A stretch of 33,133 nt of DNA. It comes from an uncultured Verrucomicrobiota bacterium (GTDB lineage: Bacteria > Verrucomicrobiota > Verrucomicrobiia > Limisphaerales > CAIYYI01). Below, one piece after another: positions 1-33,133 of this stretch. Numbering within the stretch: position 1 is the stretch's first letter; every line of letters begins with the position of its first letter. The notes below the pieces were generated by a model. That model had not been told where the DNA came from and did not search any database. It worked only from the letters and a program-made list of their open reading frames with translations. The stretch lies in contig CAIYYI010000608.1 of assembly GCA_903930345.1 (NCBI GenBank), forward strand, positions 1-33,133. Direction: 5' to 3'. The position numbers were made by a program, and so were the translations under genes.

Positions 1-326
1 ACATGAAGATGGAGCAGTTTCCCAAGATTGAGTACAAGCTCACCGAGATGACCCTCAAGGAAATCCCGGCGCGCGGCGGGCTGATGTGCGAGGCGGTGGG
101 CGATCTCACCGTGGCGGGCGTCACCAAGAAGATCACCATGCCCGTCGGGCTGGAGCGCCAGGCCAAGGACAAGTGCAAGTTCTACACCCTCGCCCCCGTG
201 AAACTCAAGATGACCGATTACGGCATCACTCCCCCCAACCCGAACATCGCCGGCGTGGGCATCAAGACCGGGGATGAGATCAGCCTCACCTTTGATTGGC
301 CGCTGGCTGTGCCCGCCAAACAGTGA
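1..326 (+). CDS. YceI-like domain protein, C-terminal part (5' end outside window)
   Basis: The reading frame is open at the left edge and stops at TGA 324-326. The ATG at position 3 is probably internal, because YceI proteins are usually about 180-190 residues and only about 107 are visible. Visible family features are a segment reading GDLTVAGVTKKITMPV, which matches the usual G-L-T-hG-V-T-K-x-V strand pair of the YceI beta-barrel, and a C-terminal GDEISLTFDW strand. YceI-like proteins are lipocalin-like barrels that bind isoprenoid or other lipids, usually in the periplasm. The signal peptide, if there is one, would lie outside the window. A strong terminator follows 25 bases after the stop, so this gene ends its transcript. 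Family assignment is fairly sure; the ligand is unknown. Confidence 0.75.
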   Translation, partial: MKMEQFPKIEYKLTEMTLKEIPARGGLMCEAVGDLTVAGVTKKITMPVGLERQAKDKCKFYTLAPVKLKMTDYGITPPNPNIAGVGIKTGDEISLTFDWPLAVPAKQ

Positions 327-350
327 CGGGTTAGTCCAGCTTTTGTCGCG

Positions 351-382
351 CGGGACAAGGCCCAGCCTTGTCCCGTTTTTTT
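351..382 (+). terminator. Rho-independent terminator of the YceI-like gene
   Basis: A 10-bp perfect stem (CGGGACAAGG pairing with CCTTGTCCCG) with a CCCAG loop is followed by seven T. It lies 25 bases after the YceI stop. The T-run directly touches the ATG of the next gene at 383. Confidence 0.85.
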
Positions 383-1051
383 ATGATCGAGTATCACTTC
401 ATACTGGCCGAAGGAGGCACGTTCACCTTCCAAGTGGACCCGGATCAGCCACCCCAGCCATCGGCCCGGCACGCGGAGTGGGCCCGGTTGGGCTTCCACC
501 AGTGTGGGCTTTGCCCGCTGCGGGAGTCCACCCATCCCTGCTGCCCGGCCGCCGTGGCGGTGGAGGCCATCGCCCAGCGGTTCGCCTCCCTCGTGAGTTA
601 CCAAGCGGCGCGGGTGGTCATCCGCACCGCGGACCGCGAGTATGCCCGGGACTGCGATGTGCAAACCGGGCTGCGTTCCCTCCTCGGGCTGGTGATGGCC
701 AACAGCGAATGCCCCGTGCTGGCGCACTTCCGCGGCCTCGCCCGGTTTCACCTGCCGTTCGCCAACCTCGAGGAAACCGTGTTCCGCACCGTTTCCGCCT
801 ATCTTTTGAAGCAGCACTTCGCCCACCGGGAGGGGGGCGTGACGGATTGGGACCTGACCCACTTGACCCGGTTCTACGAGCAGTTGCAGGAAGTGAACCG
901 GGCCTTTCACCACCGCCTGTTGAACGCCAGCACCCAGGACGCCAATCTGAACGCCTTGGTCTCCCTGAATTACATGGCCATGGGGGTCACCTTCTCCCTG
1001 GAGGATCAATTGCTGGAACTGCGCCGCCTGTTCCCCCCGCCCACCGCCTGA
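383..1051 (+). CDS. Conserved hypothetical protein with N-terminal Cys cluster (possibly DUF6901 family)
   Basis: 222 residues from ATG 383. The start was chosen because the protein then opens MIEYHFILAEGG, like relatives I recall from Geobacter-type bacteria; a TTG at 368 lies inside the upstream terminator and is unlikely. After an N-terminal beta-hairpin comes a cysteine/histidine-rich stretch (FHQCGLCPLRESTHPCCP, about residues 39-56), which could bind metal. The rest is mostly helical, with the segments AHFRGLARFHLPF and DANLNALVSLNYMAM. No signal peptide or membrane segment is seen, so it should be cytoplasmic. No Shine-Dalgarno is possible in the usual place, because the T-tract of the preceding terminator ends one base before the ATG. 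The gene converges on hslR nine bases downstream. Function is unknown. Confidence 0.7.
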   Translation: MIEYHFILAEGGTFTFQVDPDQPPQPSARHAEWARLGFHQCGLCPLRESTHPCCPAAVAVEAIAQRFASLVSYQAARVVIRTADREYARDCDVQTGLRSLLGLVMANSECPVLAHFRGLARFHLPFANLEETVFRTVSAYLLKQHFAHREGGVTDWDLTHLTRFYEQLQEVNRAFHHRLLNASTQDANLNALVSLNYMAMGVTFSLEDQLLELRRLFPPPTA

Positions 1052-1060
1052 CCGCGCCGC

Positions 1061-1444
1061 TCATTCCTCGATAAAACCCATCTTTTCCAGCATCCGCCGG
1101 AATTTCTTGGTGGGGCGTCCGGCGGTTTGGGGTGGCCGGGGCAGACGCGCCTGCTCCTGCTGGCGGGCATACACCTCCGGGGGCGTCAAATCTTCCATCA
1201 GCAACCGCGCCTCCGGCGCCCCCACCCGCCGCTCCGCCAGACCCGCGACCTTCACCGTGCGGGTGATGTCCCCCTGTTGCACGGCCAGAACCTCCCCCAC
1301 CCGCAGCTCGCGCGCCGGCTTGAGATTCGCCCCGGCCAGCTTCACATGGCCGGCCTTGCACGCCTCCGCCGCCAGGGTGCGCGTCTTGAACAGCCGCACC
1401 GCCCAGAGCCATTTGTCCGCCCGCACTGTTGTCTCGGGAGCCAT
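1061..1444 (-). CDS. hslR: Ribosome-associated heat shock protein Hsp15 (S4 domain RNA-binding protein)
   Basis: 127 residues. The N-terminal half is a typical S4 RNA-binding domain: RADKWLWAVRLFKTRTLAAE, then AGHVKLAGANLKPARELRVGE (about residues 8-50). A basic C-terminal tail (GRPTKKFRRMLEKMGF) matches the Hsp15 layout and length. In E. coli, Hsp15 binds free 50S subunits that carry a stalled peptidyl-tRNA and helps recycle them. The gene converges with the preceding hypothetical gene, nine bases between stops, and follows the small basic protein gene on the same strand. It could instead be another small S4 protein, but the DKWLWxxRxFKTR opening is characteristic. Confidence 0.88.
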   Translation of the reverse strand: MAPETTVRADKWLWAVRLFKTRTLAAEACKAGHVKLAGANLKPARELRVGEVLAVQQGDITRTVKVAGLAERRVGAPEARLLMEDLTPPEVYARQQEQARLPRPPQTAGRPTKKFRRMLEKMGFIEE

Positions 1445-1527
1445 GTTGAAAAAGCTGCTCCCGGGGGAGGCGCATCGCGCCCATCCCGGGAGTGGATCTC
1501 CATCGGCTTAAGCCGACGCCTACGGAA

Positions 1528-1791
1528 TTATTTGCCGGTCTGATGCACCTTGCGCCAGCGTTCCCGCTGCGCGGCCGCGATGCGCTCCCGTCCCTCGGGC
1601 GACATCTTGCGCTTCTTGCCCTTGCCTTTGACCTTCTCCGGAACGTCCTTGCTGTCTTTGCCGGCCTTGGACGGTGCAACCTCGCCGACAATGGCCCCAA
1701 GTTCTTTCTCCAGCTTGGAGATTTTCTCACGCAGCGTGGCCGCACGACGCAGTTGTGCAACCGTTAGATTTAACAATGAATTCGATTTCAT
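1528..1791 (-). CDS. Small basic hypothetical protein with SPEGRERIAAAQRERW tail
   Basis: 87 residues. The N-terminal half (about residues 6-35) looks like a short coiled coil (LTVAQLRRAATLREKISKLE). A Lys-rich linker (KVKGKGKKRK) follows, then SPEGRERIAAAQRERWRKV. This last motif recurs at the C-terminus of many small Verrucomicrobia proteins and resembles the Ala/Lys/Arg-rich tails of nucleic-acid-binding proteins. The protein is cytoplasmic by appearance. It lies 83 bases upstream of hslR on the same strand and may share a transcript with it. Function is unknown; a DNA- or RNA-associated role is only an inference from charge. Confidence 0.7.
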   Translation of the reverse strand: MKSNSLLNLTVAQLRRAATLREKISKLEKELGAIVGEVAPSKAGKDSKDVPEKVKGKGKKRKMSPEGRERIAAAQRERWRKVHQTGK

Positions 1792-2131
1792 TATGGACAG
1801 GCTAACTCAAAACTAAGTGCCCGTCAAAAGGTTTTCTATGTCCGCAAAAAAGCCCCGGTGCGTGTGCGGGCGTCTCCAACTGACGAATGGGGGGCCAGAC
1901 GCTGCTGTGTGGTGGTTGCTCCCTAAGTCGCGAAGCGTCTTGGAGTGCGGCGGCTTGCTCCGCTTTGTTGGACAACCAAAGTCCTGCGGTCTTGTTTTGA
2001 AACCGCGATCTCCCCAAGCCAGCCCCCCCCATTTTCATCGTCAGTGGTCGGAGATTTCAGCTTTTATCCCCGCATCCCCCTCTCCATATCCTTAACCCAT
2101 CAATGCCTTGGCGTTGACCACGCATGTCCGC
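1792..2131. other. Non-coding spacer between the small basic gene and the fbaB terminator
   Basis: I see no convincing gene here. It holds one copy of the AAGTCGCGAAGCG repeat (1925-1994). An 18-base word ATGTCCGCAAAAAAGCCC at 1838-1855 is repeated exactly at 2124-2141, where it belongs to the fbaB terminator. The first copy is followed by a weaker hairpin (GCCCG/CGGGGC) and may be a degenerate minus-strand terminator. Confidence 0.5.
1925..1994 (+). repeat. Dispersed repeat AAGTCGCGAAGCG, copy 1
   Basis: Begins AAGTCGCGAAGCGTCTTGGA and runs through GTGCGGCGGCTTGCTCCGC to a GGACAACCAAAGTCCT hairpin. A near-identical copy lies at 6198-6268 and a decayed one at 30261-30310. The GGAC...GTCC arms and the GCGG...CCGC arms can each form a hairpin. 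Confidence 0.75.
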
Positions 2132-2161
2132 AAAAAAGCCCACCCCCGGGGGGGGCGGGCT
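2132..2161 (-). terminator. Rho-independent terminator of fbaB
   Basis: Read on the minus strand, a G+C-only stem (GCCCGCCCCC pairing with GGGGGTGGGC) is followed by six T. It starts 25 bases after the fbaB stop codon. Confidence 0.8.
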
Positions 2162-2186
2162 GAAAACGCCTGCGGGCCGCTCTGAC

Positions 2187-3272
2187 TTAGGCGACCGTGA
2201 CTTCCTTGCACAGATACACGTCCTGAATCGCGTTCAGGAGCGCGGCGCCCTCCGCCAGCGGACGCTGGAAAGCCTTGCGGCCGGAGATAAGACCCATGCC
2301 GCCCGCGCGCTTATTGACCACGGCGGTGAGCACGGCGGCCTCGAGGTCGCCCTTACCCTTGGACTCGCCCCCGGAGTTGATCAGTCCGGCGCGGCCCATG
2401 TAGCAGTTAGCCACCTGATAGCGGCAGAGATCAATCGGATGGTCGCTGCACAGGTCGGTGTAAATCCGCTCGTCAAACTTGCCGTAACTGGAGTTGCCCA
2501 TCTGCAGGGCCTTGAAACCGCCGTTGTTCTCGGGCAGCTTCTGCTTGATGATGTCGGCCTGGATGGTCACGCCCAGGTGGTTCGCCTGGCCCGTCAGGTC
2601 GGCGGAGGAATGATAGTCGGTGCTCTTGCCGTCCGCGTTCTTCACCTTGAAGGCGTTGTTGCGGATGTAGCACCACAGCACCGTCCCCATCCCCAGCTCG
2701 TGCGCCATCGCAAACGCCTGCGCCACTTCCACAATCTGGCGCCCGCTTTCCGCCGAGCCGAAATAGATCGTCGCCCCCACCGCCGCGCAACCCATGTCCG
2801 CCGCCTCCTTGAGCGTGCCGTACATGATCTGGTCCGCCTTGTTCGGGTAGGTCATCAGCTCGTTGTGATTGATCTTGACCATGAACGGAATGCGGTGCGC
2901 ATATTTGCGCGACACCATGCCCAGCACGCCGTAGGTCGAGGCCACCGCGTTGCAGCCGCCCTCGATCGCCAGCTTCACGATGTTCTCCGCGTCAAAGTAA
3001 TCCGGGTTCCTGGCGAAACTCGCCCCGCCCGAATGCTCAATGCCCTGGTCCACCGGGAGGATGGAAAGATAGCCCGTGCCCGCCAGGCGGCCATTGCCGA
3101 ACATGCGCTGCAGGTTCGAGAGCACCCGGTTGCTCCGGTCCGACGGAATGAAAATGCGGTCCACAAAATCCGGTCCCGGAACGTGCAGACGGTCCTTGGA
3201 GATCTTCGGGGTGTTGAAGTTCAGCAGATATTCGGCTTTGTCGCCCAGTTGCGTTTCAATGGTTTTGATCAT
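2187..3272 (-). CDS. fbaB: Class I fructose-bisphosphate aldolase (DhnA/FbaB type)
   Basis: 361 residues, the size of the bacterial/archaeal-type class I aldolase. It interconverts fructose 1,6-bisphosphate with DHAP and glyceraldehyde 3-phosphate through a lysine Schiff base, in the cytoplasm, for glycolysis and gluconeogenesis. Diagnostic segments are [13 protein letters not shown] (about residue 70), [26 protein letters not shown] and the phosphate-binding [15 protein letters not shown] near the C-terminus. The gene stands alone, with its own terminator downstream and a candidate promoter about 80 bases upstream. No strong Shine-Dalgarno precedes the ATG, but the conserved start [10 protein letters not shown] supports it. 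Confidence 0.93.
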
Positions 3273-3352
3273 GGCTTATGTCGATTCAAGTTAATGGCGC
3301 CGGAAGCGGCGGCGAACACGGTTTCACCACCGGCATCCCGGCACCGGAAAAG

Positions 3353-3381
3353 TTTATATTAGGAAAAGCGGCCCGGCGCAA
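3353..3381 (-). promoter_or_regulatory. Candidate sigma-70-type promoter of fbaB
   Basis: On the minus strand, TTGCGC (plus-strand 3376-3381) and TATAAA (3353-3358) are separated by 17 bases. This would start transcription about 75 bases before the fbaB ATG. It is inferred from motif match and spacing only. Confidence 0.4.
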
Positions 3382-3410
3382 CGCATTTCATTAGCGTTTC
3401 ACCAAGTCTC

Positions 3411-3527
3411 GTAGCGGCAGGCATCCTTGCCTGCCGTATCACCCGGCTTCCAGCCGGGTCGTTCGTCCAGTCCCGGGCCGGGCGGCTGGAAGCCGCCAGT
3501 TACGGCAGGCAGGATGCCTGCCGCTAC
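3411..3527. repeat. 117-bp inverted-repeat element (GTAGCGGCAGGCATCC family)
   Basis: The outer arms are GTAGCGGCAGGCATCC... (3411-3437) and its reverse complement (3502-3527), differing by a single base. Inside lie two complementary hairpins, CCCGGCTTCCAGCCGGG and GGCGGCTGGAAGCCGCC, so the whole element can fold into one long cruciform. It lies between the start of fbaB and the end of the YggS gene, both on the minus strand. There is no ORF. It resembles a miniature inverted-repeat or REP-type element. A half copy is at 10381-10430. Confidence 0.85.
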
Positions 3528-3586
3528 AGCGTCATCTCCAGCAAGGTTCGTGGCAACCGCGTGTTCTCACCCGGCGTCCCCTCCCC

Positions 3587-4315
3587 TCACCCCTCTTTTG
3601 CCGGGTCGCCCATCCCCACCCCCGCCGCACCGGCCCGCCCCCGGGGCCCGAACAGCGCCGTGCCGATGCGCACAATCGTGGCCCCCTCCTCCACGGCCAC
3701 CTCAAAATCGCCGCTCATGCCCATGCTCAGATGGGGCAGCGTCGCCCCCAGCGCCTCCTCGCACGCGAGCTTCAGCTCACGCAGCCGCCGGAACAGGGGC
3801 CGCACCTTCTCGGTGTCGGGCGTCCAGGGCGCCAGCGTCATCAGCCCGTGTATCTCCACCCGTTTCAGGGCGTTGATCTTGAGCATCTCCTCCACCAGCA
3901 CCTCCGGCCGCAGCCCGAACTTGCTCGACTCCCCCGCGATGTTCACCTCCAGCAGCACCGGCATGCGCTTGCCCACCCGGGCGGCGGCTTTATCAATCTC
4001 CTCCGCCAGGTGCAGGCTATCGACACTCTGGATCAGCTCGAAGAAATGCACCGCGTCCCGGCACTTGTTGGTTTGCAGGTGTCCGATCAGGTGCCAGTGC
4101 AAGCGTCCGGGGCTCATCGAAACCTTCGCCTTGCCCTCCTGCACCTTGTTTTCGCCGAACAGCGTCAGGCCGAGGTCGGCGGCGGCGCGCACCATCGCCG
4201 GCGGCTGCCCTTTGCTCACGGCCATGAGTTGCACCCCTGCCGGGTCGCGCCCGACGCGCCCGCAGGCCGCCGCCATCCGCGCTTGAATGGACACCAGGTT
4301 ATCTGCCAGTTGCAT
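3587..4315 (-). CDS. YggS family pyridoxal-phosphate-binding protein (PLP homeostasis)
   Basis: 242 residues from the ATG at 4315, which gives the conserved N-terminus; longer in-frame extensions run into the divergent lgt gene and are not coding. The fold is a single PLP-binding TIM barrel without a second domain. The PLP lysine is K35 in LMAVSKGQP. Further family motifs are LFGENKVQE, LHWHLIGHLQTNK, EVNIAGESSKFG, HGLMTLAPW and LSMGMSGDFEVAVEEGATIVRIGTALFG at the phosphate site. Members (YggS/PLPBP) buffer free PLP and affect amino-acid metabolism; no enzymatic reaction is established. It is divergent from lgt, with 129 bases between starts. Confidence 0.92.
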   Translation of the reverse strand: MQLADNLVSIQARMAAACGRVGRDPAGVQLMAVSKGQPPAMVRAAADLGLTLFGENKVQEGKAKVSMSPGRLHWHLIGHLQTNKCRDAVHFFELIQSVDSLHLAEEIDKAAARVGKRMPVLLEVNIAGESSKFGLRPEVLVEEMLKINALKRVEIHGLMTLAPWTPDTEKVRPLFRRLRELKLACEEALGATLPHLSMGMSGDFEVAVEEGATIVRIGTALFGPRGRAGAAGVGMGDPAKEG

Positions 4316-4444
4316 GCGCCGGAGTGTGCCCCATTTCCCTCCGGCGGTCAAAGCCTGCGCACCGAAAAAGACGGGGGGCGACGCGCGCGATTTCCGCCAA
4401 GCATGATTGACGGCACCGGGCGGGGAACTTAATTTGCCACCCAC

Positions 4445-5230
4445 GTGCATCCGATTGCTTTGGAATTGGGTCCGGGCCTGGTGATCCGCTGGTACGGTGT
4501 GCTGGTGGCCCTCGGGTTTCTGACCGGTTTGTGGACCGCCAGCCGGCGGGGGATCCGCTATGGGCTGCCCCCGGAAACCATTTCGGACCTCGGCATCTGG
4601 CTCCTCGTTGGCGGGCTGGTTGGGGCCCGGTTCCTCTACGTCATCACCTTTTGGCAGGAATACCGTTCCGGCCCCTTCTGGGAGGTGTTCATGCTCCAAC
4701 GAGGCGGCCTGGTCTATTACGGCGGTTTCCTCGGCGCCGCGCTGGTGGCCATCGGCTATCTGCGATGGAAAAAACTGCCCCTCTGGGCCACGGCGGATGC
4801 CCTCGCCCCCAGCATCGCCCTGGGCCATGTCTTCGGCCGGCTGGGCTGCTTCATGAACGGCTGCTGCTTTGGGCGCGTCACCGGGGGCGCCTGGGCCGTC
4901 CATTTTCCCTCACCGCACGAGATGCAGCATTACGGGGTTCACCCGACCCAGATCTATGAGTCTTTCCTGAATCTGCTGCTCTTCCTGGCCCTCGCCTGGT
5001 TTTACCGGCGCAAACGCTTCACCGGCCAGGTCTTCGCCCTTTACCTGCTTGGTTACCCGCTCATCCGCGCCAGCGTGGAGCTGCTGCGCGGGGATTACCT
5101 GCCCGGCCAGCTCTGGTTCGGCCTGCTCACCCCGGGCCAGGCGGTGAGCCTCCTGCTGTTGCCTGTGGGCCTGATCCTGTACTTCGTGCTGCCCCGCTCA
5201 CCCGCCCCCACCCGCCCCACCCCGCCCTGA
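4445..5230 (+). CDS. lgt: Prolipoprotein diacylglyceryl transferase
   Basis: 261 residues from a GTG start, which gives the expected opening MHPIALELGPGLVIRWYG. Lgt is an integral inner-membrane enzyme with about seven membrane segments; it moves diacylglycerol from phosphatidylglycerol onto the lipobox cysteine of prolipoproteins. Visible motifs are GGLVYYGGFLGA (a Tyr at the position of the His in the E. coli motif), the signature GHVFGRLGCFMNGCCFGR, and HPTQIYESFLNLLLF. Nearby predicted lipoproteins (21097-21579 and 26140-26529) would be substrates. The stop is eight bases before miaA, so the two are very likely co-transcribed. Hydrophobic segments cover most of the length, and the tail is Pro-rich. 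Confidence 0.95.
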   Translation: MHPIALELGPGLVIRWYGVLVALGFLTGLWTASRRGIRYGLPPETISDLGIWLLVGGLVGARFLYVITFWQEYRSGPFWEVFMLQRGGLVYYGGFLGAALVAIGYLRWKKLPLWATADALAPSIALGHVFGRLGCFMNGCCFGRVTGGAWAVHFPSPHEMQHYGVHPTQIYESFLNLLLFLALAWFYRRKRFTGQVFALYLLGYPLIRASVELLRGDYLPGQLWFGLLTPGQAVSLLLLPVGLILYFVLPRSPAPTRPTPP

Positions 5231-5238
5231 GGCCTCCC

Positions 5239-6186
5239 ATGCTCGCGCCCACCGCCCCCGCCCCTTTCTTCCTCGCCGGCCCCACCGCCGTCGGCAAAAG
5301 CGCCGTCGCCATGGCCCTCGCGGAACGCGTCAACGGGGAGATCCTCTCCGTCGATTCCATGCAGGTCTATCGCGGCCTGGACATCGGCACCGCCAAACCC
5401 ACCGCCGCCGAGCAGGCCCGCGTGCGCCATCACCTGATTGACATCCTCGACCTGACGGAAAGCTTTGACGCCGCCGCCTTCCTGGACCGCGCCAAGGCGG
5501 CCGTGCAGGATCTGCTGCAGCGCGGCAAAACGCCGGTCTTCTGCGGCGGCACCGGCCTCTACTTCAAAGCCTGGCTGGAGGGCCTGGGCGAGCCCCACCT
5601 GACCGACCCCGCCATCCGTGCCGAGCTGGAAAGCCGCCCCCTGCCCGAGCTGCTGGCGGAACTGGCGCGGCGCGACCCCGCCACCCACGGGCGCATCGAC
5701 CGCCAAAACCCCCGCCGCGTGGTGCGCGCCTTGGAAATCATCCGCCTCACCGGCCAGCCCTGCACCCCGCAGCGCGCCCCCTGGGAACCCTCCCCCTCCC
5801 CCCACCCCGGCTTCTTCCTGCTCGCCCGCGAGGTGGAGGACCTCAAGCAGCGCATCGACGACCGTGTGGCGGAGATGTTCTCGCGCGGACTGGTGGCGGA
5901 GACGCGCGCCCTCCTGCCGCAGGGCCTGGAGCAAAACCGCACCGCCCTGCAGGCCATCGGCTACCGCCAGGTGGTGGAGCACCTGCGCGGCGAACACACC
6001 CTGCCGGAAACCGTGGAACTGGTGAAAACCCGGACCCGCCAATACGCCCGCCGTCAGATGACCTGGTTCCGCAACCAGGCCAGCCCGGAATGGATCCAAT
6101 TGGCCCCCGACACCCCCCCGGACGAGACCGCCGCGCTGCTGATAAAAAAAAGCCAACCACAGACACACCAAGCCGCTTTCATGTAA
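5239..6186 (+). CDS. miaA: tRNA dimethylallyltransferase
   Basis: 315 residues, normal for the family. MiaA adds a dimethylallyl group from DMAPP to N6 of A37 in tRNAs that read UNN codons. Motifs in order: P-loop GPTAVGKS (about residues 14-21), DSMQVYRGLDIGTAKPT, VRHHLIDI, GGTGLYFKAWLEGL, NPRRVVRALEIIRLTG, and ALQAIGYRQVVEHL followed by RQYARRQMTWFRNQ. It follows lgt after eight bases with no room for a separate promoter. The last dozen residues (KSQPQTHQAAFM) are not conserved, and the stop falls 12 bases before a dispersed repeat, so the 3' end may have been changed by that repeat. Confidence 0.95.
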   Translation: MLAPTAPAPFFLAGPTAVGKSAVAMALAERVNGEILSVDSMQVYRGLDIGTAKPTAAEQARVRHHLIDILDLTESFDAAAFLDRAKAAVQDLLQRGKTPVFCGGTGLYFKAWLEGLGEPHLTDPAIRAELESRPLPELLAELARRDPATHGRIDRQNPRRVVRALEIIRLTGQPCTPQRAPWEPSPSPHPGFFLLAREVEDLKQRIDDRVAEMFSRGLVAETRALLPQGLEQNRTALQAIGYRQVVEHLRGEHTLPETVELVKTRTRQYARRQMTWFRNQASPEWIQLAPDTPPDETAALLIKKSQPQTHQAAFM

Positions 6187-6197
6187 AAGTTTGCACT

Positions 6198-6268
6198 CGA
6201 AGTCGCGAAGCGTCTTGGAGTGCGGCGGCTTGCTGCCGCTTTGAGGGACAACCAAAGTCCTACGACTT
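6198..6268 (+). repeat. Dispersed repeat AAGTCGCGAAGCG, copy 2
   Basis: Shares AAGTCGCGAAGCGTCTTGGA, GTGCGGCGGCTTGCT and GGACAACCAAAGTCCT with the copy at 1925-1994, with only a few differences and an inserted G in the loop. Confidence 0.8.
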
Positions 6269-6392
6269 CAAAAATGGTCTAACGGCACCCCAAGTCCGTA
6301 CCGCCCGTTCGTTGGGTAGGCTTCAGCCGATCAGGTGAAACCTTCCAGAAGCAGGTGAAGTTCATCGGCCGTTTCCCTGTGCCGTGTCGCGG

Positions 6393-6420
6393 TTGACAAG
6401 CCGGTTGGGCGTGGTACGCT
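6393..6420 (+). promoter_or_regulatory. Candidate promoter for the Uma2-like gene
   Basis: A perfect TTGACA (6393-6398) is followed after 16 bases by TACGCT (6415-6420). It lies 130 bases before the ATG at 6550. Based on motif and spacing only. Confidence 0.35.
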
Positions 6421-6549
6421 TCCGGTGTGGTGAATCAGGCTGAAAATCAGGTCTCCCTCACCCGCGCAGCGTCCAAAACGGCGGCGCGGAAAGAAAGCCA
6501 ATTCCTACCCTTTTTGAGCAACCCCGCCACGCGGGAGTAATTTTACGCC

Positions 6550-7122
6550 ATGGCGGTAATTGAAAAACCGAAGTCCGTCGTCCGTGACCCCAAAATCTGG
6601 CCGCTTGGGGTCAAAGCGTACCATGCGCTGGGCGAAATGGGCCTGATTCCCGAAAGGACCGAGCTGCTCTATGGCCAGGTGTTTCACAAAATGCCCAAGT
6701 CTCCCTTCCACACCTACCTCCTTCAGTTGTTGCTCGAACTCCTCCGGGCCGCAGTGCCGCAGGGTTTCCTTGTCCGCACCGAGCAACCCATCACCTGCGC
6801 GGATTCCGAACCGGAACCGGACCTCTCCGTGGTGCGTGGTGCAATCGCTGACTTTCGCCAAGCCCACCCCACGACCGCCGAACTGGTGATCGAGATTTGC
6901 GTGAGCAGCCATGAATATGACCGATCCAAACTCTGGGCCTACGCCAGTGCTGGCGTGAAAGAATGTTGGCTGGTGCTGGGACCGGAGAAACAGATCGAAG
7001 TTCACCGCCAGCCGCAGGGCGACCAATATGCCGAGCGTTCCGTCCACGGGACGGGTGAAAGTGTGACCAGCACGGCGGTGCCGGGCTTCGTGGTGGATGT
7101 GGCCAGCCTCTTTGCCGCCTGA
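6550..7122 (+). CDS. Uma2 family (DUF820) restriction-endonuclease-fold protein
   Basis: 190 residues. The family has a PD-(D/E)xK nuclease-like core. Visible are the opening ELLYGQVFHKMPKSPFH (about residues 38-54), the acidic strand EPEPDLSVVRG with the expected PxD, the strand ELVIEICVSSHEYDRSKLWAYASAGVKECWLV containing the E-x-S/D...K active-site pattern, and a C-terminal domain ending VPGFVVDVASLF. Uma2 genes occur in many copies in Cyanobacteria and PVC bacteria. They are thought to be nucleases of mobile or defence origin, but the biological role is unproven. It is a single gene with its own leader, cytoplasmic, and has no partner toxin or antitoxin next to it. Confidence 0.85.
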   Translation: MAVIEKPKSVVRDPKIWPLGVKAYHALGEMGLIPERTELLYGQVFHKMPKSPFHTYLLQLLLELLRAAVPQGFLVRTEQPITCADSEPEPDLSVVRGAIADFRQAHPTTAELVIEICVSSHEYDRSKLWAYASAGVKECWLVLGPEKQIEVHRQPQGDQYAERSVHGTGESVTSTAVPGFVVDVASLFAA

Positions 7123-7291
7123 AAGCAGCGTCAATGTGTGGCCCCCGTTTCCTACCGGTGGGAGTCATGGCCGCGTTCAAAAGTGAGTCGATCCAACCAA
7201 ACGAGTGAAACCCGGGTGAGATGATGGACCCGGGAAGACGGTTGGACGGTGCGCGGGCAAATCCCGTGCACGTTCCCCCGGTCACCGGACC

Positions 7292-7330
7292 AAAAAAAAC
7301 GCCGGGCTGAACCTCGCGGTCCAACCCGGC
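7292..7330 (-). terminator. Strong Rho-independent terminator of the DUF3352-like gene
   Basis: On the minus strand, GCCGGG-x-TGGACC closes over a GCGA tetraloop onto GGTTCAG-CCCGGC, followed by eight T. It lies 35 bases after the stop at 7365. Confidence 0.85.
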
Positions 7331-7364
7331 CTGAAACCAAACCCGGCGCCTCACGCCTCACCAC

Positions 7365-8483
7365 CTACTTGACCCCGGGAGCATCCGGCCCGAAAAACGT
7401 CAGCGATATCCCGTCATTGTTGGCCTGGAAGCCATAGACGACGATGTAGAAGTACTTCGAGATCTTGCTCCATTCCGGCAGCAGCGAAAAGTCCACCCAT
7501 TCCTTGAAAACCTTGGTGTCCTCGGCCATGCCCAACCGGCCCCCCACGGGGGTCATGCTGATGAAGTTGGCGATGGCGCCGTCATCCTTGCGCAGGGCCT
7601 CGATCACGGCCCGCATGGTCTCGGCCTGGTTTTCAAAGCCGAAGAGGCCGTTGTTCATGCCGCCCACCTTCTGGGCCGCCTCCAGGAGGCCGGCATGCTC
7701 CCGCAGCGCCTTGCCCGGGTTGCCGGTGGCGCGCAGGTGATCCTCCAGCATCTGCGCATCCGTGGAGAAGGCCACGTAGCCGCCGCTGGCGCAGAAGTTC
7801 AACAGCTTGGCCTGGCCGCCCTTGGGAGCCGCCCCCATGGGCAGGCTATAGATCTTGCGGCCCAGGAATTCGCGCTCCTTCAGCTTGGCCCCGCCCCCGC
7901 CCGGCATCAGCGCCGTCAGGGATTTCAACCCCGTGGCCAACTGCTCCGCGTTGGGCGAGGCAAGCAGCGTCAGGGACGGCGGCGAACCCAGCTCTTCCAA
8001 CGTGTTGCCGCGCGGTGCCTTGGAGTACGAAATGATATCGTCGCCAAGGTTGCCGATCAGGTTCTTGCGCATGTCAAAGCTCGCATCGGTGGCCTTGCCG
8101 GGGGTGTCGAGCATCAGTTTGATGACCCCGGCCATTTGCGGGTTCATCTCCACCAGCATGGCTTCGAGCGTGTTCCACGTCTTCTGCAGGTCCAGCCGCC
8201 ACCGGTTGAACTTATAGGCGTCCGCCGGGACAAACGGCGGCGGGCTGGCATCCTTGGCGTCCGCCACCAGCATCTTCACCAATCCCTTGCGCTCGGCGGC
8301 GGGGGCCTGCACAAACAACTGCACGGTGGAGCCGTTCCCCGCGTCCTTCACGTTGAAGCAGACCGATTTCAACCCGTTGACGCCCAGCATCTCCATGATT
8401 TTGGTGGGGTCCATCCCCGCCTCTTTCCCGGTGCGCGGTTTGGCCGCCTTGACACTCATGTCGATCAGCGCCTTCACATCCAC
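7365..8483 (-). CDS. Downstream part of an amber-split secreted DUF3352-like protein
   Basis: 372 residues if started from the GTG at 8483, but the frame stays open upstream to an in-frame TAG at 8589-8591. Before that TAG the same frame continues as the ORF at 8589-9266. The stretch between the TAG and 8483 reads LNRQTGGGAPALEE and QFRDALSYGWVDV, which is protein-like and continues into this ORF, so I read the pair as one 633-residue protein with a nonsense codon at position 226. Alternating amphipathic segments and alternating motifs (FSTDAQMLEDHLRATGNPG, FFGPDAPGVK end) fit DUF3352-type secreted proteins of unknown function. If no suppression occurs, this part lacks a signal peptide and is probably dead or starts internally. 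A strong terminator follows. Confidence 0.6.
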   Translation of the reverse strand: MDVKALIDMSVKAAKPRTGKEAGMDPTKIMEMLGVNGLKSVCFNVKDAGNGSTVQLFVQAPAAERKGLVKMLVADAKDASPPPFVPADAYKFNRWRLDLQKTWNTLEAMLVEMNPQMAGVIKLMLDTPGKATDASFDMRKNLIGNLGDDIISYSKAPRGNTLEELGSPPSLTLLASPNAEQLATGLKSLTALMPGGGGAKLKEREFLGRKIYSLPMGAAPKGGQAKLLNFCASGGYVAFSTDAQMLEDHLRATGNPGKALREHAGLLEAAQKVGGMNNGLFGFENQAETMRAVIEALRKDDGAIANFISMTPVGGRLGMAEDTKVFKEWVDFSLLPEWSKISKYFYIVVYGFQANNDGISLTFFGPDAPGVK

Positions 8484-8588
8484 CCAACCGTAGCTGAGCG
8501 CGTCCCGGAACTGGCTGTTGTAATTCGCCTGGAACCCGGCCTTCTCCTCCAGCGCGGGCGCGCCGCCGCCGGTCTGGCGGTTGAGGAT

Positions 8589-8591
8589 CTA
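8589..8591 (-). other. In-frame amber codon splitting the DUF3352-like gene
   Basis: A TAG codon on the minus strand lies between codons for Glu and Ile. Both flanks are in the same frame (9266 minus 8483 is divisible by three) with protein-like sequence, so a single change from AAG, CAG or GAG would restore one ORF. It may be a real nonsense mutation or an assembly error. Confidence 0.8.
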
Positions 8592-9266
8592 CTCGATGCC
8601 CTTGGCGTGGCTGCCCAAAATCAGCAGGGAATCGGACTGGCCGATGATCAGCTCCATCTTCTCGTTCTTCGGCTTCTTTTTCGGCCCTTCCAGCGATTCA
8701 TACCCTTCGCTCGGGTCTGGGAAGGTCTTTTCGAAGGTCTTGCGCAGATCCTCGCTCATCACGATCAGCGTCGTGAAATCGACCCCGCGGATCTTGTCGC
8801 TCTTGATCTGCTTGCCGGAGTCCACCCATTTTTTCTTGAGGGTGTCCAGCCGCTGCTTGAGGTAGGCAGCCTTGTCGCGGGCGTCCAGCACCAGCACATA
8901 GCCCACGGTGGCATCCCCGTTTTCCTTGGTGGCGGTGGTGAGGGCAAAGGTCAACTGGCCATGGATCAGCCCGGAATAGTCGGAAAACTTGACGCCCAGC
9001 TCCTTCTCCAGCGGCTCCACTACTTCCTTGGTGAACTTGGCCACGAGCTTGTCCTTGAAGGGCTTCAACACCGGATCCTGCCACAGTTTCGTCTGGGGCG
9101 ACCGGGCGTGCAGCTCCATGGCTTTATCCCAGTCCGGCATGGTGAACATGACGAGGGTGTCGTCCGACAGGAGTTTTTCCGGGGGCGGCACGGGGGCCGC
9201 CAGGCTGTTGATCGCTGTCATGGCCAGGGCGGCCAGCAGGGAAAAGAAGGCGTGCTGAATTCTCAT
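8589..9266 (-). CDS. Upstream part of the amber-split secreted DUF3352-like protein
   Basis: 225 residues ending at the amber codon 8589-8591. It begins with a clear signal peptide (MRIQHAFFSLLAALAMTAINSLA, cleavage near residue 23). Then comes a DUF3352-like start: DTLVMFTMPDWDKAMELHARSP, a helix of Lys/Glu heptads and GLIHGQLTFALTTATKENGD (about residues 95-115). The last residues before the stop, LLILGSHAKGIE, end in the middle of a beta-rich repeat that resumes after the stop in the same frame. The leader is A+T-rich, with TTGATT and TATAAC 16 bases apart just before the ATG, which may be the promoter. Function is unknown; an extracytoplasmic location is expected. Confidence 0.65.
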   Translation of the reverse strand: MRIQHAFFSLLAALAMTAINSLAAPVPPPEKLLSDDTLVMFTMPDWDKAMELHARSPQTKLWQDPVLKPFKDKLVAKFTKEVVEPLEKELGVKFSDYSGLIHGQLTFALTTATKENGDATVGYVLVLDARDKAAYLKQRLDTLKKKWVDSGKQIKSDKIRGVDFTTLIVMSEDLRKTFEKTFPDPSEGYESLEGPKKKPKNEKMELIIGQSDSLLILGSHAKGIE

Positions 9267-9352
9267 GTGCGAGTAGTTATAAAGGTTTATTTTTATAAAT
9301 CAATGGCTGTTCGATATCTGCCCGGGAGCTACAAACAGGGAGATTCTGGGAG

Positions 9353-10327
9353 TTAATCAGCCCGCCGGCTCATCCGGCTGGGTGGCTGGAGGTAACGGTA
9401 GGGGTTGCTGGGGTTGTCGTTGTCGTAGGCAAAGGCGTCCCGGTGGTCCAGGAAGTAGCGCAGTTGCTCCACCGGGATGGCGAATCCCAGCCCCTCCCCG
9501 AGGGTGATCTTCATGTTCGTCACCCCCACCACCTCGCCCCGCTGGTTGAACAGCGGCCCGCCGCTGTTGCCCGGGTTGATCTGGGTGGTGGTCTGCAAAT
9601 AGAGCTTCCCCTGCATTTCGCGGGTCTTGGTGCTGATGATCCCCTCCGTCACCGTCCGCTCCAGCCCCAGCGGGCTGCCGATGGCAAAAACCCGTTCCCC
9701 CACCGCCAGCGGTTCCGATTCGCCCAGCAGCACCCGGGGCAGCCGCACGGCGTCGGCATCCTCGATCTTCAGCAGGGCCAGATCGTCAAACTTGTTCATC
9801 GCCACGATGCGCACCTTCTTGTAGGCCTTGCGCTCCAGCTGCTCCCCTTTTTGCAGGAAAATCTCAATGGAGATCTGCGTCTCCCCTTCTATCACGTGGA
9901 AGTTGGTGACCAGGTAACCCTCCTCGTTCAAAATGAAGCCGGAGCCCATGCCGCCGGGGGTGCGCACCTGCACCACTGCCCCGCCCAGTTGCTGCACCAG
10001 CTCGCGCACCGTCTTCTCCGGCAGAGAGGAGGTGGACTGGGAGTACAGACCGCCCTTGATCTCCACGCCCGCCGCCGCTACTGCTTTGCCGCCGGTCTTT
10101 TCCACCTTCTCCGGCCCGGCCTCTTTCTGGATTTTGACGATGGCCGAGCGCGGCACGCTGAGCACCGCGTACCCCACGTCCACCACCACCTGATCCCGTT
10201 TTTCGGCCAGAATCTTTCCGGTGATCGCCGCCTTATCCTTGAGCAAAACCGTTTCCGCCCGGCTGCCGACCAGGGCGGCCGCCAGCATGGACAGGGTCAA
10301 AACGCAACTTCGCATGCGGTCCACCAT
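9353..10327 (-). CDS. Secreted trypsin-like serine protease (S1C/DegP-like, no PDZ)
   Basis: 324 residues from ATG 10327; an ATG at 10315 is also possible. A signal peptide (MRSCVLTLSMLAAALVGSRA) is followed by a short domain of about 75 residues (ETVLLKDKAAITGKILAEKRDQVVVDVG), which looks like a small beta-barrel often fused to secreted PVC proteases. The chymotrypsin-like domain has the catalytic triad H144 (TNFHVIEG), D182 (KFDDLALLKI) and S255 (NPGNSGGPLF), and the GSGFILNEEGYLVTN and AIGSPLGLERTVTEGIIS motifs of the HtrA group. No PDZ domain follows, so it is shorter than DegP (about 450 residues). It probably acts on misfolded or specific substrates in the periplasm. It is transcribed in the same direction as the amber-split gene, 86 bases upstream of it. 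Confidence 0.88.
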   Translation of the reverse strand: MVDRMRSCVLTLSMLAAALVGSRAETVLLKDKAAITGKILAEKRDQVVVDVGYAVLSVPRSAIVKIQKEAGPEKVEKTGGKAVAAAGVEIKGGLYSQSTSSLPEKTVRELVQQLGGAVVQVRTPGGMGSGFILNEEGYLVTNFHVIEGETQISIEIFLQKGEQLERKAYKKVRIVAMNKFDDLALLKIEDADAVRLPRVLLGESEPLAVGERVFAIGSPLGLERTVTEGIISTKTREMQGKLYLQTTTQINPGNSGGPLFNQRGEVVGVTNMKITLGEGLGFAIPVEQLRYFLDHRDAFAYDNDNPSNPYRYLQPPSRMSRRAD

Positions 10328-10380
10328 AAACCGCCACCCCCGCCCGCACAAGCCCCCTGTTGTAAACCGCCCCGCAGACC

Positions 10381-10430
10381 GTAGCGGCAGGCATCTTGCC
10401 TGCCGTAGCCAGCGGCATCTCTGCCGCTTC
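10381..10430. repeat. Half copy of the GTAGCGGCAGGCATC inverted-repeat element
   Basis: GTAGCGGCAGGCATC and TTGCCTGCCGTAG match the left arm of the 3411-3527 element. The inner hairpin then changes to AGCGGCATCTCTGCCGCT. It lies in the spacer upstream of the S1C protease gene; no matching right arm was found nearby. Confidence 0.75.
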
Positions 10431-10575
10431 CCCAGTCTCCCCCAACCCCAGCGCCACCCCCACCACCTCCCGCCCATCCAATCCCGCAACGGGCGAAAAG
10501 TGGGGGTCACCGACGCAGCCTCAGGCTGGGAGGTTCATTTCAAAAGGGTCCCGTTGATGACCACCACGCACTGGT

Positions 10576-10601
10576 AAAGAGCCCGCCCCCGGGACAGGCT
10601 C
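10576..10601 (-). terminator. Candidate terminator of the heparinase-type lyase gene
   Basis: On the minus strand, GAGCCTGTCCC pairs with GGCGGGCTC (ten pairs including G-T), followed by TTTACC. The T-run is short, so it is weaker than the others. It lies 41 bases after the stop at 10642. Confidence 0.45.
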
Positions 10602-10641
10602 CGCCAACTTCCGCCGGCTGATCCGAGGGGCAATGCACCCG

Positions 10642-12612
10642 CTACGGCAGCGGCGTCAGGCGCAGGCGGAGCTGGTCTTGCCGGGCGGTGGATTTGACCG
10701 TGAAGACCAACCGGTAAACCCGGGCGCCCCAGGAAAGTTCCAGGCGCGCGTCCTCCAGCGGGAATTCCTCCACGGCCGGGGTGAGCTTGGCCGGGTCGTA
10801 GGCCAGGCGCACGCGGGGCTGCGACCAGCGCACTTCGCCGGGCTGGGCGAGGTCGGGCTTGAACGGAGTGATGAAGTTCAGGGTGGTGGCTCCGGACTGT
10901 TCGGTGAGGGTGTAGTCCTCCGTGAGTTCGACATACCGGCCGCGCTCCAGATGAACGGTGCGCACCCAGGATTTCACCGCCGCGTTGGCCGGGTAAGCCC
11001 CCGCGAGATCGGCCCGGAAACGGGCGGAGGTGTCGTTGGCCTCGTATTTGACATCCCGCGCGGCGAACTTGCGTCCGGCCCCCTGCATGACGCCGTTGAT
11101 GGTGGGGGCGTTGTGCCAGGCGGATTGGAAAGGGAGGATCTCATAGCGCCGTCCGCTGAAGGTCTGGGCGGTGTAGGTGGGGGCACCGAGGTCGATGAAG
11201 ACCGGCTCGCCAGCGCAAAAGACGAGCACGTTGCCCACGTCGTTGTGGTTGTGGCTTTGGGCGTTGTGGGCGCCCCAGGCGGCCACGTAAAAATTGCTCG
11301 TGCTGCCCTCCAGGGAGCGGGCCGCCATGAATTGGAGGTCGTCGCTGGGCAGCCAGACATCCCGCAGCAAAGGCTCCGGGGCGGCACGGAGCGCCATGAG
11401 CGGCGCGGCGCAAAAAACGGCCGGGAGCTGGCGGCCAAAGAACTGGGTGACCGGCACGAGGTTGGTCCAGGTGGCGCGACTGGAGGCCAGGGCGAGGAGC
11501 TGGGGATCGTTCACGCGCTGTCCAAACCGGAAGGCGACCCCCGGCTCCACCTCCATGCGCGCGGCGCAGTCGCCAATGGGCACGTAGTAGTTGTCATTGA
11601 TGTGGGCGTTCAGGATGAAGCGGCCCAGGTCGCGCACCAAGGCTTGCTGGAAATAATCAATCCGCCCGTCCGAACCGCTGTGGAGGAGTTCCAGGCAATC
11701 CAGAACGCTGGCCCCGGCGCGGGACCAGTAGCCCGGCCCCTCATCGCAGCCCCCATCGGCGGGGTGGAACCGGAGGAAACCATCCAGGGAGCGGATCATC
11801 TTGTGGACGACGGCGGCGCGGCGGTCGGGATCGGGATCGCTGGTGAGGGCAACGGCGAGGAGGCTGGAGGCGATCCAAGGAGTCCAGTTGTTGGGCCGGC
11901 TTTCCGGGCGGGTGACGTTGAGGGCCATCCACCCGAAATCATCACGTTCGTGGACGGGCCGGAGGAGGCGGTTGACCAGCTCCTGCTGGGCGCGCACGCG
12001 CAGGCGGGGGGAGACCCGGTCCCATTGCGGGCCGAGGAGGTAAAGCGACCAGGCCACCGCCACGCCGCTTTCCCCCGCGAAAAGATCGACTTCGGGCACC
12101 TGGACATCCGGCAGGCCGGTGCCGGCCCGCTGGTGGTTGATATGGGCGGGGAGGCACCAGGTGGATTCCTCGCAGATGGACCAGAGGGCGTTGGCGGCGG
12201 CATCAAGGAAGCGGCCCTTGTCCTCCACACATTCCGCCATGACGAGCGCGCGCAGCAGGGCGCGGCGCTGGAAGAAGACCTTCTCGAACCGGGACCGGTT
12301 GCCAACACGGGCGTATTCCAGGTAGAGCGTGGCCGGCAGGGGCGGCAAGGGGGTGAGCAAGGCGGCCTCACCCTGGGCGGTCAGCTCGGCGCGGAGCGGG
12401 GCCGGGAGGGCGAGCCAGGCGGCGCGGTTGGTGGCCACGGGATAGGGTTGCCAGGCGGCGCGCGGGATCAGGGTCTGCCGGAGTTGGGGCAGCGGGAAAG
12501 CCTCGGCGATGGTGGGCATGCCGGAGGGGGCGGGCGGAAGCGCCGCCGGGGCGGGGGCGGCCGACATGGCCCCCAGGAAAACCGCCAGGAGCAGGGCAAA
12601 GGCACGGTGCAT
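10642..12612 (-). CDS. Secreted heparinase II/III family polysaccharide lyase
   Basis: 656 residues. A signal peptide (MHRAFALLLAVFLGAMSAAPAPA) is followed by a helical toroid region (about residues 80-400, with repeated LYLEYARVGNRSRFEKVFFQRRALLRAL and NNWTPWIASSLLAVAL helices). Then comes the beta-sandwich region with the family motif SHNHNDVGNVLVFCAGEPVFIDLG, residues 453-476. In heparinase II/III and related alginate/hyaluronate lyases this His-rich strand binds metal and shapes the active site. The reaction should be beta-elimination of an acidic polysaccharide outside the cytoplasm; the substrate cannot be told from sequence. It is divergent from the U32 gene (104 bases between starts). 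G+C-rich and of typical length. Confidence 0.85.
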   Translation of the reverse strand: MHRAFALLLAVFLGAMSAAPAPAALPPAPSGMPTIAEAFPLPQLRQTLIPRAAWQPYPVATNRAAWLALPAPLRAELTAQGEAALLTPLPPLPATLYLEYARVGNRSRFEKVFFQRRALLRALVMAECVEDKGRFLDAAANALWSICEESTWCLPAHINHQRAGTGLPDVQVPEVDLFAGESGVAVAWSLYLLGPQWDRVSPRLRVRAQQELVNRLLRPVHERDDFGWMALNVTRPESRPNNWTPWIASSLLAVALTSDPDPDRRAAVVHKMIRSLDGFLRFHPADGGCDEGPGYWSRAGASVLDCLELLHSGSDGRIDYFQQALVRDLGRFILNAHINDNYYVPIGDCAARMEVEPGVAFRFGQRVNDPQLLALASSRATWTNLVPVTQFFGRQLPAVFCAAPLMALRAAPEPLLRDVWLPSDDLQFMAARSLEGSTSNFYVAAWGAHNAQSHNHNDVGNVLVFCAGEPVFIDLGAPTYTAQTFSGRRYEILPFQSAWHNAPTINGVMQGAGRKFAARDVKYEANDTSARFRADLAGAYPANAAVKSWVRTVHLERGRYVELTEDYTLTEQSGATTLNFITPFKPDLAQPGEVRWSQPRVRLAYDPAKLTPAVEEFPLEDARLELSWGARVYRLVFTVKSTARQDQLRLRLTPLP

Positions 12613-12716
12613 GGCCCATGTTTAACCGGAACGGCGCGGGCGGGGCAATGCCAGACTGGGGCCGGGCGGCAGGTTATTTGGTTTTCCAAAGGGAAAAAAT
12701 CGGTTAGGTTGCGGCC

Positions 12717-15341
12717 ATGTCAGTTGAAATCACCAAGACGCCCGCCGACCCCCGCCTGCGGGTCGTGCTGCCCGAATTGCTGGCGCCGGCCGGGGATTGG
12801 GAATGCGCCCGCGCGGCGGTGGAGAACGGCGCGGACGCCATCTACTTCGGCCTCGACCGCCACAACGCCCGCATGCGGGCCAACAATTTCACGCTGGAGG
12901 CCCTGCCCCGCCTGATGGAGTACCTGCACCGGCGCGGCGTGAAGGGCGTGGTGACACTCAACACGCTGGTGTTCGCCGAGGAGATGGCGGATGTCGAGGA
13001 GATGCTGCGCGGCATCATGGCGGCCGGGGCGGACGCCGTGGTGGTGCAGGACGTGGGCATCTGCCGCCTGGCGCGGGAGATCTCGCCGGATTTCCCGATC
13101 CACGCCTCCACGCAGATGACCGTCTCCAGCGCGGACGGGGTGAAGTTCGCCCGCGAGCTGGGGTGCAACCTGGTGGTGCTCTCGCGGGAATGCGCGGTGC
13201 GGGAGATCGCGGAGGTGGTGGCGGAGGTCCCCGCCGAGGCGGAGCTGGAGCCGGGGCCGTTTCCCGTGCAGGTGTTCGTGCACGGCGCGCTGTGCGTGGC
13301 CTACTCGGGCCAGTGCCTGACCAGCGAGGCCCTGGGCGGACGCTCGGCCAACCGCGGCGTATGCGCCCAGGCCTGCCGCATGCCGTACGAGCTGGTCTCC
13401 GACGGGCAGACCGTGCCGCTGGGGGACCGCCGGTACCTGCTGAGCCCCCAGGATCTGGCCGGCCTTGAGCTGCTGCCGGACCTGGTGCGCGCCGGGGTCC
13501 ATTCCATCAAGGTGGAGGGTCGGCTGAAGACGGCGGAGTATGTGGCGAACGTCACGCGCGTGTACCGGCAGGCGCTGGACCGGCTGCGGCCCGAACAAGT
13601 GGCCACGGCCTCGCGGGCGGCGGCCCCGGACGCGCCGGTCCTCGCGGAGGTGGAGGCCGCGACGCGGTATGATTTGGAGATGGCGTTCTCCCGGGGGCTC
13701 TACACCGGGTGGCTGCGCGGGGTGAACAACCAGCACCTCGTGCATGGCCGGTTCGGCAAGAAGCGCGGCGTTTATCTCGGCGAGGTGCTGCGGGTGCAGG
13801 GGGACCGCGTGCTGGTGCGGCTGGCGTCAGCGTTGAAGCCGGGCGATGGCCTGGTGTTCGACCAGGGGCGGCCGGACCAGGAGGAACAGGGCGGCCGGGT
13901 GTACGGCGTGCACACGCGCGGCCAGGAGGTGGCGCTCACCTTCGGGCCGGATGCGGTCGATTTCAACCGCCTGAAGGCGGGCGACAAAATCTGGAAGACC
14001 AGCGATCCCGAGCTGGACCGGCGGCTGCGGCAGAGTTTCGCCGAAGGCAAGGTGCATCACCAGCGCCCGCTCCATTACGAGGTCAGGGGGGCCGTGGGCC
14101 AGCCGCTGACGGTCGTGGCGTGGGATGATGGCGGGTGCCGGGCCGAGGCCGTCTCCGCCATGCCGCTGGTGGAGGCGGAACGGCAGCCGCTGGAGGAGCC
14201 CAAGCTGCGCGAGCAACTGGGGCGGCTGGGCGGCACCCCCTTCTGCCTGGGCGCCCTGCGGATCAAAATCACCGGCCGGGCGATGCTGCCCCTGAGCGAG
14301 CTGAACCGGCTGCGGCGTGAGTTGGTGACGCAGGTGGAGACGCAGCGGGCGGGCGGGCCCAGGTACACGATCCTGCCGGAACGCCTCACGGGGCCTGACG
14401 GAAAGTGGTCGGCCCGGATGGCGGCGGAGCGGCAGGCCGGGCTGGCCGAGACGCTGGCGCAGGAGCCGCAACTGAGCGTGCTGGTGCGGACCCTGCCGCA
14501 ATTGGAGGCGGTGCTGCGGCCGGGGCTGGGGACGGTCTATTGCGAATTTGAGGATGTGAAACAGTACCGGGTCGCCGTGACCCGGTTCCGCGAATGGCAG
14601 GCCACCGCCCCCGGCCAGGCGGCGGCGCAATTGCCGGGCGGCACCGGCATCTGGGTGGCCCCGCCCTGCATCTTCAAAATGGGGGAGGACTGGGTGCTGA
14701 AGCAGGTGCGCTCCAGCGAGGCGGATGGCTACCTGGTCCGCAATTACGATCACCTCAGCCATTTCGCGGGCTGCCGGCGACGGGGGGACTACTCGCTCAA
14801 CGTGGCCAACGCCTTTGCCGCGGAGTGGTACATCCGGCGGCACGGGCTGGAGCAGGTGACGGCCTCCTACGATTTGAACATCCACCAACTGGAGACGCTG
14901 CTGGCCAGCGCGCCCCCGGGGTGGTTTGAGATCACCATCCACCAGCACATCCCCATGTTTCACATGGAGCACTGTGTGTTCTGCGCGTTCCTCTCCCAAG
15001 GGACCGATTACACCAACTGCGGCCGTCCGTGCGACCGGCACGAGGTGTCGCTGCGGGACCGGGTTGGCCTGGAGCACCCCGTGAAGGCGGACGCCGGCTG
15101 CCGCAACACGGTTTATAACGCCCAGGCGCAGACCGGGGCGGAATCCGTGACGCGGCTGCGGGAGCTGGGCGCTCGGCGTTTCCGGCTGGAGTTCCTCACG
15201 GAGACGCCGGCGGAAGTGGAGCGCACCATCGACCGCTACCAGCGGCTGCTGCGCCTGGAACTCAGCGGGGAGCAGCTCTGGCGCGAATTGAAACTGCACA
15301 ACCAACTGGGCGTGACACGCGGGCAGATGATGCGGGAGTAG
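12717..15341 (+). CDS. Long U32 family protein (peptidase U32/RlhA-like, with extra C-terminal Cys cluster)
   Basis: 874 residues. An N-terminal TIM barrel starts ELLAPAGDWECARAAVENGADAIYFGL. The U32 signature VHGALCVAYSGQC gives C193 and C200, and GVCAQAC gives C216 and C220, the four cysteines that hold the Fe-S cluster in characterised relatives. A DUF3656-like section follows (about residues 350-490). The last 300 residues repeat a barrel-like pattern and hold HCVFC (C753, C756), NCGRPC (C768, C772) and C795. E. coli RlhA and TrhP hydroxylate 23S rRNA C2501 and tRNA U34 using prephenate; RlhA is about 650 residues, so this form is longer. An RNA-hydroxylase role is likely; true peptidase activity is doubtful. 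The stop lies five bases from the convergent RCC1 gene. Confidence 0.85.
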   Translation: MSVEITKTPADPRLRVVLPELLAPAGDWECARAAVENGADAIYFGLDRHNARMRANNFTLEALPRLMEYLHRRGVKGVVTLNTLVFAEEMADVEEMLRGIMAAGADAVVVQDVGICRLAREISPDFPIHASTQMTVSSADGVKFARELGCNLVVLSRECAVREIAEVVAEVPAEAELEPGPFPVQVFVHGALCVAYSGQCLTSEALGGRSANRGVCAQACRMPYELVSDGQTVPLGDRRYLLSPQDLAGLELLPDLVRAGVHSIKVEGRLKTAEYVANVTRVYRQALDRLRPEQVATASRAAAPDAPVLAEVEAATRYDLEMAFSRGLYTGWLRGVNNQHLVHGRFGKKRGVYLGEVLRVQGDRVLVRLASALKPGDGLVFDQGRPDQEEQGGRVYGVHTRGQEVALTFGPDAVDFNRLKAGDKIWKTSDPELDRRLRQSFAEGKVHHQRPLHYEVRGAVGQPLTVVAWDDGGCRAEAVSAMPLVEAERQPLEEPKLREQLGRLGGTPFCLGALRIKITGRAMLPLSELNRLRRELVTQVETQRAGGPRYTILPERLTGPDGKWSARMAAERQAGLAETLAQEPQLSVLVRTLPQLEAVLRPGLGTVYCEFEDVKQYRVAVTRFREWQATAPGQAAAQLPGGTGIWVAPPCIFKMGEDWVLKQVRSSEADGYLVRNYDHLSHFAGCRRRGDYSLNVANAFAAEWYIRRHGLEQVTASYDLNIHQLETLLASAPPGWFEITIHQHIPMFHMEHCVFCAFLSQGTDYTNCGRPCDRHEVSLRDRVGLEHPVKADAGCRNTVYNAQAQTGAESVTRLRELGARRFRLEFLTETPAEVERTIDRYQRLLRLELSGEQLWRELKLHNQLGVTRGQMMRE

Positions 15342-15346
15342 GCTCC

Positions 15347-17353
15347 TTACAACACCGGCACCACCCGATAGAAGCGCCTCGTCCGCTCCGGGGAATTCGG
15401 GTCGATCACCAAATGCGGGCTGGCCCACAGCGTGAGGTTGGTGAGCACCTGCCAGTTCGTCGCGCCCGGGCTGACCGTGTCCGCGTAATCCACCCGGAAC
15501 TGCTGGCCGACGGTTCCCGCGAGCGTTATGCCCGCGTAAAATTTCAGGTCGCCAAAGAACAGCAGGGATAACTGTGTGGCCTGGCTGGTCACGCTGCCGC
15601 CCGCCGAGCTGCTCACCACCACCCGGTATTCCCCGGCATTGGCCGGCGAGAGCTGCGTGAGGACCAGCGTGGTACCCGTCGCGCCCGGAATGTTCGTGCC
15701 GTTGAACTGCCACTGGTAACTCAGGCCCGCTCCGATCGCACCGACGCCCAAAGTCACCCCGCCGCCCGGACTGAAGCTCTGCCCCAGCGGTTGCGTGGTA
15801 ATGATGGGGCCGATGAGCGCCGCCGAATGGTACCACCCCGCCGCGATGGCGGTCACCCCGCTCACGCTGTCCGGAATGGTCGTCTGGCCATCGTCGTTCC
15901 ACCCCCACCCCACCACCGTGCCATCGCCCAGCAGGGCCACCGTGTGGAAATTCCCCGCCGCGATGGCCTTCACCCCGCTCAGGCCGGGCGGCACGGTTGC
16001 CTGGCCGAAGAGGTCGTTGCCCCACGCCACCACCTGGCCATCGCTCTGCAGGGCCACACTGTGCGAGCCACCCGCCGCAATGGCGGTCACCCCGGACAGG
16101 CCGAGCGGGACGGTCGCTTGCAGAAAAAACCCGTTGGCCCCCCACGCCACCACCGTGCCGTTGCTCCTCAGGGCCAGGGTGTGGCCGCCGCCCCCCGCAA
16201 TGGCGGTCACCCCGGTCAGGCCGGCGGGGATGGTCGTCTGGCCGTTGCCGTTGTTTCCCCACGCCACCACGGTGCCGTTGCTCTTCACGGCCAGGGTGTG
16301 CCACTGGCCCGCCGCAATCGCCCGCACTCCGCCCAGGCCGGCCGGGATGGTCGTCTGCCCATGGTTGTTGTTTCCCCACGCCGCCAGCGTGCCGTCGCTT
16401 TTCAAGGCCACGGCATGGTACTCACCCGCCGCGATGGCCCTCACTCCGCCCAGGTCCGCCGGAACGTTCGTCTGGCCAAAGTCGTTTTTCCCCCACGCCA
16501 CCACCGTGCCATCGTTTCGCAAGGCCAGGGTATGGTACTCCCCCGCCGCGATGGCCGTCACGCCGCCCAAACCGGCCGGGACGGTCGTTTGTCCGAAATC
16601 GTTCTTTCCCCAGGCCACCACCGTGCCGGAGCGCGGCGCGTTCGGGGGGACGGTGATGGCATTGGCGTCCAGGGTGACTTGCCCGGCCCGGGCCAGCGCC
16701 CGCCCTTCCATCGTCGCGCCCGTGACGAGCGTGATGGACTGCGCCGCCAGGAGGGTCCCTTTGAAAACCGTGCCTCCGCCGATGGTTGCGGAGCTGCCCA
16801 CCTGCCAGAAAATGTTGGCCGCCCGCGCGCCGCCGCTCAGGAGGACCTGGCGGCCGGTGGTCGTCACAAGGGTGGACCCCATCTGAAAGATCCAGACCGC
16901 GTTGGCATCCCCGGCCAGCGTCAGATCGCCTGACGCAATCGCCAGCGAGGAGGCGGACGTGTAGAGCCCGGGGCCCAGCGTCTGGCCGCCGAGATCGCCG
17001 GCCACCGGAATGGAGCCCGCCGTCCGACCGGCGGCATCGTTATAGGCCATGGTCAGATCGGCTTGGGCCTGGGCCGCGGCGGCATCGCCCGCGTGGAGCG
17101 TCCCGGTCAGCCCGGGTGAGCCTGTCACCGCAGTGCCTGGGCTCACGCCCAGATCCCCATGGATCATCGTGCCCCCCGTGCTGGTGACCGTGGCCCCGCC
17201 CAGCACCCCGAACGTGGCGGCGGATCCGAGCGGCACCGGTGTCTGGGCGGCTGGCGCATCAAATCGCAGGAGTGCCAGGACCAGGGCGGAGAGCACTCCC
17301 CATCGCACCTGGCTGGTGCCGTTTGCCGCCACCGCTGATGAAAATAGTCTCAT
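15347..17353 (-). CDS. Secreted DUF3494 (ice-binding-like) + RCC1-repeat + Ig-like protein
   Basis: 668 residues from ATG 17353, chosen because AGGAAG sits eight bases upstream; an upstream ATG at 17398 lacks this. A signal peptide (about residues 1-35, core VLSALVLALLRF) precedes a DUF3494 beta-solenoid (about 40-240: LGSAATFGVLGGATVTSTGG, GDLGVSPGTAVTG, FQMGSTLVTTTGRQVLLSGGA). Seven RCC1-type repeats of about 39 residues follow, each with VVAWG-N-GQTTVP...GVTAIAAGxxHTLAL. Next come an Ig-like domain (SYQWQFNGTNIPGATG...NAGEYRVVVSSSAG) and a C-terminal domain ending FYRVVPVL, common in secreted Verrucomicrobia proteins. It is probably a surface adhesin or structural protein; actual ice binding is unproven. 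The RCC1 blades (plus-strand 15809-16630) are strongly repeated in DNA. Confidence 0.8.
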   Translation of the reverse strand: MRLFSSAVAANGTSQVRWGVLSALVLALLRFDAPAAQTPVPLGSAATFGVLGGATVTSTGGTMIHGDLGVSPGTAVTGSPGLTGTLHAGDAAAAQAQADLTMAYNDAAGRTAGSIPVAGDLGGQTLGPGLYTSASSLAIASGDLTLAGDANAVWIFQMGSTLVTTTGRQVLLSGGARAANIFWQVGSSATIGGGTVFKGTLLAAQSITLVTGATMEGRALARAGQVTLDANAITVPPNAPRSGTVVAWGKNDFGQTTVPAGLGGVTAIAAGEYHTLALRNDGTVVAWGKNDFGQTNVPADLGGVRAIAAGEYHAVALKSDGTLAAWGNNNHGQTTIPAGLGGVRAIAAGQWHTLAVKSNGTVVAWGNNGNGQTTIPAGLTGVTAIAGGGGHTLALRSNGTVVAWGANGFFLQATVPLGLSGVTAIAAGGSHSVALQSDGQVVAWGNDLFGQATVPPGLSGVKAIAAGNFHTVALLGDGTVVGWGWNDDGQTTIPDSVSGVTAIAAGWYHSAALIGPIITTQPLGQSFSPGGGVTLGVGAIGAGLSYQWQFNGTNIPGATGTTLVLTQLSPANAGEYRVVVSSSAGGSVTSQATQLSLLFFGDLKFYAGITLAGTVGQQFRVDYADTVSPGATNWQVLTNLTLWASPHLVIDPNSPERTRRFYRVVPVL
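15809..16630 (-). repeat. Seven tandem 117-bp units encoding RCC1 blades
   Basis: In-gene tandem repeat with a period of about 117 bases (39 codons), each unit encoding one RCC1 blade. Units 1 and 2 are the most alike at the protein level (AWGKNDFGQT in both). The Gly/Ala/Val and WG codons recur in nearly the same places, so the units may be recent duplications. Confidence 0.8.
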
Positions 17354-17514
17354 TTCGATTCTTCCTGTTGTCCGTGACTGCTTTCCCTCCTCCAACATTC
17401 TGCGCGATGTGCGGCACCTTTGCTATGGGGTATAACCCTACCATGCTTTGGGAGTCCGCGTTTCTTTTGAACACCTTAGTCTTGGTATAATGCACTCCTG
17501 ATCAACGGCCTTAG

Positions 17515-17575
17515 TCATTGCCAACTTGGAGTTTATCCTGCAGCATCGCCATCCTGATGAAAATCCCGCCGTCGG
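17515..17575 (+). repeat. Dispersed 'ATCCTAATGAAAAC' repeat, copy E (partial, diverged)
   Basis: GTCATTGCCAACTTGGAG and ATCGCCATCCTGATGAAAAT match the 3' part of the copies at 23008-23122, 26001-26114, 26664-26762 and 27304-27412. The 5' part is not recognisable. It lies 80 bases upstream of the membrane-protein gene at 17655. The rest of the spacer 17354-17654 holds nothing that I recognise. Confidence 0.6.
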
Positions 17576-17654
17576 CAAAACGAACGAAAACTTCGTCCAA
17601 AATGCTTGGAGGCCGCAATGAGATCACATGCAAACGCTATAGGCAGATCATGAT

Positions 17655-18269
17655 GTGAAGGCATACAAAGTTATCCCAAAGTGGAAACACAGACGTCCGC
17701 CAAAAGGCGCGTGGTTCACTCTTGACCATCGCGGGGCCACCATTGGCGCAACGAACCGCAATCTGCTGAACGCAGCGTGCTTCCTCTTTTTGGCGATTCT
17801 TTGGAATAGTGTTATGACCGTTTTTCTGGCGTACGCGGTTGCCAACACGATGCCGCACCTGGGCCTTCCCATTCCCAATTGGTTTCCAGCTCCCAAGACA
17901 GCGTACAGCGGAGAAGTGAGTCTTCCAATGACTGTCTTTTTCTGGGTCTATATCACGCCGTCTGTCCTGATTAGTTTGGGTCTTTCGATTGCATTCTTGT
18001 TTAACTTGTGCGGGCGAACTGAGGTGCGTATTGCAGGCCATCAGGGAACAGTTTTTACGGGTATCGGCAAGCTTGGTTGGAAACGACGGTTTGCCCGGTC
18101 GCAGTTAAAATCTTTAGACATACACCGCAGCTACGACAGTGAGGGAGCCGACACTGTAACGGTTTTGCTGAAAACGAAAACGGGCGAAGAAATCAGTTTT
18201 GGGTCATTCCTTAACGATGAACGCCGTCTGTTCCTCCTCGACGCGCTGCGGACCAGTCTGATTTCATAA
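17655..18269 (+). CDS. Hypothetical two-span membrane protein in an A+T-richer stretch
   Basis: 204 residues from a GTG start; it is the first possible start after an in-frame stop. Two membrane segments are visible: AACFLFLAILWNSVMTVFLAYAV (about residues 40-62) and FFWVYITPSVLISLGLSIAFLF (about 94-115). The C-terminal soluble part alternates beta-strands (GRTEVRIAGHQGTVFTGIG, WKRRFARSQLKSLDI, ADTVTVLLKTKTGEEISFG) and ends in a helix, as in small bacterial PH-like domains. Base composition is clearly less G+C-rich than the neighbours, which suggests acquisition. A dispersed repeat lies upstream. I do not recognise a function. Confidence 0.65.
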   Translation: MKAYKVIPKWKHRRPPKGAWFTLDHRGATIGATNRNLLNAACFLFLAILWNSVMTVFLAYAVANTMPHLGLPIPNWFPAPKTAYSGEVSLPMTVFFWVYITPSVLISLGLSIAFLFNLCGRTEVRIAGHQGTVFTGIGKLGWKRRFARSQLKSLDIHRSYDSEGADTVTVLLKTKTGEEISFGSFLNDERRLFLLDALRTSLIS

Positions 18270-18360
18270 TGGTCTCACCGGGTTTTAAGAAGGATGGCCA
18301 CTGGAGGATTGCTGGAGTTTAAATGCGGATTTAGGACGTAGACAGTCTTTTAAATATTTA

Positions 18361-18429
18361 GCCGGTGGTTGAGCGTAGCGACACCACCGGACTACCGTCC
18401 CCAAAGCCTTCCCGACCCCGGCCGGGGTC
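18361..18429. repeat. Hairpin pair: CCGGTGGT...ACCACCGG and GACCCCGGCCGGGGTC
   Basis: The stem CCGGTGGT (18362-18369) pairs with ACCACCGG (18383-18390) around TGAGCGTAGCGAC. A perfect 16-base palindrome lies at 18414-18429. The first hairpin resembles a repeat I recall from other Verrucomicrobia and Planctomycetes. It lies in the 242-base spacer between the A+T-rich gene and the acetylation operon end. Confidence 0.6.
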
Positions 18430-18511
18430 GCAGCACCCCTTTGCCAGTCCCGTCTTCCATTCGCTTGTCCCCCATTCGCCTGTCAAAAAACCCCCGCGTT
18501 CCGCCTCCGCT

Positions 18512-19678
18512 CTATGACGCAGTCGGCTGTTCAGGCTTTTCCGGCGGCAAAGCCACCTTCTGCCACCCCTCCAGGCCGAAACGGATATCCCGCTCCACGA
18601 ATTCCCAGATCACCAGCCGCTTGTTGCGCAGCAGCGCCGCCTTCCGATGTAGTTCCTGCCGCACCAGTGTCGAGGCGCCGCCATCGTTGACCACCGAGGT
18701 CAACGGTTGCCCAAGCTCCCGGGCCAACTGGGCGAGGAATCCGGCCCCGGTCGGTTCGTCCTGCGCGTAGATGCGCAGGAAGCTGTCGCCCAGGACCAGT
18801 ATCTCCGCCTTGGCATCATCCTGGTAAGGTTGGCCGGTGGCCGGATGCAGCACCTGGCGGCAATCGATTTTCTCGGGCGCGATGGACTCCTCAATCCCGG
18901 GGGCTTGCAGCATGCGGATAATGTCGCCCTGGCGGGCGACCGGGACCGTCCGGGTCTCGTACGCCACCGGCCCGGGCGAAATCCTGCCGGAGGCAAGGAT
19001 GCGCTGCGCCACGGTGCGGGCCGCCAGTTCAACCCCGGCCGGTGACCAGTGGCTGTCCTGCTTCAGGTAGAGCGCCGGTGAAGATGATCCGCCCTGGCCT
19101 TGTTTGGCGGTCCGATAGGCCTCGAACAGATCAACCACCTCCACCCCGGCCTGCCGGAGGTCGGCCATCAGGGCGCGGGTCTGCGGGGCGATGAGGATTT
19201 CTCCGGCGGCGGCACGGCGCGTGACCTGCTCCGGGTAAATGCTCTCCTTGTTGGGGACAGGCATCACCATCAGGCGGATGCCGCGCCGGGCCAACTGGTC
19301 CCGGAAATCGGTGATGGCGGCCCGGGCCTGATCCGGGGGGGATTGCGCGGGCGGCCGTTCGGTGAGGTAGCGGAAACCCGGTTTGTAGAAGAGCCATCCG
19401 TCCAGCCCCACCACGGCTTTTTCGCCCGCATCGCCCAGGAGCTGGAACCGGGCGGATTGCACCCCGGGGCGCACCTGGCGGGCCACGATGCTCGCCTCCT
19501 CCAGCTCCCGCTCAAAGGAGCGCAGTTTTTTTGCGGTGGGAACCTGCCGGAACAGATCCAGCGCCTGCGGGCATTCGCGGCGGCTGAGTTCGGTCACCGT
19601 CTGGAGGAGACCGGGCGCGGCCAGGATGCCCAGGAAACCGAGGACGAGGCCGAGCGCTGGATACCTGGTTTTGCTCAT
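18512..19678 (-). CDS. AlgX/AlgJ-like SGNH-fold acetyltransferase
   Basis: 388 residues from ATG 19678 (MSKTRYPALGLVLGFLGI, an N-terminal membrane anchor or signal). The core carries the AlgJ/AlgX SGNH features: GLDGWLFYKPGFRYL near residue 90, VMPVPNKESIYPE, the Asp-His motif DSHWSPAG (D208, H210) and the nucleophile block LVLGDSF (S299). Such proteins move or attach O-acetyl groups on exopolysaccharides in the periplasm, together with an AlgI-type MBOAT. It starts five bases after the MBOAT stop and is the last gene of the four-gene operon. The acceptor polymer is unknown, and no polymerase or export genes lie in the window. Confidence 0.85.
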   Translation of the reverse strand: MSKTRYPALGLVLGFLGILAAPGLLQTVTELSRRECPQALDLFRQVPTAKKLRSFERELEEASIVARQVRPGVQSARFQLLGDAGEKAVVGLDGWLFYKPGFRYLTERPPAQSPPDQARAAITDFRDQLARRGIRLMVMPVPNKESIYPEQVTRRAAAGEILIAPQTRALMADLRQAGVEVVDLFEAYRTAKQGQGGSSSPALYLKQDSHWSPAGVELAARTVAQRILASGRISPGPVAYETRTVPVARQGDIIRMLQAPGIEESIAPEKIDCRQVLHPATGQPYQDDAKAEILVLGDSFLRIYAQDEPTGAGFLAQLARELGQPLTSVVNDGGASTLVRQELHRKAALLRNKRLVIWEFVERDIRFGLEGWQKVALPPEKPEQPTAS

Positions 19679-19683
19679 GGCGT

Positions 19684-21093
19684 TCAGAATTGGAAGTAGA
19701 GAAACGGGTTGAACGCCTGGGAATACATGACCAGGAGCGACAGGACAAACAGTGGGAGCAGGGCGGCCACCCGGCCCCACGAGAGGGGCCGGTTGATGGT
19801 CCAATCATGCGCCTGGACCGGCTGGAAGATGAGCAGGGCACTGAACGCCATCACGAGCAGGGTCAACGGGGTGTGGAGGGTGGCCCCGAGCAGCAGGGAT
19901 TCCGGGGCCGCCGGCACCAGCCCGAAGAGCGCGCCATAGTAGCCCCCGGCCAGCGTGAGGTTGTCCGCGCGGAACAGCACCCAGGAGAGCAGCATGAGCG
20001 CAAAGGTGAACCCGACCCGGAAGGCGCGCGGCCAGCCGGCGTAGAGGCTGGTTTTGCCGCGCCACCGTTCGCCCGCCAGCAGGGCCCCGTGGAACGCGCC
20101 CCAGAGGACAAAATTCCACTTCGCGCCATGCCACAGGCCGCCGAGCAGCATCACGATGGCGAGGTTGACGTAGGTGCGGTGCTCCCCCAGGCGGCTCCCG
20201 CCTAGCGGGTGGTAGAGGTAATCCCTCAGGACGCTGGAAAGCGAGATGTGCCACCGTCGCCACACCTCGGTGATGCTTTCGGAACGGTAGGGCGCGTCGA
20301 AGTTTTTCAGGTACTCAAAGCCGAGCATGCGGCCCAGGCCGACGGCCATGTCCGAGTAGCCGCAGAAATCGAAATAGATCTGGAACGAGTAGGCCAGCAC
20401 CCCGAACCAGGCATCCAGCACGCCGGGGGCGGCCGCGTTGAAGACGGCATCCGCCGCGTTGCCCGCCGGGTTGGCGAGCAGGATCTTCTTGGCGAAGCCG
20501 AGGATGAAGAGGGTCACGCCGGAGGCGAACCGCTCCAGGGTGTGCTCCCGCACCGCCAGTTGGGCGGCCAGGGTTTTGTAGCGGATGATCGGGCCGGCCA
20601 CCAGGTCGGGGAACAACGCCACGAAGGCGGAGAAATCCGTCAACGACCTGGCGGGTGTGGCGTGGCCGCGATAGAGGTCGATGATGTAGGTGAGAGAGTG
20701 GAAGGTGTAGAAGGAGATGCCGATGGGGAGCACCACCGTCATGACGTGAAAGCGCTCCGCCCCCACCAGGGCGAACAGGCTGTTCAGCGTCTCGGCGGCG
20801 AACATGTAATATTTGAAAAAGCCGAGCAAGCCGAGGTTCGTCACCACGCAGGCCACCAGCGCCGCCTTTTGCTGGCGGCGGGTCGCACCGGAGCGTGTGA
20901 TCACCTTGCCCCAGCAGAAATCCATCCCGGTGGTGAACAGCATCAGGCAGACAAACCAGGGCTCCCACCAGCCGTAGAAGACGTAGCTGGCGACCGTGAT
21001 CCAGAGGTTGCGCCAGCGCGGGGGCAGCCCGTAATAGGCGGCCAGAAAGAGCGGCAGGAAGTAAAAGAGGAAGATGTGGGTGGTGAAGACCAT
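19684..21093 (-). CDS. algI: AlgI-type MBOAT polysaccharide O-acetyltransferase
   Basis: 469 residues, polytopic, starting directly with a membrane segment (TTHIFLFYFLPLFLAAYYGLP). The MBOAT signature includes VVLPIGISFYTFHSLTYIIDLYRG, FQIYFDFCGYSDMAVGLGRMLG, the WRRWHISLSSVLRDYLYHPLGG segment and the catalytic histidine at residue 322 in GGLWHGAKWNF. It passes acetyl groups, from an as yet uncertain cytoplasmic donor, across the inner membrane to the SGNH partner encoded next. It begins three bases after the lipoprotein stop, so translational coupling is likely. The gene symbol is by family only; alginate itself is not implied. Confidence 0.9.
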   Translation of the reverse strand: MVFTTHIFLFYFLPLFLAAYYGLPPRWRNLWITVASYVFYGWWEPWFVCLMLFTTGMDFCWGKVITRSGATRRQQKAALVACVVTNLGLLGFFKYYMFAAETLNSLFALVGAERFHVMTVVLPIGISFYTFHSLTYIIDLYRGHATPARSLTDFSAFVALFPDLVAGPIIRYKTLAAQLAVREHTLERFASGVTLFILGFAKKILLANPAGNAADAVFNAAAPGVLDAWFGVLAYSFQIYFDFCGYSDMAVGLGRMLGFEYLKNFDAPYRSESITEVWRRWHISLSSVLRDYLYHPLGGSRLGEHRTYVNLAIVMLLGGLWHGAKWNFVLWGAFHGALLAGERWRGKTSLYAGWPRAFRVGFTFALMLLSWVLFRADNLTLAGGYYGALFGLVPAAPESLLLGATLHTPLTLLVMAFSALLIFQPVQAHDWTINRPLSWGRVAALLPLFVLSLLVMYSQAFNPFLYFQF

Positions 21094-21096
21094 CCG

Positions 21097-21579
21097 TCAT
21101 TCCAAATTCGTCCACACGGCCCAGTGGAGGGGACCGGTTTCCTGCCCGAAATATTTGTTCACGATGCCGCCCATGAAATGATCATCAATCGGCACCTCCA
21201 GCGCCATCCGGTGGACCTGGCCCGCGCGGAGCTGCCCGAGGTTGCCGCCGATGCCGGCCACCTGCTTGTCCGCCGCCTCGCTGCGCGGCTTCCAGGGGTT
21301 GTAGTGGCCCACATAGATGACCTCGCGCGTCACCGAGCCGCGATGCACCTGGAGGATCTTGTATTTGAGGATGGCGGTGTATTTGTAGAGATCCCGCTTG
21401 AAGATGGCCCCCTCGGGAATCTCCAGCAGCCGGGCGGTCACCTCCACGCTGCCGCGGCTTTGCAGTTGCGGGTCGGATGCGCCCGGAGAACGGGCGGGCT
21501 TTTGCTCACACGAGGCCCCCAGGAGGGCAAACAGCAAAAGCCCGATCGCAAAAAGGTTTCTGGCGGGAAAGGGATTCAT
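21097..21579 (-). CDS. Hypothetical lipoprotein of the acetylation operon
   Basis: 160 residues. Signal peptide with a lipobox LLGASC, lipidated Cys24. The mature part is a beta-rich domain with GSVEVTARLLEIPEGAIF, TAILKYKILQVHRG and EVIYVGHYNPWKPRSEA, resembling a small secreted beta-barrel, and a C-terminal GPLHWAVWTNLE. The ATG overlaps the stop of the preceding gene by ATGA, and the stop lies three bases before the MBOAT gene. It is therefore translationally tied to both. I do not recognise the family; a link to polysaccharide acetylation rests on the operon only. Confidence 0.78.
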   Translation of the reverse strand: MNPFPARNLFAIGLLLFALLGASCEQKPARSPGASDPQLQSRGSVEVTARLLEIPEGAIFKRDLYKYTAILKYKILQVHRGSVTREVIYVGHYNPWKPRSEAADKQVAGIGGNLGQLRAGQVHRMALEVPIDDHFMGGIVNKYFGQETGPLHWAVWTNLE

Positions 21580-22694
21580 CGGGGTGGTCGCGAAGGGGTT
21601 TGGGTCACATCAAAGGCGGTCCAGCAAGGCTCCCAGCCGGCGGGCAGGGTGAGCACCGGGCCATCCTTGGTCTTGGGATGCAGCGCGCGCAAGGCCTTGC
21701 TCGCCCCCGCGATGATGGGCGCATCCTCCAGGCGCATCACCGCCATGGGGGCGCCGGCGTTTCCGGGATCGCCATCCTCCTGGAGATTGCCGGTGAAGAG
21801 GGCGTATTTGCCGTCCGGAGAAACCTGTCCCCCGTAAACATGGCGGCCCTCCTCGCCATAGACCAACTGGCGCGTCCGGCCATCGGCGCTGGCCCGCCAG
21901 AGCTGCGTCCAGCCGTAGCCCTGGTTGGCCGATTGGCCGGGCGGGCGCCAGGAGAAGATCACATTCCGCGAGTCGGGGAACCAGTCCGGGGTGCAGCAGT
22001 CCACGCGGTTCACCGCCCCGGCCTCGCCGGTGGTCAGGTTCAGGCGGGCGATGCTCCAACTGGCGCCAAAGGCATTGGCCACCCCGCAGACCCACTGGCC
22101 ATCCGGAGACCACGTCATCTGCTGGAAGAAGCCCTGGCGCGGCACCGTGCGCACCACCGTGCGGGTGGCAATGTCAACGATGGCGATGCCCCGGATGGAA
22201 AGGGAGGCCAACTGGCGTCCGTCCGGGCCCCAACTGGCCCAGGGGAATTCGCCGGGCTGGCCCAGCACGGTCGGCTGGGTGCCATCGCCGTTTGCCAGCA
22301 CCAGCTCGCCCTGGGTGCCATGGAGGTTGTTGTCGAGCTTCTCGCTGCGGGGCATCCGGCGATAAAGCATGCGGCGGCCATCGCGGGAAATTTGCACCGC
22401 GAACTCGCTGTGCAGCGGAGTCTGCGTGAAATTGCGCGGCTCAGATCCATCCGGCCGGCAGCGCATCAGATCCCAATCACCCTTGGGGGACAACCCGGCA
22501 TACACAATCCACCCCAGCGGCCGCACCTCCTGGGCCAGCCGCTGAATGGCCTCGGCCTGGGCGGGGCCCGGGGCCGCCGGAGAGGCGATGGCGGTGGCCG
22601 CCGCCAGCAAACCGCCGAAAACCAGGAATAGGAGAGGGAATCCAGCGTGCGCGGGCTGGGAACGGAAGGGCGGCAAAGGGTTCATGACGACCAT
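21576..22694 (-). CDS. Secreted TolB-like beta-propeller protein, first gene of the acetylation operon
   Basis: 372 residues from ATG 22694 (or ATG 22685, three codons later). A signal peptide (core HAGFPLLFLVFGGLLAAATAIA) is followed by at least five PD40/WD40-like blades, each with a P-D-G turn: SRDGRRMLYRRM, WGPDGRQLASLS, WSPDGQWVCGVAN, WFPDSRNVIFSW and VSPDGKYALFTGN. Propellers of this kind act as binding platforms in the periplasm; no catalytic motif is seen. The stop overlaps the lipoprotein start (ATGA). Because this gene heads the operon, it may bind the polymer or gate acetylation. This is inferred from context. Confidence 0.8.
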   Translation of the reverse strand: MVVMNPLPPFRSQPAHAGFPLLFLVFGGLLAAATAIASPAAPGPAQAEAIQRLAQEVRPLGWIVYAGLSPKGDWDLMRCRPDGSEPRNFTQTPLHSEFAVQISRDGRRMLYRRMPRSEKLDNNLHGTQGELVLANGDGTQPTVLGQPGEFPWASWGPDGRQLASLSIRGIAIVDIATRTVVRTVPRQGFFQQMTWSPDGQWVCGVANAFGASWSIARLNLTTGEAGAVNRVDCCTPDWFPDSRNVIFSWRPPGQSANQGYGWTQLWRASADGRTRQLVYGEEGRHVYGGQVSPDGKYALFTGNLQEDGDPGNAGAPMAVMRLEDAPIIAGASKALRALHPKTKDGPVLTLPAGWEPCWTAFDVTQTPSRPPR

Positions 22695-22852
22695 GGCCCT
22701 GTTTATTAAGCCAAAGACCGCCCCCGCGCAATTGGATTCGCCAGGCAAAGGAATCGCCAGGTTGGCTGGCTGCTGTTGCCTGGTCGCCGACCAATCGCCG
22801 TACCGACAAATATCCGGTGCCTATGCCGTTCCGTCGGGTATGTTTCCGCATC

Positions 22853-22957
22853 GTGCATACGCTGCCGCTGGATAAAATGTCGCGGGCCGACAAAGTCATG
22901 GCTTTGGAGAGCCTGTGGCGGGATTTGAGCCGCGAGGAGGATCAGATGCCGTCTCCC
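22853..22957 (+). pseudogene. Truncated addiction-module antitoxin-like gene, cut off at a dispersed repeat
   Basis: From GTG 22853 the frame reads HTLPLDKMSRADKVMALESLW then RDLSREEDQMPSP. This matches the N-terminal half of the putative addiction-module components (TIGR02574-like), which begin with TLPLEKM and go on with a helix ending LWxDL...PSP, then normally WH. Here it leaves homology right after PSP (22957), where the dispersed box CCCGCATTCCCGGTGGGG begins. No toxin gene adjoins it. I infer a dead or degraded fragment; the frame stays open into the repeat to 23104 but is not protein-like there. Confidence 0.55.
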
Positions 22958-23007
22958 AGTCCCGCATTCCCGGTGGGGCTCCTGCTGAGCCGTCCCCGCC
23001 TTCCCCA

Positions 23008-23122
23008 TTGTTTTGGTCTCGTGGTCCGCGGTCCGGCAGTCGTTTTTCATCCTTCCATTTGCCTTTGCCAACTCGGGCTTCTCTCTCCAATATCGCCATC
23101 CTGATGAAAACCCCGCCGCCTG
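23008..23122 (+). repeat. Dispersed 'ATCCTAATGAAAAC' repeat, copy A
   Basis: Begins TTTTGGTCTCGTGGTCCGCG and ends ATCGCCATCCTGATGAAAAC plus CCCGCCGCCTG. It is preceded directly by a GAGCCGTCCCCG box. Unlike copies B-E it is not followed by a plus-strand gene; it lies next to the end of the response-regulator gene. Confidence 0.8.
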
Positions 23123-23129
23123 TGACCAC

Positions 23130-23975
23130 TCAACTTCCCGGCGGTTGGCTTGCCTTCAGATCGGCCTCCGTCAGCTCAAAATACTTCTGGGCGCAATCCG
23201 GGCACATGCCATGTGTGAACCGCGCGGTGGTGCGTTGGGTGATGTAGGCCTCCACCCGGTTCCAAAACCCCCGGTCATCGCGGATCTTTTTGCACCCCGC
23301 ACAAATGGGGATGAATCCGCTCAGGGTTTTGACATTGTTCAGCGCCTCGTTGAGCTTGGCCACCGTGCCGGTCAGCTCGCGGGTGCGAGCCTCCACCATG
23401 GCCTCCAATTCCTGCCGCCGCGCCTTGGCCAGGATCGAATAGTTCCATTTGGAGGTCAGGGTGCAGGCCAGTTGGCGGGCCTCCGTGTGGTCAAAGGGCT
23501 TGCGCAGGAACACCACCCGGTCCGTGCTGCCAAAGCGCTTGAACAGTTCCTCCCACGTGTAATCGGCATAGGCCGTGCAGATGACGAACTGCATTTCGGC
23601 GTCCAGATCCCAGATCCGTTCGATCGTTTCAATGCCATCCCAGCCCGGCGGCATGCGCACGTCAATGAAGCCCAGGGCAAAAGGTTTGCCCTCCTTGACG
23701 GCCGCCGCCACCGTGTTCAACGCTTCCTGCCCCTGGAAGGCCGAACTCAACTCATACTTTGGCAGCAGGATGGAAGGCAACACCGCCTCCCCGAAAAAGG
23801 AGGATTCCAACTGGGCCAGATTCTCCGTGGCGCTCTCCGCATGGTTCAGGATGCTGCGAAAATCATCATGGATCGGACGGTGGTCATCCACCAGCAGGAT
23901 GCGACGGTTGTCTTGCAGGTCATTCATAGGATCGTGGGGTGGGGTGGATTCGCTCTGGGTGGCCGGGGCGGTCAT
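23130..23975 (-). CDS. Response regulator with receiver domain and C-terminal CxxC...CxxC domain
   Basis: 281 residues from ATG 23975, which overlaps the kinase stop by ATGA; an ATG at 23927 (MNDLQDNRR) is also possible. The receiver domain starts RRILLVDDHRPIHDDF, with the phospho-acceptor D105 in GFIDVRMPPGWDG, the switch Thr in ICTAYAD and K159 in FLRKPFD. It carries an insertion of about 35 residues after the first helix. A coiled-coil linker (ARRQELEAMVEARTRELTG) leads to a conserved C-terminal domain with PICAGCKKIRDDRGFW (C225, C228) and THGMCPDCAQKYF (C258, C261), likely a metal site. There is no DNA-binding domain or enzyme output. It should be phosphorylated by the coupled kinase and act through protein contacts; the target is unknown. 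Confidence 0.87.
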   Translation of the reverse strand: MTAPATQSESTPPHDPMNDLQDNRRILLVDDHRPIHDDFRSILNHAESATENLAQLESSFFGEAVLPSILLPKYELSSAFQGQEALNTVAAAVKEGKPFALGFIDVRMPPGWDGIETIERIWDLDAEMQFVICTAYADYTWEELFKRFGSTDRVVFLRKPFDHTEARQLACTLTSKWNYSILAKARRQELEAMVEARTRELTGTVAKLNEALNNVKTLSGFIPICAGCKKIRDDRGFWNRVEAYITQRTTARFTHGMCPDCAQKYFELTEADLKASQPPGS

Positions 23976-25327
23976 TTGACCGGCAGGCTGAGGGTGAAGG
24001 TGGCCCCCTGGGCATGCCCGGGGCTGGCCACCGTCAGCGCCCCGCCCATCTCCCGCGCCAGATTGGCGCACCCATGCAGCCCGAAACCATGCCCATTGGG
24101 CTTGGTGGTGAAGCCAAAGTTGAAAATGCGCTCCAGATTCTCCGGGCGGATGCCGACCCCGTTGTCAGCCAGGGTGATGGCCACCGTGTCCGGCGTCGTC
24201 AGGGAGGCGCTGATGTGGATGCGGCGGTCCCCGCGTTCCAGGGTCTTGGTGGCATCCCGGGCATTTTGCAGCAGGTTGATCAGAATCTGGAGAAGCTTGT
24301 GTTTTTCCACATTCACCAGGGGCAGCTCAGGCGCGAAAGCGCATTCGATTTCGATGTCATGCTTTTTGAAGGATTCGACAAACAACCGGGTGGCATCCCC
24401 GATCAGCACCGACAGGCTAACCGCATCCTTGACGCCCGCCACCCCGGCATAGGTCTGCTGGAGGGCGATGATTTGGCGGATCTGCTCCTGGCTTTCCGCC
24501 AGCACGTGCAGTTTGTCCGAGATGAGCTGGTGTTCCCGGGCCATCACCGAGGCGATCTCCGTCAGAAACATGGGCACCTTCCCCCCCCGGGCATCCGCCT
24601 GGATAAACCTGGGGAAATCCGTTTGCTGGCCCAGCAATTCGGCCAGCCGCGTCAGGGTGCTGATCTTGGAATGGCCCACCACCTCCCGGATGATGGTGGA
24701 GGAGGTCATGGCCGTGTTCAGCAGGTTGCCCACGTTGTGCAGCACGCTCGTCGCGATTTCCGCCATGCCCGCCCGGCGGGCCGTTTCCACCAGTTGCATC
24801 TGCGCCTCGTGGATGTCCTGGGCCTGTTTCGAAATGAGCTGGTTCTTCTCCTCCAGCCGGCTGATCAGCGATTCCTGCCTTTGATTGGCCCGGGCCAGCA
24901 GCTCCACCTTGCTCGTGTTGGCGGCCTCCAGCTCGCACAGCCGCATGCCCACCTTGATTTTGGCCTTCAACACCGCCGGTTCGAACGGTTTCACCATGTA
25001 ATCATCCGCCCCGGCGTCGAACCCCGTCATGATATCCTCCAGCCGCTGCATGGAGGTCAGCATGATCACAAACAGGTAATTGGGCCGTTTCAGCTCCCGC
25101 AGCCGGCGGCAGATGGTCACCCCGTCCATGCCGGGCAGATTCCAGTCCAGCAGCAGGATCTTGGGCTGGGAACTCTGCAGCTTTTCCCAGGCGGCTGTGC
25201 CGTTGGTGATGATCGAGTAGGAATACGCGGAAGCGGCGAAGACCGTTTTGAAAAAGCTGATGTAAACGCCGCTGTCCTCGACAATCAAAATGTCTTCCCG
25301 GGCGGCACTTTGACCTGGCTCTGGCAT
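23972..25327 (-). CDS. Hybrid sensor: receiver domain fused to histidine kinase
   Basis: 451 residues from ATG 25327 (MPEPGQSAAREDILIVEDSG). The N-terminal receiver has D61 in LLLDWNLPGMDG and the Lys of DDYMVKPFEP. A coiled coil follows (ANQRQESLISRLEEKNQLI). The dimerisation box is EIATSVLHNVGNLLN with H197, a subtype common in PVC and proteobacterial hybrid kinases. The HATPase domain has the N-box QILINLLQNARDA, the G1 box LADNGVGI and the G2 box GHGFGLHGCANLAREMGG. No membrane segment or PAS sensor, so a cytoplasmic kinase controlled through its own receiver. The stop overlaps the response-regulator start by four bases. Long start extensions upstream enter the repeat region and are rejected. 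Confidence 0.88.
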   Translation of the reverse strand: MPEPGQSAAREDILIVEDSGVYISFFKTVFAASAYSYSIITNGTAAWEKLQSSQPKILLLDWNLPGMDGVTICRRLRELKRPNYLFVIMLTSMQRLEDIMTGFDAGADDYMVKPFEPAVLKAKIKVGMRLCELEAANTSKVELLARANQRQESLISRLEEKNQLISKQAQDIHEAQMQLVETARRAGMAEIATSVLHNVGNLLNTAMTSSTIIREVVGHSKISTLTRLAELLGQQTDFPRFIQADARGGKVPMFLTEIASVMAREHQLISDKLHVLAESQEQIRQIIALQQTYAGVAGVKDAVSLSVLIGDATRLFVESFKKHDIEIECAFAPELPLVNVEKHKLLQILINLLQNARDATKTLERGDRRIHISASLTTPDTVAITLADNGVGIRPENLERIFNFGFTTKPNGHGFGLHGCANLAREMGGALTVASPGHAQGATFTLSLPVK

Positions 25328-25421
25328 AATGTATGGGTTCAGGCTGTCGCCTGAGGTTGACCCGGCGAACCGCCATCGTGCGGGGGATATCGGATGAATC
25401 GGGATTTTCCTTAGGCGAAAG

Positions 25422-25435
25422 GTGAGCCGTCCCCG
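25422..25435 (+). repeat. GTGAGCCGTCCCCG box
   Basis: One of eight copies of the 12-base word GAGCCGTCCCCG in the window. The others start near 22987, 25498, 25760, 25978, 29612, 29868 and 30209. This copy stands alone, without the CCCGGTGGGG part seen in most. Confidence 0.75.
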
Positions 25436-25466
25436 TCGAATCCCGCGTTCCGCGTTCAGTTGGGCC

Positions 25467-25865
25467 ACCCCGCATCCCCGGTGGGGAAGCTCCCGGTGAG
25501 CCGTCCCCGTTCCCCCAGCTCCGACTTCCGCAATAAAGAGCGAATATCAGCACCAACTGATCCAGACCGGTTGTCGCAGTGAGACCAGTGGCGTTCTGGG
25601 TAGGGGGGAGTCCAACCGGCTCGGCGAAGCCTCGCCCCACCGGGTTTCGTGTTTCCCCTCAGTCTGGATTATCGAACACCCCCAATTTCCGGCCGGTCAC
25701 CCCAGGCGAAAAACACCCACCAACCCGTTGCCGGTGGTCCCGCTCTGCGGGATCCCGGTGAGCCGTCCCCGTCTTCAAATCCGCAATCCGCATTTGTAGG
25801 CCGTGTGTCCTCACGCGGCGTCCCTGATTTCATCCGTCCCAATTTCTGCATTGTGGTTCGCCATA
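25467..25865 (+). repeat. Mosaic repeat block M, copy 1 (about 400 bp)
   Basis: Shares long nearly identical stretches with 29574-29957. Examples are CTTCCGCAATAAAGAGCG, ACCGGTTGTCGCAGTGAGAC, GTCCAACCGGCTCGGCGAAG and GTCCCGCTCTGCGGGATCCC. Each copy starts with a CCCGGTGGGG...GAGCCGTCCCCG box and contains a second such box. No gene was seen; ORFs here are not protein-like. It lies in the 812-base spacer between the kinase start and the lipoprotein gene. Confidence 0.85.
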
Positions 25866-25869
25866 ACAG

Positions 25870-25951
25870 TCTCAACCCAAAGTTCGTTTCATTATCTGGG
25901 AACAGGTTCAATTCACCCTGGCGAAGAACCAGCTCAATTTGCCCAGCCCGC
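25870..25951 (+). repeat. Mosaic repeat block L, copy 1
   Basis: Begins CTCAACCCAAAGTTCGTTTC and continues GGGAACAGGTTCAATTCACC. It matches 29497-29579 (CTCAACCCAGAGTTCGTTTC). Here it follows block M; at the other locus it precedes M. Confidence 0.8.
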
Positions 25952-26000
25952 ACCCCCGGTGGGGTGAACCTCCTGGTGAGCCGTCCCCGTCTTCTCCACG

Positions 26001-26114
26001 GTTTTGGTCCCGAGGTCCGTGGTCCCGCAGTCTTTTCCCAATATTCTTTTTGCCACTGCCGACGCGGGTTTTCCCAACCAAAATCGTCGGCCTTATGAAC
26101 ACCAGTGCCACTGG
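26001..26114 (+). repeat. Dispersed 'ATCCTAATGAAAAC' repeat, copy B
   Basis: GTTTTGGTCCCGAGGTCCGT, then GCCGACGCGGGTTTTCCC and CGGCCTTATGAACACC. It is preceded directly by block L and a GAGCCGTCCCCG box. It ends 25 bases before the lipoprotein gene at 26140. Confidence 0.78.
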
Positions 26115-26139
26115 TGACCGGAGTCCAGCGTCTGGCAGT

Positions 26140-26529
26140 ATGAACGCACTTCGCGCACTGGCTGCATTTCTCGTGGTCCTGCTCCTGTTCGGCTGCACCG
26201 CTCCGACCGGTTCGCACAGGTACGTTGGGGTGGCCGCCCATGAACTGGATTGGCCCTACCGGTACAACCTGGTTCAAACCAACGGTTGGTGGGCTGGTAC
26301 CATTGATCGCCGCGACACGAACGGCTGGGTGTTCTGGGACACCATGGAACTGACCCATCAGGACGCGCAGGCAATCCGGTTCAAAGCGAGGGTCGGCGAC
26401 CGGGCAGACTTCCATCTCGGATGGTACTTGAGCCTGGGGGCCGTAACCCCGCAGGGCTTTTCGGCGATGCTGACCGGAGATCTGTTCGACAGCCGGGCGA
26501 TTGAACTGGTGTTTGAGCCGTGCCGGTAG
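26140..26529 (+). CDS. Small hypothetical lipoprotein
   Basis: 129 residues from ATG 26140. An in-frame ATG at 26095 lies inside the dispersed repeat and would spoil the signal peptide, so the later start is preferred. Signal peptide MNALRALAAFLVVLLLF with lipobox LLFGC, lipidated Cys19. The mature part is beta-rich: YRYNLVQTNGWWAGTIDRRDTNGWVFWDTM and ADFHLGWYLSLGAV, with many Trp. Lgt in this window would be its modifying enzyme. No family recognised. It is the first of three consecutive repeat-plus-small-gene units. Confidence 0.65.
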   Translation: MNALRALAAFLVVLLLFGCTAPTGSHRYVGVAAHELDWPYRYNLVQTNGWWAGTIDRRDTNGWVFWDTMELTHQDAQAIRFKARVGDRADFHLGWYLSLGAVTPQGFSAMLTGDLFDSRAIELVFEPCR

Positions 26530-26663
26530 CCAAGCCCTGCTGGGTGTGTATTGCCAGTGAAAACGCCGCTGCTTAAACAAGCCCGCTGGCCCCGGATCTG
26601 AGGAGAACGGACCTTTCTGGAGCGAGCTGATGGCTGATCGCCCATAGCCAATACCCTTTCCCA

Positions 26664-26762
26664 TGGTTTGGTCCTGCCGTCATTTTTGATACTTCCCTTT
26701 GCCATTGCCAATGCGGGTTTTCCGATCCAATATCGCCATCCTAATGAAAACTCCGCCACTGC
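26664..26762 (+). repeat. Dispersed 'ATCCTAATGAAAAC' repeat, copy C
   Basis: TGGTTTGGTCCTGCCGTC, then TTTGCCATTGCCAATGCGGG and ATCGCCATCCTAATGAAAAC. It ends 10 bases before the membrane-protein gene at 26773. The spacer from 26530 to here shows nothing else. Confidence 0.8.
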
Positions 26763-26772
26763 TGCCAACGCT

Positions 26773-27213
26773 ATGCGAGTTTTGATCGCCATCTTCCTAC
26801 TGTTTTTCAGTTGTGCTGAGGCGCTGGCTTGTCCCGCATGCAGCTACGAGCGGATGTTGGTTTGGTATCCGACCGTAGTTTGCATTCGATTGGCAGTTGT
26901 GCCGTTCCTGATTGCGAACCGGCTGGATTTTGTCCGGGTGCTGGGTGTATTCGTGGGCTACGAAGTGTTTTGGTATTTCGCCTATTGCTTTGCGCTCTGG
27001 TTTGCCCATCCTGCGGTTGGTGTGGGCTTCACTCAGGCGGCCGCCAGCATTGGATTTTTTCTTCTCCAGCATGGCGTGCCGGGCGCGGCACTGCTCTTTT
27101 TGCTTGGCCGGTTTCGGTGCTTTCGCCGGACACCGGACAGGGGTTTGCCGTGGTGGCAGGCGTTGCTGTACATTCCTGCGGTCATGATTATCCGGGCGCT
27201 TGCGGGGGCGTGA
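26773..27213 (+). CDS. Small hypothetical multi-span membrane protein
   Basis: 146 residues from ATG 26773. An N-terminal signal-like segment (MRVLIAIFLLFFSCAEALA) is followed by a CPAC motif (residues 20-23) and three hydrophobic spans: TVVCIRLAVVPFLIAN, VFVGYEVFWYFAYCFALWF and ASIGFFLLQHGVPGAALLFLLG, with a basic loop RFRCFRRTPDR before a last span. The CPAC pair right after the predicted cleavage site could bind metal or take part in thiol chemistry, but this is speculative. Less G+C-rich than the housekeeping genes. It sits between copies C and D of the dispersed repeat. The family is not recognised. Confidence 0.62.
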   Translation: MRVLIAIFLLFFSCAEALACPACSYERMLVWYPTVVCIRLAVVPFLIANRLDFVRVLGVFVGYEVFWYFAYCFALWFAHPAVGVGFTQAAASIGFFLLQHGVPGAALLFLLGRFRCFRRTPDRGLPWWQALLYIPAVMIIRALAGA

Positions 27214-27303
27214 TTTCAGGGTCGCAGAGGAGACTGGCACGAAGCGGGCTTTGGTGGACTTGGTGGACGGGGTGGGGAAAAATTGGTTTTTCGCATGGGC
27301 TGA

Positions 27304-27412
27304 CGGTTTTTGTCCTTTGGTCCCGCAATCGTTTTTCCAACGTTCTATTTGCCATTGCCAACGCGGGTTTTCCGAACCAATATCCCTGTCCTAATGAACA
27401 CCCTGCCACTGG
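27304..27412 (+). repeat. Dispersed 'ATCCTAATGAAAAC' repeat, copy D
   Basis: CGGTTTTTGTCCTTTGGTCC, TTTGCCATTGCCAACGCGGG, TTTTCCGAACCAATATCC and CCTAATGAACACCCTGCC. From its ATG (27395) it could read MNTLPLE, which resembles the start of addiction-module antitoxins. It ends 25 bases before the DUF4177 ORF. Confidence 0.8.
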
Positions 27413-27464
27413 AAACAGCGAACAATAGGTTTGCTCGATGTTACTGTTGGCCGTCTCACACGCC

Positions 27465-27719
27465 ATGAAACCGACTTGGGAATACACCGCACTGAAGATC
27501 CCGATGGACTTCAGCATCTTTTCGGGGACCGACTTCGATGCAGGACAAGTTACCGAGCAGCTGAATGCGCTCGGTGCGGAGGGGTGGGAACTCGTCTCCA
27601 CGTGTCCTGTACAGCAGGCCAGAGGCGACACTGCTTACGTCTGTGCGCTGTTGAAGCGACAGGTTTTCGACCATGATACGACGACAGCCCAACCCGATCA
27701 GCCGAGCGAACGGGGATGA
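27465..27719 (+). CDS. DUF4177 family small protein
   Basis: 84 residues from ATG 27465 (MKPTWEYTALKIP), the usual family start. An in-frame ATG at 27438 with AGG nine bases upstream is an alternative giving 93 residues. The family core is visible: WEYTALKI, then QLNALGAEGWELVSTCPV and YVCALLKRQV, a small beta-alpha-beta fold of unknown function often found beside mobile or accessory genes. Cytoplasmic. It is the third repeat-plus-small-gene unit and lies 60 bases before the secreted beta-helix gene, with which it could be co-transcribed. Confidence 0.78.
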   Translation: MKPTWEYTALKIPMDFSIFSGTDFDAGQVTEQLNALGAEGWELVSTCPVQQARGDTAYVCALLKRQVFDHDTTTAQPDQPSERG

Positions 27720-27779
27720 GACGTTCACGTCTATGGTTTGTTTCGAAAGCGAAAAGATAACTTTGGCACCAACGGCAAC

Positions 27780-29492
27780 ATGAAATCACATTCCCTCGCG
27801 GCACTGCTCCTATTCCTGGCCCTCGGCCGCTCCCTCGCCCCGGCGGCGGTTGCGCCCGCTCCCGCTGGCACCCCGGACTTTGGCCCCAACGTCTTTATTT
27901 TTGATGCCGCCACCCCGGCCGCGGATATCCAGGCCGCCATCGCCCCGGTTTCCGCCCGGATGGAGGCCAACCAATTCGGCTCGGAGCGCTACGCCGTGCT
28001 CTTCAAGCCCGGCACCTACGATGTCCCGATCAAGCTCGGGTTCTACATGCAGGTGTGCGGCCTGGGCCGGAACCCGGATGACACGGTCATCGCCGGCCGG
28101 ATCAGCGCCAGCGCCCAGTGGATGGGCCGCAACGCCACCTGCAACTTCTGGAGCGCGGTGGAGAATCTGTACGCCAGCCACAGCCGGGGGATGCTCTTTG
28201 CCGTTTCTCAGGGGACGGAGATGCGCCGCGTGCACATTGCCCACAGCCTGACGCTGGCCGAGGATGGCTGGTCGAGCGGCGGCTTCTTTGCCGACTGCAA
28301 AATCGACGGGCCGGTGGGTTCCTATTCGCAGCAGCAATGGTTCGCGCGCGGCTCCCGGTTCAACCGGTGGAGCAACGGCGTATGGAACCAGGTCTTCGTC
28401 GGGTGCCAGGGCGCACCGGCGGAGAACTTCCCGGCGCAGGCTTACACGGTGATTGACCGGACCCCGATCATACGCGAGAAACCGTACCTGATCTTCGAGG
28501 GGGGGCGGTACGCGGTCATGGTTCCCGACCTGCGGAAGGAGACCGCCGGCCCCTCCTGGGAGTCGGCAGCCAGCCCCGGGCAGCCGGTCTCCATTGATCA
28601 GTTCCACATTGCCCGGGCGGATCGCGACACCGCCGCCACGCTCAACGCCGCCCTGCGGGCCGGCCGGCATCTGCTGTTTACGCCCGGGCTCTATCCCCTC
28701 AGCGAAACGCTGCTGGTCACCCGGCCCGACACCATCGTCCTGGGCCTCGGCTATCCCACGCTCATGCCCGAGGGCGGCGCCCCGGCCATCGACATCGCCG
28801 ACGTGGATGGGGTGAAAGTCGGCGGCCTGCTCCTGGACGCCACCCGCCGGAACACCCGGACCATGGTGCAGGTGGGCCGGGCGGGCAGCACAGTCTCCCA
28901 TGCGGACAATCCGATCTGCCTCTACGACCTCTTTATCCGCATTGGGGGGGCCATTGAGGGCCGGGCCGACTGCATGGTCACCCTTGATGCCAACCAGGTC
29001 ATCGCCGAAAACCTCTGGCTCTGGCGCGCCGACCATGGCAAGGGGGCGGGGTGGAATGACAACCGCAACGCGCACGGCCTCGTCGTCAACGGCCGGGATG
29101 TGGTCATCTACGGGCTCTTCGTGGAGCACGCCCAGGGCTACCAGACGGTTTGGAACGGCGAGAACGGCCGCCTCTACTTCTACCAATCCGAGATGCCCTA
29201 CGACGTCCCCGGCCAGGACGACTGGAAGCATGGTACGGTCAACGGCTTCGCCTCCTACAAGGTTGGCGACCGGGTGACGAGCCACGAGGCCTGGGGCCTG
29301 GGCGTCTATTGCTACTTCAACCAGGGCCTGCCCATCTGGGCGGACAGCGCCATCGAAGCCCCCGTCGGCCCGGGCATCAAGTTGCATCATCTCACCAGCA
29401 TCCACCTGAACGGGTCGGGCGGCATCCGCCATGTTCTCAACGATCAGGGCACCCAGGTGCAGAAAGGCACGCTCAAGGCCACGCTGAAATAG
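27780..29492 (+). CDS. Secreted right-handed beta-helix protein (relative of proteins annotated 'adenylyl cyclase')
   Basis: 570 residues from ATG 27780; a TTG at 27738 would spoil the signal peptide. Signal peptide MKSHSLAALLLFLALGRSLAPAA. The mature protein opens DFGPNVFIFDAATPAADIQAAI and continues with YAVLFKPGTYDV, GFYMQVCGLGRNPDDTVI, DGWSSGGFFADCKID and VTRPDTIVLGLGYPTL, then ENLWLWRADHGKGAGWN, VVNGRDVVIYGLFVEHAQ and VTSHEAWGLGVYCYFN. This order fits a family widespread in Streptomyces and PVC bacteria, often mislabelled adenylyl cyclase; it looks like a pectate-lyase-type parallel beta-helix, so a carbohydrate-active role is more plausible. No cyclase motif is seen. Block L of the mosaic repeat starts four bases after the stop. 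Confidence 0.8.
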   Translation: MKSHSLAALLLFLALGRSLAPAAVAPAPAGTPDFGPNVFIFDAATPAADIQAAIAPVSARMEANQFGSERYAVLFKPGTYDVPIKLGFYMQVCGLGRNPDDTVIAGRISASAQWMGRNATCNFWSAVENLYASHSRGMLFAVSQGTEMRRVHIAHSLTLAEDGWSSGGFFADCKIDGPVGSYSQQQWFARGSRFNRWSNGVWNQVFVGCQGAPAENFPAQAYTVIDRTPIIREKPYLIFEGGRYAVMVPDLRKETAGPSWESAASPGQPVSIDQFHIARADRDTAATLNAALRAGRHLLFTPGLYPLSETLLVTRPDTIVLGLGYPTLMPEGGAPAIDIADVDGVKVGGLLLDATRRNTRTMVQVGRAGSTVSHADNPICLYDLFIRIGGAIEGRADCMVTLDANQVIAENLWLWRADHGKGAGWNDNRNAHGLVVNGRDVVIYGLFVEHAQGYQTVWNGENGRLYFYQSEMPYDVPGQDDWKHGTVNGFASYKVGDRVTSHEAWGLGVYCYFNQGLPIWADSAIEAPVGPGIKLHHLTSIHLNGSGGIRHVLNDQGTQVQKGTLKATLK

Positions 29493-29496
29493 CGGG

Positions 29497-29579
29497 CTCA
29501 ACCCAGAGTTCGTTTCGTTATCTCGGAACAGGTTCCATTCACCTTGGCCAAGGCCCAGATCAACTTGCCCATCCCGCAC
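29497..29579 (+). repeat. Mosaic repeat block L, copy 2
   Basis: CTCAACCCAGAGTTCGTTTC, then CGGAACAGGTTCCATTCACC, matching 25870-25951. It starts four bases after the beta-helix gene stop and leads straight into block M. Confidence 0.8.
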
Positions 29580-29957
29580 CCCAGCCCCGCATCCCCGGTG
29601 GGGCTCCTGCTGAGCCGTCCCCGTTCCCCCAGTTCCGACTTCCGCAATAAAGAGCGAATATCAGCACCAACTGATCCAGACCGGTTGTCGCAGTGAGACC
29701 GGTGGCGTTCTGGGTGGGGGAGAGTCCAACCGGCTCGGCGAAGCCCCACCGGGTTTCGTGTTTCCCCTCGGTCTGAATTATCGAACACCCAAATTCTGAC
29801 CGGTCTCCCCAGGCAAAAAGCACCCACCAATCTGTTGCCGGTGGTCCCGCTCTGCGGGATCCCGCTGAGCCGTCCCCGTCTTCAAATCCGCAATCCGCAT
29901 TTGTGTAGGCCGCGTGTCCCTGATTTCATCTGTCCCAATTTCAGTTTTGTGGCTTGC
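29574..29957 (+). repeat. Mosaic repeat block M, copy 2
   Basis: Near-identical to 25467-25865 over about 380 bases, with small indels (the stretch after GGCGAAGC is shorter here). It contains two GAGCCGTCCCCG boxes and the TTCAAATCCGCAATCCGCAT end block. Confidence 0.85.
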
Positions 29958-30260
29958 CACCGCCTTCGGTCCCCCCAAGCCCAAATGCCCCAAGGGGGCA
30001 TCGGCCTCCAGCCCAAGGTTGCCGCCTGGCGGCTACCTTGGGGATACGCCCCCAACCCATTCACCAACCTTGAAAAGGTTGCGGCAGACCCCGGTCTTGC
30101 AAAGGGTGATCCATTCTTCTGAGTCATGCCCCAGCCGCTCAATCCGGCCATTTCCCCATCCGCGTTCAGTTGGGCCGCCCCGCGTCCCCGGTGGGGCGAA
30201 CCTCCCGGTGAGCCGTCCCCGTATTCAAATCCGCACTCCGCATTCAGACGGGCCGCCACA

Positions 30261-30310
30261 GATTCGCGACAGCGTCTTGGACTGCGCGTGGCTTGCCACC
30301 GCTTTCTGCC
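30261..30310 (+). repeat. Dispersed repeat AAGTCGCGAAGCG, decayed copy 3
   Basis: GATTCGCGACAGCGTCTTGG, then ACTGCGCGTGGCTTGCCACC and GCTTTCTGCC. It resembles the copies at 1925 and 6198 but with several changes and no GGACAACC end. Confidence 0.55.
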
Positions 30311-30509
30311 GCCACCCCCGTCCGGACCCGTTGTAGGCCGCGTGTCCCCCCTCAACTAATAACCCTCAACCTGACGTTCCCCGGTCAGTTCACAGCGCAA
30401 GTTTGCCAGTGGTTCCCAATCCTTTCGCCCCTTTCTGGTTTTGAGCCTCATTTGGTCTGCCTTTCCCTCCGCGCCTCTGCGTCTCCGCGCGAAAGCCGTG
30501 TTTCGATAG

Positions 30510-30611
30510 GCAGGATGAACAGGAAAGACAGGATTGGGAAAAGGTTGGGAGGGGCGTTTGCGACTGCCGGTTGTCAATGTCATCATCCTGTTCATCTTGT
30601 CAATCCTGTCA
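30510..30611. repeat. CAGGATGAACAGG / CCTGTTCATC inverted words
   Basis: CAGGATGAACAGGAAAGACA (30511-30530) faces ATCCTGTTCATCTTGTCAAT (30585-30604). These 'cagga-tgaacagga-ttgacagga' words are a widespread short dispersed repeat in environmental bacteria; here two sets face each other. Confidence 0.6.
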
Positions 30612-30729
30612 AAAACGGTTTGCCCGATGACAGTCAAACGGCGCAGCGGTGCCGGTCCAACCTCCCCCGAAGCGCCGCCTGAAGATACTTTAAATGCAAA
30701 GGGGTTTGTTTTCGTCCATTCTCCTACGC

Positions 30730-33133
30730 ATGTGGAATGGAATGCATCGTTTGGGTTGGGCTTGTTTTTGTGCTGCGGCGGGTCTGCTGACCCTGGGGGC
30801 GGCGGAGGCGGATCGTTTTCAGGCGGCGGCGACGCGGCTGGCGGCGGCGAATCTGCCCGCCCTGCGCCTGGGCCTGGAGGATCTGGCGGCGGGCGGCTCC
30901 GCGCAGTATCCGCACGGGCAGGATTACCTGCGCCAGCTGGCGGCCCTGGAGGAGCGGCAGGCGGCTTTGCAGGCGGCCCTGGGCCGGAAGGATCCCGCCG
31001 CCCCGGACGCCCTGGAGCAGTGGGCCGGGGATTGCGCCCGGCTCCGCACCACGGCGCTCCTGGAGAATCCGCTGCTGGACTTTGACCGGCTGTTGCTGGT
31101 CCGGCGGTCGGAAAAGCAGCTGGGGCTGCCCAACAACTGGGAGAGCAACTCCACGCTGCCGCGCCAGGGCTATGACAACGAGCTGATGGTGCTCTCCCCG
31201 CTGCGGCCGGAAGGCCGGCTGACCACGCTGTTCCGGCCCCCGCAAGGCCGGTTTGTGGGGGATGTGGACCTGGACTTTGACGCCCGGCGCCTCCTGTTTT
31301 CCATGCCCGGCACCAACGGCCGGTGGCAGGTGTTCGAGTTGCCGCTGGGGGAGGGGGGCGACGCCCGCCCGCTGCCGCTGATACCGGACGGGGACGTGGA
31401 CAACTACGATGCTTGCTACCTGCCGGACGGCGACATCCTCTTTACCAGCACGGCGCCGTTTGTCGGGGTGCCGTGCGTCACCGGCTCCTCCCATGTGGCG
31501 AACATCTACCGGCTATACCGCCAGACCGGGGCGATCCGGCAGCTCACCTTTGAGCAGGAGCACAACTGGTGCCCCACCGTCATGCCGGATGGCCGGGTGC
31601 TCTACCTGCGCTGGGAGTACGCGGACCTGCCGCACTTTGTGGCCCGGATCCTCTTCCAGATGAACCCGGACGGCACCGGGCAGATGGAGCATTACGGCAG
31701 CGGCTCCTACTGGCCCAACGCCATGTTCTACGCCCGCCCCGTGCCCGGGGCGCCCACCCGGTTTGCGGCGGTGGTCGGCGGGCACCACGATGTCCCGCGC
31801 ATGGGGGAGCTGGTGCTGTTCGACACGGCCCGGGGCCGGCACGAGGCGGATGGCGTCGTGCAGCGCATCCCGGGGCGCGGCCAGCCGGTGGAGCCGGTCA
31901 TCCGCGACGGCCTGGTGGGCGGCAGCTGGCCGAAGTTCCTGCACCCCTGGCCGCTGAGCGAGAAGTATTTCCTCGTCTCCGCCAAGCTCAACGCGCGCGC
32001 CCGCTGGGGGATTTACCTGGCGGATGTGTTCGACAACCTCACCCTCATCCGCGAAGGCGAGGAAGGCGCCCTGCTGGAGCCGGTCCCGCTGCGCCCGCAG
32101 ACGCGCCCCCCGGTGATCCCGGACAAGACGCAGCCGGGGCAAAAAGAGGCGCTGGTCTATCTGCAGGATGTCTATGCCGGACCGGGTTTAGCCGGGGTGC
32201 CGCGCGGCACGGTCCGCCAGCTCCGGGTGTTCACCTATCACTTCGCCTACCACGGCATGGGCGGGCAGATCAACCGGGTGGGCCTGGATGGCCCCTGGGA
32301 TATCAAGCGCATCCTCGGCACGGTGCCGGTCGAGGCGGATGGCTCCGCCTTCTTTCGGGTCCCCGCCAATACCCCGATCTCGGTGCAGCCGCTGGATGGC
32401 GAGGGCCAGGCGCTGCAGCTCATGCGGAGCTGGATGACCGCCATGCCGGGGGAGACCCTCTCGTGCGTCGGCTGCCATGACCGGCAGAACGCCACGCCGC
32501 TGGCCTCGGTCCCGACCCTGGCGCTCGGCAAGGCCCCGGCTGCCATCGCCCCGTGGTACGGTCCGGAGCGCGGGTTTTCCTTTCTGCGGGAGGTGCAGCC
32601 GGTGCTGGATCGGCACTGCGTGGGCTGCCACAACGGCCAGCCGCAGCCCGGCGGCGACGTCCTGGCGGACTTCCGCCCGCTGCCGCCGGTGCACCCGCAG
32701 GCAGGGGACGCCACCTACAACCAGGGCACCCAGTTCTCCCCCGCCTACCTCGCGCTGCGCGCCTACGTGCGCGGCCCCACGATCGAGAGCGACATGCATC
32801 TGCTGACCCCGGCGGAATACCACGCGGACACCACCCGGCTCTTCCAGGTGCTGCGCCCGGGGCACCACGGCGTGGTGCTGGAGCCGGAGGCCTGGCAGCG
32901 GCTCGCCGCCTGGATTGATCTCAACACCCCCGCGCACGGCACCTGGCGCGAGATCGTGGGGGATAAAAAAGTCCTGGCCCAGCGGGATCGCCGCCAGGCG
33001 ATGCTCCGCCGCTACGCGGGCCGCGACGAGGATCCGGAGGCGACCACTGCCTCGCCCGCCTTCGCGGGGGCTCCCGCGCCGGTGCGGGAGGCGGCCGCGG
33101 CCGCCCCGCCAGTCCGGCCGGCGGTGGCCGGCG
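30730..33133 (+). CDS. Secreted propeller protein with two CxxCH heme motifs (HZS-alpha-like), 3' end outside window
   Basis: 801 codons from ATG 30730 with no stop before the window end. Signal peptide MWNGMHRLGWACFCAAAGLLTLGAAEA. After a helical region come propeller-like strands with DNYDACYLPDGDILFTST and NWCPTVMPDGRVLYLRWEYAD (about residues 220-300). A domain follows (VFTYHFAYHGMGGQINRVGLDGPWDIKRILG, VEADGSAFFRVPANTPI) as found in PVC homologues of hydrazine synthase alpha. Then two c-type heme sites: CVGCH at 579-583 and CVGCH at 630-634, the second in LDRHCVGCHNGQ. A Pro/Ala-rich linker begins near residue 770, so another domain probably follows; relatives often carry a formylglycine-generating-enzyme-like domain. 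Periplasmic redox role inferred; hydrazine synthesis is not implied. Confidence 0.82.
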   Translation, partial: MWNGMHRLGWACFCAAAGLLTLGAAEADRFQAAATRLAAANLPALRLGLEDLAAGGSAQYPHGQDYLRQLAALEERQAALQAALGRKDPAAPDALEQWAGDCARLRTTALLENPLLDFDRLLLVRRSEKQLGLPNNWESNSTLPRQGYDNELMVLSPLRPEGRLTTLFRPPQGRFVGDVDLDFDARRLLFSMPGTNGRWQVFELPLGEGGDARPLPLIPDGDVDNYDACYLPDGDILFTSTAPFVGVPCVTGSSHVANIYRLYRQTGAIRQLTFEQEHNWCPTVMPDGRVLYLRWEYADLPHFVARILFQMNPDGTGQMEHYGSGSYWPNAMFYARPVPGAPTRFAAVVGGHHDVPRMGELVLFDTARGRHEADGVVQRIPGRGQPVEPVIRDGLVGGSWPKFLHPWPLSEKYFLVSAKLNARARWGIYLADVFDNLTLIREGEEGALLEPVPLRPQTRPPVIPDKTQPGQKEALVYLQDVYAGPGLAGVPRGTVRQLRVFTYHFAYHGMGGQINRVGLDGPWDIKRILGTVPVEADGSAFFRVPANTPISVQPLDGEGQALQLMRSWMTAMPGETLSCVGCHDRQNATPLASVPTLALGKAPAAIAPWYGPERGFSFLREVQPVLDRHCVGCHNGQPQPGGDVLADFRPLPPVHPQAGDATYNQGTQFSPAYLALRAYVRGPTIESDMHLLTPAEYHADTTRLFQVLRPGHHGVVLEPEAWQRLAAWIDLNTPAHGTWREIVGDKKVLAQRDRRQAMLRRYAGRDEDPEATTASPAFAGAPAPVREAAAAAPPVRPAVAG

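Follow-up and report, generated by a model that had tools for sequence, protein, structure and literature searches.

The window analysed here, 33,133 nucleotides of DNA from an uncultured Verrucomicrobiota bacterium, carries five copies of a repeat, all on the plus strand and at the positions given in a preliminary description of the locus. Copies B, C and D follow one another at a spacing of 649-650 bp, each ahead of a small gene in the same orientation. The pattern of a repeat before a gene thus holds for these three and for copy E, but not for copy A, behind which there is no gene on its own strand. From left to right the features are:

17508-17600, plus strand: copy E; module 17511-17600 with TTGCCA (17518-17523), 17 nt, CAGCAT (17541-17546); leader 17557-17658; core degenerate; 5' flank of the integron type, CTCCTGATCAA
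17655-18269, plus strand: membrane-protein gene behind copy E; its GTG start overlaps the leader stop (GTGA, 17655-17658)
23010-23129, plus strand: copy A; type-1 5' extension 23010-23057; truncated module 23058-23129 with TTGCCA (23065-23070), 17 nt, CAATAT (23088-23093); the 3' end abuts a convergent response-regulator gene (23130-24071, minus strand)
26001-26118, plus strand: copy B; type-1 5' extension 26001-26048; module 26049-26118 with degenerate -35 CTGCCG (26056-26061), 17 nt, -10-like CAAAAT (26079-26084); leader ATG at 26095; truncated in the leader, core lost
26140-26529, plus strand: lipoprotein-like gene behind copy B; frame open from the leader ATG of copy B; no Pfam match
26659-26771, plus strand: copy C; type-1 5' extension 26659-26697; module 26698-26771 with -35-like TTGCCA (26705-26710), 17 nt, -10-like CAATAT (26728-26733); leader ATG at 26744; truncated in the leader, core lost
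26773-27213, plus strand: membrane-protein gene behind copy C; no Pfam match
27310-27439, plus strand: copy D; type-1 5' extension 27310-27347; complete module 27348-27452 with -35-like TTGCCA (27355-27360), 17 nt, -10-like CAATAT (27378-27383); leader ORF 27394-27468 (MNTLPLETANNRFARCYCWPSHTP, then stop); recombination core GTTGGCC (27446-27452)
27465-27719, plus strand: DUF4177 gene behind copy D; its ATG overlaps the leader stop (ATGA, 27465-27468)
27687-27715, plus strand: left arm (R''-L'') of an attC site, GCCCAACCCGATCAGCCGAGCGAACGGGG, where the DUF4177 gene ends; no right arm

The start of the gene behind copy D, previously placed at 27438, is most likely 27465. Likewise, the conserved repeat end described before is retained in copy D, with its recombination core, whereas copies B and C break off in the middle of the leader. 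Two direct repeats of about 600 bp, GAGCCGTCCCCGTC-rich and 85-96% identical (25400-26000 and 29489-30226), flank the B-C-D units together with the next gene, and stretches of a similar kind lie next to the 5' extension in other copies. Elsewhere in the window, a tandem repeat with a period of 117 bp lies within a coding region (15837-16708).

In the module, a sigma-70-like promoter (TTGCCA-N17-CAATAT) is followed by a short leader ORF (MKNKPPVTTNEKFVQYYC..) and by the 3' end ..TTACTG/TTNGGC, the slash marking the crossover. The distance between the -35-like and -10-like boxes is exactly 17 nt in all five window copies, and in copy D the -35-like TTGCCA lies 91 nt before the core. The core is GTTRRRY-like, with the consensus GTTNGGC and a crossover between G and TT at which conservation ends; its fourth base is variable, as it is in the attC and attI sites of relatives. 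The leader ORF crosses the core in the frame (T)GT-TAG and stays open. We noticed no Shine-Dalgarno sequence before the leader ATG, and the RNA may be almost leaderless, since this ATG lies about 10 nt past the -10-like box. Codon positions in the leader vary alike, with no third-position excess, which speaks against selection on the leader peptide; therefore the open frame rather than the peptide seems to be kept. A structured RNA was also considered and rejected, as the window gave no Rfam match and folding z-scores were around zero.

The genome of the window (G000; 7.2 Mb in 709 contigs, a fragmented assembly, 90% complete with 5.9% contamination) was searched with R1, a profile made from eleven repeat copies. 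There are at least 41 matches at E<=1 and at least 39 at E<=0.001, the best with an E value of 1e-35, and chance is thereby excluded; all copy counts from the genome searches are lower bounds, a limited number of candidates having been scored. An exact-pattern search of the contigs turned up one match, by chance, within an NhaA-like coding motif. The repeat, described earlier as one unit of about 110 bases, resolves into two layers: a core of about 95 bp (positions 45-140 of R1; the module measures about 95-105 bp) shared by most copies, and a further 5' extension of about 45 bp (GTTTTGGTCCCATGGTCC..) found in about sixteen, A-D among them. Other copies, including E, carry another 5' flank (..TGTAATGCGCTCCTGATCAAGGTG) or share none. 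On the right, conservation among 29 core copies vanishes immediately past ..ATTACTGTT(N)G(N)C.

The preliminary description had suggested that a profile of the copies be run against the whole genome and relatives, recording strand and distance to the nearest start codon, and had named random placement relative to genes as a finding that would remove the cassette or leader idea. This search was done, and placement is not random. Behind 25 of 28 full copies, an ORF of 60 aa or more begins within 60 nt on the same strand; the proportion is 0.41 on the reverse side and 0.54 for random places. The median ORF behind full copies is 136 aa long, compared with 34 aa on the reverse side and 70 aa at random places. 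Ten proteins encoded behind copies were scanned against Pfam; eight had no match, one matched DUF6228 and one a phosphopantetheine-attachment domain.

Are the repeats themselves attC sites? On such a reading they would form an integrase-less cluster of attC sites (CALIN), each belonging to the gene in front of it. The tandem order of genes and repeats, the core-like GTTNGGC end and an integrase elsewhere in the genome are in its favor, but the repeat folds no better than shuffled sequence on either strand, forms no hairpin of R''-L'' and L'-R' arms and has no RYYYAAC arm, and solitary copies have their gene behind them, not in front. In addition, separate and truly palindromic attCs occur in the same loci. 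Folding and these true attCs refute attC as the primary identity of the repeat, and we regard a CALIN of such sites as very improbable. attI sites act double-stranded, and the lack of a folded hairpin site, an attI trait, is found in the repeat.

The true attCs of the order covary strongly (62 cells with double changes, 24 in shuffles). With R2, an attC covariance model built from other genomes only, we find that 8 of 21 attCs in G000 are located downstream of a module, no more than 2 kb away and on its strand (binomial P=1.4e-13; the 21 are those at E<=0.001, the last one counted at 0.00107). Among the local attC matches at E<0.01, 22 of 24 are on the strand of the module and 15 of 24 are downstream of it, positions having been compared by hand. 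The order module-gene-attC is seen for part of the copies only, and most copies have no recognisable complete attC behind their gene. Three consecutive attCs follow one module on contig C52. On contig C446 (L044, 2370-4505), five consecutive attCs on the same strand stand ahead of a module, an integrase-less array leading into an attI module. Two or more attCs in a row without intI, the CALIN definition, therefore occur at some loci such as C52 and C446, and not in the window.

The window itself had been said to contain no attC core. Copy D nevertheless has GTTGGCC at 27446-27452, and the attC left arm at 27687-27715 scores 23.7, against at most 16.4 for shuffles. Homologues of the DUF4177 gene in genomes G136 and G096 are directly followed by an attC, therefore the gene behind copy D is a cassette gene. 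For the gene behind copy E, a scan of nine homologue loci gave one marginal attC match (E=0.09). These sequence data support the view that the genes behind the repeats are integron gene cassettes, at least in part.

The absence of an integrase, reported earlier, is true of the window, but G000 does encode one beside a copy of the repeat. This single full-length integron integrase (contig C120, 2238-3515; 333.6 bits, cut-off 265) has a shortened copy 114 bp before its start that points away from it; attI sites usually have this position and orientation. The copy is itself broken at the core. On contig C518 a second copy stands beside a remnant of the same intI gene with an internal deletion. 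Given these two neighbors, the integron-type 5' flank of several copies is the intI-attI intergenic region. The C120 integrase reads LLGL..IYLR where 12 relatives have LLGH..IYTH, and the catalytic histidine of box III is missing; a complete integron of functional intI, attI and cassette array was not found in G000. On contig C213 (L042, 1338-3497), a gene for an XerC/IntI-like tyrosine recombinase is directly followed by an IS91-like transposase gene; a module with its attC cassette precedes the pair by 1.2 kb.

Within the order, 95 of 293 genomes match the C120 integrase at E<=1e-40. In its closest relatives the stretch from intI to the first cassette has the ending of the repeat, ..(C)CAANATACTGTTNGGC, and about 15 related integrons have attI sites that share this 3' end as well as the leader frame and the ATGA overlap. 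In 13 of the 15 relatives' sites with an in-frame leader, a -35-like box (TTGACA, TTGCCA or similar) precedes the core by 91-99 nt, two unrelated pattern matches having been excluded by eye. The core-crossing ORFs of relatives run in the same frame (..QYYCSA, ..GQTYCSA, ..SHYYCSV), and in L105, L092 and L108 the leader stop overlaps the ATG of the first gene as ATGA. Near the intI start of L098, L088, L105 and L107 there is a palindrome, GACAAAGTGACTTTGTC, with further copies of ACTTTGTC just ahead of the attI core; these may be binding sites of the integrase or of a regulator.

We conclude, with a probability of about 0.85, that the repeat is a dispersed integron attI module, in which a Pc-type promoter is combined with a nearly leaderless leader ORF and an attI recombination site. 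The preliminary description had offered cassette-style capture or a mobile promoter or leader, and both prove to be halves of one thing, cassette genes behind an attI promoter-leader; the repeat would be a promoter-leader because it is the attI region of an integron. As in the chromosomal integrons of the same order, the core ..ACTG/TTNGGC is preceded by a -35-like box at 91-99 nt, a leader ORF runs across the core and the first cassette gene lies directly behind. Unlike in these integrons, which normally have one such site beside intI, there are at least 39 in G000, nearly all without intI.

It could be argued that each copy is what remains of a complete integron acquired separately, its intI since lost, with no amplification of the module. 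The decaying intI beside the modules on C518 and C120 and the part of the integron-type 5' flank kept in some copies would agree with this, yet intI sequence is found beside only 2 of at least 39 copies (an intact frame on C120, the deleted gene on C518), and both the common type-1 5' extension and the tandem B-C-D units point to multiplication after intI was lost. A second carrier genome also weighs against separate acquisition, which we consider unlikely. A first search of 58 relatives had found no other carrier of the repeat; a wider search of the order with R1 gave six matches in G067 and two in G199. G067, which belongs to another family and is 98% complete, contains a 105-bp module of its own in at least 40 copies (40 scored, 40 matched) and has no integron integrase above the cut-off, the best match reaching 85 bits.

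The G067 module has a sharp left end directly before the -35 box, and its leader stop is often a TAG inside GTTAG. An ORF lies within 60 nt behind 27 of 30 modules, and all 11 attC matches are downstream of modules on the same strand. Modules stand in tandem on C81, C78, C118, C287 and C35, so the order attI-gene-attI is seen in these sets as well as in B-C-D of the window. Some G067 modules are directly preceded by an attC left arm. At L174, the module at 1605 begins within the loop region that belongs to an attC left arm (GCCGAACAAACCGGCTGCAGGCAACGCCGGGATCG) and so looks like a replacement of the right arm; L195, L187 and L179 are similar. As a general rule, an attC left arm before modules is unsupported in G000, where none of 23 copies without the 5' extension had one at a score of at least 10, and weak in G067.

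The sharp left end just ahead of the -35 box would also suit a mobile promoter or MITE-like repeat that spread by transposition or recombination and came to lie before genes by chance, its link to integrons being secondary. So would the many copies, with the 5' extension co-amplified in about 16, and the lack of any known integron case with so many attI copies: to our knowledge, attI copies without intI have no precedent in such number, and in the open-licence literature we found no paper on many attI copies per genome. Terminal inverted repeats and target duplications, however, were not seen. On its right side the repeat stops precisely at the attI crossover, beyond which the genes differ; attCs come next on the same strand, and intact integrons of relatives agree in this end and in where promoter and leader are placed. 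On this evidence we think such an element improbable.

The nearest precedents of the attI-gene units are the delta-attI-type cassettes and ORF-11 of attI1. In delta-attI-type cassettes an attI sequence replaces the attC, and these cassettes are excised and inserted by IntI1; attI1-aadB-attI1 is excised by IntI1 at about 100% (PMC12901181). In the units described here, too, attI sequence may stand in place of attC, and the attI-gene-attI-gene-attI-gene succession of B-C-D fits such cassettes. However, the attI of these cassettes is mostly 14-18 nt long (once 244, once the full 65 bp) and lies inside one mobile integron, whereas the G000 modules are about 100 bp, include promoter and leader and are dispersed over the chromosome. 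ORF-11 is a short ORF across the crossover with a stop supplied by the cassette, often TAG in GTTAG, for which translational coupling was proposed (Hanau-Bercot et al. 2002, as reviewed in PMC8876359). The module leader likewise crosses the core, with the GTTAG stop geometry in G067, but differs in that we noticed no Shine-Dalgarno sequence and in its ATG close to the -10-like box. CALIN are clusters of attC lacking an integrase and possibly served in trans (PMC8618304, PMC9668308); they too hold cassettes away from intI, yet they are defined by attC, whereas our units share attI and many have no attC. Cassettes outside an integron platform are also known from attG sites, described as divergent genomic targets of cassette insertion (PMC12901181), but in G000 the genes are preceded by a homologous module of about 100 bp.

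How would these units have arisen? Judging from the sequence, the subclade IntI would join cassette circles, consisting of a gene and its attC, to attI between G and TT of ..ACTG/TTNGGC. The captured gene would be transcribed from the promoter of the module; its translation would probably be coupled to that of the leader ORF, for which the cassette supplies the stop. Dispersal most likely took place by duplication and by attI x attI or attI x attC recombination of cassettes that carried an attI. Promoter activity, translational coupling, the action of the integrase and the route of dispersal are thus all predicted properties. Since the cores of B and C are lost, most genes lack a complete attC and IntI reads LLGL..IYLR, the integron system in G000 is probably largely relict, its promoters left in place. 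G000 seems to be without a working integrase, and captured genes would therefore sit behind many docking sites rather than one. A bolder and quite tentative idea is that in this order the module itself multiplies and travels with genes, as gene-attI cassettes that attI x attI recombination would move, giving tens of genes a promoter of their own with no central platform.

In the usual description, an integron has a single integrase, attI and promoter, followed by an array of cassettes in which good expression is limited to the first few genes. The dispersed and partly tandem attI-gene units are a new form of integron, with tens of attI-promoter-leader modules distributed along the chromosome, each at the head of a gene of its own, as seen in genomes from two families. 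Such an arrangement would overcome the poor expression of distal cassettes. Part of the captured genes would escape surveys that rely on intI or attC clusters; the ACTG/TT core, preceded at 91-99 nt by a -35 box, provides together with the leader frame a handle with which to search for them.
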